The translations under genes and the position numbers were made by a program. From Prochlorococcus marinus str. MIT 9314 (GTDB lineage: Bacteria; Cyanobacteriota; Cyanobacteriia; PCC-6307; Cyanobiaceae), in NCBI RefSeq assembly GCF_000760035.1, contig NZ_JNAO01000002.1, forward strand, positions 1-64,000: a stretch of DNA of 64,000 nucleotides, in the 5' to 3' direction. The notes beneath the pieces were generated by a model, which saw only the letters and a program-made list of their open reading frames with translations, was not told where the DNA came from and did no database searches. Positions 1 to 64,000 of this stretch are shown here, one piece after another (within the stretch, counting starts at the first letter, position 1; the number at the start of each line of letters is the position of its first letter).

Positions 1-228
1 TGACTCTACTTTTTCTTCTTTAACTTCACTTTCTTCTGGTTCTTCTAGTTTTACTTCTGACTCTACTTTTTCTTCTTTAACTTCACTTTCTTCTGGTTCC
101 TCTGATTTTACTTCTGACTCTACTTTTTCTTCTTTAACTTCACTTTCTTCTGGTTCCTCTGATTTTACTTCTGACTCTACTTTTTCTTCTTTAACTTCAC
201 TTTCTTCTGGTTCCTCTAGTTTTACTTC
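1..228 (-). repeat. 57-bp in-frame tandem repeat, 4 copies in view
   Basis: Near-identical 57-bp units start at 1, 58, 115 and 172, and each encodes 19 residues of the protein above. Copies differ mainly at one codon pair (Leu-Glu versus Ser-Glu). The array may continue beyond the window edge. Near identity at the DNA level suggests recent expansion or ongoing copy-number change. Confidence 0.95.
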
Positions 229-387
229 TGAATTTGCTGAGCTTTGATCTTCATCTTTACTTAAAAGGAATTTTAATAGTTTTTTGAATAATAAGAAACC
301 TTTTTCAATTCTTTTTGGACCTAAAATTGAAAGCAAAATTACTAATAATATGAATATTTCAGGTGAATTTAAACCTAATAGTTTCAT
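1..387 (-). CDS. TatA/B-like membrane protein with acidic repeat tail (partial)
   Basis: The minus-strand frame opens at an ATG at 385-387 and stays open to the window edge, so the C-terminus is missing (129 residues visible). Residues 9-28 form one hydrophobic helix that begins with a Pro-Glu-Ile and ends in Gly-Pro-Lys-Arg. This is the arrangement seen in the TatA gene of this same window (26128-26319). A short amphipathic Lys/Phe/Leu-rich stretch follows, as in TatA/TatB. From about residue 54 the protein becomes tandem copies of a 19-residue Glu/Lys/Ser/Val unit. The TatA/B resemblance is read by eye and is family-level only. The long charged repeat tail is not a normal TatA feature. It could be a TatB-like component or a membrane-anchored protein that merely resembles Tat. 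Confidence 0.65.
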   Translation of the reverse strand, partial: MKLLGLNSPEIFILLVILLSILGPKRIEKGFLLFKKLLKFLLSKDEDQSSANSEVKLEEPEESEVKEEKVESEVKSEEPEESEVKEEKVESEVKSEEPEESEVKEEKVESEVKLEEPEESEVKEEKVES

Positions 388-434
388 AAAATTTCATATT
401 CTATTTATATTTTAGTACATGCTAAAAATATAAT

Positions 435-827
435 CTAATTATTCTCAAAAATTGGTAAGTAGAGTTCCCTATTTGATGCAATTAAACCTTCTTCTTTAAA
501 AAAAATTTCTAGGTCTTTTAGATCATTTATATCTACAAATTCCCCACAATTATCTAATATATTATTATGGGTGAAGTTCCATAAATCAGCCAAATATTCG
601 TCATCATCTGGAAATGCTACAAATTTCAAATATGTATTATTCAAAGCATATTCACTAGCAAAATCAGAATCTAAACCCTCCCTCTTGGCATCACAAAAAA
701 CTTTAGCAAATCTTTTGCCTACAGAAGTTTGAGCACTTGATAAATCTAAATTACCTTGCATAGCATTTACATTTATTGGTGAAATAAAAATAATTATTGG
801 AAGAATAATAGATACTAATATAAACAA
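435..827 (-). CDS. Small secreted protein, unknown function
   Basis: 130 residues. I take a TTG start at 825-827 because an in-frame stop lies just upstream and an AAGGA ribosome binding site sits about 9 nt before it. Residues 1-22 are a clear signal peptide (hydrophobic core ending in Asn-Val-Asn-Ala). The mature part has two cysteines and an aspartate-rich middle. I recognise no domain. The gene is probably periplasmic or lumenal and stands alone between the repeat protein and the dihydrouridine synthase on the other strand. Confidence 0.7.
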   Translation of the reverse strand: MFILVSIILPIIIFISPINVNAMQGNLDLSSAQTSVGKRFAKVFCDAKREGLDSDFASEYALNNTYLKFVAFPDDDEYLADLWNFTHNNILDNCGEFVDINDLKDLEIFFKEEGLIASNRELYLPIFENN

Positions 828-998
828 GAAAAAATTTCCTTTTTAAATTTTAACTCAACCTAAACTAGCAAAAAAAGTAATCAATTAGGCTTATTTAAGT
901 AAAAGCACTTATTATAAATTAAGAAATAAATAGAAAACATAAAATCATCTCAATATCTGAATTTATAATAAATAAAGATAAAATGAATTTAAAATTAT

Positions 999-1997
999 AT
1001 GTCTTCGAATATAAGGCTAAAAGGAAGGGGGGTTAACAGGATAATTACCAGTAAGGTCATGCTATCGCCATTAGCAGGAGTTACAGATAATATTTTTAGA
1101 CGACTTGTACGTAAATGGGCTCCAAACTCTTTACTTTTTACAGAAATGATAAATGCCACAAGTCTTAAAAAAGGATATGGCACACAAAAAATCAATCAAA
1201 TAGATTTAGAAGAAGGTCCTATTGGAGTACAAATATTTGATAATAGGCCATATGCTGTTTCTGAAGCTGCGAAACAAGCTGAGGACTCTGGAGCTTTCTT
1301 AATTGATATAAATATGGGATGTCCAGTAAAAAAAATTGCAAAGAAAGGTGGAGGCAGTGCTTTAATTAAAGACCGAAAACTTGCTATAGAATTAGTCAAA
1401 AATGTTGTAAAAGCTGTTAGGGTTCCAGTAACAGTAAAAACACGACTCGGATGGGATAGTAAAGAAGAAAATATAGAGGATTTCTTATTTAAACTTCAAG
1501 ATGCGGGAGCAACGATGATCACACTTCATGGAAGAACTAGAAAACAGGGTTTTTCAGGCAAGTCAGATTGGGAAATGATCGGGAGACTTAAAAAGTTGTT
1601 GGAAATTCCAGTAATTGCTAATGGAGATATCAAAAATCCAGATGACGCTCTTAATTGTTTAAAAAAAACAAATGCTGATGGTGTAATGATTGGACGAGGA
1701 ATTTTAGGATCCCCATGGAAAATAGGAGAAATAGATTATGCTCTTAGAGAAAATAAAAATTTTAAAGAACCAAACACAGAAGAAAAACTTTATTTAATTA
1801 TTGAGCATCTTGATGAATTAATAAAAGAAAAAGGAGATCACGGATTGCTAATTGCAAGGAAACATATCTCATGGACATGCAAAGACTTTAAAGGAGCATC
1901 AAATTTGAGAAATAACTTGGTTAGAGCTGTTGATAAAAATGAAGTTAAAAATTTAATAATTAAAATGATTAAAACTTTGAATAATGAAGAAAAATAG
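999..1997 (+). CDS. dus: tRNA-dihydrouridine synthase (DusB/NifR3 family)
   Basis: 332 residues, normal length for the family. Dus enzymes use FMN and NADPH to reduce uridines in the D-loop of tRNA. The N-terminal part has the TIM-barrel signature Ser-Pro-Leu-Ala-Gly-Val-Thr-Asp (residues 23-30). The substrate-site motif with the catalytic cysteine, Asn-Met-Gly-Cys-Pro, lies near residue 106-110. Flavin-phosphate segments are also present (Leu-His-Gly-Arg-Thr near 177 and Ala-Asn-Gly-Asp-Ile near 207). The C-terminal helical domain is complete. The gene is followed 28 bp later by a DUF2470 gene in the same direction, so the two may share a transcript. Dus in general is certain; the exact uridine position modified is not. 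Confidence 0.93.
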   Translation: MSSNIRLKGRGVNRIITSKVMLSPLAGVTDNIFRRLVRKWAPNSLLFTEMINATSLKKGYGTQKINQIDLEEGPIGVQIFDNRPYAVSEAAKQAEDSGAFLIDINMGCPVKKIAKKGGGSALIKDRKLAIELVKNVVKAVRVPVTVKTRLGWDSKEENIEDFLFKLQDAGATMITLHGRTRKQGFSGKSDWEMIGRLKKLLEIPVIANGDIKNPDDALNCLKKTNADGVMIGRGILGSPWKIGEIDYALRENKNFKEPNTEEKLYLIIEHLDELIKEKGDHGLLIARKHISWTCKDFKGASNLRNNLVRAVDKNEVKNLIIKMIKTLNNEEK

Positions 1998-2025
1998 ATT
2001 AGCTTAAAACAAATTTATTTTTTAA

Positions 2026-2286
2026 ATGAAAATTATTAGTAAAGAAACAAGTAAAAGAGTTTGTGATCACATGAACAATGATCACATAGATTCAGTGCAC
2101 AAATATCTTATTCATTATGGGAAGATATCAAGATTTGAGAATGCTTATATGGAAGAAATTAATAATAGTTATATAAAAATCAATTACGATGGCCAATCAG
2201 CAATTATTAATTTTAAAAATGAAATATCTGAAGAAGAAATTCATTCAACTTTAGTATCAATGATTAAAAACATTAAAAAGAAATAA
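2026..2286 (+). CDS. DUF2470-domain protein
   Basis: 86 residues that are essentially one DUF2470 domain, the small domain often fused to the C-terminus of pyridoxamine-phosphate-oxidase-like heme-degrading or heme-binding proteins (HugZ type). The family motif Asp-His-Met-Asn-Asn-Asp-His is at residues 14-20. The flavin-binding split-barrel partner is absent, so this is a stand-alone version. It lies 28 bp downstream of dus in the same direction. A role with heme or tetrapyrrole is possible from the family, but nothing here proves it. Confidence 0.8.
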   Translation: MKIISKETSKRVCDHMNNDHIDSVHKYLIHYGKISRFENAYMEEINNSYIKINYDGQSAIINFKNEISEEEIHSTLVSMIKNIKKK

Positions 2287-2299
2287 TTTAAAAAAAATT

Positions 2300-2464
2300 C
2301 TAATTTTTATTTTCATAGTAATCAGTTATCTTTTTACATTCTTCAAATGAAAGCATGCTTAATCTAGATGTGGCTTTTATTTTTAGAATTGCACAAACAG
2401 CTAATAAATCAGCGCTATCAACATTAAGTGCTTCAGAAAGTTCTAGGACCCTAAGACCTTTCAT
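2300..2464 (-). CDS. 54-aa protein resembling IF-2 N-terminal domain
   Basis: ATG at 2462-2464, stop TAG at 2300-2302, 54 residues. The sequence starts with a Lys-Gly-Leu-Arg-Val-Leu-Glu-Leu-Ser pattern followed by Ala-Leu-Asn-Val-Asp. This matches the small helical fold at the N-terminus of translation initiation factor IF-2, which binds nucleic acid or proteins. It converges with the DUF2470 gene (13 bp between stops). Function unknown. Confidence 0.65.
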   Translation of the reverse strand: MKGLRVLELSEALNVDSADLLAVCAILKIKATSRLSMLSFEECKKITDYYENKN

Positions 2465-2506
2465 TAGTATTAAAAAATCTTTTCTAAATTATCAAGAATC
2501 TTAAAA

Positions 2507-2743
2507 TCAATGGGCTGCATTTTTACCTAAACCTGCAACGAATGGAAAAGTTTGTTCATCACCAAATATATCTTCTACTGAAGAATTAGAAATATTAGTA
2601 TTTTTATTATCAGGCTTAATTTCTTCAATTTCATTAGAGATATTATCTTTAATGTTATTTTCAATTTCTTTTGCTAATAAATTATTGGTATTAGAAAATA
2701 TTGAAAAAACTAATACACAAAAAAACAAAACAATTCTTTTCAT
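2507..2743 (-). CDS. Small secreted Asn/Glu-rich protein
   Basis: 78 residues. Residues 1-24 form a signal peptide ending in Leu-Leu-Ala-Lys. The rest is polar and low complexity (Asn, Glu, Ile, Ser). It ends in a short conserved-looking Phe-Pro-Phe-Val-Ala-Gly-Leu-Gly segment. I recognise no family. It lies 42 bp upstream of the 54-residue gene on the same strand. Confidence 0.6.
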   Translation of the reverse strand: MKRIVLFFCVLVFSIFSNTNNLLAKEIENNIKDNISNEIEEIKPDNKNTNISNSSVEDIFGDEQTFPFVAGLGKNAAH

Positions 2744-2844
2744 AAAAACAATTTATCTAATACTATTGTCATATGCCAATAAGGTTATTTAGAAAAACTA
2801 GATAATTTTAAAACAAATCTATATAAATCAAAATCCAAAAAAAT

Positions 2845-3081
2845 TCATCTTCCCAACTTATTTCTATTTTTAAATCTAATAAAAAAATAAAGACCTAGTA
2901 ATAAAAGAATTGCCAATGAGTACTGATTAAGAAAAACATAAACCATATACACGAGAAAGGGGAATAAGCACGCCCTCTTGAAATTTAATTTCTGTTCCTT
3001 TGACATATTTTTCCAATTTAAATATTCTTCCCATTGAAAAATCTTCTTCATTTTTCTAGTTCTATTTTTACGATTAAACAT
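2845..3081 (-). CDS. Small membrane protein, unknown function
   Basis: 78 residues. A very basic N-terminal half (Arg/Lys/Trp-rich) is followed by a hydrophobic segment at about 37-68 that could be two short helices or one long one, then a basic tail. The layout suggests a cytoplasmic basic head anchored in the membrane. I recognise no domain. Confidence 0.55.
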   Translation of the reverse strand: MFNRKNRTRKMKKIFQWEEYLNWKNMSKEQKLNFKRACLFPFLVYMVYVFLNQYSLAILLLLGLYFFIRFKNRNKLGR

Positions 3082-3186
3082 AACTTTATAAATATAGTTT
3101 TGATGATTCTTATGTTAATAAACAAAATTAATCTACAATATCAAAATAAGTTTTTTCATTGAATAAAAATATTTTATAAATAAAAG

Positions 3187-3606
3187 ATGAACTCAAAACC
3201 AGTTTGGAAAATAGAAAAAATTGTTTTACCTCAACATGCAGATCATGCAGGCGTAATGTGGCACGGTAAATATTTTAATTGGCTTGAAGAAAGCCGAATA
3301 AATGCACTTTCAGAAGTAGGTATAAGTTATTTCGAACTAACTAAAAATGGCTTAGATTTACCTTTAATCAATACTTCTATAAAATATAAATCTCCTTTAT
3401 TTCTTGGTGAAAAAATAACAATCGAGAGCGAATTCAATATTGATAAAAGTCCTAGGATTAATGTAATTTCAAAATTTCATAACAAGAAAAATGAAATCTT
3501 AACGATTGCTGAAGTCAATTTAGTCTTAATAAATAAACTGAATTTTTCTATAATAAGAAAAAGACCAGATTTCCTATCGGAAGCCTTTAGTAAATTAAAT
3601 GGTTGA
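3187..3606 (+). CDS. Hotdog-fold acyl-CoA thioesterase (4HBT family)
   Basis: 139 residues, typical of single-domain 4-hydroxybenzoyl-CoA-thioesterase-like enzymes. The active-site region is the Asp-His-Ala-Gly-Val-Met-Trp-His segment at residues 19-26, followed by Tyr-Phe-Asn-Trp-Leu-Glu-Glu-Ser-Arg on the hotdog helix. Cyanobacteria use a thioesterase of this family to release 1,4-dihydroxy-2-naphthoate for phylloquinone synthesis, so that is a candidate role. The sequence alone does not decide between it and general acyl-CoA housekeeping. The next gene starts 8 bp before this one ends. Confidence 0.8.
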   Translation: MNSKPVWKIEKIVLPQHADHAGVMWHGKYFNWLEESRINALSEVGISYFELTKNGLDLPLINTSIKYKSPLFLGEKITIESEFNIDKSPRINVISKFHNKKNEILTIAEVNLVLINKLNFSIIRKRPDFLSEAFSKLNG

Positions 3607-3838
3607 AATTATTATCCGCCAATTCAACGATTTATTAATTATGAATATATTTCAAGTTATGGATTCTTATCAATATGAAATGGAATCAAGATATCAAGAA
3701 AAATCAATGCTCACTAATCTTTTTACAGAGCACAAATTTATAGGATGGTTAGGGTTGTTTATAGTATTTTTCTCTATCTTTGCAATTTTTGTTTTTCAAT
3801 TTCTTGAGTGGGAAAGTAATGACAATAATAAAAGTTAA
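3599..3838 (+). CDS. Small single-helix membrane protein
   Basis: 79 residues if the first ATG (3599, overlapping the thioesterase by 8 bp) is used. Internal ATGs at 3641 and 3659 are equally plausible. One strong transmembrane helix lies at about residues 49-68, with a short acidic/Asn-rich tail. Function unknown. The overlap with the upstream gene suggests co-translation if the first start is right. Confidence 0.5.
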   Translation: MVEIIIRQFNDLLIMNIFQVMDSYQYEMESRYQEKSMLTNLFTEHKFIGWLGLFIVFFSIFAIFVFQFLEWESNDNNKS

Positions 3839-3878
3839 GAAGATTTAATGCTTATAATTCAACTGAATGACTTAAAAA

Positions 3879-4130
3879 ATGGCTATCTATTTAAAAATAA
3901 CTAACCCTACAGAGGTTGTAAAAAAAAAGACCTCAAAATGGCTTACAGATATTACACCCGAAAGAATTGATAGAAAATTGGTCGAGGACGAAGTAATAAA
4001 AGGCATTATCGAGCAATTAACATTAGAAGGCATAAAAGGAGAAATATCAGCAATTAATGGGTTTGAAGTAAATGAATCTTCAGTAATAACAAAAAATAAT
4101 TTTGTTATTAGAAAAACAAAAACTTTTTAG
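3879..4130 (+). CDS. Conserved-looking hypothetical protein, 83 aa
   Basis: 83 residues, soluble and basic, with no signal peptide or membrane helix. The composition looks like a compact alpha/beta domain. It starts 40 bp after the preceding small membrane protein, and the Mrr-like nuclease gene starts 20 bp after it. The three may be co-transcribed. I do not recognise the family. Confidence 0.6.
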   Translation: MAIYLKITNPTEVVKKKTSKWLTDITPERIDRKLVEDEVIKGIIEQLTLEGIKGEISAINGFEVNESSVITKNNFVIRKTKTF

Positions 4131-4150
4131 ATAGAAAATAAAAATCTTTA

Positions 4151-5020
4151 ATGAAAATTTTTTTTATTTTAATTATTTTTATCATTTTTTTAATTTTTAT
4201 AATTGTAAGAGATTATCAAATTAAGAAGAAAAAGTTTAAATTAAAAAATGCCTTAAATTCCAATTTCTTTATTCAAACAATTAATAAATTAATTGACGAG
4301 AACAAATACAATTTGTTAGAGGAGAGGATCAGATTAAGGGAGATAGATGCTTACGGTAACGAGGATTATAAAAAATGGATTGGCAATCCACCTCTTGATG
4401 AAAAAGCCATTGAGAAAAATATATTTAATGGATCTAAGCGATTTAAAGAGGGTATACCATACTTCTATGAAAAAGTAATTTTAAAAGAATTTGGAGGTAC
4501 GGAATTATTTTTCGAAAAGTGGAGATCCTACTGTAATGAAAATCCTACTATTGATGATGAGATAATTGGATCTATTAGAAAGCTCGAGACTGAAGATTGG
4601 TTTGTTTTCATAGCAAGTCAAATTGAGAAATCATGCTTAAACCTAATAGAAAAAAGCTACTCAAGTAAAAAAAAGGGAAACTACAAAAGAGGTATTAGAT
4701 TTGAAAATCATTGTATGGAAATTCTCAAAGAAAATGGCTGGGAGGTAAAAGAAACCCCTATTACAGGAGATCAAGGGGTTGACTTAATTGCGTCAATAAA
4801 TGATTTACGAATATGTATACAATGCAAAGATCATGAAAAAGCCATTGGAAATAAAGCAGTTCAGGAAATTTCAGCTGGTAAATTATTTTGGAAAGGTACA
4901 CATGCAATAATAGTCTCAAAATCTGGCTTTACAAAGTCTGCTCATCAACTAGCAAAATCAAATAAAGTGGAACTAATCAATGAATATCAATTAAAAGATT
5001 TAGAAAAATTTATTGTTTAA
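4151..5020 (+). CDS. Membrane-anchored Mrr-like restriction endonuclease fold protein
   Basis: 289 residues. Residues 1-19 are a hydrophobic anchor followed by a basic stop-transfer stretch. A middle helical region (about 35-170) has no match that I know. The C-terminal domain (about 178-289) has the PD-(D/E)XK nuclease pattern of the Mrr_cat family. It shows Glu185 in Gly-Ile-Arg-Phe-Glu, Asp211 in Gly-Asp-Gln-Gly-Val-Asp-Leu, and the Gln224-x-Lys226 pair. The conserved Gly/Ser-Lys-Ser-Gly-Phe segment follows near 257. All catalytic residues are present, so it should be an active DNase. Mrr proteins cut methylated or foreign DNA; a membrane-tethered one could act on incoming DNA. No methyltransferase or specificity gene is adjacent. 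Confidence 0.8.
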   Translation: MKIFFILIIFIIFLIFIIVRDYQIKKKKFKLKNALNSNFFIQTINKLIDENKYNLLEERIRLREIDAYGNEDYKKWIGNPPLDEKAIEKNIFNGSKRFKEGIPYFYEKVILKEFGGTELFFEKWRSYCNENPTIDDEIIGSIRKLETEDWFVFIASQIEKSCLNLIEKSYSSKKKGNYKRGIRFENHCMEILKENGWEVKETPITGDQGVDLIASINDLRICIQCKDHEKAIGNKAVQEISAGKLFWKGTHAIIVSKSGFTKSAHQLAKSNKVELINEYQLKDLEKFIV

Positions 5021-5025
5021 AAAGT

Positions 5026-5430
5026 TTATATCAATTGAGTTAAGCCCTCTTTATAAAGCAAAAGTGTTGTAAAAGTTCCTGAGGCCCACATTAAACCTCT
5101 AGCTGTTGGGATATTAAATATATATGCACCAATATATAAAAAACGAAAAATAGGATGAATCAATGCGGCAATTATTGCAATATTAGAGTCAGTTAAACTA
5201 ATCAAACAAAGAAGACATGCGGGTGCATGTAGAGAAATACTTTCCCAACAATTTTGATGACACCAAACTGCTCTTTTTCCAAAAGAAGGTAATTCATCGA
5301 ATAAAGCCCTTGGAGCAGACATATTTTCAACAGAATATCCCGCTTTAACTCTCCCTATAGTTAATGGAATAATTGATAATAAAACAACACCAACTGATAG
5401 ACAAAGGCTCCAGGCAAAAGCTACTTGCAT
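5026..5430 (-). CDS. MAPEG-family membrane protein
   Basis: 134 residues with four hydrophobic segments, the usual size and shape of MAPEG proteins (membrane-associated eicosanoid/glutathione metabolism). The segment with Arg-Ala-x-x-Asn/Cys-x-x-x-x-Glu (near residues 53-64) corresponds to the glutathione-binding helix region of the family. The substrate in cyanobacteria is not established. It converges with the Mrr-like gene, 5 bp apart. Confidence 0.75.
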   Translation of the reverse strand: MQVAFAWSLCLSVGVVLLSIIPLTIGRVKAGYSVENMSAPRALFDELPSFGKRAVWCHQNCWESISLHAPACLLCLISLTDSNIAIIAALIHPIFRFLYIGAYIFNIPTARGLMWASGTFTTLLLYKEGLTQLI

Positions 5431-5547
5431 ATGATTTAAATAATATTATTAGCTTAATAATTGAAGCTCGTTATCGTGATAAATGAAAAATCATTACCAT
5501 AGATAAAACTTTTCAAAAAATGCTGTAATTTATAAAAAAAATCATTT

Positions 5548-5673
5548 ATGGATATTTCAAAGATAGTTTTAATTTTTGGCATAAGCTTACTAATATATTC
5601 TGCTTTTCTGTTTTTAGGCTTTTTTCTTAAGAATAAAAATCTACAGGCACAGAATCTAAAAAAAGAAGAATAG
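5548..5673 (+). CDS. 41-aa single-helix membrane peptide
   Basis: ATG at 5548, stop TAG at 5671-5673. One hydrophobic helix at about residues 4-28 is followed by a Lys/Asn/Gln/Glu tail. I prefer this reading over the longer but compositionally poor frame on the opposite strand. Unknown function. Confidence 0.5.
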   Translation: MDISKIVLIFGISLLIYSAFLFLGFFLKNKNLQAQNLKKEE

Positions 5674-5804
5674 ATTATTAATGCCACGAAAATTTACTAT
5701 TTTCACAATATTTTTATATCTTTTTGAATATATTTAATGGAAATAAAATTTGATCCAAATAATAATAAGGGATATTTGAAATTAAATAAGACAGTTGCTG
5801 GTAT

Positions 5805-6098
5805 ATGAAAAAATTTTATAAATTTCTTAAAAGTTTTCTATTTATATCACTATGGCTTATTTTATCCTCATTTTTAACCCAATATTGGAATACCTTTCAT
5901 TGGGAATATGTTTATTTAAACTTCAGAATTATATTTGATAAAGAATTTTGGTTTGTTGTAGAAAAAATTCTTTTAGGATTTGATATAGGTTACTGGTTAG
6001 AAGAAGCACTAAAATTCTTAAGTTATGAAATACCTAAAGAATCATTTAAATATTTACCAATTTATTTCGTATTAAAGTCTATTTGGATAAAGAGTTAA
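5805..6098 (+). CDS. Hypothetical aromatic-rich membrane protein
   Basis: 97 residues. Hydrophobic segment at 9-26, then a Phe/Trp/Tyr-rich region that is probably membrane-associated. No domain recognised. A possible 23-residue ORF (5737-5808) overlaps its start codon in an ATGA arrangement and might couple translation; I do not list that ORF as a gene. It converges with the PAP/fibrillin gene at 6108. Confidence 0.55.
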   Translation: MKKFYKFLKSFLFISLWLILSSFLTQYWNTFHWEYVYLNFRIIFDKEFWFVVEKILLGFDIGYWLEEALKFLSYEIPKESFKYLPIYFVLKSIWIKS

Positions 6099-6107
6099 TT
6101 TCTATTT

Positions 6108-6650
6108 TTAATAGATTTTAATAAATTCCTTGAAATTATTGAATAAAGTCGGTGAATTTATTTTTCTTAAAACAAATAAAGTTCCTTTATCACCTCTACA
6201 GATTCTAAGCTTATTGCTTAAATAAGTTATCTCTAACCACCCTAATTGTTCATTATTTATTTCTTTCATAGCCTTTATATTTTTTCTTCCAAATTTAGGA
6301 CCAATAACACCGGCATGTGTAAATTTGACCCCAATTTTTTTTTCATTTATGTAATTAAGTCTTATTAAAATGCCAGTACCAATAATTGATTTTATTCCTC
6401 TAGGTTTAAGTAAATTAAGACCATTTAAATTTAAGGGATCAAGAAATTGAAGGTTATCAATAAAAGGAGAATATTTTAAAAAAGGGCTATTAGAACTACT
6501 CCACCTAAGCTCCCAAACACCCTGCAAATCATTTCTATCTTTGGTAAAGGAAAAATTATGTTCAATTTCAAGTTGTTCGGCAAAATTACGTATACTCTCT
6601 GAATTTGGAGATTTAAGAAGTAAATTTAATAAATCATTTTCGGTTTCCAT
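6108..6650 (-). CDS. PAP/fibrillin family protein
   Basis: 180 residues. The segment Leu-Gln-Gly-Val-Trp-Glu-Leu-Arg-Trp-Ser-Ser (about 42-52) is the opening strand of the plastid-lipid-associated protein / fibrillin domain. The middle and C-terminal strands also fit (Gly-Thr-Gly-Ile-Leu-Ile-Arg; Leu-Arg-Ile-Cys-Arg-Gly-Asp-Lys-Gly-Thr). Fibrillins are lipocalin-like proteins that associate with thylakoid lipids and isoprenoids and help in photoprotection. No signal peptide, so it probably sits on the cytoplasmic face. A second family member is at 9075-9845. Confidence 0.8.
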   Translation of the reverse strand: METENDLLNLLLKSPNSESIRNFAEQLEIEHNFSFTKDRNDLQGVWELRWSSSNSPFLKYSPFIDNLQFLDPLNLNGLNLLKPRGIKSIIGTGILIRLNYINEKKIGVKFTHAGVIGPKFGRKNIKAMKEINNEQLGWLEITYLSNKLRICRGDKGTLFVLRKINSPTLFNNFKEFIKIY

Positions 6651-6729
6651 TTAATAAACGCTGGAGTATATAGCTAAGGATAAATACTTACCTTCATGTG
6701 CTATATTCTACCCAGAATATGTTGATTTG

Positions 6730-7014
6730 ATGACAAAGAGCTATTGGCTAAAGAAAATTTCAATTCCAAATGCTGATTTATTTCTGGAATATATAAGGAC
6801 AGTATTGCCTTGGATTAAATCTGTGGGAGGAGTAATAGTAAAAAGAGATTTAATACAAGAATCAACCTCAAATGAATGGGATGGAGGGCAGCTTGGATTA
6901 GTAATTCAATTCGAATCAAAATTTGCTGCTAAAAAAGCATTTTATTCTGAAGTATTTCAAAAATATCTGCAGTCCAGAGACTTAATGGAACTAGTTACTA
7001 TAAGTACTCTTTAA
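6730..7014 (+). CDS. DUF1330-like protein
   Basis: 94 residues from the ATG at 6730 (a TTG codon directly before it could also be read as start). The pattern Ser-Tyr-Trp near the start, a Gly-Gly turn, a Gly-Leu-Val-Ile-Gln-Phe-Glu-Ser strand and a tail with Phe-Tyr-Ser-Glu-x-Phe-Gln fits the dimeric ferredoxin-like DUF1330 fold. Biochemical role unknown. It stands alone, divergent from the PAP gene. Confidence 0.65.
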   Translation: MTKSYWLKKISIPNADLFLEYIRTVLPWIKSVGGVIVKRDLIQESTSNEWDGGQLGLVIQFESKFAAKKAFYSEVFQKYLQSRDLMELVTISTL

Positions 7015-7150
7015 AAAATCAACCAATAGCGATCTCACACAAACAATTTATAAGTATTTATTCCTATTAAATTATTTATGTAATATTTATAACTTCACTA
7101 GCAATAGCATATTTTGCAAAATTTAATTGTAAAAGTAATCCGTTAATCAA

Positions 7151-7330
7151 ATGAACTATTCAACAGAAAAGGACGATTATTTGATGACAACTCCATATAC
7201 AAAAAAAATTCAGCAAAAATTTGAAAAGGTTAAATCTTTTTTAGAGCAAAATGGATTTAATCCTTCATCAGAGAGCTTAATGCAAGATATAGTTAGCTCA
7301 GAAGAATATATTGCTAAAAATGGATTATAA
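7151..7330 (+). CDS. 59-aa hypothetical protein
   Basis: ATG at 7151, stop TAA at 7328-7330. Soluble, charged and probably helical, with no signal or membrane segment. It converges with the small membrane gene at 7335 with only 4 bp between stop codons. Unknown function. Confidence 0.5.
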   Translation: MNYSTEKDDYLMTTPYTKKIQQKFEKVKSFLEQNGFNPSSESLMQDIVSSEEYIAKNGL

Positions 7331-7334
7331 AATA

Positions 7335-7514
7335 TCAGAATATATTCAGAGTCCTTAAATAATAAAAACCGCCTATTAGAAAAGGTAATAATATTCCAAT
7401 AAATAAAAATATGGATTTTTTTGATTCGCCTTCTGATATCGGGTTAATTTCTGGTTCAATTGCAAAACCATTTTGTCTACCACCGCTTTCGGTTGTATAA
7501 CCTTTTTTATTCAT
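7335..7514 (-). CDS. Ssl1498-family light-harvesting-like small protein
   Basis: ATG at 7512-7514, stop TGA at 7335-7337, 59 residues. The N-terminal Tyr-Thr-Thr-Glu-Ser-Gly-Gly-Arg-Gln-Asn-Gly-Phe-Ala-x-Glu-Pro pattern, a polar linker and one C-terminal helix match the Ssl1498-type small proteins of cyanobacteria. These are annotated as light-harvesting-like and are presumed to sit in thylakoid membranes. Family placement is by eye; the function of the family is not settled. Confidence 0.65.
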   Translation of the reverse strand: MNKKGYTTESGGRQNGFAIEPEINPISEGESKKSIFLFIGILLPFLIGGFYYLRTLNIF

Positions 7515-7599
7515 AAGAAAAATAATTTATGCAGATTATCTCATGTAAAAACTTATTTAAAAAAATTTTTTACATTTAGAATTAAACTAATCTTAAGAT

Positions 7600-7734
7600 C
7601 TAATAATTGATTTCAATCTGAGATTTCAATTTGGCAGCTTTTTTTAAAAGACCTACAACTTCCTTACGACCAGTAGCAAACTCAGCCTTGTTAAGTAACT
7701 CGCTATATTTTTTTGTGATTTCTCTGTGGTTCAT
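7600..7734 (-). CDS. 44-aa basic helical protein
   Basis: ATG at 7732-7734, stop TAG at 7600-7602. Lys-rich, helical, no membrane segment. Regular coding sequence in an otherwise empty stretch, with a better codon pattern than the other frames. Unknown function. Confidence 0.5.
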   Translation of the reverse strand: MNHREITKKYSELLNKAEFATGRKEVVGLLKKAAKLKSQIEINY

Positions 7735-7820
7735 TTTGAGTGTTAACTTCTATAAATTATAAAGTTCCTAAAAAAAGTTTTTGTATAAAAGATATCAAAA
7801 AAGAGTTTAAGCACCTTTAC

Positions 7821-8123
7821 CTATTTAAACCAACCTTTTTTCTTTGGTTTAATCTCTTCTTTAATAACTTCTTTTTTTCTCCCAAATAATCCCTTTTTTT
7901 GGACTGTTAAATTCTCTTCAACAAGTTTAGATTTTCTATTAAATAAGCCTTTATTAGGTTCTTTTTTAATTGATTCTTTTTTGTTGGAAATCTTTGTTTT
8001 TTCAGGATTTGATTTTGAGTTTTTGGGTTTGCTATCTGCGAATAAAGTTTGATATACAAAAAAACCAAAAACAGCGAAGAAGCCTAATGCCTGTACTAGA
8101 GCAGTTCCAAGATTATCAAACAT
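7821..8123 (-). CDS. Membrane-anchored lysine-rich protein with short internal repeats
   Basis: 100 residues. One N-terminal helix at about 8-29 is followed by a strongly basic tail. The tail repeats a Lys-Gly-Leu-Phe-(Asn/Gly)-Arg-Lys motif twice and ends in Lys-Lys-Gly-Trp-Phe-Lys. The spaced aromatic-basic motifs suggest binding to nucleic acid or an acidic membrane surface. The start codon abuts the stop of the next gene upstream on this strand (8124), so the pair is likely co-transcribed. Confidence 0.6.
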   Translation of the reverse strand: MFDNLGTALVQALGFFAVFGFFVYQTLFADSKPKNSKSNPEKTKISNKKESIKKEPNKGLFNRKSKLVEENLTVQKKGLFGRKKEVIKEEIKPKKKGWFK

Positions 8124-8309
8124 TTAGGCCTCAACTTTGTATAGTGATTCTTTTTCTTTCGCTTCTATACATTTTTTATCATCAGACAAGCATTCAATTT
8201 CTGCCTTCTTCTCAATATGAGAACTGCAGCCACCTGCATTTACATTAGATATCGAAAACAAAGTTAGTACCCCTAAAATTAAGGCGCATGAGGTGTTAAT
8301 CGGTTTCAT
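8124..8309 (-). CDS. Small secreted cysteine-containing protein
   Basis: 61 residues from the ATG at 8307-8309 (a longer frame reaches 8345, but its extra N-terminus overlaps palindromes in the leader). Signal peptide at 1-24 ending in Asn-Val-Asn-Ala, then Gly-Gly-Cys-Ser-Ser-His and two more cysteines. The mature part is short and charged. The protein at 26879-27100 has the same plan (signal peptide, Gly-Gly-Cys-x-x-(His/Cys), charged tail with further Cys), so the two may be distant paralogs. It is directly followed by the lysine-rich membrane protein gene. Confidence 0.6.
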   Translation of the reverse strand: MKPINTSCALILGVLTLFSISNVNAGGCSSHIEKKAEIECLSDDKKCIEAKEKESLYKVEA

Positions 8310-8338
8310 GAGTTTTATTTTTATTATGGAAAAATAAT

Positions 8339-8378
8339 TTCGCAATTGCGAAGATAATCTTCTCTTCTGCTAAAAGTA
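8339..8378 (-). promoter_or_regulatory. Leader palindromes and shared 16-nt element
   Basis: Two palindromes overlap at a shared GAA: a perfect 14-bp one (TTCGCAATTGCGAA, 8339-8352) and GAAGATAATCTTC (8350-8362). Directly upstream lies TCTTCTGCTAAAAGTA on the plus strand (8363-8378), which recurs exactly at 26356-26371 in front of tatA. The block lies 30-70 nt before the start of the secreted cysteine protein and probably forms its promoter and leader. Confidence 0.5.
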
Positions 8379-8394
8379 TCCCCTTTTTATATAT

Positions 8395-8574
8395 CTATTT
8401 GTAGTAATTAACCAAATCGATAATTAATATTGCTAGTAATGAAAAACCTAAAATGAAAGGTAAATAAGGATATTTATTTAAAATTTTGTTTAGTTGATTT
8501 TTCGATGTTTGTTTTTCCTTTTTCTTTTCTCTAGGTGGTAAGCCTAACTCTTCCCTTCTCTTAGCTTCTCCCAT
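8395..8574 (-). CDS. DUF2839-family small membrane protein
   Basis: ATG at 8572-8574, stop TAG at 8395-8397, 59 residues. The first residues Met-Gly-Glu-Ala-Lys-Arg-Arg are the signature opening of cyanobacterial DUF2839 proteins. They are followed by a Lys/Glu-rich linker and one C-terminal transmembrane helix (about 37-55). Function unknown; the family is restricted to cyanobacteria as far as I know. Confidence 0.75.
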   Translation of the reverse strand: MGEAKRREELGLPPREKKKEKQTSKNQLNKILNKYPYLPFILGFSLLAILIIDLVNYYK

Positions 8575-8694
8575 AATTTTTAAACTATTTATGACTATTC
8601 TATATACCTAGTAGTAGTAGTGTATTGTTCTAGATTTAAATTATTAACGGTTAATTTAAATTTTGGATATATTAAAAATATATAAAAAAATAAC

Positions 8695-8802
8695 ATGATA
8701 GAAGTAGTTTGGTCAGTAAATATAATGATTGCAATTCTTATTATTGGTGTTGCCTGGGTTCTTTATTACATATTTACTTATGATCAAAAATTTACTTCCT
8801 AG
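8695..8802 (+). CDS. 35-aa single-helix membrane peptide
   Basis: ATG at 8695, stop TAG at 8800-8802. Nearly the whole peptide is one transmembrane helix with a short polar tail, the size of small photosystem or cytochrome subunits. It does not match PsbM, PetN or others that I know. The Nif11-type gene starts 4 bp after the stop, so the two are likely co-transcribed. Confidence 0.5.
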   Translation: MIEVVWSVNIMIAILIIGVAWVLYYIFTYDQKFTS

Positions 8803-8806
8803 ATAA

Positions 8807-8989
8807 ATGTCAGATAAAGATCTAAGTAATTTTCTAAAAAAAATTGAGCAACTTAATCAAATTGCTGAGCTAATAAAAAATAATCCTAGTAAAAAGTTAT
8901 CCCTCTCAAAATGCAAGAATCATGATGAGGTAATTAGATTAACCACTGAATGGGGTTTTGATATTGGTAAAAGGTGGGGAGAATATTAA
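8807..8989 (+). CDS. Nif11-type leader-peptide domain protein (no core peptide)
   Basis: 60 residues. Met-Ser-x-x-x-Leu-x-x-Phe-Leu-x-Lys-Ile at the start and a Glu-Trp-Gly-Phe-Asp-Ile segment near the end are the pattern of the Nif11-like domain. That domain serves as the leader of prochlorosin-type and other ribosomal peptide natural products. Here the sequence stops almost at the end of the leader, without the Gly-Gly/Gly-Ala cleavage site or the Cys/Ser/Thr-rich core. No LanM-type synthetase is in the window. It may be a relic, a decoy substrate, or a small regulator that uses the fold. Confidence 0.7.
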   Translation: MSDKDLSNFLKKIEQLNQIAELIKNNPSKKLSLSKCKNHDEVIRLTTEWGFDIGKRWGEY

Positions 8990-9074
8990 TTGATTTTATT
9001 ACCAGCATTATTAAAATTGCCATCAACATCAAATTAAATTCCTAAGATTAATTAGTATTTCTTGTATTGGAGTT

Positions 9075-9845
9075 ATGAAAGAAATTGGAGAGATAAAGTC
9101 AAATATATATAAAATAGCTGCTGTTACAGATAGAGGGCAGAGATTAAATAAATTGATTTCTCCTATGTATGAAGAAAAAGCTAATGAAATGGATCAATTG
9201 ATTGATGCTCTTAAAGACTTTAGTTTTGAAATATCAGAAAAGTTATTGTCTGGAGAGTGGGAATTGATTTTTTCTAATGTTGAATTATTTCGAAGTTCTC
9301 CTTTCTTCCTTGCTATTGAAAAGGCATTAAATGATGAATTTAAAAGTAATCTTTTTTTTAAATTACATCAATTGCAAGTAGGATCCTTTGGCATATCAAC
9401 TATTGGGAGAATTGCTCAAAAGATTGATTTTGAAAAAAAAGAATTTATATCTACTTTTGACACTACAATATTTGGGCTCACAACTATTCCTATCTTAGGT
9501 TGGTTCAAACTACTGCCTACTTTTGGTGGAAGAGTAATAACCCTAGCAAGTGATTTATTTTTAAGAAATAATTTACTTGATATGAACTTACAAAAGACAA
9601 AAGTTTCCAAAGTTGATGGTCTTAATAAGATTCCATTATTTAGTGAATTACTTATGGATAGATGGTATCCAGTTAAAGATGTATGGAATAAGTTACCTTG
9701 GAATAAAGAATCGCCAAATTGCCAGGTTTCAATTGTATATTTAGACGATGAAATGAGAATTATGCAGGATATGTATGGGTCTATTTTTATTTATATAAGG
9801 CCTTCAATTTCCTTGTTGAATTCAAATACAATCTCTAATGATTAA
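9075..9845 (+). CDS. PAP/fibrillin family protein
   Basis: 256 residues. The fibrillin start motif Leu-Ser-Gly-Glu-Trp-Glu-Leu-Ile-Phe-Ser-Asn lies near residues 58-68. It is preceded by the usual N-terminal helix (Arg-Gly-Gln-Arg-Leu-Asn). The C-terminal strand Asp-Asp-Glu-Met-Arg-Ile-Met-Gln-Asp lies near 222-230. The family binds thylakoid lipids or quinone-like molecules. Longer than the member at 6108-6650 by an insertion before the last strands. Stands alone, 85 bp downstream of the Nif11-type gene. Confidence 0.82.
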   Translation: MKEIGEIKSNIYKIAAVTDRGQRLNKLISPMYEEKANEMDQLIDALKDFSFEISEKLLSGEWELIFSNVELFRSSPFFLAIEKALNDEFKSNLFFKLHQLQVGSFGISTIGRIAQKIDFEKKEFISTFDTTIFGLTTIPILGWFKLLPTFGGRVITLASDLFLRNNLLDMNLQKTKVSKVDGLNKIPLFSELLMDRWYPVKDVWNKLPWNKESPNCQVSIVYLDDEMRIMQDMYGSIFIYIRPSISLLNSNTISND

Positions 9846-9950
9846 TAAAAACACTGAATAATAATTATGTAATTTATAGAAAAAACCATTAAAAATTTAT
9901 TTTAAAGATTAATTAATAAAAACATCTCACATCTTAAATACAAATAGGTT

Positions 9951-9967
9951 ATGTTCATGATGAACAT
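9951..9967. promoter_or_regulatory. Palindrome just before the TM2 gene
   Basis: Perfect 7-bp arms around a 3-nt centre (ATGTTCA TGA TGAACAT), followed by seven or more T, ending 9 nt before the ATG at 9977. It could be an operator, or a weak intrinsic terminator for the upstream gene. The AT-rich stem makes an operator at least as likely. Confidence 0.4.
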
Positions 9968-9976
9968 TTTTTTATT

Positions 9977-10291
9977 ATGCTTAGAAATCAAGAAAAAAAT
10001 TCTGTTGTTAGAGGAATATTCCTAATAGGAGGTTGGGGCTTAGGTCTAGACAGATTCTACGAAGGGTATAAAAAAGGTGGCTTTTTATCAATCATTGGTT
10101 GGAGTATCACATTTTTTAGCTTTATCTTTCTTAAATGTTCAGGTTATGAATATGTTGAAGGTGTTAAACATTATTCAGATTATTCCCCTAACCCTTTAAT
10201 AGTATTACCTTTACTGGCAGGAGCATATGGTGGCTTTCTAATAATTAAGAAGGCATTTAGATTAGCAAAACAATTTGAGAATGCTGAATAA
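9977..10291 (+). CDS. TM2-domain membrane protein
   Basis: 104 residues. Gly-Gly-Trp-Gly-Leu-Gly-Leu-Asp-Arg-Phe-Tyr-Glu-Gly (about 18-30) is the first-helix and loop signature of the TM2 domain. Two helices follow and a third near 70-87. TM2 proteins are small membrane proteins of poorly known role. A 17-bp palindrome lies directly upstream. Confidence 0.75.
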   Translation: MLRNQEKNSVVRGIFLIGGWGLGLDRFYEGYKKGGFLSIIGWSITFFSFIFLKCSGYEYVEGVKHYSDYSPNPLIVLPLLAGAYGGFLIIKKAFRLAKQFENAE

Positions 10292-10308
10292 TACTACCAG
10301 CAGTTAAT

Positions 10309-10470
10309 TCAAGATAATAATCCAGATCCTTTCAAATAAAATTTAAATAAAAGAATCACTAAAAGGTTTACTATTGCTAAAGCTACTAAACCATTTCTGT
10401 TTTTTACATCTAATTTCTTGACTAAATTAGAAAGATAAACTACTGGATTTTCTGGCTCTTTATTATCCAA
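10309..10470 (-). CDS. 53-aa small membrane protein (TTG start)
   Basis: The frame has no ATG. The first usable start is TTG at 10468-10470, and the stop is TGA at 10309-10311. Acidic start, then one transmembrane helix at about 28-45. The Asn-Arg-Asn-Gly-Leu-x-Ala-Leu stretch recalls high-light-inducible proteins, but the defining Glu-x-x-Asn-Gly-Arg-x-Ala-Met is not there. I therefore leave it as unknown. Confidence 0.45.
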   Translation of the reverse strand: MDNKEPENPVVYLSNLVKKLDVKNRNGLVALAIVNLLVILLFKFYLKGSGLLS

Positions 10471-10566
10471 ATTTTTTTTAAATATTAATTTGACAAGAAA
10501 ATATCACAGTTTCATTTGAAGAATCAAAATTGTAAAGATGAATATCCCAAAAGAAATAAATAATTT

Positions 10567-10941
10567 TTAACCCATAATTCCTGCATTTCTTAAAAACGCT
10601 TTACCCATATTGCCAATTACAAAAAATAGAGACAGATTAATTAAAAGGACTATTAATAATGCCAACATTTTATAGTTTGGATTAGTTGAAATGCCATCAA
10701 ATCCATTATTGAGAAATCTTTTAAAAAGTGATTTGTCAATTTTTAGTTTTTGTTGCTCAGAATCAAGTTTTACTTTTTCTTCTGAAGAATCTTGATTACT
10801 TGCTTTCTCTAGAAATTCTGTAAATGCCTTAACATTTTCTTCTTTTTTATTCCCCTCATTAAGATCATTATTGTCTTCATTCAAATTGGGGGACGATTCG
10901 ATTGAATTATTTTCCTCAGGATTAAGTTTTGAATCTTCCAA
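10567..10941 (-). CDS. Acidic protein with C-terminal membrane anchor
   Basis: 124 residues. The first 65 are Asn/Glu/Asp/Ser/Lys-rich and probably disordered. One transmembrane helix lies at about 91-111, followed by a short tail. A tail-anchored arrangement is suggested. No family recognised. Confidence 0.55.
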   Translation of the reverse strand: MEDSKLNPEENNSIESSPNLNEDNNDLNEGNKKEENVKAFTEFLEKASNQDSSEEKVKLDSEQQKLKIDKSLFKRFLNNGFDGISTNPNYKMLALLIVLLINLSLFFVIGNMGKAFLRNAGIMG

Positions 10942-11120
10942 ATTAATAGTAAATGCTAGGAGTATATTACACCATAAAAAAAACCCACTCGATCAAATGA
11001 AGAGAGGGTTAGCTAAGGTTAAAGTTCCTAATTTGATAATAATTTATTTTATTTAAATTTGCGGTTTTAGCATAATGAAGTTTTAAATTAGATTATATTC
11101 AAGGTGATTTTTTCTTACAT

Positions 11121-11327
11121 ATGTTAGATGCAAATACTAAAAAAGCATGTAAAGATGATCCCTCAATAAGAGAAATTAAAATTAGAAATATAGAACATGC
11201 TATTGAACAAGCAGAATTGATGATAAAAGAATCAAAAATGAGCCAAGAAGAATTAATCTTTTTAAAAAGAAAAATATCGGACTCAAGACAAGATTTAGAG
11301 ATACTTTATTTAATGAAAATTCAATAA
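11121..11327 (+). CDS. 68-aa helical hypothetical protein
   Basis: Highly charged and helical, with heptad-like Ile/Leu spacing through residues 20-64. It is probably a coiled coil or helical hairpin. No membrane segment. The ATG at 11121 is the only sensible start. Unknown function. Confidence 0.55.
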   Translation: MLDANTKKACKDDPSIREIKIRNIEHAIEQAELMIKESKMSQEELIFLKRKISDSRQDLEILYLMKIQ

Positions 11328-11442
11328 ATATAAATTTGTTAATCTTTAAAAGGATTGAATTTATACAAAGAAAATTAATTTGTATATTTGAAGACTTATA
11401 AAGTTTAAAGGGAATGTAATTATTTGTATAAAGGGTCTAGTT

Positions 11443-11544
11443 ATGTCTAAAAATAATCTATATATACCTTTAAAGGTTGTTCCATACATCTTCATTTCAA
11501 TTACTGCCATAGCAATAACAGCAGCTACATATGTAATTACTTAG
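11443..11544 (+). CDS. 33-aa single-helix membrane peptide
   Basis: ATG at 11443, stop TAG at 11542-11544. One helix of Ile/Ala/Thr character occupies residues 9-32. Its size suggests a small membrane-complex subunit, but I do not recognise it. Confidence 0.45.
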   Translation: MSKNNLYIPLKVVPYIFISITAIAITAATYVIT

Positions 11545-11608
11545 TTCTATAAACTATGTAAAGTTTTCAGATATTAAGTAAATTAAAATATTTGTAATAA
11601 CTAATTGT

Positions 11609-11851
11609 ATGAATAAATTCAAAATAGCAATTTTTACAATATCAATAATCATATTTTCCCTAATTGGCATTAAAAAATTAATTTATATAAATCAAGTTAA
11701 AGATATAAAAAATAAAGAAGAATTATTCTTAAATGAATCTATACGTGTTTTAAATGAATGTTTCGATCTAGAAAATAAAAATAAAAGAACTCTTAATAAA
11801 TCAATTGAATTAATTGAGTATTGCTTAGAGGAATATGGATATAAAAACTGA
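11609..11851 (+). CDS. Small signal-anchored protein
   Basis: 80 residues. An N-terminal helix (4-27) is followed by a charged helical region with two cysteines near residues 51 and 72. Exported or membrane-anchored. Unknown. Confidence 0.5.
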   Translation: MNKFKIAIFTISIIIFSLIGIKKLIYINQVKDIKNKEELFLNESIRVLNECFDLENKNKRTLNKSIELIEYCLEEYGYKN

Positions 11852-11978
11852 TTTCAAAACTTGAATTATGAATTTCCTTAATACTCCACTAATATGCAAA
11901 TAAAAATTTCTCATCAATAATCTTGTTATGTTCCATAATTTTTTATTAATAATATTTTCCTAATTAAATTTTTTTAAA

Positions 11979-12386
11979 ATGACTAAAGTTAAATGTTCTT
12001 ATTTAGGAAATTTAAACTGTGAGGCTATTCATCTACAATCTGGAAGTCTTATTAGAACTGATGCACCTTTAGATCACTGCGGTAAAGGTGAAAGTTTTTC
12101 CCCAACTGATTTATTAGCAACATCTCTAGGTACTTGCCTGCTAACCATCATGGCAATCAAAGCCAAATCGAAAGGATTTGATTTGAAAGGTATATATTTA
12201 AATATTGAAAAAGTAATGACACAAAATAGCGAGAGGAAAATAAAAGAACTAATAATAGATATTTTCATCCCAGAGAGCACTTCTAATGAAACTATTGATT
12301 TTTTGAAAAAAGCTTCCAAAGAATGTCCAGTTACAAGAAATTTATCTCAAGAAATAGATATTAAAATTAGTTGGCATCATGAATAA
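11979..12386 (+). CDS. OsmC-family peroxiredoxin-like protein
   Basis: 135 residues. The two redox-active cysteines of the OsmC/Ohr fold are present: Cys53 in Gly-Thr-Cys-Leu-Leu-Thr and Cys116 in Lys-Glu-Cys-Pro-Val. The preceding Phe-Ser-Pro-Thr-Asp-Leu-Leu-Ala-Thr-Ser-Leu motif is also conserved. These proteins reduce organic hydroperoxides with thiols and act in the cytoplasm. Complete and normal in length. It is a single gene, followed 30 bp later by a very small membrane ORF. Confidence 0.88.
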   Translation: MTKVKCSYLGNLNCEAIHLQSGSLIRTDAPLDHCGKGESFSPTDLLATSLGTCLLTIMAIKAKSKGFDLKGIYLNIEKVMTQNSERKIKELIIDIFIPESTSNETIDFLKKASKECPVTRNLSQEIDIKISWHHE

Positions 12387-12416
12387 ATCTCAAACATAGT
12401 AATTACATAAAAAATA

Positions 12417-12527
12417 ATGAAATACTTTATTGGAATAATCATTCTTTTAGTTGGAATATATATAATGACAAACTTGGCATTAAAGACTAGGTATACAAGG
12501 AAAAGACTTTCAAAAGGAAAAAAATAA
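12417..12527 (+). CDS. 36-aa membrane peptide with basic tail
   Basis: ATG at 12417, stop TAA at 12525-12527. One transmembrane helix at 3-22, then a strongly basic tail (Arg-Tyr-Thr-Arg-Lys-Arg). Downstream of and possibly co-transcribed with the OsmC gene. Unknown. Confidence 0.45.
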   Translation: MKYFIGIIILLVGIYIMTNLALKTRYTRKRLSKGKK

Positions 12528-12598
12528 ATCCTATAAATTTTAATATTGCAGATTAAGGAAATAGATTTATATACTGACCATTAAGGCATATTTTATTT

Positions 12599-12883
12599 TT
12601 ATTTTTTCACTATTTTTTGATCAATCAAACTAATCAAAGGAATCATGAAATTTACATTTATTCCAACAGTGCACCATGTATAAATAATAAGAAAAAATAT
12701 TTTTATAAATAAATTAGGGGGTAAAGTGAAAAATATTTTGAAAAACCCTCCAATGAATAATACCAATATTCCAATTTGAAAAAGACCTTTGATTATCCAT
12801 TTAAGTCCATTTTTTTTAATGTTTATATAAAACCAGAAAAAAACAAAACCAGATAAAAATAAATATATAAAATTTATGATCAT
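12599..12883 (-). CDS. Hydrophobic multi-helix membrane protein
   Basis: 94 residues with about three hydrophobic segments (2-20, 30-50, 57-85) and very few charges outside the loops. No family recognised. Confidence 0.55.
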   Translation of the reverse strand: MIINFIYLFLSGFVFFWFYINIKKNGLKWIIKGLFQIGILVLFIGGFFKIFFTLPPNLFIKIFFLIIYTWCTVGINVNFMIPLISLIDQKIVKK

Positions 12884-13021
12884 CTTTTTAGAGAAAATCT
12901 AATAAATTTGCCATTATCAAGGCATGATGACAATTATCACTTTTTTATCTGCTAATTTTTTTTTAAAATGGAAAAGTTATACAAAAAACAATAAATACAA
13001 ATTTTTTTTTTACTTTTTATC

Positions 13022-13405
13022 TTAAAACATTTTCGATTTTAGTAAATCAACTCTTTTTTGATTCACGCCCAAATCACTTTCTCCAACTCTTGATTCTGAT
13101 CTTATTGATAAGATGTTTGATTCAGGTAGAAAGGATACTTCTAAGTCGTCTACATACTTCATCCATTTACTGGTTGCCTCAGCATGAAGATAATCGCCAT
13201 CAATTTCAACAATCTCAGTTCTTGGAGTGTTTTCGATAAATGCTTTAATCTCTTCAAAAGGTTTCTCAATATCGTTTACCTCCCATTCCTCTCGTACACA
13301 ATGAGCAATCTCTACACAAGGTTTTAGTTCTATATGTGAGGCATATGATGAAGAAGGGAATAAAAAGCTTGAACAAATTAAAATTGCTAAAAAAAGTATT
13401 TGCAT
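13022..13405 (-). CDS. DUF1499-family secreted protein
   Basis: 127 residues. Signal peptide at 1-22 (ending Ser-Tyr-Ala-Ser). The body matches DUF1499: a Cys near the start of the mature part, a central Tyr-Leu-His-Ala-Glu-Ala-Thr-Ser segment, and the closing Ile-Arg-Ser-Glu-Ser-Arg-Val-Gly-x-Ser-Asp-Leu-Gly-Val-Asn-x-x-Arg-Val pattern. The family is common in phototrophs and its function is unknown. Location likely periplasm or thylakoid lumen. Confidence 0.85.
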   Translation of the reverse strand: MQILFLAILICSSFLFPSSSYASHIELKPCVEIAHCVREEWEVNDIEKPFEEIKAFIENTPRTEIVEIDGDYLHAEATSKWMKYVDDLEVSFLPESNILSIRSESRVGESDLGVNQKRVDLLKSKMF

Positions 13406-13534
13406 TGACAGAAGAATTTATCGACTCATAATCTAACGAATTAATTTACTAATTTGTAATGAAGACCTAAATTATTTTGGAAGAAAGCATATATGTTTTT
13501 ATAGTCAGAATTAAATATGTATTTCTAAAAATCC

Positions 13535-13640
13535 AAAAAAAAGACCTCTCAGAGAGAGATCTTTTTAAAATTGATTTATATCAAGTGTTTCCTTGTTTCC
13601 ACTGAAATAAATCAATTCCTCCTACACACAAACCTAATAT
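13535..13640 (-). ncRNA. Yfr2-family small RNA candidate
   Basis: Minus-strand features in order. GTGTGTAGGAGG (13629 down to 13618) can pair with the Yfr1 core with one bulged C. A perfect 9-bp stem (TTGATTTAT / ATAAATCAA, 13615-13607 and 13579-13571) follows. Its loop holds the double GGAAAC motif GGAAACAAGGAAACA (13600-13586) that marks the Yfr2-5 family. Last is an intrinsic terminator whose arms (13572-13537 region) pair completely with one G-U wobble only when read on the minus strand, followed by eight U. A GATATT -10 candidate lies near 13636-13641. Ends are estimates. Family placement rests on motif recall, not on a search. Confidence 0.8.
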
Positions 13641-13702
13641 CACACCAAAATTCAAAATATGTAATGCTTATTAGACCTCTATCTTAACTGTCACATGGCA
13701 AA

Positions 13703-13811
13703 AAATACAAAAAGTACTCAAACATCGAGGTCGGAGTACTTTTAAAGTTATCAGAAAAAAGTGTGTGAGGAGTTTCTGATGTGTTTAATCTACTCCGTAG
13801 TTAATTTAAAA
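13703..13811 (-). ncRNA. Structured RNA candidate showing the Yfr1 core motif in a hairpin loop
   Basis: Read on the minus strand there is a TATACT -10 (13823-13818) and then three hairpins. The first is UUAACUAC-GGA-GUAG(A)UUAA (about 13804-13785). The second has a perfect 8-bp stem AUCAGAAA/UUUCUGAU (13780-13773 with 13757-13750). Its 15-nt loop displays CUCCUCACACAC. The third is a 10-bp perfect stem AAAAGTACTC/GAGTACTTTT (13743-13734 with 13719-13710), followed by a T-rich run as in a terminator. The 14-nt ACTCCTCACACACT at 13773-13760 is identical to that in Yfr1 at 46628-46615. It lies directly upstream of the Yfr2-like RNA on the same strand. No credible ORF was found in it. Confidence 0.7.
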
Positions 13812-13896
13812 GGCTACAGTATAAATTACTAATTATTTAAATCTTTCAGAAAAATTTGGCGTTGATGAAAAAAATAATCAAAAACATAAAAAATTC

Positions 13897-14031
13897 ATGA
13901 AAAGCATTTACAAAAAAATCATTTTTATTATTTCAGCAATTGCTCTTTTTTCAGTAATAGTAGGTGTTGTCAAATATTCGCTTACTTATATTGAAAATAA
14001 TCCCGAAAAATACCTACCTACACAAAAGTAA
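13897..14031 (+). CDS. 44-aa membrane peptide
   Basis: ATG at 13897, stop TAA at 14029-14031. Basic start, one helix at about 8-27, polar tail. The frame is open further upstream but without a start codon. Unknown function. Confidence 0.45.
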   Translation: MKSIYKKIIFIISAIALFSVIVGVVKYSLTYIENNPEKYLPTQK

Positions 14032-14108
14032 GACAAAAATTAAGTATAAATTCACTTCAAAAAATCTATAAAGTGTCTTAAATATGTTCTACATAGACAG
14101 CTTGAGTC

Positions 14109-14252
14109 ATGAAAATCAAAAATACTTCAGTTCTTAATCAGAATAATATTGATTTAAGTCAATTCAAAAATAAGCATAAATATCAAATACTTGAGAATTA
14201 CTGGAAGAAAAGAAAGAAAGAATGTGAAAAAAATCTTTCAAAATTTTGCTAA
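14109..14252 (+). CDS. 47-aa basic hypothetical protein
   Basis: ATG at 14109, stop TAA at 14250-14252. Soluble, Lys/Asn-rich, with a Tyr-Trp-Lys-Lys-Arg-Lys-Lys cluster and two cysteines near the end. The next gene starts 9 bp later. Unknown. Confidence 0.45.
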   Translation: MKIKNTSVLNQNNIDLSQFKNKHKYQILENYWKKRKKECEKNLSKFC

Positions 14253-14261
14253 CCGATAATT

Positions 14262-14510
14262 ATGAATTTTATTTTTTCTTTTTTATTAGCATCTGTAATG
14301 TGGGTACAAGTTCCACAATGGGAAGCTGACTGGTCAAAATGTGCTGTAGATGTTCCTGATTCTTCATGTCACTGGTACGTAGCTGCTCCCGATAATACTT
14401 TTGGGGAAGGATTTAATTGGGAAAACGCTCCTTGGTTTGATGCTAATGGATTACAGGATGTAGCTAAGATTGAGAAAGAATCTGTAGTAGAAAAACTTCA
14501 GAATAACTAA
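14262..14510 (+). CDS. Small secreted Trp-rich protein
   Basis: 82 residues. A short hydrophobic N-terminus (1-16) resembles a signal peptide, although the cleavage site is weak. The rest holds seven tryptophans and two cysteines (near 27 and 36) that could form a disulphide. It ends in a charged helix. Probably lumenal or periplasmic. No family recognised. Confidence 0.55.
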   Translation: MNFIFSFLLASVMWVQVPQWEADWSKCAVDVPDSSCHWYVAAPDNTFGEGFNWENAPWFDANGLQDVAKIEKESVVEKLQNN

Positions 14511-14593
14511 AGTTTCTATTTCATCAATTAACTTTTAAAAGTATTTAAATCTAGTTGCTTAGTGGTTAACTTTTGATTAATTAAATAATTTTT

Positions 14594-14740
14594 ATGCGTT
14601 TTAAAGTAAGTCTCAAAAAAAATGGAAAGGAATTTGATGAAGTTGTTATAGCTAATAATAAAAAAGAAGCTATGGAAGTAGCTTTAAAAAACAATCCAGA
14701 AGCTCAAGCATTAAACTCTGATTGGACATTTAAGATTTAA
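14594..14740 (+). CDS. 48-aa hypothetical protein
   Basis: ATG at 14594, stop TAA at 14738-14740. Looks like a small beta-hairpin plus helix (Lys-Lys-Glu-Ala-Met-Glu-Val-Ala-Leu). Its stop abuts the convergent stop of znuB. Unknown function. Confidence 0.5.
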   Translation: MRFKVSLKKNGKEFDEVVIANNKKEAMEVALKNNPEAQALNSDWTFKI

Positions 14741-15526
14741 TTATTTGCGAAGGTTAGGAATTAAAAGGGACGCAACACAAATAACGCTAATTGCAGGTCC
14801 AGGCGAAAGATTAAAGACTATAGAGAGAATAAATCCAAGAAGTGAGATACATAATCCAAAAAATGAAGACCTCATCATTGCAATTCTTAAACTATGAGCC
14901 TTATTTATCCCTAACAAAGTTGGCGTAGAAAGAAGAGCAATTACAAGAATTACTCCCACTGCTGACATTGAACTAACAATTACTAATGCCGTTGTAAAAC
15001 TCAAAGCAAGATTTAATAAAGAAACGTTTATACCACTCGCGGATGCACCTTCTGGATCTAATCCAACATAAACAACCTTTTCATATCCAAAAGTCATTAA
15101 AAGTATAAATACTAAAAAAGCAATTATTGTTCTAAGTAAATCTCCAAAATTTGCTGTCAATAAATCGCCAAATAATACTGCCTCCAAATCAATCCTTATT
15201 CCGAGTAGAGGGATTATAAGGACTCCGAACCCAAGCATTCCAGCGAGAATAGTATTCATAACTGCTTCATAATTTTCACTTTTTCTATTAGTTAAACTTT
15301 CTGCAATTACTGAGCCCAGAAGACCACTTATAACACCACCAATTGAGGGGTGAATTCCAAGCGCTAATGCGAGAGCAAGTCCAGGCAACACACAATGAGA
15401 GATTAAATTAACTTGTAATAATCTCTTATGAGTGATTAATACAGTTCCCATAGCTGGGCATAAAATCCCGGAGAATATAGTTATTATTAATGGAACCAGC
15501 CACCAGTTGTTATTAATAAAAGACAT
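14741..15526 (-). CDS. znuB: Zinc ABC transporter permease ZnuB
   Basis: 261 residues with seven or more membrane helices, typical of the ABC-3 metal permease family. The central Asn-Leu-Ile-Ser-His-Cys-Val-Leu-Pro-Gly-Leu-Ala-Leu segment (near residues 40-52) and the Leu-Leu-Ser-Thr-Pro-Thr loop late in the protein fit the family. With ZnuC and ZnuA it imports zinc from the periplasm. On this strand it lies downstream of znuC but is separated from it by zur, which runs the other way. Its start codon is 17 bp from the first possible zur start, so promoter regions must overlap coding sequence. Confidence 0.93.
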   Translation of the reverse strand: MSFINNNWWLVPLIITIFSGILCPAMGTVLITHKRLLQVNLISHCVLPGLALALALGIHPSIGGVISGLLGSVIAESLTNRKSENYEAVMNTILAGMLGFGVLIIPLLGIRIDLEAVLFGDLLTANFGDLLRTIIAFLVFILLMTFGYEKVVYVGLDPEGASASGINVSLLNLALSFTTALVIVSSMSAVGVILVIALLSTPTLLGINKAHSLRIAMMRSSFFGLCISLLGFILSIVFNLSPGPAISVICVASLLIPNLRK

Positions 15527-15543
15527 TATTCGAATGATTCGGT

Positions 15544-15978
15544 ATGATCAAAAATACGGGACAAAAAAAGATTTCGGAAACAATGGTAACTAAGTCTGAC
15601 ATTACCAAAAGACAAGAACAACTTCTTGAAGAACTTAATAAATGCGAGGATGAATTGACTGGTCAAGAGTTGCATAGACAATTGATAGAAGGCGGAAAGG
15701 CTATGGGTCTTACGACTGTTTACAGGAATCTTCAAGTTCTGATAAAGCATGGCTTAATACGTTCTAGACATCTACCAACTGGAGAGGTTCTTTACACTCC
15801 CGTAGATAGAGATATTCATCATTTGACCTGTGTTCAATGTGGTGAGACATCAAAAATGGAAGGATGCCCGGTAAAAGATATTCATACACCCAAAACAAAT
15901 CCAAAGAAATTCCAATTGTTGTTTCATACCCTCGAGTATTTCGGGCTTTGCCAAAACTGTTATCAAGCTCAGAATTGA
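15544..15978 (+). CDS. zur: Zur, Fur-family zinc-responsive repressor
   Basis: 144 residues from the ATG at 15544. An internal ATG at 15583 gives 131 residues and leaves a little promoter room, and I consider it likely. The winged-helix part includes Gly-Leu-Thr-Thr-Val-Tyr-Arg-Asn-Leu-Gln, the DNA-recognition helix. The metal part has His-His-Leu-Thr-Cys-x-x-Cys (near 97-104) and a second Cys-x-x-Cys near the end (Cys-Gln-Asn-Cys), forming the structural zinc site. Position between znuB and znuC identifies it as Zur rather than Fur or PerR. It represses uptake genes when zinc is sufficient. Confidence 0.9.
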   Translation: MIKNTGQKKISETMVTKSDITKRQEQLLEELNKCEDELTGQELHRQLIEGGKAMGLTTVYRNLQVLIKHGLIRSRHLPTGEVLYTPVDRDIHHLTCVQCGETSKMEGCPVKDIHTPKTNPKKFQLLFHTLEYFGLCQNCYQAQN

Positions 15979-15991
15979 AAAGGAACATTCT

Positions 15992-16762
15992 CTAATCACA
16001 GAAATTATTTTTGTTTATAGAGCTAATGTTAATTGCCTCTAATTTATCTTTTATTTGGTCAGGACTACCAACTGCCAAAACACTTTTATCAAGAACTATT
16101 ACTTGATCATAGTTATTTAAAGAATCGCCCCAATCATGGCTACTTACGAGCAAAGAAAGTCCCGCATCCGCAAGTTGACGAACAATTTTAAGAAAATCCT
16201 CTTTTGCAGGGGGGTCCAAAGCTGCACAAGGTTCATCTAAAAGAAATATTTTTGCCGGGGACATAAGAGTTTTTGCTAATAGAGCTCTTTGCTGCTGTCC
16301 TCCCGAAAGAGAATCGAGTCTTCTATTAGCCAAACTTGCAATGCCTACTCTCTGCATTGTCGCCTCTAATTCACAACATTTATTAATCCAAGAATTAGGA
16401 TATGCTAGAAGAGTCTTAATTTGAAATGGGTTATTACTTCTTGATTTTGAATACTTTATTTGACCAAGAGATACCAATTTTTCAACTGTAATGGGGAACT
16501 TCCAATTCATAGAACTTCTTTGAGGCATAAGTGCCACAAGAGCTCTAGATCTATATAAATTTTCACCGTCAATTTTTATTTCGCCTTTATCTGGAGTATT
16601 TTGTCCTTGCAAAATTCTCAAAAGAGTTGATTTACCTGCGCCGTTTGGGCCAACTAACGCTGTTAGAGTTCCAGGTTTAATCTCAACCGATACCTTATTC
16701 AAAACTGGCTTACTTTTTTTTGCGTATGCAAAGGTTAAATTTTCAGCGACTAAAGTAGCCAT
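15992..16762 (-). CDS. znuC: Zinc ABC transporter ATP-binding protein ZnuC
   Basis: 256 residues. Walker A Gly-Pro-Asn-Gly-Ala-Gly-Lys-Ser-Thr near residues 38-46, signature Leu-Ser-Gly-Gly-Gln-Gln-Gln-Arg near 152, Walker B Ile-Phe-Leu-Leu-Asp-Glu-Pro near 172 and the switch histidine in Ser-Ser-His-Asp are all present. Energises ZnuB. It is divergent from znuA with the Zur box in between, so one operator can control both. Its 3' end is 13 bp from the end of zur on the other strand. Confidence 0.94.
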   Translation of the reverse strand: MATLVAENLTFAYAKKSKPVLNKVSVEIKPGTLTALVGPNGAGKSTLLRILQGQNTPDKGEIKIDGENLYRSRALVALMPQRSSMNWKFPITVEKLVSLGQIKYSKSRSNNPFQIKTLLAYPNSWINKCCELEATMQRVGIASLANRRLDSLSGGQQQRALLAKTLMSPAKIFLLDEPCAALDPPAKEDFLKIVRQLADAGLSLLVSSHDWGDSLNNYDQVIVLDKSVLAVGSPDQIKDKLEAINISSINKNNFCD

Positions 16763-16862
16763 TAATTAATCTTTTAAAAAAAGTCACTTTACAAGCTTAC
16801 CAATAATACAAGTTGCGTATTATTTTCATAACATTTGATACCTTTACTTGTCAGACATAATG

Positions 16863-16879
16863 AAAATGATTATCATTTT
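16863..16879. promoter_or_regulatory. Zur box between znuC and znuA
   Basis: Perfect inverted repeat AAAATGAT-T-ATCATTTT, the Fur/Zur-family operator core. It sits 21 bp before the znuA start and about 100 bp before the divergent znuC start. With zur next door, Zur control is the natural reading. Confidence 0.88.
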
Positions 16880-16899
16880 TAAGTATTAAATTATTTTTC

Positions 16900-18330
16900 A
16901 TGTCAATTTTTAAAAGACTTTTAACAAATAAAAAAGGTTCGAGTAAGTCAATTATTAAAATTTCCGTAATCGCTGGAACGATTATATTTTCTGGTTTTGG
17001 GCAGGATGTTATGGCAAAAGGAAAGTCATATGTAGCAGTAGAACCACTAGTTTGTGATTTAGTTAAATCAATTGCATTACCATCTGACGAAGTTACATGC
17101 TTAGTAGATAGAAAACAAGATGTTCATGACTTAAAGATCAATCCAAGGCAAGCTCAATTACTAAATAGCGCAGATAAAGTATTTACTCTTGGTAAAGAAA
17201 TGACTCCAAGTATGAAAAATTGGGAAAATAAAAAGAATACTGTTGTTGTAGGTGTTAGTGCAATAGACGTAGATGATCATTCTGATCATGGAGGTCATGA
17301 TGATCATGCTGAAGGTTCTTTCGAATGGGCAGGAAAATTTCAACTTTCTAAGGGTTCTTACAAATGGTCATTTGAAAAAGTCGATGGCGAATATGCTGAT
17401 CCTGCAATGAAGATGGTGATTCTTAAATCTAATGACATAGAAGGGTCTGAAGATTTAGCCAAAGAATTATTAGGATCTAAAGACTCAATAAGCAGAAAAA
17501 ATGATGGTACTTTGATAGCAAGTAATAAAGCTTTTGTTCTTAACTTTGATCAAAGAAAAGAAAGTACTGTTTTTAACGTGGATATTAAAGAAGATGGTCA
17601 ATATATATTTTTTACTGAACACATGCCTTTTGAGTTTGAAGCAACTCAACACTTTTTTAAAGACGTTTCAAATAGTGATGTAGAACCAATAGCACAAGTT
17701 CCAGACGAAGGAGAGGGGCATCATCATCATGACCATGGAGGTCTTGATCCACATGTATGGCACGATCCACATAACATCATAAAAATGGGAGATCTTATAA
17801 GCAAAAGTTTAAAGAAAGATATTTCAGTTTTTAATAGAGGTGACAGAAAACTAATTAATGAAAGATTCGAAAAAGCTGATTCTCTCTTAGAAGGCTTAGA
17901 TAGTTGGATCGTCGAACAAGTAAGCTCTATTCCTGAGGAAAACAGAGTAATTGTCTCTAAACACAAAGCATTGGAATACTACGGTGATGCATTTGGTTTT
18001 GAAACCATTAGTTTACTTGACTTTCTTGGAGACTCCTCAAGCTTAAGACCAGACAACATTAGTTCTACTTTAAAAATGTTAAATGAAGAGAAAGTTCAGG
18101 CAATATTTCCTGAACAAATTCCAGCATCTAAGTTATTAAGAAACTTAAGTAGACAAAGTTCAGTTCCTTTAGCTTCTAATCAAATATTCGTTGATGGATT
18201 GATGATGGATGGCAATACGGTTTCAGTAGCTGTTCACAATACTTGTACAATTGTTGATTCATTAGGTGGAAGCTGTGATAAAGAATCTGGCTCCAATCTT
18301 GAGTCTGAATGGTACAAACTTTCAGATTAA
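16900..18330 (+). CDS. znuA: Zinc-binding periplasmic protein ZnuA with inserted domain
   Basis: 476 residues; ZnuA proteins are usually about 300-350. Signal peptide to about residue 40. The first lobe contains the metal-ligand His in Asp-Val-His-Asp-Leu (about 76). A His/Asp-rich stretch (about 125-137) and an extra domain of about 125 residues (139-265) follow, opening with Phe141-Glu-Trp-Ala-Gly. A second His cluster (274-279) precedes the normal Leu-Asp-Pro-His-Val-Trp-His-Asp-Pro-His segment, and the second lobe is complete. The inserted domain resembles one in the adjacent CobW-like protein (see findings). Captures zinc for ZnuB. Expression is very probably repressed by Zur through the box 21 bp upstream. 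Confidence 0.93.
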   Translation: MSIFKRLLTNKKGSSKSIIKISVIAGTIIFSGFGQDVMAKGKSYVAVEPLVCDLVKSIALPSDEVTCLVDRKQDVHDLKINPRQAQLLNSADKVFTLGKEMTPSMKNWENKKNTVVVGVSAIDVDDHSDHGGHDDHAEGSFEWAGKFQLSKGSYKWSFEKVDGEYADPAMKMVILKSNDIEGSEDLAKELLGSKDSISRKNDGTLIASNKAFVLNFDQRKESTVFNVDIKEDGQYIFFTEHMPFEFEATQHFFKDVSNSDVEPIAQVPDEGEGHHHHDHGGLDPHVWHDPHNIIKMGDLISKSLKKDISVFNRGDRKLINERFEKADSLLEGLDSWIVEQVSSIPEENRVIVSKHKALEYYGDAFGFETISLLDFLGDSSSLRPDNISSTLKMLNEEKVQAIFPEQIPASKLLRNLSRQSSVPLASNQIFVDGLMMDGNTVSVAVHNTCTIVDSLGGSCDKESGSNLESEWYKLSD

Positions 18331-18407
18331 ATTTTTCTAATAAAAACGGTTTTCATTTCTTATTATTACTATGATTAAACTATTGTTTATTTAGTAAAAA
18401 TCAGTAA

Positions 18408-19757
18408 ATGAGCATCCAAGATAAAGTTCCCGTAACCATCCTCACTGGATTCTTAGGATCAGGGAAGACTACTTTGCTTAATAGAATTTTAAGTGAAGAG
18501 CACGGAAAAAGAATAGCCGTAATTGAGAATGAATACGGTGAAGTAGGTATAGATCAAGGTCTCGTAATTAATGCCGATGAAGAAGTGTTTGAGATGTCAA
18601 ACGGGTGCATTTGTTGTACTGTTCGCGGTGATCTAATAAGAGTCCTTGGCAACCTTATGAAAAGAAGAGATAAGTTTGACTATGTTTTAGTAGAGACGAC
18701 AGGATTAGCAGATCCAGGCCCAGTTGCTCAGACATTTTTCATGGATGAAGAGATTAGTTCTGAATTCACTCTTGATGGAATTGTGACTTTAGTTGATGCT
18801 GCCCACATTGATCAACAGCTAGGCAGGAGTGATGAAAGTTCAGAACAAGTAGCATTTGCAGATGTTCTGGTCCTTAATAAAACTGATTTAGTCTCTGATG
18901 ATACACTAGCTACTCTTGAATCGAGATTGAGAGATATGAACCGAATGACCCGAATTATTAGAGCCGAGAATGCCAAAGTACCCATTGAAACTGTCTTAAA
19001 TCTAAGTGCATTTGATCTTGATCAGATCCTTAAACGCAGACCAACATTTCTTGAACCAGAATATCCTTTTGAATGGACAGGTGTTTACGATCTTGATGCA
19101 GGTAAATATGAATTAATGCTAGAAGAAGGACCCGATCCAGAAATGTCTCTAGTAGCCCTCGTTAACCAAGGAGAGAATGAGGAGGAACTTAAAGATGGTG
19201 CTGAATCCTCCGTAAGACTTTATGCAGAAAAAGCTAATAGTTTAGATCCTGGAAATACTATTCCATATGGAGAACATATAAATCTCAAATTGGAGGATAA
19301 AGGAAATAAATCCTTCATCCTGAACATAGAAGAACCAACAAAAATAGGTTTGTTTACACAGCACACTGCTGAAGAATTCAATATGAAAGTCATTAAAAGT
19401 GACGAAAATAAAGAGATTCCATTTAATACTGAAAGGTTCTGGCAAGCAGAGCATGAACATGATGATGAGGTAGGCTCAATTGCTATAGAGCGTTTTGGAG
19501 ATGTTGACCCAGAAAAACTAAATACTTGGATGGGAAGGCTTCTCTCAGAAAAAGGGGTGGATATATTCAGAACTAAAGGTTTCATAAGTTACTCAGGTAA
19601 CCCAAGGCGAATAGTTTTCCAGGGAGTACACATGTTATTTACTGCACAACCTGACAAAGAATGGGGTAACGAACCTCGTAGAAATCAACTTGTTTTTATC
19701 GGTAGAAATCTAAATGAGAAAGAGATGCAAGAAGGCTTTGATAAATGCCTGATATAG
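18408..19757 (+). CDS. COG0523 (CobW/zinc-chaperone type) GTPase with inserted domain
   Basis: 449 residues. Walker A Gly-Phe-Leu-Gly-Ser-Gly-Lys-Thr-Thr (residues 14-22), the Glu-Asn-Glu-Tyr-Gly-Glu-Val segment, the metal motif Gly-Cys-Ile-Cys-Cys (near 65) and the Leu-Asn-Lys-Thr-Asp GTPase motif (near 164) place it in COG0523, whose zinc-linked members deliver zinc to client enzymes. Between the GTPase part and the C-terminal CobW_C domain (about 350-449) lies an extra domain (about 219-345) opening with Phe221-Glu-Trp-Thr-Gly. It is followed by a His/Glu/Asp cluster near 350. Lies 77 bp after znuA and overlaps the WD40 gene by 13 bp, so a zinc role is strongly suggested rather than cobalamin. 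Confidence 0.9.
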   Translation: MSIQDKVPVTILTGFLGSGKTTLLNRILSEEHGKRIAVIENEYGEVGIDQGLVINADEEVFEMSNGCICCTVRGDLIRVLGNLMKRRDKFDYVLVETTGLADPGPVAQTFFMDEEISSEFTLDGIVTLVDAAHIDQQLGRSDESSEQVAFADVLVLNKTDLVSDDTLATLESRLRDMNRMTRIIRAENAKVPIETVLNLSAFDLDQILKRRPTFLEPEYPFEWTGVYDLDAGKYELMLEEGPDPEMSLVALVNQGENEEELKDGAESSVRLYAEKANSLDPGNTIPYGEHINLKLEDKGNKSFILNIEEPTKIGLFTQHTAEEFNMKVIKSDENKEIPFNTERFWQAEHEHDDEVGSIAIERFGDVDPEKLNTWMGRLLSEKGVDIFRTKGFISYSGNPRRIVFQGVHMLFTAQPDKEWGNEPRRNQLVFIGRNLNEKEMQEGFDKCLI

Positions 19758-20818
19758 AACCATTTAGCCCAAGAGGCATGTTCCATGAAGGATGGACTGC
19801 TGAAGTTAACGATTACGCCATAGCATGTGGCTGGGCTCTTAAAGGAAAACAATTTATTGTTGGCGACGTAGCAGGAGGTCTTTTTTCGTTCGAAGGAGAT
19901 ACTGGAAAAATTATTTGGAAAAAAGAAAATACACACTCCGGTGGTCTATTAGCAATGGCTATTCATCCAGAGGGTGAAATTTTTGCAACATCAGGTCAGG
20001 ATGGAAATGTTCAAATTTGTAATTGCCATGAAGGTAAAGTTATTAAAACACTTGATCTTGGTAAGGGTTGGGTAGAGCACCTCAAGTGGTCTAATGATGG
20101 TTTATTTCTAGCGATAGCTTCCTCAAAAAAAGTATATGTTTTTAATGAAATTGGAGAAGAGAAATGGATCTCAGAAGATCATCCAAGCACAGTAAGTGCA
20201 ATAACATGGTCAAATAAAAATGAGCTCGCAACTGCATGCTATGGCAGAGTGACATTCTTTGACATTGTTAATAATAAAACGAATCAAAAACTTGAGTGGC
20301 AAGGATCATTGGTCTCTATGGAATTAAGCCCTGATGGAGATATAGTCGCCTGTGGGAGTCAAGACAATTCAGTTCATTTTTGGAGAAGATCAACAGGAAT
20401 GGATGCCGAAATGACTGGATACCCTGGAAAACCAAGTCACCTTTCTTTTGATGACAGCGGAAAATTATTAGCGACTAGCGGCAGTGAAAGAATTACAGTA
20501 TGGAGCTTTATAGGCAATGGTCCAGAAGGGACAATGCCAGGAGAGCTATGTCACCATACAGAGCCTATTTCGAGCTTAGCCTTTTCAAATAAAGGAATGC
20601 TTGTAGCCTCAGGATCTAGGGATGGTTCTGTTGTAGCAAGTTTCCTAAAAAATGACGGCAATGGGGACCCAGTTGGGGCTGCATTCGCCGGAGATTTGGT
20701 AGGGGCAATATCATGGAGACCTGATGATTGTGCAATTGCAGCAGTTAATGCAAAAGGTGTTGTAAATGTATGGAAATTTAAAGTTCGTACAAACCTTTTT
20801 TCTAAGGGATTTAAGTAA
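19745..20818 (+). CDS. WD40-repeat protein in the zinc operon
   Basis: 357 residues predicted as one seven-bladed WD40 propeller with degenerate blades. Repeated patterns are (Ser/Pro)-x-Asp/Glu-Gly-x-(Ile/Leu)-(Phe/Leu/Val)-Ala-(Thr/Cys)-(Ser/Gly)-Gly/Ser-x-Asp, for example near residues 76-95, 190-212, 237-254 and 282-300. No signal peptide, so cytoplasmic. It starts inside the last codons of the GTPase gene (13-bp overlap), which points to translational coupling and a physical or functional link. A scaffold for zinc transfer is a reasonable guess; no direct evidence. Confidence 0.85.
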   Translation: MPDIEPFSPRGMFHEGWTAEVNDYAIACGWALKGKQFIVGDVAGGLFSFEGDTGKIIWKKENTHSGGLLAMAIHPEGEIFATSGQDGNVQICNCHEGKVIKTLDLGKGWVEHLKWSNDGLFLAIASSKKVYVFNEIGEEKWISEDHPSTVSAITWSNKNELATACYGRVTFFDIVNNKTNQKLEWQGSLVSMELSPDGDIVACGSQDNSVHFWRRSTGMDAEMTGYPGKPSHLSFDDSGKLLATSGSERITVWSFIGNGPEGTMPGELCHHTEPISSLAFSNKGMLVASGSRDGSVVASFLKNDGNGDPVGAAFAGDLVGAISWRPDDCAIAAVNAKGVVNVWKFKVRTNLFSKGFK

Positions 20819-20836
20819 AATTAGAAATTTATAAAA

Positions 20837-20992
20837 TTACCAATAGTTAGCTTTTAAATGTCTTTCCATACAAATGACTTCACAGTCATTATCAATACCT
20901 TTTGGGTGAATATCACAATATGAGAGGCATTGAAAATATTCGTCTATAGGATTAGATTGATCAACTTTCCTAACTTCTTTCGAATGATTCAT
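20837..20992 (-). CDS. 51-aa cysteine-containing hypothetical protein
   Basis: ATG at 20990-20992, stop TAA at 20837-20839. Four cysteines (about residues 22, 26, 37 and 41) and three histidines in a 51-residue soluble protein could make a small metal site. The spacing Cys-x3-Cys-x10-Cys-x3-Cys recalls twin Cx3C disulphide proteins. It converges with the zinc operon. Function unknown. Confidence 0.6.
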   Translation of the reverse strand: MNHSKEVRKVDQSNPIDEYFQCLSYCDIHPKGIDNDCEVICMERHLKANYW

Positions 20993-21173
20993 AAAAGAGT
21001 TCCTCAATTATTTAAAATCAAGATAGTCGAATTAAATATCGAAAGAAATAAGCAAAACTTACTAAAAATATCCCAAAAAAATTAACGCAATTGATTACCA
21101 CTCTCGGACATTTTTAATAAAAAAGCAATGCGTATAAAAACGGATTGTCTTTAGAGAAATATTTTCCTAATTT

Positions 21174-21494
21174 TATACTGTTGAGTTCTAGGAGGTCTTT
21201 CAAAATGATCGATAGCCTGCCTGAAATTTCGGAATAAACCGAACTAATTTAATTAACTGCTCCAATTATTTTTTATTAATGTCTAAGCTTCCTTCTTCTG
21301 CATCGTTTAGGTGCCCTTTAAGAAACAAGCTTAATTCTAGAGTTTTTGCCCCAGTTAAAGACAATTAGTTAATTTTGGTGAGCATTAGCTTAAAAGAAGT
21401 TAGCAACAAGGATCCATGATTTAGGTACGTTATTAACTTCAGTAAAAAATATAAGTAAAAAATAAAAGAGGGCTTAAATTAGCCCTCTTTTTTT
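21174..21494 (+). ncRNA. Orphan transcription unit: strong SD, mini-ORFs, terminator
   Basis: A TATACT -10 (21174-21179) is followed by a perfect AGGAGGT Shine-Dalgarno (21190-21196) and an ATG at 21205 that encodes only 10 residues before TAA (21235-21237). A second ORF of 29 residues runs 21279-21368. The unit ends in a strong terminator at 21465-21494. It may be a small RNA, a leader peptide system or a dual-function RNA. I could not match it to a known family. Confidence 0.5.
21465..21494 (+). terminator. Intrinsic terminator
   Basis: 10-bp perfect stem AAAGAGGGCT / AGCCCTCTTT with a 6-nt loop, followed by further T. The most GC-rich hairpin in this part of the window. Works best on the plus strand but could also stop minus-strand transcripts. 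Confidence 0.85.
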
Positions 21495-21551
21495 AATAAG
21501 ATGACTTTCTTCTAGTTTTATAGATAATGATTAAAACAATTAAATTTAAAA

Positions 21552-21836
21552 ATGGTTCGATATTATTGCCCATATTGCAATCCTAAATATCAATTTCCTA
21601 AACAATCTTCAAAAGGGATTCTGATTTGTGGCTTGTGCGGAGAGGATCTCGTAAAAAAACCATTTATTAGGTTAAACCAGATAATTGCTTTAGTTGCTGC
21701 ATCCTCATTACTTCTACCATTAATATATACTTTTATTTTTTTAATTAAAAATCAAATCAATCCTCCTAATAGAAATTATCAAGCAAATAGTCTTTTAATG
21801 AAAGGCATCAAAGAGCAAATTTATAAAATAAATTGA
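21552..21836 (+). CDS. Zinc-ribbon membrane protein
   Basis: 94 residues. Two pairs of cysteines, Cys-Pro-Tyr-Cys (6-9) and Cys-Gly-Leu-Cys (26-29), form a zinc ribbon. One transmembrane helix follows at about 43-66, then a basic cytoplasmic or periplasmic tail. Function unknown. Lies between the zinc locus and the cyanate genes. Confidence 0.65.
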   Translation: MVRYYCPYCNPKYQFPKQSSKGILICGLCGEDLVKKPFIRLNQIIALVAASSLLLPLIYTFIFLIKNQINPPNRNYQANSLLMKGIKEQIYKIN

Positions 21837-21943
21837 AAATTTAAATTGATAACTTTTTTTCTAAATTTTATTTTTTATCTTAAATATTTAATCTTTAATG
21901 ATTTATGTAAGGTAAAAATTTAAAATTATATTTATATAAAATG

Positions 21944-22006
21944 AAAATGATAATCAAATTTTAATTTAAAAAAAATACTCAACCTAATGAAAATGATAAT
22001 CATTTT
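21944..22006. promoter_or_regulatory. Two Fur/Zur-type boxes upstream of cynA
   Basis: A perfect box AAAATGAT-A-ATCATTTT lies at 21990-22006 and an imperfect copy (AAAATGAT-A-ATCAAATT) at 21944-21960, 46 bp apart. The core matches the znuA operator at 16863-16879. They lie 180-240 bp before cynA and about 110 bp after the zinc-ribbon gene. Which promoter they control is not clear. Confidence 0.65.
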
Positions 22007-22117
22007 TATATTTTAAAAATATTAAACCTAATTAACATGATTGGTTTCTTAAGCTATTTTTTTTTTAGTTTGTGCAATATTTTCGTTCAAAAATATTTAT
22101 ACTTATTATTTTAAAAA

Positions 22118-22131
22118 GTATTTATTTATAC
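22118..22131 (+). promoter_or_regulatory. NtcA site for cynABDS
   Basis: GTA-N8-TAC, the exact NtcA consensus, with a TAAATAAT -10-like element starting 20 bp downstream (about 22152). That is the usual spacing for NtcA-activated promoters. It lies 55 bp before the cynA start. This fits nitrogen-stress activation of cyanate use. Confidence 0.75.
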
Positions 22132-22186
22132 ATCTCAAAAGTAACTCTACATAAATAATTTAGACATTAAGAACAAATATTATTAA

Positions 22187-23872
22187 ATGATTATTCCAGC
22201 TAGTAATTTTACTCAAAAATATAATTTTGAATGTAAAACCTCAGATCAGACTTCAGAGAATAACCCATCAAGTAATAAAACATTTCTTAAAAATAACTTT
22301 TTAAATCCCTCAAACGATCATGGTTATTACTGTGCATGCATAGAATGTCGGCCAATAGGAAATGATCATGAAAATTTTATGGCAGACATGCCAGATGACC
22401 CTGCTGAAATAATTTCAGATTTTTCTAGGATGGGGCTCATCAAAAATGAGGCTTATGAAATTGCTGATGCTATTTCAACTGCAGAAATGAGAGATCTTTT
22501 ATTTTATAAAAACGCTTCTAATGGTGATCCATACAAAGAACAATTGCTTAGAGAATTAGCTAAAGAAGCTGGTGGTTTAGATCAAGCATTTCAAGCAGCA
22601 TTTGGACCACAAGCAGGGAAGTTCTTTGCTAATACAAAAGCTTCTTCACCAATGGGTAGAAGACAGTTTTTATCTAGCTTGGCTGCAGGTGCAGCACTTA
22701 TTACAGTTGCTTGTTCTAATCAGAATAAACCTGCTAAACAACCAATCGATGACACTCCAATTAATGTCAATAATTTAGAGAAACAAACTTTAAGAGTTGG
22801 TTTCATACCTATAACTTGTGCCTCTCCCATCATTATGGCGGAACCAATGGGTTTCTATAACAAGTTTGGTATGGATGTAAAAGTTGTCAAAATGCCAAGT
22901 TGGGGTGCAGTAAGAGATTCTGCAATTGCTGGTGAATTAGATGCCTACCATATGCTTGCGCCAATGCCAATTTCCATGACACTTGGATTAGGAACTGCGC
23001 CATTTAGTGTGAAACTAGCAAGTATTGAAAATATAAATGGTCAAGCTATTACTGTTGCTAAACGTCATAAAGGGAAAGTAAATGGTCCTGCTGACATGAA
23101 AGGATTCGTTTTTGGAGTTCCATTCCCATACTCAATGCATAACCTTTTATTGAGATATTATTTAGCCAAAGGTGGTGTTGATCCAGATAAAGACGTTCAG
23201 ATTCGTCCTGTTCCACCACCAGATAGTATTGCGCAATTAGTTGCTGGGGATATCGACGCATATTTAATGCCAGATCCATTTAATCAAAGGGCAGTTTACG
23301 AAGATGCAGGTTTCATACATCTTCTTACTAAAGAATTATGGCCAGGTCATCCATGTTGTGCCTTTGCAGCAGGGGAACCTTGGATTAAAGAACATCCTGA
23401 AACTTTCAGAGCTCTTAATAAATCTATTATTGATGCTGCTGCTTATGTCTCAACTCCTTCTAACAGAAAAGAAGTTGCTAAAGCTATCTCCGGAAGAGGA
23501 TTTCTTAATCAACCTACTGAAGTTGTTGAAGCTGTTCTTACAGGTAAATTTGAAGATGGACTAGGTAAGACTCAAAATGTACCTGATAGAATAGATTTCA
23601 AACCATATCCATGGCAAAGCTTCTCTCACTGGATTCAATCTCAATTAATTCGTTGGGATTTAGGAGGTGCAGTTGCAGCAATTCAAGCAGGCGATTTTAA
23701 CCCTAATAGTGCTTCAATATTTCTAACAGATGAAGCTCAAGCCCTCGAAAGGGAAATGGGAGGTAATCCACCAACAGCAAGATTTAGAAAAGAAATCTTA
23801 GCTTATGATGAATTTGACCCTAGCAATCCAATGAAATACATTAAAGATCAAATTAAGAGGGATGGTTTTTAA
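22187..23872 (+). CDS. cynA: Cyanate/nitrate-type ABC transporter substrate-binding protein CynA
   Basis: 561 residues, about 100 more than usual. Residues about 200-540 are the NrtA/CynA-type binding protein. A twin-arginine signal (Arg158-Arg159-Gln-Phe-Leu) with a lipobox ending at Cys176 lies internally rather than at the N-terminus. The 155 residues before it include Cys49-x-Cys51-x2-Cys54 and His61, then an Asp/Glu-rich helical part. An ATG at 22652 would give a normal Tat lipoprotein, but the whole frame is coding and the long form is taken here. Substrate assigned as cyanate because cynS closes the operon. Probably activated by NtcA through the site at 22118. Confidence 0.88.
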   Translation: MIIPASNFTQKYNFECKTSDQTSENNPSSNKTFLKNNFLNPSNDHGYYCACIECRPIGNDHENFMADMPDDPAEIISDFSRMGLIKNEAYEIADAISTAEMRDLLFYKNASNGDPYKEQLLRELAKEAGGLDQAFQAAFGPQAGKFFANTKASSPMGRRQFLSSLAAGAALITVACSNQNKPAKQPIDDTPINVNNLEKQTLRVGFIPITCASPIIMAEPMGFYNKFGMDVKVVKMPSWGAVRDSAIAGELDAYHMLAPMPISMTLGLGTAPFSVKLASIENINGQAITVAKRHKGKVNGPADMKGFVFGVPFPYSMHNLLLRYYLAKGGVDPDKDVQIRPVPPPDSIAQLVAGDIDAYLMPDPFNQRAVYEDAGFIHLLTKELWPGHPCCAFAAGEPWIKEHPETFRALNKSIIDAAAYVSTPSNRKEVAKAISGRGFLNQPTEVVEAVLTGKFEDGLGKTQNVPDRIDFKPYPWQSFSHWIQSQLIRWDLGGAVAAIQAGDFNPNSASIFLTDEAQALEREMGGNPPTARFRKEILAYDEFDPSNPMKYIKDQIKRDGF

Positions 23873-23941
23873 TAAATAAAAAATTATATTTATTGGTATT
23901 TATTAATACAACAATTTCGAAATTCTAATTAAATAATCTTG

Positions 23942-24727
23942 ATGATGAACAAAGCTATTTCTACAAGGCTTACTTTTGCAGTAGCAATTTTAAGTCTCTT
24001 AATATTTATTATTATCTGGCAAGTAATTGCTCAACAAGGTTTATTAGTAAAAAATTTCCCAGGGTCTTTTAAAACAATAGGATCATTAATCTGGTGGGTA
24101 TCTGATCCATTTTTTGATAATGGTCCAAATGATTTGGGAATTGGAACTAACCTACTTATAAGTTTAAGAAGAGTATTAATTGGCTATAGCTTGGCTGTTT
24201 TAGTAGCTATTCCTTTGGGTGTTCTAATGGGAATGTCAAAGCTAGCTCAGTCTTCTTTAAATCCATATGTGCAACTTTTAAAACCAGTTTCTCCTTTAGC
24301 TTGGCTACCTGTAGGACTTTTTGTTTTTAGAAACTCGGAGATAACAGGAATTTTTGTTATTTTCATCACCAGTATTTGGCCAACTTTAATTAATACTGCT
24401 TTTGGTGTAGCTAGTATTAATCCTGATTATTTGAGAGTTTCTAAATCTTTAGGGGCAAGTAAATCAATAACTATTAGGAGGGTTATTTTACCAGCAATCA
24501 TGCCAAATATTCTTGCAGGGATGAGAATATCTATGGGAACTGCTTGGCTTGTGATTGTTGCTGCAGAAATGCTATTGGGTACAGGAATTGGTTATTTTAT
24601 TTGGAACGAATGGAATAATTTATCTCTTGAAAATATATTTGTTGCAATAATAATTATTGGATTCACAGGATTTATTTTGGATCAATTTTTTGGATTTCTT
24701 CAAGATAAATTCGATTACAGTATATAA
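23942..24727 (+). CDS. cynB: Cyanate ABC transporter permease CynB
   Basis: 261 residues from the ATG at 23942 (a second ATG follows directly). Six membrane helices. The cytoplasmic coupling loop with Ser-Leu-Gly-Ala-Ser-x-x-x-x-Ile-x-x-x-Ile-Leu-Pro near residues 173-188 is the classic binding-protein-dependent permease motif. NrtB/CynB/TauC subfamily. The cynD start is 13 bp after the stop codon. Confidence 0.92.
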   Translation: MMNKAISTRLTFAVAILSLLIFIIIWQVIAQQGLLVKNFPGSFKTIGSLIWWVSDPFFDNGPNDLGIGTNLLISLRRVLIGYSLAVLVAIPLGVLMGMSKLAQSSLNPYVQLLKPVSPLAWLPVGLFVFRNSEITGIFVIFITSIWPTLINTAFGVASINPDYLRVSKSLGASKSITIRRVILPAIMPNILAGMRISMGTAWLVIVAAEMLLGTGIGYFIWNEWNNLSLENIFVAIIIIGFTGFILDQFFGFLQDKFDYSI

Positions 24728-24740
24728 ACCTTTTGATAAA

Positions 24741-25607
24741 ATGATTAAAAAATCATCAAAAACATCTAACTCTAATAAAAATTATTCTCACCTTGAATTA
24801 GTCAATTTAGGTAAGATTTTTTTTAAAGAAAAGAAGTTTCTCGATTTTAGAGCCAAAGGAATCAAGGGCGGATTTGAGGCTATAAAGGACATTAATTTAA
24901 AAATTGAGAAGAACAAATTTGTTTCAATAATAGGTCCCTCAGGTTGTGGCAAGTCAACTTTATTAAATCTAATAGCTGGCTTACAAACTCCAACTGCAGG
25001 AAAAATTCTTATTGATGGTTATTCCATAAAAGGTCCAGGTCCTGATAGAGGAGTCATTTTTCAGAATTATGCGCTGATGCCATGGTTAACAACTATTCAA
25101 AATATTGAGTTTGCCTTAAATACTGTTTTCCCAGCAAAAACAAAACCAGATATTAAAGAAAGAGCTAGAAAATATTTGTCAATGGTTGGGTTAGAAAAAG
25201 CTTCAAATAAATTTCCAAAAGAATTATCTGGAGGGATGAAGCAAAGAGTTGCAATAGCCAGAGCCTTGTCTATAAATCCAAATATGTTGTTAATGGATGA
25301 ACCATTCGGGGCTCTTGATGCATTAACCAGATCCTATTTGCAAGATGAATTATTATCCATTTGGAGAAAAAATAAAGTAACCGTTGTATTAATTACTCAT
25401 AGTATTGAAGAAGCCTTGCTTTTGTCTGACAAGATTGTTTTAATGTCAAGCGGTCCCTCTGCCACAATTTCTGAGGAAATTTCTGTTGATTTGGAAAGAC
25501 CCCGCGATAGGCAAAAGATTGAACAAGACCCTAATTATTTAAAAATAAAATTGCGTTTGGAAAAACATTTATTAAGAGAAACAAGAGCTGTAGAAGAGGT
25601 TTCTTAA
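24741..25607 (+). CDS. cynD: Cyanate ABC transporter ATPase CynD
   Basis: 288 residues from the ATG at 24741; the frame is open further upstream into cynB but the upstream part is not family-like. Walker A Gly-Pro-Ser-Gly-Cys-Gly-Lys-Ser-Thr, signature Leu-Ser-Gly-Gly-Met-Lys-Gln-Arg and Walker B Met-Leu-Leu-Met-Asp-Glu-Pro are present in order. NrtD/CynD/TauB type, powers cyanate uptake through CynB. Confidence 0.92.
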
Positions 25608-25642
25608 ACTTCTTCTGCAATTATAAAAATCAAAAATTTATC

Positions 25643-26086
25643 ATGACTTTACCCTCATTTACAAAAGTACTATTAAAAGCAAAAAAAGAAAAAAAATTAT
25701 CCTTTGAAGATTTAGGTAAATTGATTAATAGAGACGAAGTCTGGGTTGCTAGCTTATTTTATGGGCAAGCTACAGCTTCTCAAGGAGAATCTAATATTTT
25801 AATTAATGCTCTTGATCTACAATCAGAAATAGAAGATCAATTAACAACACCGCCAGTAAAAGGCTGCCTAGATCCTGTTGTTCCTACAGATCCTCTTATT
25901 TACAGATTTTATGAAATAATGCAAGTATATGGGCTACCAATGAAAGATGTAATACAAGAAAAGTTTGGTGATGGAATCATGAGTGCAATTGACTTTTCAA
26001 TTGAAGTTGATAAGGTTGAAGATCCAAAAGGGGATAGGGTCTTGGTAAAAATGTGTGGTAAATTCTTGCCCTATAAAAAGTGGTAA
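25643..26086 (+). CDS. cynS: Cyanase (cyanate hydratase)
   Basis: 147 residues. Converts cyanate plus bicarbonate to carbamate and CO2, so giving ammonia. The three catalytic residues are present as Arg88 and Glu91 in Tyr-Arg-Phe-Tyr-Glu and Ser114 in Gly-Ile-Met-Ser-Ala-Ile. The N-terminal helical domain is complete. Normal length. It closes the cynABDS cluster 35 bp after cynD, supplying the intracellular sink for imported cyanate. Confidence 0.97.
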
Positions 26087-26127
26087 GTAATTTCGTTCGT
26101 TTTTTAGAAATATAAACCAATCATTGA

Positions 26128-26319
26128 TCAATCATCATTTTCGTTAAGTTTGAGAGTTTTATTTATTTCACTCTCGAATTCCTTAGAAGCAGATTGTAAA
26201 CCTTTTATGGTTTTACCAATGGTTTTCCCAAGTTGAGGCAAACGTTTTGGCCCAAAAATTAGTAATGCAAGTACAACAATTACAGCGATTTCTGGTATCC
26301 CAATCCCAAAAAAGTTCAT
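26128..26319 (-). CDS. tatA: Sec-independent translocase subunit TatA
   Basis: 63 residues: short periplasmic start, one helix (8-20), Phe-Gly-Pro-Lys-Arg-Leu-Pro hinge, amphipathic helix (about 29-45) and acidic tail. Forms the Tat pore for folded proteins such as the CynA-type lipoprotein next door. Convergent with cynS. Its upstream region carries a 16-nt element also found at 8363-8378. Confidence 0.92.
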   Translation of the reverse strand: MNFFGIGIPEIAVIVVLALLIFGPKRLPQLGKTIGKTIKGLQSASKEFESEINKTLKLNENDD

Positions 26320-26355
26320 TAAAAATTCAATATATTTTTAACTATAAAAAGTTTT

Positions 26356-26371
26356 TCTTCTGCTAAAAGTA
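26356..26371 (-). promoter_or_regulatory. 16-nt element shared with 8363-8378
   Basis: TCTTCTGCTAAAAGTA on the plus strand, exactly as upstream of the secreted cysteine protein at 8124-8309, and in the same orientation relative to the downstream minus-strand gene (37 bp before the tatA start). Possibly a -10/start-site segment or a common leader element. Confidence 0.4.
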
Positions 26372-26412
26372 ACTAAAGTCACACATTAATTTTTTTAATC
26401 AATTTACCTACA

Positions 26413-26736
26413 ATGGAAAGAAGTTGGGATCCCTATTATAAATATTTCAAAGAATTTGAATTTAATCTTTTTGAGATTTTTATATTTTTAGAATTTCAAC
26501 AAGAAATTATTGACTTAGGTTATGTCGGACAAAGTCAAATCAACCAAAATGTTCTTAATCCTGGCCAGTTTTGTGTTGTCGATGGATTTATAAAGATAGT
26601 TCATGATTTACCAAAATTCTTGCATGATGAAAAATTTAAAAATAATTTGGATATAGAAAAATGGAAAATAGATTCTTATAATTTGCTTTCTTTAGATATA
26701 AAGTGGATAAAAAAATCATCAATTAAAATCATTTAA
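26413..26736 (+). CDS. Hypothetical soluble protein
   Basis: 107 residues, acidic and aromatic-rich (Phe, Tyr, Trp), no signal or membrane helix. ATG at 26413 is the first start. No family recognised. Lies alone between tatA and the small secreted gene at 26879. Confidence 0.5.
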   Translation: MERSWDPYYKYFKEFEFNLFEIFIFLEFQQEIIDLGYVGQSQINQNVLNPGQFCVVDGFIKIVHDLPKFLHDEKFKNNLDIEKWKIDSYNLLSLDIKWIKKSSIKII

Positions 26737-26825
26737 TGCTTAAAAATATTTATTTTAAATTTTAATATTAGAATATAATTTTTAATTTCTAAATATTACT
26801 TAAGAAATAGTATCTACTTTACAAT

Positions 26826-26838
26826 AATGATAATCATC
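26826..26838. promoter_or_regulatory. Partial Fur/Zur-type palindrome
   Basis: AATGATAATCATC is the core of a Fur/Zur box, but the outer arms are degraded. It lies downstream of both flanking genes, so no regulated promoter is apparent. It may be a chance match in AT-rich DNA. Confidence 0.25.
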
Positions 26839-26878
26839 AAAGATCCAATTAAAAAAAATTTGGAAAATTTTTAAGTGA

Positions 26879-27100
26879 TCATCCTCTGCAAAGAGATTTA
26901 TTTAAACAAGAATTTTTACTCTCAATATTTATTTGATCATCAATATTTTTTAATTTGTTTTTATTATTTATTACTTTAACTTTTTGCCCACAATGTTCTT
27001 TGCAACCACCATTAAATAAATTATGTGCATACAAATTGGAAATGTTTGTAAGTAGTAATAGAAAAATTATTTTATAAAATTGATAAAAATAAGACTTCAT
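26879..27100 (-). CDS. Small secreted cysteine-rich protein
   Basis: 73 residues. Signal peptide to about 25, then Phe-Asn-Gly-Gly-Cys-Lys-Glu-His-Cys and two further cysteines near the end. Same plan as the protein at 8124-8309 (Gly-Gly-Cys after the signal, charged tail, late cysteines). Probably periplasmic, possibly metal or disulphide linked. Unknown function. Confidence 0.55.
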   Translation of the reverse strand: MKSYFYQFYKIIFLLLLTNISNLYAHNLFNGGCKEHCGQKVKVINNKNKLKNIDDQINIESKNSCLNKSLCRG

Positions 27101-27144
27101 TTTTTATTATGATTTTCCCAGAATTGGTAAATAAATAATATCAA

Positions 27145-27381
27145 TTAATTCCAAGGAGTGTTTATAAGACCCCAGATATCGAAGAAGAAAAATAAAACTG
27201 CAATAACGACAAGATCCCATGCTCTTTCCCTAAAAGCCCAAGGCGCAATAAAAACTTCCCCAAGTCCATGAAGTGCCGCCCCTACTGGTAGATGATCAAG
27301 AACCAGCAAACTGTGAGAGAGAATAAAAAGAAAGCTAGCGAAATATCTAAAAAAAACAAATTGCCAATTATTAGAACTCAT
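27145..27381 (-). CDS. Small multi-helix membrane protein
   Basis: 78 residues with two or three hydrophobic segments, Trp/Phe/His-rich. It looks conserved in type (Leu-His-Gly-Leu-Gly-Glu-Val-Phe; Trp-Asp-Leu) rather than random. Function unknown. Confidence 0.55.
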   Translation of the reverse strand: MSSNNWQFVFFRYFASFLFILSHSLLVLDHLPVGAALHGLGEVFIAPWAFRERAWDLVVIAVLFFFFDIWGLINTPWN

Positions 27382-27509
27382 GCATTTTAGATTTTTAAGA
27401 AATATACTTCAATGATCAAAATAATGATATAGATCGAGTAAAGAGATATTATTTTTGGTAGCTATAAATACGAATAAAGATATAAAGCTAAAGTAAAAGT
27501 TACTAAACG

Positions 27510-28952
27510 ATGAAATATATGTTTTCAAGTTATCAGCCTAAAAATAGTTTTGATGAATATTTTAAGGATAATGTTAACTCTGCTAGAGAAATATTGATTC
27601 CACTTCTTTCATCTTTAGATAATATGGGTCTTGAGGAATTAAACAGGAATCATTCTGCAGCAAAAAAATTATTATTAAGACATGGTGCAACTTTTAGATT
27701 AAATGATACTGGTTTAAAAGGTACTGAGAGAATATTACCTTTTGATCCACTTCCTAGAATAATTAGTAGAGATGATTGGGTAACTTTAGAAAAAGGGCTA
27801 AAACAAAGGCTTGAGGCAATTGATTTATTCCTAGATGATATTTATAATTCCCAAAAAATAATTAATGATGGAATAATTCCAAGAGAATTAATAGAGAGTT
27901 CAGAAGGTTGGAGACCTCAAATGATAGGCTTCAAACCGCCATTAAATAAATGGTGTCAAATTTCAGGACTTGATTTAATAAGGGACAGAAAAGGAGATTG
28001 GCATGTTTTAGAAGATAATTTAAGGTGCCCTTCTGGGGTTGCTTATTTTTTAGAAAATAGATTAGTTATGAAAAATATTTTTCCTAATCTTTTCTCTGGA
28101 AGAATAGTAAAACCAATTGATGAATATCCATCATATCTTTTAAAAACTCTTCAAGAACTTGCAGTATGGACAGATACTCCCAAGATAGTTCTACTTACTC
28201 CTGGAATTTTTAATAGTGCTTATTTTGAACATAGTTATTTAGCTCAAGAAATGGGCATCCAACTAGTTCAGGGTCATGACTTAGTTTGTAATGATGATTA
28301 TGTATATTTAAAAACTACCTCTGGATTAAAAAGAGTAGATGTCATTTACAGAAGAATTGATGATGATTTCCTAGATCCTCTTAATTTCAGAAAAGATTCC
28401 TGCCTTGGTGTTAGCGGATTACTTGATGTTTTTAAGGCAGGTCATGTTGCTTTGGCAAATGCGCCTGGGACTGGAATAGCAGATGACAAAATGATTTATT
28501 CATTTGTTCCAAAAATGATTAAATATTATCTTGATGAAGAAATTATTATTAAAAATGTAGAAACGTATATTTGTCATTACCAAAAGGATCGAGATTATGT
28601 CCTTGAGAATTTACCAAAACTTGTTGTTAAGTCTGTCGCAGAAGCCGGGGGTTATGGAATGTTAATTGGACCTCACTCAACAACAAGTGAGATAGAAGAA
28701 TTTGCCAATAAAATTAAAAAAAATCCTAGAAATTTCATAGCACAACCAACCTTAGAATTATCTACTGTGCCATCGTTATGTGATGGAGAACTCTATCCAT
28801 GTCATGTTGATTTAAGACCATATATCTTGAGAGGGAAAGATTCATGGGTAAGCCCTGGTGGGCTTACGAGGGTAGCATTAAAAAAAGGATCATTAGTCGT
28901 CAATTCTTCTCAAGGCGGAGGATGCAAAGATACATGGGTTGTAGGTAAATAA
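27510..28952 (+). CDS. Circularly permuted ATP-grasp protein (DUF404/DUF407 type)
   Basis: 480 residues. It has the arrangement of circularly permuted ATP-grasp enzymes: an N-terminal Arg-His-Gly-Ala-Thr-Phe region, Asn-Leu-Arg-Cys-Pro-Ser-Gly-Val (about 171-178) and the nucleotide part with Asp-Pro-Leu-Asn-Phe-Arg. A late Lys-Ser-Val-Ala-Glu-Ala-Gly-Gly-Tyr-Gly-Met motif binds ATP. The family is predicted to form amide or peptide bonds. The next two genes (alpha-E and transglutaminase-like) follow without gaps; the trio is a known conserved cluster with unsettled product. Confidence 0.88.
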   Translation: MKYMFSSYQPKNSFDEYFKDNVNSAREILIPLLSSLDNMGLEELNRNHSAAKKLLLRHGATFRLNDTGLKGTERILPFDPLPRIISRDDWVTLEKGLKQRLEAIDLFLDDIYNSQKIINDGIIPRELIESSEGWRPQMIGFKPPLNKWCQISGLDLIRDRKGDWHVLEDNLRCPSGVAYFLENRLVMKNIFPNLFSGRIVKPIDEYPSYLLKTLQELAVWTDTPKIVLLTPGIFNSAYFEHSYLAQEMGIQLVQGHDLVCNDDYVYLKTTSGLKRVDVIYRRIDDDFLDPLNFRKDSCLGVSGLLDVFKAGHVALANAPGTGIADDKMIYSFVPKMIKYYLDEEIIIKNVETYICHYQKDRDYVLENLPKLVVKSVAEAGGYGMLIGPHSTTSEIEEFANKIKKNPRNFIAQPTLELSTVPSLCDGELYPCHVDLRPYILRGKDSWVSPGGLTRVALKKGSLVVNSSQGGGCKDTWVVGK

Positions 28953-28953
28953 T

Positions 28954-29895
28954 ATGCTTTTAAGTCGTGTAGCAGAATCTCTTTATTGGATCAATCGTTA
29001 TTTAGAACGTGCAGAAAACATATCTCGTTTCGTGGAAGTAAGTGAAGCTATGTCATTAGATTGTCCGCCAGGAAGTGCAGAACCTTGGCTCCCGTTAATT
29101 GATGCTTCGAGTGATAGAGAATCTTTTGATAAAAGATTCCCAGAGAAAAAACCCGATGACGTTATTAATTTTTTAATAAGAGATCGTTTAAACCCAAATA
29201 GCATAATTTCTTGCATTCAAATGGCAAGAGAAAATGCAAGACAAATCAGAGATGTCATGACCACAGAAATGTGGGAACAGATTAATATTTTATATTGGAA
29301 TATGCAAGAAGGAGAAGCAATATGGAATAAACCAAGACAAGAACAATTAAGTGAAATAAGGAGGGAATGTCAGCTTTTTTATGGAATTACAGATGCGACT
29401 CTAAGCAAAGATCTTGCCTGGAGATTTAGCATTCTTGGAAGATTAATCGAAAGAGCTGACAAAACATCAAGAATTTTAGATGTGAAATATTATTTACTCC
29501 TTCCCAGCTTAGATGAACTTGGAGGAGTTCTTGATGAGTTGCAATGGATAGCACTTTTACGTTCAGCTGGAGCTTATCAAATGTTTAGGAAAGCAGAGCA
29601 AAATTCTATAAAGCCTAATTCAGTTGCAAGATTTCTTTTACTTGATCCAATTTTTCCGAGATCAGTAAGATACTGTCTTGATGGGATAAGCAATACTCTT
29701 AAAACAATTGATACCTCTCCTTCAACTGAAAATCCTTCAGAACTAGAATGCATGAGAGGTTTGCTTAAAGCAAAGTGGAGTTATATCAGAATTGAAGATA
29801 TAATCAATAATGGTTTACATGAGGCAATCGATTCATTGCAAATGGATTTAAATAAATTAAACGAACTCATTCAAGAAAAATATTTTATTAATTAA
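28954..29895 (+). CDS. Alpha-E domain protein (DUF403)
   Basis: 313 residues, nearly all helical. The opening Met-Leu-Leu-Ser-Arg-Val-Ala-Glu-Ser-Leu-Tyr-Trp-(Ile/Met)-Asn-Arg-Tyr-Leu-Glu-Arg-Ala-Glu-Asn is the alpha-E signature. The Glu-rich helices are thought to hold a metal or substrate for the partner ATP-grasp enzyme. It starts 1 bp after the upstream gene. Confidence 0.88.
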   Translation: MLLSRVAESLYWINRYLERAENISRFVEVSEAMSLDCPPGSAEPWLPLIDASSDRESFDKRFPEKKPDDVINFLIRDRLNPNSIISCIQMARENARQIRDVMTTEMWEQINILYWNMQEGEAIWNKPRQEQLSEIRRECQLFYGITDATLSKDLAWRFSILGRLIERADKTSRILDVKYYLLLPSLDELGGVLDELQWIALLRSAGAYQMFRKAEQNSIKPNSVARFLLLDPIFPRSVRYCLDGISNTLKTIDTSPSTENPSELECMRGLLKAKWSYIRIEDIINNGLHEAIDSLQMDLNKLNELIQEKYFIN

Positions 29896-29906
29896 TAAGT
29901 TTATTA

Positions 29907-30764
29907 ATGAGAATTAAATACCTTCACAAACTTGAATATAAATACGAAGACCCTGTTCAATTAGGCGAGCATAGATTATGTATAAAGCCAAGGTCAAATG
30001 GATTCCAAAAGCTAAAGAATTTTGAATTAAAAATAACTCCAGAACCAGAAATTATTTATCCATTACTTGCTGCCAGCGGAGAAGAGATTAATAGAATCAG
30101 ATTCAATGGATTAACAGATAATTTAACTATTGAATCAATCAGCGAAGTTGAAACTATTAAACATCCAAACATCATTGATGGAGTGAAAAATAGAGATTTA
30201 ACATTACCTTTTTGTAGAAGCATTATTAACAGAGATCTACAGGGAGCATTAGAGGGGTGGATGCCAAATGGACAACACGATCCCTCTGCTGTAGAACTTG
30301 CCCAAGAAGCCTTAGCAGGAAGCATTAATAACGCATTATCATTTACATACCAACTAATAGAAATTATTCAAGATCGGGTTAAATATACCAAAAGACATAC
30401 TGGTCCAGCATGGCCGGCTAGCAGAACGCTAAGAGAACGTATAGGTTCATGCAGAGATTTAGCAATGCTAATGGTTGAAGCTTGCAGGTCTATAGGTATC
30501 CCAAGTAGGTTTGTAAGTGGTTATCATTTTGAAGATCCATTACCCTCTGAGTTGGATTTACACGCTTGGGCTGAATTATATATTCCAGGTGCTGGTTGGA
30601 GAGGTTTTGATCCAAGCGGAAAAGGATTAATAGATGATAGATATTTAACATTGGTATCCTCTTCAAAATCTAATTTAACCTCTGTAATTAAAGGAAATTT
30701 TATAGGAAAAAATAATTTAGAAAATACTTTATCCTGGGAAATCAAACCTCTTGAAATTAAATAA
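29907..30764 (+). CDS. Transglutaminase-like cysteine protease family protein
   Basis: 285 residues. An N-terminal beta domain (Tyr-x-Tyr-Glu-Asp-Pro-Val near residue 10) is followed by the transglutaminase core. The catalytic Cys is in Gly-Ser-Cys-Arg-Asp (near 181), the His in Leu-His-Ala-Trp (near 218) and the Asp in Phe-Asp-Pro-Ser (near 235). Cytoplasmic; 11 bp after the alpha-E gene. Usually a peptidase, so it may trim the product of the ATP-grasp enzyme. Confidence 0.88.
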   Translation: MRIKYLHKLEYKYEDPVQLGEHRLCIKPRSNGFQKLKNFELKITPEPEIIYPLLAASGEEINRIRFNGLTDNLTIESISEVETIKHPNIIDGVKNRDLTLPFCRSIINRDLQGALEGWMPNGQHDPSAVELAQEALAGSINNALSFTYQLIEIIQDRVKYTKRHTGPAWPASRTLRERIGSCRDLAMLMVEACRSIGIPSRFVSGYHFEDPLPSELDLHAWAELYIPGAGWRGFDPSGKGLIDDRYLTLVSSSKSNLTSVIKGNFIGKNNLENTLSWEIKPLEIK

Positions 30765-30890
30765 ACACTAAATTTTTAATCTTTTAATATAACAAAAAAA
30801 TATAAATAATAATATGTTTCTTTTTTAGTGTTAATTGATACGTTCTTGGATATATATATCTGTTTTCATTTGTGTAATCTTTAAAGAAAA

Positions 30891-31412
30891 TTGAACTCAA
30901 GTTTAGAAATTCCAGTTATCAAATCAAACAAATCGAAAATGTTTGAATTGATAAGTTATGAAAAATTTCGCGATACAAAAGATGTAAGATTTTTTGATAT
31001 TAGTGTTAATGAATCAAACTATAGAGATCTAGTTATTCACAGCGGGCCTGCAGTTAGTCCTCCAAATGATGAAGAATTTAAGAATTGGCAATTTTACATA
31101 CATCACAATCAAGAAGATAATCTACTGGCTATCTCAGGGGGAAGAACATTTTTTCTTGTCAATTTTGGCTGGGATTATCCTTTTTATAAAGTTAGATTAG
31201 AATCTTGCGGATACATTTTAAGAATACCTAGAGGAACTTTTCATAGATCAGTATCTGACGAAAACGGTTCCATAGTTTTAAATCAAGCTATAAGAGATAA
31301 AGAAGGTACAGTTGAATCTGAATTCAAGGTTACGAATAGCAGAGATAACAAAAAACTTCTAGATTGTATAACTAATTTAGAGCCTAGATTCAAAATTTAT
31401 AGTGTTAAATAA
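30891..31412 (+). CDS. Cupin-like hypothetical protein
   Basis: 173 residues from a TTG at 30891; the ATG at 30939 (157 residues) is the alternative and perhaps the better start. Beta-rich, with Gly-Gly-Arg-Thr-Phe-Phe-Leu-Val-Asn, Ile-Pro-Arg-Gly-Thr-Phe-His-Arg-Ser and regular strand spacing as in small cupins. The His in the second motif would be a metal ligand. Substrate unknown. Lies 126 bp after the transglutaminase gene. Confidence 0.55.
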   Translation: MNSSLEIPVIKSNKSKMFELISYEKFRDTKDVRFFDISVNESNYRDLVIHSGPAVSPPNDEEFKNWQFYIHHNQEDNLLAISGGRTFFLVNFGWDYPFYKVRLESCGYILRIPRGTFHRSVSDENGSIVLNQAIRDKEGTVESEFKVTNSRDNKKLLDCITNLEPRFKIYSVK

Positions 31413-31495
31413 TTTTAAAAAGGAGTTCCAAATTTAGTCATCAATTTTAAAAATTATCTAATTGTTATAAAATAATAATATTCGAATTCTCTAGT

Positions 31496-32014
31496 ATGAA
31501 ATTTTTCAGATTTTTAAGATTTTTTTTATGCATAACTTTTTCTTTCTTAGTTTTATCCTCTCCAGTTTTTGCTGGGGCAAATGTAGCTGTTAAGGGCGAG
31601 GGAGATGAAGTTCCAAGTTATGTAAGATCTAATATTACTGGATTTGATTTCCATGGAGAGGATCTTCATTTGTCATCTATAGCTGGAGCAGTTGCGAGAG
31701 ATGCAGATTTTAGTGACGTTGATTTACATGGGACAACCTTAACCCTATCTGATTTAAAAGGTTCTAATTTAAATGGAATCGACCTGACCGATACTCTTTC
31801 TGATCGAGTTAATTTCCAAAAAACAGATCTTAGAAATGCTGTTTTAATAAATATGATCGCATCAGGTAGCAGTTTTGCAGGAGCTCAAATAGAAGGAGCA
31901 GATTTTTCTTACGCTATTCTTGACAGCGAAGATCAAAGAAATCTTTGTGAAATTGCTGATGGAATCAATCCAACAACAGGCGTTTCAACCAGAGAAAGTC
32001 TTGAGTGTAGTTAG
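31496..32014 (+). CDS. Secreted pentapeptide-repeat protein (thylakoid lumen type)
   Basis: 172 residues. Signal peptide ending Pro-Val-Phe-Ala-Gly near 27. Residues about 50-140 show the A(D/N)LXX repeat pattern (Asp-Phe-His-Gly-Glu, Asp-Leu-His-Leu-Ser, Ala-Asp-Phe-Ser-Asp, Asn-Leu-Asn-Gly-Ile and others), forming a right-handed beta helix. Two cysteines in the C-terminal extension could be bonded. Lumenal or periplasmic, role unknown. Confidence 0.85.
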
Positions 32015-32037
32015 AACAAAAACCAAAAGTAAACTCC

Positions 32038-32391
32038 TCATAAATAAACTTTCTTACCATTATTAAATTTGTAAATCCTTTGTTCATAATCTTGAAATAT
32101 CATTTCACCATTTAATTTGGATTTCTTAAATTTTGAAAGCCTTGCTCTGTGAATATTAGATTTCCTATTAATATTTTCTTCGTCATCATAACTCCCAATA
32201 TAGATATTTATATTAGGGTTTGAAAAGGTTTTTTCTTCCTCTCTTAAAAAAATTCTTTCAATATTTGTTTGCGTGCTTTGAAGTTTATTTTTAAATTTAT
32301 TTAATTTTAAGTTCTTTGATTTTTTAGATTTAATTTTTTTGTAGACCCAAAAAATAACTCCTAAAATTAGAAAAAATAAAAATATATTCAT
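32038..32391 (-). CDS. Hypothetical membrane-anchored basic protein
   Basis: 117 residues. One N-terminal helix (2-18) is followed by a Lys/Asn/Arg-rich region with an Arg-Ala-Arg-Leu-Ser-Lys-Phe-Lys-Lys patch near 83-91. Its upstream neighbour on this strand (32395-32586) ends 3 bp before it. No family recognised. Confidence 0.5.
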   Translation of the reverse strand: MNIFLFFLILGVIFWVYKKIKSKKSKNLKLNKFKNKLQSTQTNIERIFLREEEKTFSNPNINIYIGSYDDEENINRKSNIHRARLSKFKKSKLNGEMIFQDYEQRIYKFNNGKKVYL

Positions 32392-32394
32392 TAA

Positions 32395-32586
32395 CTATTT
32401 AATTTTTATTTTAATATCTACGCCTAAGTTACTTTTAGTAGTTAATATTTCTTTCCTTAAGATTCCATAAGTAAAAATTCTAGATAAAGTTTTCAAAGAT
32501 TTAAAAACCAAAAAAACAGTAAATAAAAAGAAAACAATAATATTTTCTACAAGAATATTTTTATTTTTATTATCTAAATTGCTCAT
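32395..32586 (-). CDS. Small membrane protein
   Basis: 63 residues with one transmembrane helix at about 13-31 and a basic remainder. It overlaps no other gene and is 3 bp upstream of the basic membrane protein gene; the pair probably forms one transcript, perhaps with the PfkB gene 16 bp further upstream. Unknown. Confidence 0.5.
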   Translation of the reverse strand: MSNLDNKNKNILVENIIVFFLFTVFLVFKSLKTLSRIFTYGILRKEILTTKSNLGVDIKIKIK

Positions 32587-32602
32587 GTAAGAGTTAATTC
32601 AA

Positions 32603-33472
32603 TTATTTTTCATCATTATTTGCATATGGTCCGAAAAATTCACTAGCGTCTCTTCCCATTACTTTAGCAAGATTTAAACTTTTATCTATATCCCATTTAG
32701 ATGCCATTCCATAAAGAATACCCGCAGCAAAAGAATCACCACATCCATAAGAATCAACTTTTAGTTTGTTGTTTTTAAGAGCCTTATATCTTCCTCCTGG
32801 GAATATAATGCCTCCCTTCTCTCCCTCGGTTTTAATAGTATATTTGGGTTTTAACGATAATTCAGAAAAAGAAAAAACTTCTCCGGGATCAAGATTACTG
32901 CCTATTAATCCATCTAAAAGAACATTTGAATTATTAATTGTATTTAATCCTACCCTTGGTGTTGTACACAGTATTGAAGCCGATCTAGCCATTTTAAAAA
33001 TCTCTGAATCAGATGCAGTAATAAAAATTCCGTCCATTTTTTTTAAAATGTTCCATTCTAAATTGTCTTTATGAGTTGGAGCTAACCTTTCTCCAATAAC
33101 TGTTATTGCTCTTTCACCTTGAGAGTCAATTAAACTAAATCCTCTTCTAGTTGGTTTATCACGCCAAGCTACATGTAACTTAATTCCCATATTTGAGAGA
33201 ATCTTGAAACACTTATCTCCATAATCATCATTACCTAATGAAGTAAAAAAATGAATTTGGTTTGAAGTTAAATCAGAAAGTATTTTCGCGATAATAGATC
33301 CACCACCAGCTGGATAATCAAGTGACTTTTCAGAATGAGAAATGACTCCTGGTTTTGGTAATTGATCAACCTTTAAAAAATTTATCCACTCAACATGACC
33401 AACAACGGCAAAATTTAAATTTCCTTTTTTAAATTTATAGTCTTCAACTTTATTATTCTTTTCAACAACCAT
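32603..33472 (-). CDS. PfkB-family carbohydrate kinase
   Basis: 289 residues. Contains the two PfkB signatures: the N-terminal Tyr-Pro-Ala-Gly-Gly-Gly-Ser (near residues 52-58) and the C-terminal Gly-Cys-Gly-Asp-Ser-Phe-Ala-Ala-Gly with the catalytic Asp (near 244-252). Members phosphorylate sugars, nucleosides or similar alcohols with ATP. No neighbour indicates the substrate. Confidence 0.88.
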   Translation of the reverse strand: MVVEKNNKVEDYKFKKGNLNFAVVGHVEWINFLKVDQLPKPGVISHSEKSLDYPAGGGSIIAKILSDLTSNQIHFFTSLGNDDYGDKCFKILSNMGIKLHVAWRDKPTRRGFSLIDSQGERAITVIGERLAPTHKDNLEWNILKKMDGIFITASDSEIFKMARSASILCTTPRVGLNTINNSNVLLDGLIGSNLDPGEVFSFSELSLKPKYTIKTEGEKGGIIFPGGRYKALKNNKLKVDSYGCGDSFAAGILYGMASKWDIDKSLNLAKVMGRDASEFFGPYANNDEK

Positions 33473-33513
33473 AAGCTTTTAAATACTATTATTAAAAGAA
33501 ATATTTTTGACAA

Positions 33514-33885
33514 GTGAATTCATTTAACATTTTAAAAGATAATAAACAGATACTATCTTTTCTTTACCTTTTTCTATCAATTTTGGGGGCTGTTCTGCCA
33601 ATGTTGGCAAATTTCGAATTTGCTAGGGAATATGGAAACAGCTTTGATATAAATAACTTCATTTCTTTAGCGAATTCAAACCCTGCAGCTCAGTCAATTT
33701 CTAGAGACTTATTAGTAGGTGCAAGCGCTATTTTTATATGGATAGTAAATGAATCAAAAAAGCTAAACATGAAGAATATGTGGGTTGTATACATTGGAAC
33801 TTTTCTTATAGCCTTCGCATTTTCTGCCCCTTTTTTCTTATTTCTAAGAGAGAGAAGAATTATTGAATTAGAAAAGATTAATTAA
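33514..33885 (+). CDS. DUF2834-family membrane protein
   Basis: 123 residues from a GTG start (no earlier ATG in frame). Three helices (about 13-33, 66-82, 90-110) with a Phe-x-x-Asn-x-Phe-Ile-Ser...Ser-Arg-Asp-Leu segment in the first loop, fitting DUF2834. Its end overlaps the MFS gene end by 4 bp on the opposite strand. Function unknown. Confidence 0.65.
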   Translation: MNSFNILKDNKQILSFLYLFLSILGAVLPMLANFEFAREYGNSFDINNFISLANSNPAAQSISRDLLVGASAIFIWIVNESKKLNMKNMWVVYIGTFLIAFAFSAPFFLFLRERRIIELEKIN

Positions 33886-35111
33886 AATAATCTCTTAAAT
33901 AGAATTGTAAATGCAATAAAGCAACAACAAGAAATTGAAAGCCAGATTATTGAAGCATAACCAAATAGATCTAATATGCGTCCTGAAATAAATGGTCCAA
34001 AAAAATAACCCATAGCAAAACATTGTGATAGTAAAGCAAGTGCAAAACCTTTTTTATTTGAAGGAGCTATTCTGAAAACGACATCTGTTGATGTTGGAAG
34101 AAATGAAGCAGTCCCTAAACTTACTAAAATCAATGCCAAAGAAATTAAATAAAACGCTGGGATATTTAAATAACTAGAAATAAATAATAAAAATGAAGCG
34201 AAAGAGAAATTTATTAAACTAAATTTCAAGCCAAATAATCTTTCTTTTTTGGATATCCAAGAACCGACAGGCCATTGTAAAAACAACAATAAAATTAACT
34301 GAATAGAAATTATAAGACTAATAATTTCTTTGCTCAATGCATTGCGATATACTCCACCTTTAACAAGATCCAGAGGCAAAGTTACTTGTATCAAGGCTAA
34401 AGAGGTAGTTATCAATAAAATAGATAAAATTATTATTGTTGAATTTTTATTCCATTTCAATTGTCCCTGATTAATTGGATCTACTAATTTTTTTTGAAAA
34501 TTTTCTAAGTTTCTTTTTATAGAAGAACTATTTCTAGATATTAAATACGTGATAACTAACATGCAAAATATATCATTTATAAATATTGATTTAGAATACA
34601 AAAAACTCGTCATATACCCCCCTAAGAATACCCCTAGAAATATTCCTAAAGCTTCCGAACTTCTAACAAGGGCATAAGCTTTACGTGTTTCGATAGGATG
34701 ACAAAAATAGGGCACCCCAAACTCGGCAGCAGGCCAATATATTCCTGCAGCAGCCCCAACAAGTGATTGTCCAATTATGTACAAAAAAGTATCTCTTGAA
34801 AAAATGAGGCATAAGCTAGCGGCAATACTTAGTATTGAAGAAGTAATTATCGGAAATTGTATTTTTCCCGTTTTATTAAGATAATTACCTGTAAAGAGTC
34901 TTGTTACGGTTCCAATTATTGCTGAAATGGTAAATCCCAGGCCAATATCTGTCGCCGATAATCCTAGATTATTAAAAATAAGTGATGTTAAATAAATAAC
35001 ACCTCCTGCTCCAAATGCAGCGAAAAATCTTATCTTGGTTATTAACCTCAAATGATAAGGAAATTGAATCCACCAATTTTTGCTAATTTGTAAACTATTT
35101 GGACTAATCAC
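33882..35111 (-). CDS. MFS transporter
   Basis: 409 residues, about twelve helices. Motif A-like Gly-Asn-Tyr-Leu-Asn-Lys-Thr-Gly-Lys (near residues 74-82) between helices 2 and 3 marks the major facilitator superfamily. GTG start at 35109-35111; there is no ATG in the first 60 codons. Substrate unknown. Divergent from the hydrolase gene with only 2 bp between the two GTG starts. Confidence 0.85.
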   Translation of the reverse strand: MISPNSLQISKNWWIQFPYHLRLITKIRFFAAFGAGGVIYLTSLIFNNLGLSATDIGLGFTISAIIGTVTRLFTGNYLNKTGKIQFPIITSSILSIAASLCLIFSRDTFLYIIGQSLVGAAAGIYWPAAEFGVPYFCHPIETRKAYALVRSSEALGIFLGVFLGGYMTSFLYSKSIFINDIFCMLVITYLISRNSSSIKRNLENFQKKLVDPINQGQLKWNKNSTIIILSILLITTSLALIQVTLPLDLVKGGVYRNALSKEIISLIISIQLILLLFLQWPVGSWISKKERLFGLKFSLINFSFASFLLFISSYLNIPAFYLISLALILVSLGTASFLPTSTDVVFRIAPSNKKGFALALLSQCFAMGYFFGPFISGRILDLFGYASIIWLSISCCCFIAFTILFKRLF

Positions 35112-35113
35112 TA

Positions 35114-36664
35114 GTGAAATACATTTTTATAATTTTTTTTAGTTTTTGTGGTTTATTTTTTAATAATGGTTTAAGAGCTGCTGAAAAGATAAATATTAAG
35201 TTTGAAGAGATGGAAATCCCTCTTACTATAGAACAATTATCAAAATTAGAAAAATACAAAGATGATTCAACAGAATTAATAGATTGGTTAAAAAAAAATG
35301 GATTTATAAGAGTTTTTGAATTATCAAAATTTTTAGAATTTCCAGTTTTCAAAGAAGAGGGATTAAATAGAGAAATATTAAGAAGTTGGATAGGGCGTAA
35401 AATTCTTACAGAATTAAGCAAAAGCATTGAAGTTCCAAATGACAATAATGGAACAGAAATATATAACACTATAGAAAATTTATTAGATCAAAAAAAAGAA
35501 GTTTCAACTTTAGACATCATAAAGGCATTACCATCAGATGAAATTTCACTAGATATTGATAATTTAATTTTAATAATTTCATCTTGGAAAAATGAATTAT
35601 CAATGCAACAAGAACTGTTGTCCAAATTAAATCAACTTGAAAGAACTAAACAAAATGCCTTTAAAAATACTGAAAAAAAATCAAATCAAGATCTTATTAA
35701 AATTGAAAAAAAAATTTTTGCTCCTCACCGAGTGAAACCTTTTGAAATTAAAATATGGAAAAGCAATCAAACAAATGAAGATAAAGAATTGATAATCTTT
35801 ATGCCAGGACTTGGAGGCGAAATTAATAATTTCAAATGGATAGGCAACGAATTAGCAAAAAGGGGGTGGCCAATATTATTCATAGATCATAGAGGGAGTA
35901 ATTTAGAATCATTCATAGAAGTACTCGAAGGCAAGGAAACGATACCAGGAAGTGCAGACTTTTTCTTGTATAGAATTAAAGATTTAGATGCTGTATTAAA
36001 AGCTCATGAAAATGGAGAATTTGGTATACCTAATGATTCTTATATTTTAATGGGGCATTCACTTGGCGCTTTAATAGCACTTTTATATGAAGGTAATAAA
36101 CCTACTGATCAACTAGAGGATAAATGTGATTCGGCATTAAAAGACTTTGCGGTAACAAATCTATCAAAATTACTTCAATGTCAGTTGAGTGAAATACCAT
36201 TCCCTAAGAAAAGTAACACTAATAAGGCCAGTGCCATAGTAGGTTTTAATTCATTTGGGAGTCTAGTATGGCCAAAAGAAAATAGTACAGGCATTAAAGC
36301 ACCAACTCTTCTAATAGGTGGTACTTATGACCTTATTACACCGTTAATGAATGAACAATTTAGAGTTTTTTATGCGTTAGATAATCCATCAAATAGATTT
36401 CTAATTATTGAAGGAGCAAGTCATTTCTCTCCAATAAGAATTAATAAAAGCTATGAAGAAAATAATGACCTCTTCAAAATAAGTGAATCTTTTATTGGTT
36501 CAGAGCCAACATTAGTACAAGATTTATCTACGAAATTTATAGTTGAATTTTTAAAAAATATAAAAAACCGAAAGATGCCTACAGTAATTAAAAACCAAAG
36601 AGATTTGGGACTTGATTTCCATCTTTTAGATCTTGAAACAATAAAAGAAATTTCCGAAAATTAG
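35114..36664 (+). CDS. Secreted alpha/beta hydrolase with DUF1400 domain
   Basis: 516 residues. GTG start followed by a good signal peptide (1-22, Leu-Arg-Ala-Ala). Residues about 25-160 form the DUF1400 domain typical of cyanobacterial hydrolases. The hydrolase part has Gly-His-Ser-Leu-Gly with the nucleophile Ser (near 317), an Asp in Gly-Gly-Thr-Tyr-Asp (near 400-404) and His in Gly-Ala-Ser-His-Phe (near 437). Likely a lipase or esterase outside the cytoplasm. Confidence 0.88.
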   Translation: MKYIFIIFFSFCGLFFNNGLRAAEKINIKFEEMEIPLTIEQLSKLEKYKDDSTELIDWLKKNGFIRVFELSKFLEFPVFKEEGLNREILRSWIGRKILTELSKSIEVPNDNNGTEIYNTIENLLDQKKEVSTLDIIKALPSDEISLDIDNLILIISSWKNELSMQQELLSKLNQLERTKQNAFKNTEKKSNQDLIKIEKKIFAPHRVKPFEIKIWKSNQTNEDKELIIFMPGLGGEINNFKWIGNELAKRGWPILFIDHRGSNLESFIEVLEGKETIPGSADFFLYRIKDLDAVLKAHENGEFGIPNDSYILMGHSLGALIALLYEGNKPTDQLEDKCDSALKDFAVTNLSKLLQCQLSEIPFPKKSNTNKASAIVGFNSFGSLVWPKENSTGIKAPTLLIGGTYDLITPLMNEQFRVFYALDNPSNRFLIIEGASHFSPIRINKSYEENNDLFKISESFIGSEPTLVQDLSTKFIVEFLKNIKNRKMPTVIKNQRDLGLDFHLLDLETIKEISEN

Positions 36665-37683
36665 TACTCTATTCGTGGATCTAAATAAGCGATTAATATA
36701 TCTACGAAGAGATTTAAAGAGACTATGAGCATAGAGGTAAAAATTACAATTCCTTGAACCAAGGTATAGTCTCTTTGAGAAATAGCTTCATGTAATCTTA
36801 AAGCTATACCTGGCCATGAAAAAGTTACCTCGAATAACAAAGCACCTCCTGCTAATGAGGCCATAGTCAAGCCAGAAATAGTGACAATTGGCAATAGTGC
36901 ATTAGGCAATGCATGGTTCAAAAATATTTTTTTCCTTGATATTCCTCTACAAATAGCAGCATTTACATAATCACTTTTTAATGTCTTATCCAAATTTACT
37001 CTTAATGAGCGACTGAATATACCACTTAATAAAAAGCCAAGGGTAATCGAAGGAAGTGCGATATGATAAAGACTATCTTTTAGAGCAATAATATTATTTG
37101 AAAGAATACTATCTAAAACCAGAAAACCTGTTATTTGAGGTTGTTGCTGAAATATTGGAAATCTACCTCCAATTGGGGAAATATTAAAAAGAACAGAAAA
37201 TAATAATTGCGCTAGCATTGCACCCCAAAAAGGAGGTATCGCGTATGTGGCAATTCCTAATATTCTCGCAATATAATCAATCTTTTTCCCTCTATTTCTT
37301 AAGCCAATTAATCCCAATGGGAATCCTATTAGTGTGGCACTTAATATTGAAAAGAATCCAAGCTCAATACTTGCAGGCAATGACTTAATAATAATATTTA
37401 GGACTGGCTCTTGAGTACTAAGAGATTGGCCAAAATCTAAGTGCAATATATTTTTAATATATGAAAAATATTGATTTATTAAAGGTTCATTTAGCCCCAA
37501 TTTATTTCTAAGAAATTCCCTAGAAACCTCATCTGCACCAGATCCAAGTATGGCATCGACAGGATCGCCGGGAGCAACTCTTAATAAAATAAAAACTAAT
37601 GAAGAAATTATCCATAACATTATCGGTATTAATAAAATTTTTAATAAGGAATAATTTAGTAATTTATTTAAATTTCTAGTCAT
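36661..37683 (-). CDS. Peptide-type ABC transporter permease (DppB-like)
   Basis: 340 residues, six helices, with the Val-Ala-Pro-Gly-Asp-Pro-Val segment near residue 35-41 and the coupling loop Ala-Ala-x-Cys-Arg-Gly-Ile near 242 that mark DppB/OppB proteins. Its start overlaps the end of the binding protein gene. The second permease and the ATPases are not in this window. Confidence 0.9.
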   Translation of the reverse strand: MTRNLNKLLNYSLLKILLIPIMLWIISSLVFILLRVAPGDPVDAILGSGADEVSREFLRNKLGLNEPLINQYFSYIKNILHLDFGQSLSTQEPVLNIIIKSLPASIELGFFSILSATLIGFPLGLIGLRNRGKKIDYIARILGIATYAIPPFWGAMLAQLLFSVLFNISPIGGRFPIFQQQPQITGFLVLDSILSNNIIALKDSLYHIALPSITLGFLLSGIFSRSLRVNLDKTLKSDYVNAAICRGISRKKIFLNHALPNALLPIVTISGLTMASLAGGALLFEVTFSWPGIALRLHEAISQRDYTLVQGIVIFTSMLIVSLNLFVDILIAYLDPRIEY

Positions 37684-39247
37684 TAATTAACTGAAGATCA
37701 CTCAATGAAATTATTCCTGCACCATTAAAAATAGGTTTTGAAATTTTATTTTGAGACCATGCTTTTTGAGAGGATATCCAAATAGGAATATAAGGTATTG
37801 AACTCGCTGCTATTTTTTCAATTTCAATAAGTTTTTTTAATCTTTTAATTCCACTTATTTCTTCACTTTCAAGAAATAAACTTTCCACTTTATTAGATCC
37901 CCAAAAACTACCGCTGTAGACTGATTCACCTTTTTTACATATACCATCAACTATTTCATTACAACTTAAAAGAGGGGTAAGATATGCTTCTGGATCTGAA
38001 TAAGCTCCAGTCCAATCAAGAATAACTGCAGTATAAATTCCTAAACTTAGATTTTTATAAACTGTTGTCGATTCTACTCCATTTAGTTCAATATCAATAC
38101 AATCATTCAAAGAATTTTTAATTTCTTGCTGCCATGTCAGAGCAATAAGCTTGTCAGCTGGCACATTAGATCTATAAGTAAGAGGTATTTTCAGAATATT
38201 TCCATCACAATAGTTTTCTTTTTGCAATAACCTTCTCGCTTCTAAATAATCATATTTAGGCCATAGTTCTTGATTATCTTTTTTTAATATCGGAGGGATA
38301 ATTGATCTAGTTGGCTTCCTTAATCCATAACTTATTTTCTCACTAATTAATTTTCTATTAAGACTTTTTGCCAAAGCAAGTCTTAAATTACGATTACTTA
38401 AGGGATAAGAACTAGTTTTAAGACTTATAAAACTTAATTCAGTAAAAGGGCTATTACCTTCTTTAAACTGTTTATTTTTGCTTAAATTATTTAGACTTTT
38501 TCTCTGACTATCATCAATAGAGTTTGATAAGAGCACATCAATCTGTTTACTTTTTAAAGCCCCAAAAAGAGATGATGAATTTGAATAACCCACAAAATTT
38601 ATGCCCTTATTTAAGGGTTTTTCACCCCAATAATTCAAATGTGGATCAATTGATTGAACTTCATTAGAAAAACTGGTCAGCACATACTTGCCAGTACCAA
38701 CAAATTTTTCATTTAGAAACTTATCAGAATATTCTTTGTAAAATGTAGGAGATATTGGAGTTAAATTTACTGAAGTAAGTAGACCATTTAAAGAACTTGA
38801 TGGTTTATTCAAATTTATAATGACTGAATATTCACTCGGGGTTTCTATTGATTTAATCTTGTTTCCTAAAATATAATTCATCGTTCCAATTCTTTTGAAT
38901 CTATCAAAAGAAAACTTTATTGCATTTGAGTTAAATAAAGTTCCATCGTGAAAAAAAACATTTTTTCTTAAATTGATAATTATTTGAAGTTTATCCTTTG
39001 AAATAATTGGCATCCCCGATGCCAATTCAGGTATTAATTCACCGTTAGAATTTAATTCATATAATGTGTCTCCTAGAGAACTGATTAATTGAATTGCTTT
39101 AAGAGTATTAGCTCTAGCTGGATCTAAAGATTCAATTTTCCCAGAACTTGCTACTATGATTTTTTTAGATATTCTTTTTGAGCGGCAAGAAGTCTGTAAA
39201 AAAGAAATTAAAAAAATGAGTATTGATAAAACGACTTTTTTTTTCAT
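37676..39247 (-). CDS. Peptide-type ABC transporter substrate-binding lipoprotein
   Basis: 523 residues from the ATG at 39245-39247 (a TTG three codons upstream is less likely). Signal peptide with lipobox Leu-Gln-Thr-Ser-Cys near residue 21. DppA/OppA family (SBP_bac_5) with the Glu-Ser/Ala-x-Asp-Pro-Ala opening and the long two-lobed fold. Overlaps the permease gene by 8 bp. In picocyanobacteria such systems may carry peptides or other compounds; substrate not shown. Confidence 0.9.
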   Translation of the reverse strand: MKKKVVLSILIFLISFLQTSCRSKRISKKIIVASSGKIESLDPARANTLKAIQLISSLGDTLYELNSNGELIPELASGMPIISKDKLQIIINLRKNVFFHDGTLFNSNAIKFSFDRFKRIGTMNYILGNKIKSIETPSEYSVIINLNKPSSSLNGLLTSVNLTPISPTFYKEYSDKFLNEKFVGTGKYVLTSFSNEVQSIDPHLNYWGEKPLNKGINFVGYSNSSSLFGALKSKQIDVLLSNSIDDSQRKSLNNLSKNKQFKEGNSPFTELSFISLKTSSYPLSNRNLRLALAKSLNRKLISEKISYGLRKPTRSIIPPILKKDNQELWPKYDYLEARRLLQKENYCDGNILKIPLTYRSNVPADKLIALTWQQEIKNSLNDCIDIELNGVESTTVYKNLSLGIYTAVILDWTGAYSDPEAYLTPLLSCNEIVDGICKKGESVYSGSFWGSNKVESLFLESEEISGIKRLKKLIEIEKIAASSIPYIPIWISSQKAWSQNKISKPIFNGAGIISLSDLQLIND

Positions 39248-39264
39248 GTTTTTCAATTACTTAA

Positions 39265-39537
39265 TTATTCTGAAAAATTATTAGAGCAAAAAATTTGTAA
39301 GGTTATTTGACTTATCTCTAAAGCAAATGTTTTTTTAGAATTACAAGCAAAAGGCCACTCTCTTACCCAACAAATTTTCTTACCTATATTTATACCAATT
39401 ACTTGAAAAGTCTTATTGCTATTTTTAATTTTTACACAAGCACCTTTATAAAGGTTTTCAGAACAAATTAAATTATTTTTTTGATTTTTATTGTCCAATA
39501 TTTTTGAATGAATCATTAAGGTATTAAAACCAACCAC
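39265..39537 (-). CDS. Hypothetical protein with four cysteines
   Basis: 90 residues from a GTG at 39535-39537; an ATG at 39516 gives 83. The central Gly-Ala-Cys-Val-Lys-Ile-Lys-Asn and Cys-Trp-Val-Arg-Glu-Trp-Pro segments suggest a small beta-barrel. Located 17 bp upstream of the binding-protein gene on the same strand. Function unknown. Confidence 0.55.
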   Translation of the reverse strand: MVGFNTLMIHSKILDNKNQKNNLICSENLYKGACVKIKNSNKTFQVIGINIGKKICWVREWPFACNSKKTFALEISQITLQIFCSNNFSE

Positions 39538-39586
39538 TTACTTTCTTCGGTTTAACAAGCCATTAAGAAATTTGCAAACTATTTTT

Positions 39587-40888
39587 TTAAATACAACTTA
39601 ATTGACTTGCAATAATTTTAACTTCATTTAGCGAATTTATTTCATCTTTCGATTTCTCAAAATCTCCATTATTCACCTCATGCGTAATAACAACAATTTC
39701 TGCTTTGTCCTCACTGGCATCAAGTTGAACAATTGATTCGATTGATACATTATTCTTTCCAAAAATATCTCCAATCTTTCCTATGACACCTGGACTATCA
39801 AGACAAATAATTCTAAGGTAATTTTTTTTGTTTATTTGTGAAGATTCTATGATATGACAGGTTCTCCAGAAATCAAAAGATAACAATGGATCGACCGAAT
39901 TATTATTTTTTACTGAGGCGGCATGCAGATTTAATATATCTGATACTACAGATGCAGCAGTTGGGCCACTTCCTGCACCTGGACCATACAACATTATCTC
40001 TCCTAGAGGATCAGCCTCTATCAATAAGGCATTGTTAACTTCCTTAACTGTTGCCAATGGATGAGATTTTGGAATCAAAGAAGGTCCTACCCAAATATTC
40101 AAAGCAAGTGAATTATTACTATTTGTTTGTACCCTTTCGGAGAGCGCTAAAAGTTTAATTTCAAATCCTAATTTATTGGCATATTCGATATCCTTGAGAT
40201 TAATTTTACTAATACCCTCAGAATGTATCTCCTCTCTTTTGATTTTACCTCCAAATGCGAGTTCACTAAGGATTGAAATCTTATCAGCAGCATCATGCCC
40301 CTCAACATCTGCAGTTGGATCAAATTCTGCGTAACCAAGGCTTTGGGCCAATTTTAAAGTCTCCTTATAATCTGCTTTTTCATTTGCCATCTTTGAAAGA
40401 ATAAAATTTGTTGTGCCATTTATTATCCCAACCATTTTTTTTATAATGTTACTTTTTAATGATCTTTTTAAGGGTTCAATTATTGGAATCCCCCCGCAAA
40501 CAGCTGCTTCTGACAATATATACACTCCTTCTTTAGATGCAGTTTTATATATTTCTTCTCCATATCTTGCAATCACTGCTTTGTTTGCGGTAACAACAGA
40601 TTTACCTAATTTTAATGATTGCAAAATAATTTCTTTCGCTAAATCAATCCCACCCATTACTTCAACAATTACATCTATAGATGGGTCATTAATTAATTTA
40701 AATGGATCATCAATTAACAAATTATTATCTAGCTCAATATCTCTTTTTTTATTAAGATCTTTAACTGCTATTTTTGAAATTTCTATTTCTTTTAGAATTG
40801 GATGTGAATCAAGTTCAGAAGTTAATATTTTATAAATCCCTGAACCTACAGTTCCAAAACCTACAATACCAATTTTGCATTTTCTCAT
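39587..40888 (-). CDS. hom: Homoserine dehydrogenase
   Basis: 433 residues, normal length. N-terminal Rossmann motif Gly-Phe-Gly-Thr-Val-Gly-Ser-Gly (near 10-17), the Thr-Ala-Asn-Lys-Ala segment (near 100) and the signature Gly-x-Asp-Ala-Ala-Asp-Lys (near 197-204) are present. A C-terminal ACT domain (about 350-433) suggests feedback regulation by threonine. Converts aspartate semialdehyde to homoserine for threonine and methionine. Confidence 0.96.
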   Translation of the reverse strand: MRKCKIGIVGFGTVGSGIYKILTSELDSHPILKEIEISKIAVKDLNKKRDIELDNNLLIDDPFKLINDPSIDVIVEVMGGIDLAKEIILQSLKLGKSVVTANKAVIARYGEEIYKTASKEGVYILSEAAVCGGIPIIEPLKRSLKSNIIKKMVGIINGTTNFILSKMANEKADYKETLKLAQSLGYAEFDPTADVEGHDAADKISILSELAFGGKIKREEIHSEGISKINLKDIEYANKLGFEIKLLALSERVQTNSNNSLALNIWVGPSLIPKSHPLATVKEVNNALLIEADPLGEIMLYGPGAGSGPTAASVVSDILNLHAASVKNNNSVDPLLSFDFWRTCHIIESSQINKKNYLRIICLDSPGVIGKIGDIFGKNNVSIESIVQLDASEDKAEIVVITHEVNNGDFEKSKDEINSLNEVKIIASQLSCI

Positions 40889-40933
40889 TGTTTTATTTCT
40901 TTTTACTTTGAATTTAATTTTATATTATTAGAC

Positions 40934-41353
40934 CTACAAAAATTCATTTGCTTGAGACTGCATTTTCAATAAAATATTTAAAAAACCATTTGATCGTGAA
41001 GGGGTTAAGCTTGCTTTCAAACCAGTATCTTCAATAAATTTCTTATCTATTTCAACAACTTCTTTTGGTGTCAACTCATTTAATCCACTTATTAGAAAGG
41101 CCAACAAACCCTTTGTGATGAGAGCATCAGAATATCCTTCCCAAAATAATTTACCAGATTTAATATTTGCCTTAACAAAAACTTCTGAAACGCATCCCTT
41201 AACTTTATTTTCTTCAACAAGGATTTCATTATCTGGTTCATTCAATTTTTTGCCTAACCACAAAATATATTCATATTTCCTTTTTGGATCCTCTGATTTC
41301 TTCAACTTTTCTACTAATTTTGATAAATTATTGTATTTTTCCTGATTTTCCAT
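40934..41353 (-). CDS. sufE: SufE cysteine-desulfuration protein
   Basis: 139 residues. The sulphur-accepting Cys is in Lys-Val-Lys-Gly-Cys-Val-Ser-Glu-Val (near residue 49), followed by the SufE pattern Phe-Trp-Glu-Gly-Tyr-Ser-Asp-Ala. It stimulates cysteine desulfurase SufS in iron-sulphur cluster assembly. Located upstream of hom on the same strand. Confidence 0.92.
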   Translation of the reverse strand: MENQEKYNNLSKLVEKLKKSEDPKRKYEYILWLGKKLNEPDNEILVEENKVKGCVSEVFVKANIKSGKLFWEGYSDALITKGLLAFLISGLNELTPKEVVEIDKKFIEDTGLKASLTPSRSNGFLNILLKMQSQANEFL

Positions 41354-41392
41354 TTTTTAAAACTATGAACTAATCAATTTATGAACCTCCTA

Positions 41393-41950
41393 TTATACAA
41401 ATATTTCTTTTTCTGTGATAAAGCCCGATAAAGGAATATCCCACTCAGCTTTGGTTAATGGAATCGTACTTACGCAATTAGAAGTTAACACTCCAATGCA
41501 TGGAACATTTCTCCAATTATTATCTCTCCTTAATTTATCAAAATAACCTCCTCCATAACCTAATCTTGTTAAATTTTTATCAACGGAAAGACATGGTACA
41601 AATATCATGCTTATCTGCAAATAACTTAATGAGGAAGATTTATTTGGACTTAGTATTCCCTCAGAATCTTTGGTAAGAGGTTTTTCGTCCCATGGATAAA
41701 ATAACAACTCTTTTTTATCTTTACATCTAGGCAAAGCTAAAGTAAATTTTTTCTTAAGACTTCTAATATCAACTTCATTTTTTAGAGGCCAATATATGCC
41801 TATATAACCAATATTTTTGTATACCTTAACAAATGAATCAACATATAATCTTACATTCTTTTCTACATTTTCTCTTTGATTAGGAAAAATCTCATCTCTT
41901 AGTTTTCTAAAGGTATCCCTCTCCAATTTCTTATTTTCAAAGATCGTCAT
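41393..41950 (-). CDS. 5-formyltetrahydrofolate cyclo-ligase
   Basis: 185 residues. The C-terminal Arg-Leu-Gly-Tyr-Gly-Gly-Gly-Tyr-Phe-Asp-Lys motif (near 131-141) is the ATP/folate signature. Returns 5-formyl-THF to the active folate pool. Ends normally; ruvC lies 9 bp upstream on the same strand. Confidence 0.93.
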   Translation of the reverse strand: MTIFENKKLERDTFRKLRDEIFPNQRENVEKNVRLYVDSFVKVYKNIGYIGIYWPLKNEVDIRSLKKKFTLALPRCKDKKELLFYPWDEKPLTKDSEGILSPNKSSSLSYLQISMIFVPCLSVDKNLTRLGYGGGYFDKLRRDNNWRNVPCIGVLTSNCVSTIPLTKAEWDIPLSGFITEKEIFV

Positions 41951-41959
41951 ATTAATTTT

Positions 41960-42433
41960 TCAGTTAAAGCCATCCTCATTTAGTTTTGTGAGTGCTATAG
42001 CCAATGCATCTGCTGAATCATCAGGTTTTGGAGGTTTGTCAAGATCTAAGTTATACATAACAGCATCAAGAATATCTTTCTTAGATGCCTTTCCAGATCC
42101 AGCAATTGTTAATTTTATCTGAGCAGGTGAATACTCACTAACATGAATTTTTTTAGAGGCCAATGCCATCATAATCACGCCTCTGGCCTGCACTACACTA
42201 ATGGTAGTACTTGACCTGTAAAAGAAAAATTTTTCTACTGCCGCTGTAGTTGGGTTCCAATGATTTATTAATTCATTAAGATCTTGGTATATCTCATAAA
42301 GTCTATCTTCTTCTTTTTTATCTTTACCTGTCTCAATAACACCGCAATCTAATAATATCTTTCTTTCGTTTTCTATCTCAATTATTCCATAACCAACTCT
42401 AGCTAATCCAGGGTCAATACCAATTATTCTCAC
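41960..42433 (-). CDS. ruvC: RuvC Holliday junction resolvase
   Basis: 157 residues, GTG start. Catalytic acidic residues are in place: Asp7 in Ile-Gly-Ile-Asp-Pro-Gly, Glu near 67 in Ala-Val-Glu-Lys, and the Asp pair in Asp-Asp-Ser-Ala-Asp-Ala near 140-144. Resolves junctions made by RuvAB. Only 5 bp downstream of chlI. Confidence 0.95.
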
Positions 42434-42438
42434 TGTTA

Positions 42439-43527
42439 TTAAGCTTCAGCAGACAATTGAAATTTTGAAAGATTTTCTTTTTCATCCAAATCAAATACTT
42501 TACAAAAAGCTTGAATAACTCTTTCACCTGAATCAACTTGTTCTAAGGGATCTTTTCTAAGTCTATGTCTTAAAGAACAAGAAATAACCCTTGCTATATC
42601 ATCTTCTTGCACTTCAGTTCTGCCCTCAAATGCTGCAATTGCTCTTGCAGACCTATTTGTAACAATATCTCCACGTAAACCATCTACATCAAGTTCTCCG
42701 CAAATTGCAGAAATATTCAACCTTAAGTCATCATCCATTTGAACAGAATTTAATATTTCTTGTGCTTTAATAACTTTTTGTTGAAGTTCATCCTGTTGTT
42801 TCTCAACACTCAATGAAAACTCATCAGGATTGTCATCAAAAGAAGTTCTTTGATCAACTACCTGCACTCTTAATTCAGCATCTCTAACTGTCTTAACTTC
42901 AACACTCATTCCAAACCTGTCCAATAATTGAGGCCTTAATTCACCTTCTTCTGGATTTCCTGAACCAATAAGGACAAACCTCGCAGGATGTCGAACTGAG
43001 ACTCCCTCCCTTTCAACTGTATTCCATCCGGAAGCGGCCGAATCTAAAAGTACATCAACTAAATGATCGTCAAGTAAATTCACTTCATCAACGTATAGTA
43101 AACCCCTATTAGCTTTTGCTAATAGACCTGGTTCAAATGCCTTAACACCTTCGCTCAAAGCCTTCTCTATATCAATGGTTCCACAAAGCCTATCTTCAGT
43201 AGCCCCTAAAGGTAAGTCAACCATAGGTACTTGTTTTTGAATACTTTCTAGATTTTCTCCTTGAGTAATTTTTTCCAAAACTTCTTTACTTTGTAAATCA
43301 GGATCGACTAGGGAACTATTATATGGATCGTCTTTAACAACATCTATAGCAGGCAACAAATCAGCTAAGGCTCTGATTGTAGTTGACTTTCCAGTCCCTC
43401 TATCACCCATTATCATCACTCCTCCAATTCTTGGATCAATAACATTTAACAAGAGAGCTAATTTCATTTCTTCTTGACCAATTACTGCTGTAAAAGGAAA
43501 AACTCTTCTTTTCTTTGTTGTAGGCAC
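42439..43527 (-). CDS. chlI: Magnesium chelatase subunit ChlI
   Basis: 362 residues, GTG start (GTG-CCT-ACA). AAA+ motor of the Mg-protoporphyrin IX chelatase. Walker A Gly-Asp-Arg-Gly-Thr-Gly-Lys-Ser-Thr (near 41-49), Walker B Leu-Leu-Tyr-Val-Asp-Glu-Val-Asn (near 149) and sensor motifs (Gly-Ser-Gly-Asn-Pro-Glu) are complete. First step committed to chlorophyll. Confidence 0.97.
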
Positions 43528-43643
43528 AGTTTTAGTTTTCTTAAATATTCAAATAATCAATAGATGCTACTTCAGAAAATGTTTTTAGTAAATATCCCTA
43601 TAAATTAAAACTACAGAGAAGCAATAACTAATCAAATTTATAC

Positions 43644-44396
43644 TTACTTATTTTTTTTTGAATTGTTCAAAAACCAGTTTATTTGATGGACAATTCCTCT
43701 TAAAACATTTATTTCGTGCATTGATGTATTTGCCCTTAAAATAAAACTCTTAAATTTATTGATTTTTGCCTTGGAGGTATGTTTTAAGAGATATCCTACT
43801 CGCAAAAGCATTTCCTCTATCTCCGCAAATGTATCATGTACTTCTTTCGATGATGCCAAGTTAAAAACTTTTAATTCATTATTTAAATTCTTTTTAGAAG
43901 ACTTATTTAATTCATACAAAACTATTGAAACAGCGTGAGAAAGGTTTAATGAAGGATTATTCTGAGAAGTTGGGATATTAAAAGTTTTATTTGCCAGAAG
44001 CAATTCACAGTTAGTTAAACCTCTATCTTCTCTTCCAAATATAATTGCTAAATTATTTATCTTTTTAAAGGATAAAGTCCAATCGAATATATCTTCAGAA
44101 GATTCAAATAATGAATCTTTATTTACATCAATCCTTCCACAAGATGCGAGAACCAAATCACAATCAAAAATTGCTTTTTGAAGATCATCAAAAATCTTAC
44201 AATGTTTAAGAAATTTTTGACCTTTAAGGGCCATTTTTTTTGCTTCTAAAGAAAATATATCGCATTTCGGAGAAACAATTCTTAATTCATCAACTTCAAA
44301 ATTACTGCATAATCTTGCAACACTCCCTACATTTAAAGGGCCATTTGGTTCAACTAATATTACCTTTAAATTAGAAAAATTTTTTTTTAAAGTCAT
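43644..44396 (-). CDS. TrmH/SpoU-family RNA methyltransferase (TrmJ-like)
   Basis: 250 residues. SPOUT fold with the Leu-Val-Glu-Pro-x-Gly-Pro-Leu-Asn-Val-Gly-Ser-Val-Ala-Arg opening, Ile-Ile-Phe-Gly-Arg-Glu-Asp-Arg-Gly-Leu-Thr (near 117-126) and Asn-Pro-Ser-Leu-Asn-Leu-Ser-His-Ala (near 146-154). These form the trefoil knot that binds AdoMet. The C-terminal extension is that of TrmJ/LasT, tRNA Nm32 methylase. Starts in an ATGA overlap with cytM. Confidence 0.9.
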   Translation of the reverse strand: MTLKKNFSNLKVILVEPNGPLNVGSVARLCSNFEVDELRIVSPKCDIFSLEAKKMALKGQKFLKHCKIFDDLQKAIFDCDLVLASCGRIDVNKDSLFESSEDIFDWTLSFKKINNLAIIFGREDRGLTNCELLLANKTFNIPTSQNNPSLNLSHAVSIVLYELNKSSKKNLNNELKVFNLASSKEVHDTFAEIEEMLLRVGYLLKHTSKAKINKFKSFILRANTSMHEINVLRGIVHQINWFLNNSKKNK

Positions 44397-44779
44397 TCAA
44401 GGCTATGAAGATATTTTAATAAATTGGACATATTTACAGGATCAATTTCAAAACTTGGCATAGGAGGAGTTAAGCCTCCAGTAACTTGTTTTATTATCTC
44501 TTTGTCATTCAAACGTTGAGTTATTGAGTGTAAGTCTGGACCCACTAATCCTCTAGCTGTAATTCCATGACATCCAACACAATTTATCTTAAAAAGAGCA
44601 TCTCCTTGCTCAGCAGAGCCATTAAGCTCAAGAGTTTCCACAACATATTTGTCATTTTCTTGATGTTTTACGAAAAATATTGAAAAACAAATCAATAAAA
44701 CTCCAAATACAATAAAAACAATTTTTAAGAATTCACTTTTAAAGTCTCTTTCTGCTGCAGTTGATGAAGATGTTGACAC
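44393..44779 (-). CDS. cytM: Cytochrome cM
   Basis: 128 residues, GTG start. An N-terminal membrane anchor (about 17-37) is followed by one cytochrome c domain with Cys67-Val-Gly-Cys70-His71 and the axial Met107 in Thr-Pro-Pro-Met-Pro. The size and Gly-Leu-Thr-Pro-Pro-Met-Pro tail match CytM of cyanobacteria, implicated in redox regulation under stress. It is divergent from petG. Its stop codon overlaps the start of the methyltransferase gene. Confidence 0.85.
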
Positions 44780-44834
44780 AAAAAATAGTCTCTATGTAAC
44801 AATTGTGGATAAGAATTTTAAAAAAGGCAAAAAA

Positions 44835-44954
44835 ATGATCGAGCCTCTTCTATGTGGAATTGTTTTAGGTTTAGTTCCAATAACTCTTCTTGGATTATTC
44901 GTAAGTGCATGGAATCAATACAGAAGAGGTTCAGGGATGCTGGACATTGATTAA
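44835..44954 (+). CDS. petG: Cytochrome b6f complex subunit PetG
   Basis: 39 residues. Sequence starts [12 protein letters not shown], one helix, then Gln-Tyr-Arg-Arg-Gly; this is PetG, the small subunit 5 needed for stability of the b6f complex. ATG at 44835, stop TAA at 44952-44954. The last 24 bp overlap the end of rsmD on the other strand. Confidence 0.95.
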
Positions 44955-45530
44955 AAATGTTAATCTTGACTGCCCATAGTTTCTTACATCTATAGTTTCC
45001 CACAAATTACTTTTTTTAAAAAATAGGTTTGGAGAATGTTCACAAATAACTGTTGAATCCTTTTTTAAAAAATTACAATTAAATAATTGATTTAAAACTA
45101 ATTCATAGAAATCTACATTGTAAGGAGGATCTAGATAAACAAAATCAAATTTTAATTTGTTTAAATCCATATTTCTAGAGGATAAGTTTCTCTGATAATT
45201 TGGTTTTGTCCATTTCAAAACGTCTTTACAAATCACTTCAATATCATTTCTCCTATTCTCTATGTTTTCCAACGAGAGTAAATTTTCTAAGCAAATTTTT
45301 GAGTTGATTTTGTTTTTTTCAATTGCAATTATTTTACTTGCCCCGTGATTATAGGCTTCACAAGATATGGCCCCTGTTCCACTAAACAAATCTAACCAGT
45401 TACTATTTTCAACTCTCTTGTTCAATATATTAAATATAGCCTCTCTCACTCTCAAAGTAGTAGGCCTCGTATAAATATTATTTGGACTTTGGAGTTTTTT
45501 ACCACCTATTAATCTTAAGTTAGTCTTCAT
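44931..45530 (-). CDS. rsmD: 16S rRNA guanine methyltransferase RsmD
   Basis: 199 residues. Opens with Arg-Leu-Ile-Gly-Gly-Lys-Lys-Leu, then Arg-Pro-Thr-Thr-x-x-Val-Arg-Glu-Ala-Ile-Phe-Asn, the AdoMet loop Leu-Asp-Leu-Phe-Ser-Gly-Thr-Gly (near 46-53) and the catalytic Asp-Pro-Pro-Tyr (near 135). Methylates G966 of 16S rRNA. Its 3' end runs into petG. Confidence 0.94.
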
Positions 45531-45543
45531 CCCTAAGCATCTT

Positions 45544-46161
45544 TTATTGAATATTACTCAGCCATTTTCTTAAAAGTTTTTCACCGGTTTTTCCAGATTT
45601 TTCCGGATGAAATTGACAGGCCAATAAATTATCATCCTCAATCATTGCGGTTAATTTTTCAGAGCCATAATCAACCTGAGCTGCAATAATATTTAAGTCA
45701 TATGGGGTTGCATGATAGGAATGTACAAAATAGACCCAATTATTTAATTCTTCAAGCTCAAATAATGTATTTGGTTTTGTTGGTAAAAGTTGGCACCAGC
45801 CCATGTGTGGGATTCTCTGGTTAGGAATATTGGGTATTTTTTGTATTTTTCCTTTTAAAACTCCCAGCCCTTGAACTTTTCCTTCATCACTAGATTCAAA
45901 AAGGAGTTGGAGACCTAAACATATCCCCAAAAAGGACTTCCCACTTTTAATCCAATTTTTCAAATCATTTATCAAATCAGTATTTATAAGATTATTCATC
46001 GCTGGATCAAATGCTCCAACGCCAGGAAGTATTATCGCCTTACAAAGCTTAGAATCATTAAAGTTCTTAATTAATATAATTTCTTCTCCAAGACTTTCTA
46101 GAGATTTTGTTACAGAATGAATATTACCCATTCCATAGTCTATTAGTCCAATTTTATGCAA
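45544..46161 (-). CDS. hisH: Imidazole glycerol phosphate synthase glutaminase subunit HisH
   Basis: 205 residues from a TTG start (TTG-CAT-AAA-ATT). Opens Lys-Ile-Gly-Leu-Ile-Asp-Tyr-Gly-Met-Gly-Asn. Class I glutaminase triad: Cys in Gly-Ile-Cys-Leu-Gly (near 79-83), and the His/Glu pair in Phe-His-Pro-Glu-Lys-Ser near 187. Provides ammonia to HisF in histidine synthesis. Confidence 0.95.
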   Translation of the reverse strand: MHKIGLIDYGMGNIHSVTKSLESLGEEIILIKNFNDSKLCKAIILPGVGAFDPAMNNLINTDLINDLKNWIKSGKSFLGICLGLQLLFESSDEGKVQGLGVLKGKIQKIPNIPNQRIPHMGWCQLLPTKPNTLFELEELNNWVYFVHSYHATPYDLNIIAAQVDYGSEKLTAMIEDDNLLACQFHPEKSGKTGEKLLRKWLSNIQ

Positions 46162-46172
46162 AGCTTTTATAT

Positions 46173-46496
46173 TTATAAATGCTTAGTTAAAGTACTCGAA
46201 AGAGTTGCTTTTGGCACAGCGCCAACAACGGTATCAACCTTTTGACCTCCTTTAAAGATCATTAGTGTAGGTATACTTCTAATTCCGTATTGACTGGCTA
46301 CATTTGGATTCTCATCTGTGTTTAATTTAAAAACTTTAATTTTCCCTTCAAAGTCTTTTGAGATTTCTTCTACAACTGGAGCGACCATCCTACACGGACC
46401 GCACCATGGGGCCCAAAAATCAACCAATACTGGTAGATCACTTTGCAGTACATCTTTGTCAAACGAAGAATCAGTTACGGCTGGAGCTGATGACAT
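46173..46496 (-). CDS. trxA: Thioredoxin
   Basis: 107 residues with the Trp31-Cys32-Gly-Pro-Cys35 active site and the cis-Pro in Ser-Ile-Pro-Thr (near 74-77). Reduces target disulphides in the cytoplasm. The Yfr1 RNA lies immediately upstream on the same strand and its terminator ends about 90 bp before the start. Confidence 0.97.
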
Positions 46497-46587
46497 AATT
46501 TAAGTATTCCTTTTTGAAAATTTAGCAGGCAATTCTTTGAAGTGATGATTTCATTACAGATAAAATAATATAAGTAACAAAATATCT

Positions 46588-46643
46588 AAAAAAGCCCGAT
46601 TAATCGGGCGATTTAGTGTGTGAGGAGTATGGGGTTTCCCCCA
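46588..46643 (-). ncRNA. yfr1: Yfr1 small RNA
   Basis: Minus strand: a short 5' hairpin GGGGG-AAA-CCCC (46642-46631), an unpaired region with the ultraconserved ACTCCTCACACACT (46628-46615), then a perfect 16-bp palindromic terminator GCCCGATTAATCGGGC (46609-46594) and six T. This is the known Yfr1 layout, and the position between guaB and trxA matches its location in Prochlorococcus. A TATTAT -10 lies at 46656-46651, about 8 nt upstream. Yfr1 is known to repress porin-type mRNAs through the core motif. Confidence 0.95.
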
Positions 46644-46725
46644 TCATTTCATAATAACTCCTAATTAGAAAATTTTTCAATTTAATACTTAATTCACTAA
46701 GGTTTATAATTCTGCTCTAAAAGAA

Positions 46726-47889
46726 CTACTTACCCATCCCAAGCTGCTGAGCTTTTTGATAAACCTTACCCTCGGTAAGAAGAGATGGTGCGATAACTAT
46801 TTCAACTTCATGCATTTCTTTAATATTTTTTGCCCCAAGAGTACTCATTGAGGTTCTAATGGCTCCTAATAAGTTATGTGTCCCATCATCAAGTAAGGCA
46901 GGGCCTTTAATTATTCTTTCTAAGGATCCTGTAGAACCAACTTCAATTCTTGTGCCCCTTGGCAATACTGGACTTGGAGTAGCCATACCCCAGTGAAATC
47001 CCTTACCTGGAGCGTTTGAGGATTTAGCTATTGGGGATCCAATCATTACAGCATCTGCTCCACATGCTAAACATTTACAGATATCTCCGCCCGTTACAAT
47101 TCCTCCATCACCAATAATAGGAATATAACGACCACTTTCTTCAAAGTAATCATTTCTTGCCATACTACAATCAGCAATTGCAGTTGCTTGTGGGATTCCA
47201 ATTCCTAATACTCCTCTTGATGTACATGCCGCTCCAGGCCCTATCCCAACCATTAATCCTGCAACTCCAGCATCCATGAGAAGTTTTGCAACTTCGTAAG
47301 TAACACAATTTCCTGCTAAAACAGGGGCATTCAAAGATTGGCAGAGATCTTTAATATTTAAGGTTTCCTTACCTTCCATACCAAGATGTTCAGTTGAAAC
47401 AACTGTTCCTTGAAGAAAAAATAAATCTATTTTGGAATTATTAAGTGTTTCTTTAAACTTAATAGCAGCTTGTGGAGTCCCACTAAAAGCAGCGATGCCT
47501 CCTCCCTCTTTAACCTCATTTATTCTTTGTAAGATCAATTCCTCCTTAACTGGTTCGCGGTATATCTTCTGCATTAGTGGTACGAAATCATTCTTGCCGA
47601 CAGATGCTATTTGGTTCAATATTTCATCAGGATTTTCATATCTTGTTTGTATGCCCTCCATATTTATAACTCCTATGGAGCCTAATTTTGTGAGTTCTAC
47701 AGCCGTATTAACATCTACAACACTGTCCATGGCACTAGCTACGATAGGAACTTCTCTTTTGATATCACCTATTGACCAAGAAGGATCAGTTAAATCATAA
47801 TCAAGTGTTTTATTACCTGGGACTAAAGCTATTTCGTCGATGCCGTAAGCCCTTCTGACTTTTTTATTTAAACCAAGTTCAATATTCAC
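46726..47889 (-). CDS. guaB3: GuaB3-type IMP dehydrogenase-related protein
   Basis: 387 residues, GTG start. TIM barrel with Gly-Ile-Gly-Pro-Gly-Ala-Ala-Cys-Thr-Ser-Arg (near 218-228), carrying the catalytic Cys of IMP dehydrogenase. It lacks the CBS insertion of classical GuaB, which makes it about 100 residues shorter and places it in the GuaB3 group. Converts IMP to XMP for guanine nucleotides. Divergent from gyrA with a 180-bp spacer. Confidence 0.9.
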   Translation of the reverse strand: MNIELGLNKKVRRAYGIDEIALVPGNKTLDYDLTDPSWSIGDIKREVPIVASAMDSVVDVNTAVELTKLGSIGVINMEGIQTRYENPDEILNQIASVGKNDFVPLMQKIYREPVKEELILQRINEVKEGGGIAAFSGTPQAAIKFKETLNNSKIDLFFLQGTVVSTEHLGMEGKETLNIKDLCQSLNAPVLAGNCVTYEVAKLLMDAGVAGLMVGIGPGAACTSRGVLGIGIPQATAIADCSMARNDYFEESGRYIPIIGDGGIVTGGDICKCLACGADAVMIGSPIAKSSNAPGKGFHWGMATPSPVLPRGTRIEVGSTGSLERIIKGPALLDDGTHNLLGAIRTSMSTLGAKNIKEMHEVEIVIAPSLLTEGKVYQKAQQLGMGK

Positions 47890-48069
47890 GGAATTTTTCT
47901 ATTTATTTTGATTAAATTAACAACTAAAGGGGTAATAAGCCAAGATTTATTCAAAAACAACAGGTTTTATTTTGATTTGTGTGTAAATGTAAGTATTTGG
48001 GAATTAAATAAATATTTTTTTTTATTCATTATGTCAATCAGCGATTATTATTAAAAAAAGGATTTTTAT

Positions 48070-50667
48070 ATGTCTGATATTTTAGATTCTGATAACTCAG
48101 GATTAAGCGAAGATAACGACCGAATTATTCAGACTGACCTAAGAAACGAGATGTCTCGCTCATACCTCGAGTATGCAATGAGCGTTATAGTTGGTCGTGC
48201 TCTTCCAGATGTAAGAGATGGATTAAAACCTGTTCATAGAAGAATTCTTTATGCGATGTATGAACTTGGTTTAACTAGCGGTAGACCATATCGAAAATGT
48301 GCAAGAGTTGTTGGAGAAGTACTAGGTAAATACCACCCTCATGGCGATACTGCTGTATATGATGCTTTGGTTAGGATGGCACAGGATTTCTCTATGAGGA
48401 TGCCACTCATAGATGGCCATGGAAACTTTGGTTCAGTTGATAATGACCCACCAGCAGCAATGAGATATACAGAATCTCGTTTACAGTCTCTTACAGATGA
48501 AAGTCTATTAGAGGATATTGAATCTGAAACTGTAGATTTCGCAGATAATTTTGACGGTTCTCAGCAAGAACCAACAGTTTTACCTGCTAGGATTCCTCAA
48601 CTACTACTAAATGGATCATCTGGAATAGCAGTAGGAATGGCAACTAATATTCCACCTCATAACTTAGGGGAATTAATTAATGGTCTTAAATCAATCATCA
48701 ATAATCCTTCGATTGAAGATAGAGAACTTTTTGAAATAATTAAGGGCCCTGATTTTCCTACAGGGGGTCAAATCCTAGCCAGAGATGGTATCAGAGAAAC
48801 TTTCAAGACAGGGAGGGGTTCAATAACCATGAGAGGTGTAGCAAATATTGAGCAAATTAAATCCAGCGGTAGAGCAGAAAAAGATGCAGTAATAATTACA
48901 GAGCTCCCATTTCAAACTAATAAAGCGGCATTAATAGAAAGAATTGCTGACTTGGTTAATGAAAAAAAATTAGAAGGTATTTCTGATATTAGAGATGAAA
49001 GCGATCGAGACGGAATGAGGATTGTTATTGAACTAAAAAGGGATGCCTACCCACAAGTAGTTTTAAATAATTTATTTAAGCTAACACCTCTACAAAATAA
49101 CTTCAGTGCAAATATTCTTGCTTTAGTAAAAGGAGAGCCTACAACACTTTCACTCAGAAAAATGTTAGATGTATTTCTAGACTTCAGAGTGGAGACGATC
49201 AGGCGAAGAACAGGATTTTTATTAAAAAAGGCTGAAGAGAGGGATCATATCGTAAAAGGTCTTTTATTAGCATTGGATGCTATGGATGAGATTATTAATC
49301 TAATAAGATCGGCAAAAGATACAGTTTCAGCCAGAGAAAAATTACAAACTGATCATGAGTTATCTGCCACACAGGCAGAAGCTATTTTACAAATGCAATT
49401 AAGAAGATTAACAGCGCTAGAAGCAGATAAAATCAAAGGGGAACATGATGAGTTAACCAGAAAAATCAACTTATATCAGCAAATATTGAATAGTAAAGAA
49501 AGAATTTTTGAAATTATTCTTGAAGAACTTAATAAAATCGATGAAAGATTTTCCTCTCCAAGAAAAACAGAAATACTTGATTTAGGTGGTGGTCTAGATG
49601 ATATTGATCTTATCGCTAATGACAGATCTGTAGTTTTATTGACTGAAGCAGGTTATCTAAAAAGAATGCCTGTTAATGAATTTGAATCTACAAGTCGTGG
49701 GTCTAGAGGTAAAGCTGGAACAAAGACACAAGAAGATGATGAAGTAAAACTATTTATAAGCTGTAATGATCATGATACTCTTTTGCTTTTTAGTGATAGA
49801 GGGGTATCTTATGCTCTGCCAGCATATAGAGTTCCCATGAGTAGCAGAACAGCTAAAGGTACTCCATCAGTTCAACTTCTCCCAATACCAAGAGAAGAAA
49901 AGATAACCTCGCTAGTTGCAGTAGACTCTTTTGATAACGATTGTTATCTATTAATGCTGACCAAGGCTGGATTTATAAAAAGAACTTCACTTTCTGCTTT
50001 CTCAAAAATTCGATCAAATGGTTTAATAGCAATAAATCTTGAGGATGGAGATGCTTTAACCTGGGTTAGATTATCAAAAGAAGGTGACAGTGTTTTGATT
50101 GGATCAAGAACAGGAATGGCGATTCATTTCAGACTAGATATTAACGAAATAAGGCCACTAGGCAGGACGGCAAGGGGTGTTAAATCTATGAACCTTAGGA
50201 AAGGAGACAATCTTGTATCTATGGATGTTTTAAAATCTGATTTAGTTGATCAATTAGCTAAATGTGAAGATCTTACGAAAGAGTCTGATGAAAATCTTGA
50301 AGTTAACTCTTCAGAAGGTCCTTGGGTACTAATAGCCAGTGCGTTTGGACTAGGTAAAAGAGTACCCGTAACTCAATTTAGATTACAAAAAAGAGCAGGC
50401 ATGGGTTTGAGAGCAATAAAATTCAGAATTAAAGATGATGTATTAGTTTGTTTGAAGGTCCTTGGAGAAGGGGAAGAATTACTTTTTGTGACCGAAAAAG
50501 GCGTGATAGTAAGAACAAACGCAGATAAAATATCCCAGCAATCTAGAGCCGCTACTGGAGTAAAATTACAAAAATTAGATGAGGGTGATCATTTATCAGA
50601 AGTTGTATTAGTTCCTCATGAACAAACAGAAGAAACAGACCAATTCAACCAAGGCAAAGAAAATTAA
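48070..50667 (+). CDS. gyrA: DNA gyrase subunit A
   Basis: 865 residues. N-terminal breakage-reunion domain with catalytic Tyr in Ala-Ala-Met-Arg-Tyr-Thr-Glu (near 126-132), long coiled region, and the beta-propeller C-terminal domain with the GyrA box Arg-Gly-Ser-Arg-Gly-Lys-Ala-Gly (near 550). Works with GyrB to introduce negative supercoils. Normal length. Confidence 0.96.
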
Positions 50668-50691
50668 AAAAAAAATGGTTTATTAGATAAT

Positions 50692-51903
50692 ATGGAAATA
50701 CTTGATATCCTAATTTTAGGTTCTGGGCCTGCAGCACTATGTTTGGCTTCAGAATTAGCCAAGCAAGATCTAAATATTAAGGGCATTTCAACTAAATCTC
50801 CAAATGAAAAATGGGAGAATACTTATGGTATTTGGGCTTCTGAATTAGAGGAATTAGGATTAGAGTCTTTGTTATCTCATCGGTGGTGCAAAACAGTTAG
50901 TTTTTTTGGAAATGGCGAAAACAAAAAGGGAGATAATCCTACAAAACATAATTACGATTATGGCTTGATAAATCAAGAAGCATTTCAAAATGAACTTTTA
51001 AAAAAATGTAACGGGATTGAATGGTTGAATGAGACAGCAAAAGATATTAAAGAGAAAAATAAACTATCTGAAGTGATTTGTTTTTCAGGTTTAAGAATAG
51101 AGGCGAGGTTAGTCATTGACGCAAGTGGGCATAAAAGTAATTTCATAAAAAGACCATTACAAAATGAAATAGCTCAACAAGCTGCGTATGGGATTGTCGG
51201 CAAATTTTCATCGCCACCAGTTAATGAGGATCAGTTTGTTTTAATGGATTTTCGTCCAAATCATTTAAACAATGAAGAAAAGTTATCATCTCCTTCCTTT
51301 CTATATGCAATGGATCTTGGCAATGAAACTTTTTTTGTTGAGGAAACATCATTAGCTAGTTATCCTGCCTTATCCCAAGAGAATCTCAAAAAAAGACTTT
51401 TTAAAAGATTGAATAACAAGGGTATTAAGGTAAATGAAATTTTTCATGAAGAGAATTGCCTTTTCCCAATGAATTTACCCCTCCCATTTAAAAAACAATT
51501 TGTACTGGGTTTTGGAGGGTCTGCAAGCATGGTGCATCCTGCATCAGGATATATGATCGGATCTTTATTAAGAAGAGCTCCACTCCTTGCAAAAAAATTA
51601 GCAATTTTTTTAAAAGAACCTAATCTCAGTTCTCTTGAACTAGCAACAAAAGGTTGGGAGATCCTATGGCCTTACGAGTTAATACAAAGGCATAAACTTT
51701 ACCAATATGGTTTGAGAAGACTAATGAGTTTTGACGAAAGTAGATTAAGAAGCTTTTTCTCAAATTTCTTTAGATTATCGACCAATGAATGGGTAGGTTT
51801 TCTTACTAATACACTTCCACTTCCAAAACTAATTTACGTGATGAGTAAGATGTTTATAAATTCACCTCTAAAAGTAAAACTAGGAATGCTTAAGTTAAAT
51901 TAG
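50692..51903 (+). CDS. crtL: Lycopene cyclase
   Basis: 403 residues. FAD-binding Gly-Ser-Gly-Pro-Ala-Ala-Leu-Cys (near 10-17) and the cyclase pattern Asn-Thr-Tyr-Gly-Ile-Trp (near 43-48) plus Phe-Gly-Gly-Ser-Ala-Ser-Met-Val-His-Pro-Ala-Ser-Gly-Tyr (near 275-288). CrtL-type, makes cyclic carotenoids (zeaxanthin, alpha- and beta-carotene precursors). I cannot tell beta from epsilon type with certainty. Follows gyrA by 24 bp. Confidence 0.88.
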   Translation: MEILDILILGSGPAALCLASELAKQDLNIKGISTKSPNEKWENTYGIWASELEELGLESLLSHRWCKTVSFFGNGENKKGDNPTKHNYDYGLINQEAFQNELLKKCNGIEWLNETAKDIKEKNKLSEVICFSGLRIEARLVIDASGHKSNFIKRPLQNEIAQQAAYGIVGKFSSPPVNEDQFVLMDFRPNHLNNEEKLSSPSFLYAMDLGNETFFVEETSLASYPALSQENLKKRLFKRLNNKGIKVNEIFHEENCLFPMNLPLPFKKQFVLGFGGSASMVHPASGYMIGSLLRRAPLLAKKLAIFLKEPNLSSLELATKGWEILWPYELIQRHKLYQYGLRRLMSFDESRLRSFFSNFFRLSTNEWVGFLTNTLPLPKLIYVMSKMFINSPLKVKLGMLKLN

Positions 51904-51908
51904 TATTT

Positions 51909-53492
51909 TTATTTTCGCCAATCATCAATATTAATATCTGGGAAAATTTCATCTTCTTCCTCAATATCTTCAAGAAATTTTAAATTAATATTGGAACTAT
52001 TTTTTATCATTTCAACTATTTTCCAGAACCTGAACAAATGTCTTTCTATCCTTTCTTTTGCAAGTTCAGTTGTAGTTCCAGCCCTTAGTATAAAACTCCA
52101 ATCAGAGGACTCAGAGAGAAGTAATTCTCTTGCTGCTTGCTTGAAAAGTCTTGGTGATAAGTCATTATTAAAATTTTTTGTGCATAAATCAGCAAAAGTT
52201 GAGCCTGCCTTAGTGATTTCCGGAACAATCCACGCATTTGCATCATTAATCCAGTAGTTATGGTAACCTCCTTGTCCCCAGCTTGATGGTGATGGATCGC
52301 AAATCTGTAGATTTGGCTTTTGAATTAAGAATTCTTTTAAATTTGTTAACTTAATTGAATATTTACTAGAGTTTTTTAAAATATTTTCAATAAAAAAAGG
52401 TCCCTCATACCACCAATGACCAAATAACTCTGCATCAAATGGAGCCACCAATAAGGGCTTAAAGGAAGAGGATAATGTTAATTTTTCTAATTGTTTGGAT
52501 CTCGCGAGAAGATAAGAATCAGCATGTTCCGCAACCTTCTCTTTGGCTTCATTTTCTAAGTAAAATGCCTTTTCTCCTAACGGTAATTTATCATCTGTAA
52601 TTTTATGAAACTTCAAACCCAAAGGTCTTTTAGTTGAGATGCCTTTCTTTTGGAGTTTGGAGATAGGTAATTCCCATCCCAAGTCTTTATGAAATTCTCT
52701 ATAAACCTTGTCTCCAGGAAATCCGTCCTTTGCAGACCAAACAGGTAAAGTTGATTCACTGTCTCTTCCAAAGAAGGCAACTCCTTTTTTCGAGCAGATT
52801 GGAGCGTAAACACCATACCTAGGCCTCGGTGTAGCGTTTAGAATACCGTGTCCATCTAAGATTGCATATCTAATTCCATAATTAAATAGCATTTCATCTA
52901 AATTCTCATAATATGCACATTCAGGTAACCAAATACCTAAAGGCTTAGTTCCAAAAATATTTTCATGATTCCTAATGGCTGTATTGATTTGTCCTTTAAC
53001 AGTTTCTGGATTCTCCCTTAAAATTGGCAAATATCCATGTGTAGCAGCACAAGTAAGAATATCCAAATTTCCAGAGTTATTTAAAACTCTAAACTTCTCA
53101 ATTAAATTTCCAGAACATTTTTGCCAATACAAGTATTTGTCATTAAGGTTATTCATTAAAAATGCAGAGGCATTTTTTTCTTCTTTTGGCAGTTCGTTTA
53201 AGAAATTATTTCTTGTCTCAATCCAGCTTGGGAATGTTTTTTGAATTTTTTTATTATTTAAAAGTGATAATAACGTTGGAGACAAACTAATAGTAAGTTT
53301 GGTATTTAAAGGATTTTCCTTTTTGGAAGATTCTATTGATTGAAGTAAAGGTATGTAACATTCCAAAATCGCCTGAAATAACCAATCCTCTTCTAGGGAG
53401 TTTTTTTCATTTTTTCTTACATATGGTAGATGCGCATGTAAAACTATCGCTAACTGGCCTAAAATCTTATTTTTAGAGTATTGACCATTCAT
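51909..53492 (-). CDS. GH57-family glucan branching enzyme (DUF1957 type)
   Basis: 527 residues. Opens Ala-Ile-Val-Leu-His-Ala-His-Leu-Pro-Tyr-Val-Arg (near 14-25), Trp-Leu-Pro-Glu-Cys-Ala-Tyr (near 189-195) with the nucleophile Glu, and Phe-Asp-Ala-Glu-Leu-Phe-Gly-His-Trp-Trp (near 352-361) with the acid/base Asp. This is the GH57 1,4-alpha-glucan branching group. Acts on glycogen. Convergent with crtL. Confidence 0.88.
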   Translation of the reverse strand: MNGQYSKNKILGQLAIVLHAHLPYVRKNEKNSLEEDWLFQAILECYIPLLQSIESSKKENPLNTKLTISLSPTLLSLLNNKKIQKTFPSWIETRNNFLNELPKEEKNASAFLMNNLNDKYLYWQKCSGNLIEKFRVLNNSGNLDILTCAATHGYLPILRENPETVKGQINTAIRNHENIFGTKPLGIWLPECAYYENLDEMLFNYGIRYAILDGHGILNATPRPRYGVYAPICSKKGVAFFGRDSESTLPVWSAKDGFPGDKVYREFHKDLGWELPISKLQKKGISTKRPLGLKFHKITDDKLPLGEKAFYLENEAKEKVAEHADSYLLARSKQLEKLTLSSSFKPLLVAPFDAELFGHWWYEGPFFIENILKNSSKYSIKLTNLKEFLIQKPNLQICDPSPSSWGQGGYHNYWINDANAWIVPEITKAGSTFADLCTKNFNNDLSPRLFKQAARELLLSESSDWSFILRAGTTTELAKERIERHLFRFWKIVEMIKNSSNINLKFLEDIEEEDEIFPDINIDDWRK

Positions 53493-53718
53493 ACTTTTTA
53501 AATTTATGCCTATAGTTCTATAAAATCCGAGATTAATTTTTTATATGAAAGAAGGATTTAACCCTAAAAGAATACTTTAAAAATTTATGTATTTTATTTT
53601 TTTTTTTAGAATTTTAACCAATATTATTTAAGTTTTAAACTTTCAGCGAATTTTTATTAAAGTAAATCTAGTCAAAGTTTTTTAATTAGCTTAATATAAG
53701 TTTAGTTTACTACCTTTG

Positions 53719-55359
53719 ATGTCAAAAGATCCTGGAAGAATTTTGATATTTGATACAACTCTTCGAGATGGAGAGCAATCTCCTGGAGCCAGTTTAAATC
53801 TCGAAGAAAAACTTGCTATCGCCCATCAATTGGCAAGATTAGGAGTGGATGTTATTGAAGCAGGATTCCCTTTCGCAAGTCCAGGAGATTTTAAAGCTGT
53901 TAATAAAATTGCTAATGCTGTAGGGAAAGAAAATGGCCCTATAATATGTGGTTTAGCTAGAGCGTCTAAAGGAGATATAAAAGCATGTTACGAAGCAGTA
54001 AGTGCCGCTCCCAAGAAAAGAATACATACTTTTATTGCTACAAGTGATATTCATCTTAAACATAAACTTAAAAAATCCAGAAAAGATGTTCTTCAAATAG
54101 TTCCAGAAATGGTTAATTACGCAAAATCATTGGTAGATGATATTGAGTTTTCTTGTGAAGATGCCTCAAGGAGTGATCCTGAATTTTTATACGAAGTTAT
54201 TCAACTAGCAATTTCTGCAGGAGCGACAACAATAAATATCCCTGATACTGTTGGATTTACAACTCCTAGTGAATTTGGCAACCTAATTATCGACATAAAT
54301 AAAAATGTTCCAAATATCGATGAGGCAGTAATTTCGGTTCATGGTCATAATGATTTGGGTTTAGCAGTAGCCAATTTTCTTGAGGCAGTAAAAAATGGAG
54401 CAAGACAACTAGAATGTACTATTAATGGAATTGGTGAAAGAGCCGGGAATGCCTCTCTAGAAGAATTAGTAATGGCACTTCATGTTAGGAAAAGTTTTTT
54501 TAATAGTTTTTTCAATAGAAATCCAGATTCCCCAACTCCTCTTACCGCTATAAGAACAGAAGAAATAACGAAAACCTCTAGACTAGTTTCTAACCTAACT
54601 GGAATGACTGTACAACCTAATAAAGCAATTGTGGGTGCTAATGCTTTTGCACATGAGTCAGGTATTCATCAGGATGGTGTTTTAAAAAATAGACTAACTT
54701 ACGAAATTATCGATGCAAAAACTGTTGGTTTGAGTGAAAACAAAATTTCTTTAGGGAAACTTAGTGGAAGAAGTGCGGTAAGAGCAAGATTAGAAGAGAT
54801 GGGATATGACTTGAGTCGAGAAGATTTAAATGATGCTTTTGCTCGTTTTAAGGATTTAGCTGACAGGAAAAGAGAAATTACTGATAGAGACTTAGAAGCA
54901 ATTGTTAGTGAACAAGTTCAGCTCCCAGAAGCTAAATTTCAATTAAATCTTGTACAAGTAAGTTGTGGTAACGCCTCTAAACCTACTGCCACTATTTCGC
55001 TTATAAACACGGAAGATAATAGTGAAGACACTGCTGTATCAATAGGGACTGGACCTGTTGATGCTGTATGCGAGGCTTTAAATAAATTAGCTAAAGTTCC
55101 TAATGAATTAATTGAATTTTCTGTTAAGTCGGTAACAGAAGGAATTGATGCTTTGGGCGAAGTAACAATAAGAATAAGAAGGGATAATAAAATATATTCT
55201 GGTCATTCTGCTGATACAGACGTTGTAGTTGCTGCAGCGAATGCTTACGTTAATGCTTTAAATAGACTTGTATTTTCTGAGAAAAAAAATTCAATTCATC
55301 CACAATTTGATAATTTAGAGAATTCTGATAATAAATTTCTATCCAATCCTGCAAATTAA
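53719..55359 (+). CDS. leuA: 2-isopropylmalate synthase
   Basis: 546 residues from the ATG at 53719 (a TTG directly upstream is not needed). [11 protein letters not shown] (near 13-23) is the active-site motif; metal ligands include His-Gly-His-Asn-Asp (near 212). The C-terminal leucine-binding allosteric domain is complete, so feedback control by leucine is expected. First step of leucine synthesis. Confidence 0.97.
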
Positions 55360-55441
55360 ATTATTTTCTTAGGATTATTAAGTAGCATTAAAAGTAGTCT
55401 CACAATACTGTAGATTAAATTAATAGTTAAAGCAGTAAATA

Positions 55442-55834
55442 ATGAGAGAAAGGGTACTTGGATATTGGGCACTTTCGTGGATTGGCTTAATCGGCAACAT
55501 AATTGCACTTCCAATAATCGCATTAATAATAAGTTATGGGCCTCCACTAAAAGTTGCGAATATAACTCTTGCCATAAGTCTTGGATGGCCTGCTGCAATT
55601 GTTGGAATAGTTTCTTCAGCAGCTCTTTTAGCAGAAAGAAAATGGGGAGTAACTTTAACTCTAGTATCCTTAGCAATGGTAATTTCTGGTATGGGTCCTT
55701 ATTCAGTTGTAAGGCTCATAACTCTTCAAGACATTTATGGAATTGGTGGGTTTACCCTTTTAACAACATTATTGAGTACGTTAGCTCTACTTTATTGGTG
55801 TAATCCAAAACATCGAAGAAGTATTAGGTTATAA
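55442..55834 (+). CDS. Four-helix membrane protein, unknown function
   Basis: 130 residues with four hydrophobic segments (about 12-32, 41-65, 68-88, 96-118). Begins Met-Arg-Glu-Arg-Val-Leu-Gly-Tyr-Trp. Conserved appearance but no domain that I recognise. Located downstream of leuA, 82 bp apart. Confidence 0.65.
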   Translation: MRERVLGYWALSWIGLIGNIIALPIIALIISYGPPLKVANITLAISLGWPAAIVGIVSSAALLAERKWGVTLTLVSLAMVISGMGPYSVVRLITLQDIYGIGGFTLLTTLLSTLALLYWCNPKHRRSIRL

Positions 55835-55843
55835 AATTTAAAA

Positions 55844-57316
55844 TTAAGAAAAAGTATTATTCTTGCTAGTTGGATACTGAATTCTTCTATGTCTAATTCT
55901 TTTCCACACATTCAAAAATGCCCTTTTTATTAGAAAAATTTCTCCTTTCGATAAATTACTATCATCTAATTGCCCATCTTTCTTTCGCGAGTAGATAATA
56001 TTAGAGATTGTTGCCAAAGCTTCTTTATCAGATGCATTAATATTCATAGCTCTTAGTGCTGCTTCACATCCATCCGCAAGCATTAAAATAGCTGTTTCTT
56101 TTGACTGAGGGATAGGGCCTTTGTATCTAAAATAATATTCATTAATATCGAGATTTTTTTCTTTAGCTTTTTGAAAAAAATAACCCATTTTTAGGGTGCC
56201 TTGATGTTCAGGAATAAAATTAGCTATCAGTTTAGGTAGTCTATTTTTTCTTGCAAATTTCAATCCTTCATCAACATGAGCCTGTAATACTTCTGCACTT
56301 TTAATCGGATCATCTAATTCGTCATGCGGATTTTTTGAACCATCCTGATTTTCAATAAACCAGTTAGGTGCATGCAATTTGCCAACATCATGATATAAAG
56401 CCCCAGTTTTAATTAGATCAATATCACCACCAATCATTCTTGTTGCTTCCTCTGCTAAACCACATATAAGTAAGGTATGCTCAAAAGTACCAGGAGCTTC
56501 TAGAGACAATCTTCTAATTAAAGGTTTCTCCTTATCAGCCAATTCAAGTAATCTTGCTTTAGTTAATAATCCGAAAATCGATTCAAAAATGGGAATAAAT
56601 AAGATCGTAAAAAGCATAACTATTGCCAAAAGCAAGGAATCAGAAAATATATCTCTATTAGCTAAAACAAAATCTTGTTTGTTAATAAGAGATATATTAT
56701 CCTTACCTATCAATATCCATTGACTAAAGAACGATCCTAAGGGTACAAAAATTGATAGTTGAAGTAACTGAGCTCTACTTCTTATTCTTCCTCCAAGAAG
56801 AGATACTATCGAAGCGCAAACTAATAAAATAAAAAATAAATTGTTATTGATAACAATTTCTGGATCAGGCCAAATAAGACTCGCTATTGATACCCAAGTT
56901 AAAGCTGTTATGCTTCCCATTCCTTGAGATATTATTAATGCCGGTGGAATTATCATAGATAATGGACTTATGCTTGAAGCTAAGGCTAATTTCGTAACTT
57001 GAACTGCTAAAAGAAGAGTAATGATCAAGAAGATCTGTCTTGAAGAAATTGTGGGATTCTCTTTTTTTGAAACTAATATCAAAACTCCGGAACTAATAAG
57101 TATTTCAGTAAAGGTCAAAAGCCAAGAAACAATATCTGGGATATTTAAAGGAGAGATAAGAAGTAGTTTATAAGAAGAAATTATTGAAATTAGAATGCAT
57201 ACTAAAAAAATTATGAGATTGTCTATTCTTGAAATTTTAATTGGTTGTTTTACTGGGACTTGACTTCGCCTCCACAGATAAAACAATTTCTTTAAGGTAG
57301 TTGTGATGTTTTGCAC
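55844..57316 (-). CDS. Membrane HD-domain phosphohydrolase (7TM-HD / PgpH-like)
   Basis: 490 residues, GTG start. A membrane part of several helices (about 28-260) precedes an HDIG domain with Glu-His-Thr-Leu-Leu-Ile (near 282-287) and His-Asp-Val-Gly-Lys (near 314-318). The order matches 7TM-HD proteins that degrade cyclic di-AMP. The extracellular 7TMR sensor present in PgpH is missing here, so this is a shorter version. Confidence 0.82.
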   Translation of the reverse strand: MQNITTTLKKLFYLWRRSQVPVKQPIKISRIDNLIIFLVCILISIISSYKLLLISPLNIPDIVSWLLTFTEILISSGVLILVSKKENPTISSRQIFLIITLLLAVQVTKLALASSISPLSMIIPPALIISQGMGSITALTWVSIASLIWPDPEIVINNNLFFILLVCASIVSLLGGRIRSRAQLLQLSIFVPLGSFFSQWILIGKDNISLINKQDFVLANRDIFSDSLLLAIVMLFTILFIPIFESIFGLLTKARLLELADKEKPLIRRLSLEAPGTFEHTLLICGLAEEATRMIGGDIDLIKTGALYHDVGKLHAPNWFIENQDGSKNPHDELDDPIKSAEVLQAHVDEGLKFARKNRLPKLIANFIPEHQGTLKMGYFFQKAKEKNLDINEYYFRYKGPIPQSKETAILMLADGCEAALRAMNINASDKEALATISNIIYSRKKDGQLDDSNLSKGEIFLIKRAFLNVWKRIRHRRIQYPTSKNNTFS

Positions 57317-57390
57317 AGAATATAGATTAATCTATTTGAATAATTTAAAATTATAGGCATGCTAGGTATAAAAAGGAGATGTTTTTCTAA

Positions 57391-58287
57391 ATGTCCTTAA
57401 AATTAGATGGTAAAAAATTATCTCTTGAAATAGAAGAAAGATTAAATTACTATATCTCTAATAATAAAAAATTTGCAAAAAGAGTTCCCGGTTTAGCTGT
57501 AATAAGAATAGGGGAAGACCCTGCTAGTGGTGTTTACGTCAATAACAAAGAAAAAGCATGTTCAAGGATTGGAATAAAGAGCTTTATCTTTCATTTAAAA
57601 GATAGTGTAGAACAAAAAGAAGTTGAACAATTAATAATCAAACTTAATTCTGATAAGAATATTGATGGCATACTACTACAACTTCCCATCCCAAAGAAGT
57701 TTGACGAGCAAAGACTGATCAGCCATATTAATCCAAGCAAAGATGTGGATGGATTAAATGAGATAAACATTGGCAAATTAGTGAAAAATGAGCCTGCGAT
57801 GAGATCATGCACACCAGCAGGAATTATTAATTTATTAAAATCCCAAAATATTACAATTGAAGGTAAGAAGATTGTCGTTATTGGGAGAAGTTTGCTTGTT
57901 GGGAAACCTCTATCGCTTATGTTTTTGAATCTAAATGGCACGGTAACAATTACTCATTCTAAAACATTACATTTGAATAAAGTCTGTAAAGAAGCAGACA
58001 TTCTAATTGCGGCTGCAGGGAAACCTAATCTTGTAGATTCGAGTTTTGTGAAAGAAGGAGCAGTAATTATTGATGTTGGAATACATAGATTAAAAAGTTC
58101 TGATAAAAAACAAACCAGATTATGTGGCGATGTATTATTAGAAGATGTAATTTCTAAAGTATTTGCTTACACACCTGTACCAGGAGGTGTTGGTCCAATG
58201 ACAGTAACAATGTTACTTGTAAATACTATTTTTAGCTGGCAAAAACAATTTGGTTTATCATCAACTCTTAATGATCTTTTGCCATAA
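57391..58287 (+). CDS. folD: Methylenetetrahydrofolate dehydrogenase/cyclohydrolase FolD
   Basis: 298 residues, ATG with a good AAAGGAGA Shine-Dalgarno (about 57372). Catalytic Lys in Tyr-Val-Asn-Asn-Lys-Glu-Lys-Ala (near 50-57), Gln-Leu-Pro-Ile-Pro (near 99), and NADP-binding [10 protein letters not shown] (near 166). One-carbon metabolism. GGPP synthase gene follows 36 bp later. Confidence 0.96.
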
Positions 58288-58323
58288 AATCTATGATGAA
58301 AAATTTTTTACTAAAGGTATAAA

Positions 58324-59226
58324 ATGACTGAAGTTATAAATAGTATTTCTGATTTTGAAAAATATCTTAAAAACACAAAAAAGGTTGTAGAAGAAGCACT
58401 TGATTTTTCCTTGGGCCCTGAGAATCCAGAAATATTAAGAGAATCAATGAGATATTCCCTTTTAGCTGGAGGGAAAAGAATACGTCCAATTTTATGTTTA
58501 GCATCCTGCTCACTGGCCGGAGGAGAACCTTCTCTTGCTGTTCCTACTGCGGTAGCAATAGAAATGATCCATACAATGTCCTTGATTCATGATGATCTGC
58601 CCGCAATGGATAATGATGACTTGAGGAGAGGTAGGCCGACAAATCATAAAGTATATGGAGATGCGATAGCTATTCTTGCAGGCGATGCTTTATTAACAAG
58701 GGCCTTTGAAATGGTCTCTTTAAGAAGTCCTGGAGTCGATCCAAATAGATTATTAAATGTAGTTGGCGAATTATCCTTAGTTTCTGGCGCACCAGGGCTA
58801 GTCGGAGGACAAGTTGTTGATTTGGAATGCGAAGGCAAAGAAGTCGACCTTGAAACTCTCGAATATATTCATCTTCACAAGACTGGGGCTTTACTAAAGG
58901 CCTGCGTAAGAACTGGCGCAATGATCGCAGGCGCTAACGAAAAACTTTTACAAGCTCTCACAACATATGCAGAGGGAATAGGGTTAGCCTTTCAAATCAT
59001 AGATGATATTCTTGATTTAACTTCCAGCAGTGAAAAGCTTGGTAAAACTGCTGGCAAAGATCTTTTGGCTGATAAAACTACTTACCCTAAATTACTTGGA
59101 ATGGAGGAGTCAAAGAAAAGAGCATTTGATTTAGTTGAAAAAGCCAAAAAAGCAATTGAGCCTTGGGGTGCAGACGCAAAGTATTTAATATCATTAGCCG
59201 ACTTTATTACAAATAGAGATAAATAA
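58324..59226 (+). CDS. crtE: Geranylgeranyl pyrophosphate synthase
   Basis: 300 residues. First Asp-rich motif [10 protein letters not shown] (near 90-99) and second Asp-Asp-Ile-Leu-Asp (near 231). Makes the C20 precursor of carotenoids, chlorophyll phytol and quinones. Gene order folD-crtE-DUF212 is tight (36 and 13 bp). Confidence 0.94.
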
Positions 59227-59239
59227 TTGTTTTTAATTT

Positions 59240-59719
59240 ATGTCAGAGTTTTTTTCCTTTTTTAATAATTCAGTTCTTTTCTGGAGCTTATTATCCTGTT
59301 TGCTAGCTCAATTTTTTAAAATTGTATTTAATTTCTTTTCAACTGGTGAGATAAGATTTGGAATTATGTTCGAGACAGGTGGTATGCCTTCAAGTCATTC
59401 GGCCTTAATAACTGGCGCCACATCTGGTATAGGTTATGAATTGGGATTTGATAGCTCAATATTTGCATTATCAGTTGCTGTATCACTAATAGTTTTGTAT
59501 GACGCTAGTGGCGTTCGAAAATCAGCTGGAATTCAAGCTGCAGAAATCAATAAAATATCAAAAAGACTAGACCCTCAATCTGAATTACTTTTAAAAGAAA
59601 CCTTGGGCCATACAAAAATTGAAGTCATGGTAGGGAGTTTCTTAGGACCATTAATCACATTGCCTGGGATGTTTTTTTTAGGTTCTCCTCTCAAAATATT
59701 TAATTTGATAATAAATTAA
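59240..59719 (+). CDS. DUF212 membrane protein (acid-phosphatase-related)
   Basis: 159 residues. Helices with Gly-Gly-Met-Pro-Ser-Ser-His-Ser-Ala (near 47-55), Tyr-Asp-Ala-Ser-Gly-Val-Arg (near 91-97) and Leu-Gly-His-Thr-Lys-Ile-Glu-Val (near 126-133) are the DUF212 pattern, which is related to PAP2-type phosphatases. Substrate unknown; next to crtE, so an isoprenoid phosphate is a possibility. Confidence 0.88.
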   Translation: MSEFFSFFNNSVLFWSLLSCLLAQFFKIVFNFFSTGEIRFGIMFETGGMPSSHSALITGATSGIGYELGFDSSIFALSVAVSLIVLYDASGVRKSAGIQAAEINKISKRLDPQSELLLKETLGHTKIEVMVGSFLGPLITLPGMFFLGSPLKIFNLIIN

Positions 59720-61107
59720 GAATGTTTTGAAGAACTAATTTGGGTGGCATCTATAAAGTTTTTTGCGACTTCTGGAGAACTTGGCAAATGTAAGTGAACC
59801 CAACTTGCATGTAACTTTTCATCAAAAAAGCCTTCATTTTTGTATTCAGTTTCCCAAGATTTAATTTTCCATGGGGAAGAAAGTTTCTTCTGATTCTCAG
59901 CTTTTCCGAAATCAAGTTCAGATAAATTATTTTCAATTCCCCAATAATGAAATTCATGTCCTCTAATTAATTGATTTTGTTTAATGATCGGAGTATCTTT
60001 TAAACCTTCAATGTATCTATAACCTACTGAAAGTTTACTTTTGCTTGATCTAAAAGGCAGGATGCCACTCATTTTATGATTATTACCATTTTCGTCTTTT
60101 ATATAGTCTCCTAAAATCATCATCCCTCCGCACTCAGCATATATAAATCCATTTTTGCGGAATTTCCTCAATGAATTTAAGCTTTTTATAGAGCTACTTA
60201 TATGATCAGCATATTTTTCAGGGAACCCCCCAGGAATAATTAAAGAAGAAGCCTCATTAGGTATTTCTTCATCATCATAAATACTCCATGAAATCAATGG
60301 TATGCCTATTTCACTCAAAAATTCCTTAGTTTCAGGGTATTGAAAATGAAAGATTTTATCTTCTGCTATTGCAATAGGCTTACTTTTATCTATTTTCAAA
60401 TCTTTAAAATTGACAGAATTAAATATTTTCTTTTGAGGAGATTTCAGGAATTTAATAAGAGAAAATACTTCAAGATTTCTTTCGGCGAAATTTGCAAAAT
60501 ATTCAACATCAATTTCTTTTCCACTATCCATTGGAGATATCAAACCTAAATTAGCTTTGTTTAAAGTTATTTTTGAATCAGATGGCAAAAATCCAAGAAT
60601 TTCAATGTCTTCATTTTTAAAAACTTCTTTGATTAATTTTTTATGCCTATCTGAATTAACGTTGTTAAATATAATTCCTGAAATTGACAACTCACTATCA
60701 AAATCTCTAAAACCTCGAATGGTTGCCAAAAGAGAGGCTACTTGACCTCTAGCATTAACAATAAAAATTATTGGAGCATTGAGAAGTTTAGAGATATTTG
60801 CTGTACTGGAATAGGTTGTTGAACCTAATCCATCAAATAGACCCATTGCGCCTTCAATTAATGAGTATTCATATTTCAAAGAATGTTTAAAAAAACTTTC
60901 TTGAACCCATTCCTCACCACTTAAAAAAATATCTAAATTCCTACAAATAGGTTGGCCAATTGAACTAAGTTGTTGTTGATCAAGATAATCAGGGCCTACC
61001 TTGAAAGTTTGTATCTTTATACCTTTTGAGAACGCCCAACAAGATAGTAAAAGGGATAATGTAGTTTTCCCACTATCAGTTGAAGGAGAAGATATTACAC
61101 AAGGCAT
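59716..61107 (-). CDS. cobB: Cobyrinic acid a,c-diamide synthase (CobB/CbiA)
   Basis: 463 residues. N-terminal dethiobiotin-synthase-like ATPase (Ser-Ser-Pro-Ser-Thr-Asp-Ser-Gly-Lys-Thr-Thr near 7-17) and a C-terminal class I glutaminase domain with Cys in Ala-Glu-Cys-Gly-Gly (near 324) and His near the end. Amidates side chains a and c of the corrin ring. Its end overlaps the DUF212 gene by 4 bp; opcA starts 3 bp upstream. Confidence 0.94.
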   Translation of the reverse strand: MPCVISSPSTDSGKTTLSLLLSCWAFSKGIKIQTFKVGPDYLDQQQLSSIGQPICRNLDIFLSGEEWVQESFFKHSLKYEYSLIEGAMGLFDGLGSTTYSSTANISKLLNAPIIFIVNARGQVASLLATIRGFRDFDSELSISGIIFNNVNSDRHKKLIKEVFKNEDIEILGFLPSDSKITLNKANLGLISPMDSGKEIDVEYFANFAERNLEVFSLIKFLKSPQKKIFNSVNFKDLKIDKSKPIAIAEDKIFHFQYPETKEFLSEIGIPLISWSIYDDEEIPNEASSLIIPGGFPEKYADHISSSIKSLNSLRKFRKNGFIYAECGGMMILGDYIKDENGNNHKMSGILPFRSSKSKLSVGYRYIEGLKDTPIIKQNQLIRGHEFHYWGIENNLSELDFGKAENQKKLSSPWKIKSWETEYKNEGFFDEKLHASWVHLHLPSSPEVAKNFIDATQISSSKHS

Positions 61108-61110
61108 CTA

Positions 61111-62412
61111 TTAGTTATTAAAACCATTAAATATTTGAAGGGCTATTTTAATAGAATTTTCAAAAAGAGGGCTGGTATTTCCTCTACTACTTCCCAATAA
61201 TTTACTAACATCGTATTCTGATGTAGAAAAAGAATTTGGAACAACTTGTTCTATTAATTCCATATTAGCCATTCCCCCTGCTTCAAGTCTCATACATTCC
61301 ACTGATTCACAGCCAAGTATTACACAAGTGTTATTTTTTTGAACCTCACTAATTTTTGAAATCAGCCTCAATCCAATAACTTGTCCTAAATGTATACTTG
61401 GATTTCCCAAAGATAAGGGATTAATTGATGCAGAAATTATTTCGCCATTAATTCTTTCAAACTCTATTTTTGTTAATTCTCTATCCCTTTCAACTCTTAG
61501 AAAAGACCACCCAAGTTTATCGCTAATCCAGGCAATCAAAAACAAAGCTTGAATCATATGATCTCCTGCGATATCAATGTCAATATCAGTAATATGATCT
61601 AAAATTGGTCTCCTAGAAGGCGGATCAAAAATCATTGCCAATGATTCCCTCCAATTTTTCAATCTAACCCAATTCAAATCATTAATAGCTTTATTTGAAT
61701 TATCTAATTGATCTAAAACTTTTAAACATCTTTGAGGCGATCCAAGAGCAGTATCAATTATCAGCCTTATATCATAATTAGTAAAATATTCGAAGATTTC
61801 AGGCGATTCATCTAAGCTTCCATTCCACCATAACCATGAAGGCAATTCATCAAAAGTTAATTCATCAATTATTTTTAATCCTTTATTAGATATTGAGGCC
61901 GAGTCCCCTCTAATTACGACTAAATCCCCACATATAGGTTGCATTGATGGAGTATCACTTAATGGACAATAAGCGGATACAAAAGTTTTGATATCTGAAT
62001 TTTTATTTAATGTTGGCGCTAGAGTTATTAATCTTCTTGGATTCAATGTACTTATTGATGATTCAAAAAATTGTCCTCTAAAATCTTCAAAGTCTTTATT
62101 AGATAAATTTTCCTTCAACAAATTCAATAATTCTTCACTATTAAGGGAAGTAGTGATAGGAAGTCCTTGATCTAACATAAATTTTTTTGCAACTTCAATT
62201 ATCTCTGGACTTAAATTCCCCGTAATTGGTCCATTTACTAATCCTTTTTGAACCAAACATTGTTCTAACCAAGCAGGCTGCCAGACCATTAATGTAAAAG
62301 TATTAGCTCCACTATTATCTTTATCTTCTGATATCCATAATTTATTGAGGTAATCTGAAATTTCCTGATAAGGCAGCTCTAAGGGGGTTTGGAGTGTTAG
62401 TTGAGGTTTCAT
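61111..62412 (-). CDS. opcA: OpcA, glucose-6-phosphate dehydrogenase assembly/activator protein
   Basis: 433 residues, typical of cyanobacterial OpcA. The segment Val-Trp-Gln-Pro-Ala-Trp-Leu-Glu-Gln (near 43-51), Ile-Cys-Gly-Asp-Leu-Val-Val-Ile-Arg-Gly-Asp-Ser-Ala (near 161) and a late Cys-Glu-Ser-Val-Glu-Cys-Met-Arg-Leu-Glu (near 372-381) are family features. It activates Zwf and makes it responsive to redox. Follows zwf directly (2 bp). Confidence 0.93.
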   Translation of the reverse strand: MKPQLTLQTPLELPYQEISDYLNKLWISEDKDNSGANTFTLMVWQPAWLEQCLVQKGLVNGPITGNLSPEIIEVAKKFMLDQGLPITTSLNSEELLNLLKENLSNKDFEDFRGQFFESSISTLNPRRLITLAPTLNKNSDIKTFVSAYCPLSDTPSMQPICGDLVVIRGDSASISNKGLKIIDELTFDELPSWLWWNGSLDESPEIFEYFTNYDIRLIIDTALGSPQRCLKVLDQLDNSNKAINDLNWVRLKNWRESLAMIFDPPSRRPILDHITDIDIDIAGDHMIQALFLIAWISDKLGWSFLRVERDRELTKIEFERINGEIISASINPLSLGNPSIHLGQVIGLRLISKISEVQKNNTCVILGCESVECMRLEAGGMANMELIEQVVPNSFSTSEYDVSKLLGSSRGNTSPLFENSIKIALQIFNGFNN

Positions 62413-62414
62413 TT

Positions 62415-63938
62415 TTAAGGTCTACGCCAGAAAATATTATCTTTTGAAATTAATTGATCAGACTCAGGAGGTCCCCACGTCATAGATTCATAATTATAAA
62501 TAGGTAACTTCCAAGGAGAATTATCCATCAATTCTATTAAAGGCGTATAAAGTTTCCAGGCTGCCTCTACTTCATCACTTCGCGTAAATAAGGTTGGGTC
62601 AGAAAGCATTGCATCAGCTAATAATCTTACATAGCCTTCATCTGAGGGTTCTCCAAATGATTCATCATAAGAAAATTCCATCTCAACAGGTCTTGATTTC
62701 ATACCAGAACCTGGAGATTTTACCTCAAATTTGAATGTAGCACCTTCATTTGGCTGAATTCTAAGGATAAGTTGATTTGGGGCAGGATTTATTATTGTTG
62801 ATTCAAATAAATGTACAGGAACGTCTTTAAAAGTCAAGACTATTTCTCCAAGTCTTTTAGGTAGTCTTTTACCTGTTCTCAAATAAAAAGGAACCCCTTG
62901 CCAACGCCAGTTATCAACGAAAACTTTTGTCGCAATATAAGTTTCTGTCGTACTATTACAATTAACACCATCTTCCTGCCTATATCCTTTGAGTCGATTT
63001 GAAATATTTCCTCCCTCTCCATATTGACCTCTTATGCAACAATTCCACGGTTCATTTTCGTCAGCAAGCTTTGAAGCTTGAAGGACCTTAGCTTTTTCAT
63101 TTCTTATTGCTTCTGGTTCAAACTTTCCAGGAGGTTCCATAGCAGTAACAGCAAGCATTTGAGTCATATGATTTTGTAGCATATCCCTTAAAGCACCTGA
63201 GCTTTCGTAATAACCTGCTCTATCTTCGACACCCACTGTTTCAGATGAAGTAATTTGAACACTTGATATATAGTTTCTGTTCCAAATTGGTTCAAAAATT
63301 GTATTAGCGAACCTCAAAACAAGAATATTCTGAACTGTTTCTTTACCTAAATAATGATCAATCCTATAAATCTGACTTTCTTCAGCGCAACTTTGAACGA
63401 TCTTATTCAATTTTTTTGCACTTGAATAATCTCTTCCAAAAGGTTTTTCAATCACTAAACGACTTTTCTTCGGGTCATCTAAAAGGCCAGCTTCTTTAAG
63501 AGCTTTACATCCACTTGCATAGAAATTCGGAGATACTGATAAATAGAATGTTCTATTTCCATGAGTAGCTTGTGTTTTATCAATTTCATTTAATCTTCTA
63601 GAAAGCCGTACGACATGATCACTTTGCTGTAAGTCAACTGGTTCATAGAAAAGATAATTAGAAAATTGTTCCCACTCTCTTTCTTTACCAGAAATTTGAT
63701 TTGATAGCTTTACTTTCATCTTTTCTCTAAACTCATCATCAGTCCAAGGTCTTCTCGCACAACCAACTATTCCAAATTCACTCGGAATTCTTCTTTGCAT
63801 GTAGAGTTCAAATAAGGCTGGTATTAATTTTCTATGAGTAAGGTCCCCACTAGCACCAAATATTACTAAGCATTGTGGAGATATGACTCTTTCTTGACGT
63901 AAACCTAATCTTAGAGGATTACTTAAAATTGAAGGCAT
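62415..63938 (-). CDS. zwf: Glucose-6-phosphate 1-dehydrogenase
   Basis: 507 residues. NADP site Gly-Ala-Ser-Gly-Asp-Leu-Thr-His-Arg-Lys (near 29-38) and active-site Arg-Ile-Asp-His-Tyr-Leu-Gly-Lys-Glu (near 195-203). Starts the oxidative pentose phosphate pathway, important at night. Heads the zwf-opcA-cobB cluster. The 62 bp upstream of it in the window contain no clear site. Confidence 0.97.
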   Translation of the reverse strand: MPSILSNPLRLGLRQERVISPQCLVIFGASGDLTHRKLIPALFELYMQRRIPSEFGIVGCARRPWTDDEFREKMKVKLSNQISGKEREWEQFSNYLFYEPVDLQQSDHVVRLSRRLNEIDKTQATHGNRTFYLSVSPNFYASGCKALKEAGLLDDPKKSRLVIEKPFGRDYSSAKKLNKIVQSCAEESQIYRIDHYLGKETVQNILVLRFANTIFEPIWNRNYISSVQITSSETVGVEDRAGYYESSGALRDMLQNHMTQMLAVTAMEPPGKFEPEAIRNEKAKVLQASKLADENEPWNCCIRGQYGEGGNISNRLKGYRQEDGVNCNSTTETYIATKVFVDNWRWQGVPFYLRTGKRLPKRLGEIVLTFKDVPVHLFESTIINPAPNQLILRIQPNEGATFKFEVKSPGSGMKSRPVEMEFSYDESFGEPSDEGYVRLLADAMLSDPTLFTRSDEVEAAWKLYTPLIELMDNSPWKLPIYNYESMTWGPPESDQLISKDNIFWRRP

Positions 63939-64000
63939 ATTTTTAGTGTTCTTTATTTAAAATCCTCTTTTTTTCAAATATTAGCTACAAATTGTGTCTA

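Follow-up and report, generated by a model that had tools for sequence, protein, structure and literature searches.

Three RNAs recognized by Rfam models, all on the minus strand, lie in the window (the whole 64,000-nt stretch of DNA that was analyzed, from a strain of Prochlorococcus, a very abundant photosynthetic marine cyanobacterium): a Cyano-1 RNA, a Yfr10-family RNA immediately upstream of it, and Yfr1 (Table 1). The last two have a 14-mer in common, ACTCCTCACACACT, as the initial annotation had observed and a search of the window confirmed: the 14-mer has exactly two occurrences there, each on the minus strand, and allowing up to two mismatches returned the same two matches only (shuffle control at the same tolerance: mean of 0.14 matches, with 0 of 100 shuffles reaching two). 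The minus strand of positions 13698-13780 folded at -18.1 kcal/mol (z = -4.4), with none of 200 shuffles equally stable, and the fold reads, 5' to 3', as an 8-bp stem (13780-13773 paired with 13757-13750), a 10-bp stem with 3 bp more inside, and a U-rich tail. The motif had been described as the loop of the 8-bp stem and folding bears this out except for one base, the 15-nt loop (13758-13772) containing 13 of the 14 motif bases while the initial A still belongs to the stem, as its last base. The terminator-like 10-bp stem reported beside it was also seen in the fold. An additional flanking hairpin, if CTAC-GGA-GTAG at 13790-13800 was meant, is absent from the best fold of 13690-13811, and its arms are non-complementary in some relatives (CTAAGGAGTAA in loci L064 and L097).

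Table 1. Features of the Yfr18/Yfr2-family locus and of the Yfr1 gene in the window (positions are those of the window)
Feature	Position	Strand	Basis
Yfr2-family RNA terminator	13538..13566	-	strict scan
Cyano-1/Yfr2-family RNA, counterpart of MED4 Yfr5	13564..13631	-	RF01701, 80.5 bits; gene order
Anti-motif GUGUGUAGGAG near the Yfr2-family 5' end	13619..13629	-	tandem alignment; duplex energy
Block GTGACAGTTAAGATAGAGGTCTA, partly conserved, upstream of the Yfr2-family gene	13672..13694	-	tandem alignment
Yfr18 (Yfr10 family) small RNA	13698..13811	-	RF02362 (13698-13780), MED4 gene order; 5' end at 13811 deduced from the -10 box
Terminator-like stem (13743-13710), then U-rich tail	13698..13743	-	fold; 22-sequence alignment
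Motif stem-loop	13750..13780	-	folding; two-sided changes at 4 of 8 pairs, from other genera
Shared Yfr1/Yfr10 motif ACTCCTCACACACT	13760..13773	-	exact-match search
-10-like box TATACT	13818..13823	-	alignment of 54 distinct tandems
Yfr1 RNA, motif at 46615-46628	46591..46644	-	RF01116, 58 bits

Judged by its sequence and genomic setting, the hairpin element is the known sRNA Yfr18 of the Yfr10 family (Steglich et al. 2008, PMC2518516) and not the new-looking RNA for which it had been taken. The Rfam Yfr10 model (RF02362) matched over its whole length (model positions 1-78) with 56.6 bits against a cut-off of 43, and this match together with the literature rules out a new RNA class. Three MED4 RNAs, Yfr1, Yfr10 and Yfr18, have the motif, and Yfr12 has a version that differs at two bases; Yfr10, Yfr12 and Yfr18 have been shown to be expressed in MED4 and lie directly side by side with Yfr2, Yfr4 and Yfr5, respectively (Steglich et al. 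2008, PMC2518516). Yfr10 homologues are found upstream of Yfr2 homologues in high-light strains (PMC6778093), and the window element is likewise placed upstream of a Yfr2 homologue by the Rfam matches and by the tandem pattern described below. MED4 Yfr18, at complement(972284..972388), adjoins Yfr5 (PMC2518516), and its motif was found at 972313-972302. When 7-10 kb around each of the MED4 Yfr10, Yfr12 and Yfr18 loci was compared with the window, positions 10160-19331 (∼9 kb) proved collinear with the whole 10-kb Yfr18 region, against just four matches of 45-87 nt for the Yfr10 and Yfr12 loci, so that gene order places the element at the counterpart of the MED4 Yfr18-Yfr5 locus. The exact name Yfr18, and the designation of its neighbor as the Yfr5 counterpart, are used because of this gene order and of the loop ending; correspondence to MED4 Yfr10 was considered and rejected, gene order and loop type favoring Yfr18.

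MED4 Yfr18 resembles the window RNA in its locus, its motif-in-loop hairpin and its Yfr2-family neighbor (Yfr5), but its loop ends in CACACATT where the window RNA has CACACTTT, and the sequence of its terminator stem is partly different. With the Yfr10 family at large (RF02362; MED4 Yfr10 and Yfr12) the window RNA shares an 8-bp stem whose loop presents the motif and the position upstream of a Yfr2-family gene, whereas Yfr10 proper has CACACTAA, another terminator stem and another MED4 locus. Yfr1 (RF01116) has the 14-nt motif in common, but there it is unpaired between two stem-loops rather than in a hairpin loop, as published for the two families (single-stranded linker in Yfr1, loop in Yfr10; Lambrecht et al. 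2019, PMC6778093). The RF01116 model matched the window at the Yfr1 gene only, and by both match and fold the hairpin element falls outside the Yfr1 family. In genome G152 of the family sample the best Yfr10 match (346661-346738) coincides with the published MED4 Yfr10 coordinates and the two remaining matches overlap the published MED4 Yfr12 and Yfr18 positions. In the genome from which the window comes, the Yfr10 and Cyano-1 models each find a single copy above their cut-offs; candidates for extra copies of either RNA were below them (best 27.6 bits, E = 0.037, and 21.4 bits, E = 0.25, respectively), and the 12-mer CTCCTCACACAC had one additional match in the genome at one mismatch. Apparent mentions of Yfr10 in passages of two other papers (PMC7368042, PMC5069720) are of Yfr103 and Yfr106-108.

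The Yfr2-family gene is on the same strand as Yfr18, 66 nt downstream. Passages of the Cyano-1 paper on which we draw (PMC2864571) make no mention of Yfr2; we infer that Cyano-1 is the Yfr2 family because both have the Yfr2 core GGAAACAAGGAAA (ending at 13588 in the Cyano-1 RNA) and the anti-motif, and because the gene order is that of MED4. The Yfr2-family RNA (RF01701) is separate from Yfr18, an adjoining partner that bears the complement of the motif. Its GUGUGUAGGAG pairs with the Yfr18 loop, leaving one motif C bulged, and all 60 tandem loci (54 distinct sequences) have it, within the single-stranded 5' tail. When 25-nt segments from both strands of the window (step of 12) were ranked by duplex energy with the loop, the Yfr2 5' end (-16.6 kcal/mol) came fourth among 10,664; two of the three better-ranked segments are the antisense of the motif copies and the third is inside a reading frame. 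Cofolding gained 10.6 kcal/mol for Yfr18-Yfr2 and 19.3 kcal/mol for Yfr1-Yfr2. The gain for Yfr18 may be understated because the method opens the stem and cannot represent a kissing loop; the control was weak, since the G/U-rich Yfr2 tail, when shuffled, paired equally well with Yfr18 in 14 of 500 cases. As an mRNA target within the window, the best other loop match (60928, minus strand) was considered and set aside; it is inside a 463-aa reading frame, whose product we take to resemble cobyrinate a,c-diamide synthase, and found no further support. In the spacer, the block GTGACAGTTAAGATAGAGGTCTA is on sequence grounds a possible promoter element for the Yfr2-family gene and may be a candidate CGRE1, the element for control of yfr2 genes by a GntR regulator; TGTGACAATTAA recurs in the spacers of all three MED4 tandems.

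Experiments on MED4 RNAs concern the same partners. The 5' ends of Yfr2, Yfr4 and Yfr5 can pair with the motif given one bulging C and one mismatch (PMC2518516). Yfr2 pulls down Yfr1 and Yfr10 and, in E. coli, relieves repression by Yfr1 (Lambrecht et al. 2019, PMC6778093), and MED4 Yfr2 blocks pairing of Yfr1 and Yfr10 with ppa mRNA in vitro; with Yfr10 as bait, Yfr2 itself was slightly and Yfr3-Yfr5 clearly enriched (PMC6778093). In the explanation that we favor, Yfr18 would be a minus-strand transcript that starts near 13811 and stops at its own terminator, near 13698; its hairpin loop would present the Yfr1 motif and pair via UCCUCACAC with mRNAs, partly Yfr1's own targets; and the Yfr2-family RNA, with the complement at its single-stranded 5' end, would titrate both Yfr18 and Yfr1. 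We put the probability of this explanation as a whole (Yfr18 identity, loop action and Yfr2-family titration) at roughly 0.9. The published binding and target data concern MED4 Yfr10 and Yfr1, to which Yfr18 is likened, and expression of Yfr18 in the window strain and its Yfr10-like behavior would be expected by analogy with MED4. The earlier proposal that the loop could mimic Yfr1 or compete with it is plausible in this light, a separate RNA presenting the motif in a loop, and is in essence already published (PMC6778093).

The same arrangement might instead mean that the hairpin is mainly a leader of the Yfr2-family RNA, made as a Yfr18-Yfr2 precursor in which the Yfr2 5' end is paired or shielded in cis, and itself acting little on mRNAs. 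Such a role is partly compatible with the Yfr18 identity; the close spacing between hairpin and Yfr2-family gene is conserved, and a 270-nt band in MED4 has been reported as a Yfr10-Yfr2 precursor (PMC2518516). We nevertheless consider it unlikely, given that the hairpin RNA keeps its own terminator-like stem, that its motif is identical with that of Yfr1, and that MED4 Yfr10 recovers a set of mRNAs of its own in pull-downs (PMC6778093).

Yfr18 is read as a minus-strand RNA because the oligo-U tail, the conserved TATACT, the Rfam match and the G-U variants of the stem all favor that strand. The TATACT that had been pointed out as an upstream -10 box is indeed present, starting 51 nt upstream of the motif's CTCC (13823-13818 by count), and all six of its columns are at least 90% identical over the 54 distinct tandem sequences. 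MED4 shows TAATAC in its place (comparison by eye), and the mapped 5' end of MED4 Yfr18 is 75 nt upstream of the motif, farther than TATACT implies for the window RNA. A strict scan of the window listed no promoter of Yfr18's own, with no -35 match and no -35/-10 pair, nor did it list the Yfr18 terminator, whose loop exceeds the length that the scan allows; both the terminator stem and the T-run can be seen in the 22-sequence alignment. The scan's two terminator matches come from one palindrome, read on the minus strand as the terminator of the Yfr2-family RNA (13566-13538) and in part also on the plus strand, and its sigma-70-like matches numbered 3 (shuffles, 3.5), the best (11/12) being on the plus strand at 13405-13432. 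This match would suit the suggestion of the initial annotation that the opposite strand is transcribed, its loop soaking up Yfr1 as a perfect complement. The plus strand also folds (z = -2.8), and it pairs perfectly with Yfr1 (cofold gain, -19.0 kcal/mol), as any antisense would. Against this, promoter-like matches are no more numerous than in shuffles; the minus strand is the one with the U-run, the -10-like box and the Rfam match; stem variants over 17 hairpin forms, in the minus-strand reading, include 4 G-U against 1 A-C; and MED4 Yfr18 was mapped to the strand of Yfr5 (PMC2518516). A plus-strand sponge is accordingly very improbable, and a sponge role likely fits the adjacent Yfr2-family RNA rather than the opposite strand of Yfr18.

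Stem and loop, whose loss in close relatives had been named as grounds for rejecting the element, are kept there and the loop core is nearly invariant. Across the family, RF02362 matches at E ≤ 0.001 were obtained in 17 of 201 genomes (the window's own included), 11 of them over the cut-off. Among 266 genomes of the window's genus, Cyano-1 was detected in 230 and Yfr1 in 212; the exact 12-mer CTCCTCACACAC, a count that covers Yfr1 as well as hairpin RNAs, was present in 236, including all of the 87 good ones. The tandem pattern (CTCCTCACA, 152-182 nt, GGAAACAAGGAAA) was matched in 172 of the 266 genomes and in 71 of the 87 good ones, with the reversed control for each pattern giving 0 in every row of the counts; 16 good genomes did not match, and some of the genomes without a match may be explained by draft assemblies or by the limits set on the spacing. 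A search of the named genome collection gave 109 stretches with the exact 31-nt hairpin, and among the 80 matches listed of these 109 all were Prochlorococcus or uncultured Synechococcaceae. The tandem alignment comprised 60 loci (54 distinct) with both motifs and enough flank, the rest being left out and some loci having been fetched twice. Invariance of the loop core is partly built into such sets because the core was in the motif and tandem search strings. Two samples are less biased: 30 loci taken via Cyano-1 alone (lowest E-values, from the 230 genomes), in which the hairpin was upstream in 30 of 30, with the exact 12-mer in 29 and a single C-to-T change in one; and six loci (L097-L102) chosen for having a Cyano-1 match without the exact 12-mer nearby.

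In these six loci and L064 the loop reads CACACAT (six loci) or CACAAAC (one), and the C-to-T change in CACACAT would still allow a G-U pair to the Yfr2 tail. Three loci (L015, L034 and L075) have the hairpin with no exact Yfr2 core found within 600 nt, although L034 has a Cyano-1 match adjoining the hairpin. Locus L018 (genome G017, contig 5) is a second Yfr10-type copy, possibly decaying, whose motif is altered to CTGCTCACAAAC and whose stem contains a G-U. In genome G339, contig 15 carries two tandems in opposite orientation (5790-5974, minus strand; 19304-19488, plus strand) that do not differ in the 80 bases shown; the pair may reflect a duplication or an artifact of assembly.

All 58 loci examined (the window, L015-L065 and L097-L102) yielded the hairpin, in 17 distinct forms with 10 distinct stems. 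The script used searched for CT[CG]CTCA[CT][AG] and took the arms with the most pairs, with a minimum of 8 standard pairs (7 sufficed if the 5' arm contained CAG), and it leans towards pairing because of that choice of arms and that minimum. Two-sided changes were seen at stem pairs 2, 3, 6 and 8 of 8, all of them from other genera (L024-L030), those at pairs 3 and 6 in one sequence each (L030). Over the loci examined from the window's genus, no compensatory change was found, and the stem is constant there except for a G-U (L018), a C-A at pair 2 (L041, L056) and a T-T at pair 8 (L060). The compensatory changes that the initial annotation had proposed to look for among strains thus appear against other genera and are missing among close relatives, because the stem varies too little there. 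That the element is a decaying, functionless copy of the motif, as the seven variant loops and the second copy in L018 might suggest, is scarcely credible when loop core and stem are near-constant in the genus, the element is retained across it and the stem changes on both sides between genera.

As given, the finding is an ordinary one, the RNA and its network being already known; it ties an observation on raw sequence to the published Yfr1/Yfr10-family/Yfr2 network and reassigns the likely sponge to the Yfr2-family RNA. A small extension comes from the sampled family, in which the tandem pattern (152-182 nt gap) was matched in 96 of 400 genomes and 6 of 59 genera, the window's genus included. 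The five other genera (g11, g28, g31, g41 and g56; loci L221-L223, L251-L258 and L026-L029) take the tandem slightly beyond the high-light strains for which passages of the literature describe it (PMC6778093), and we do not claim that this is unpublished. From these data one may tentatively propose, with the odds somewhat against it, that well outside high-light Prochlorococcus, too, the hairpin RNA is inherited together with its Yfr2-type antagonist as a two-RNA cassette. Such a cassette may be self-titrating, every copy of the regulator bringing its own sponge, and if it is a true one outside high-light strains it would offer a natural system of a regulator encoded beside its own titrator.

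Fifteen hand-picked tandems from the other genera were read. In genus g56 (8 tandems) the motif hairpin is the predicted fold, with a stem of about 7-10 bp, and in three of the g11 loci (L251, L253 and L254) its stem has 5-6 bp; in the fourth (L252) and in L221-L223 (g28, g31 and g41) the lowest-energy fold of the 44-nt stretch differs from the motif hairpin. The Yfr2 5' end reads GUGAGGAG, unbulged, in 13 of the 15, and L256 and L257 have one change. There are hence two pairing geometries, the bulged-C GUGUGUAGGAG in the window's genus versus the uninterrupted GUGAGGAG in most of the tandems read from other genera.
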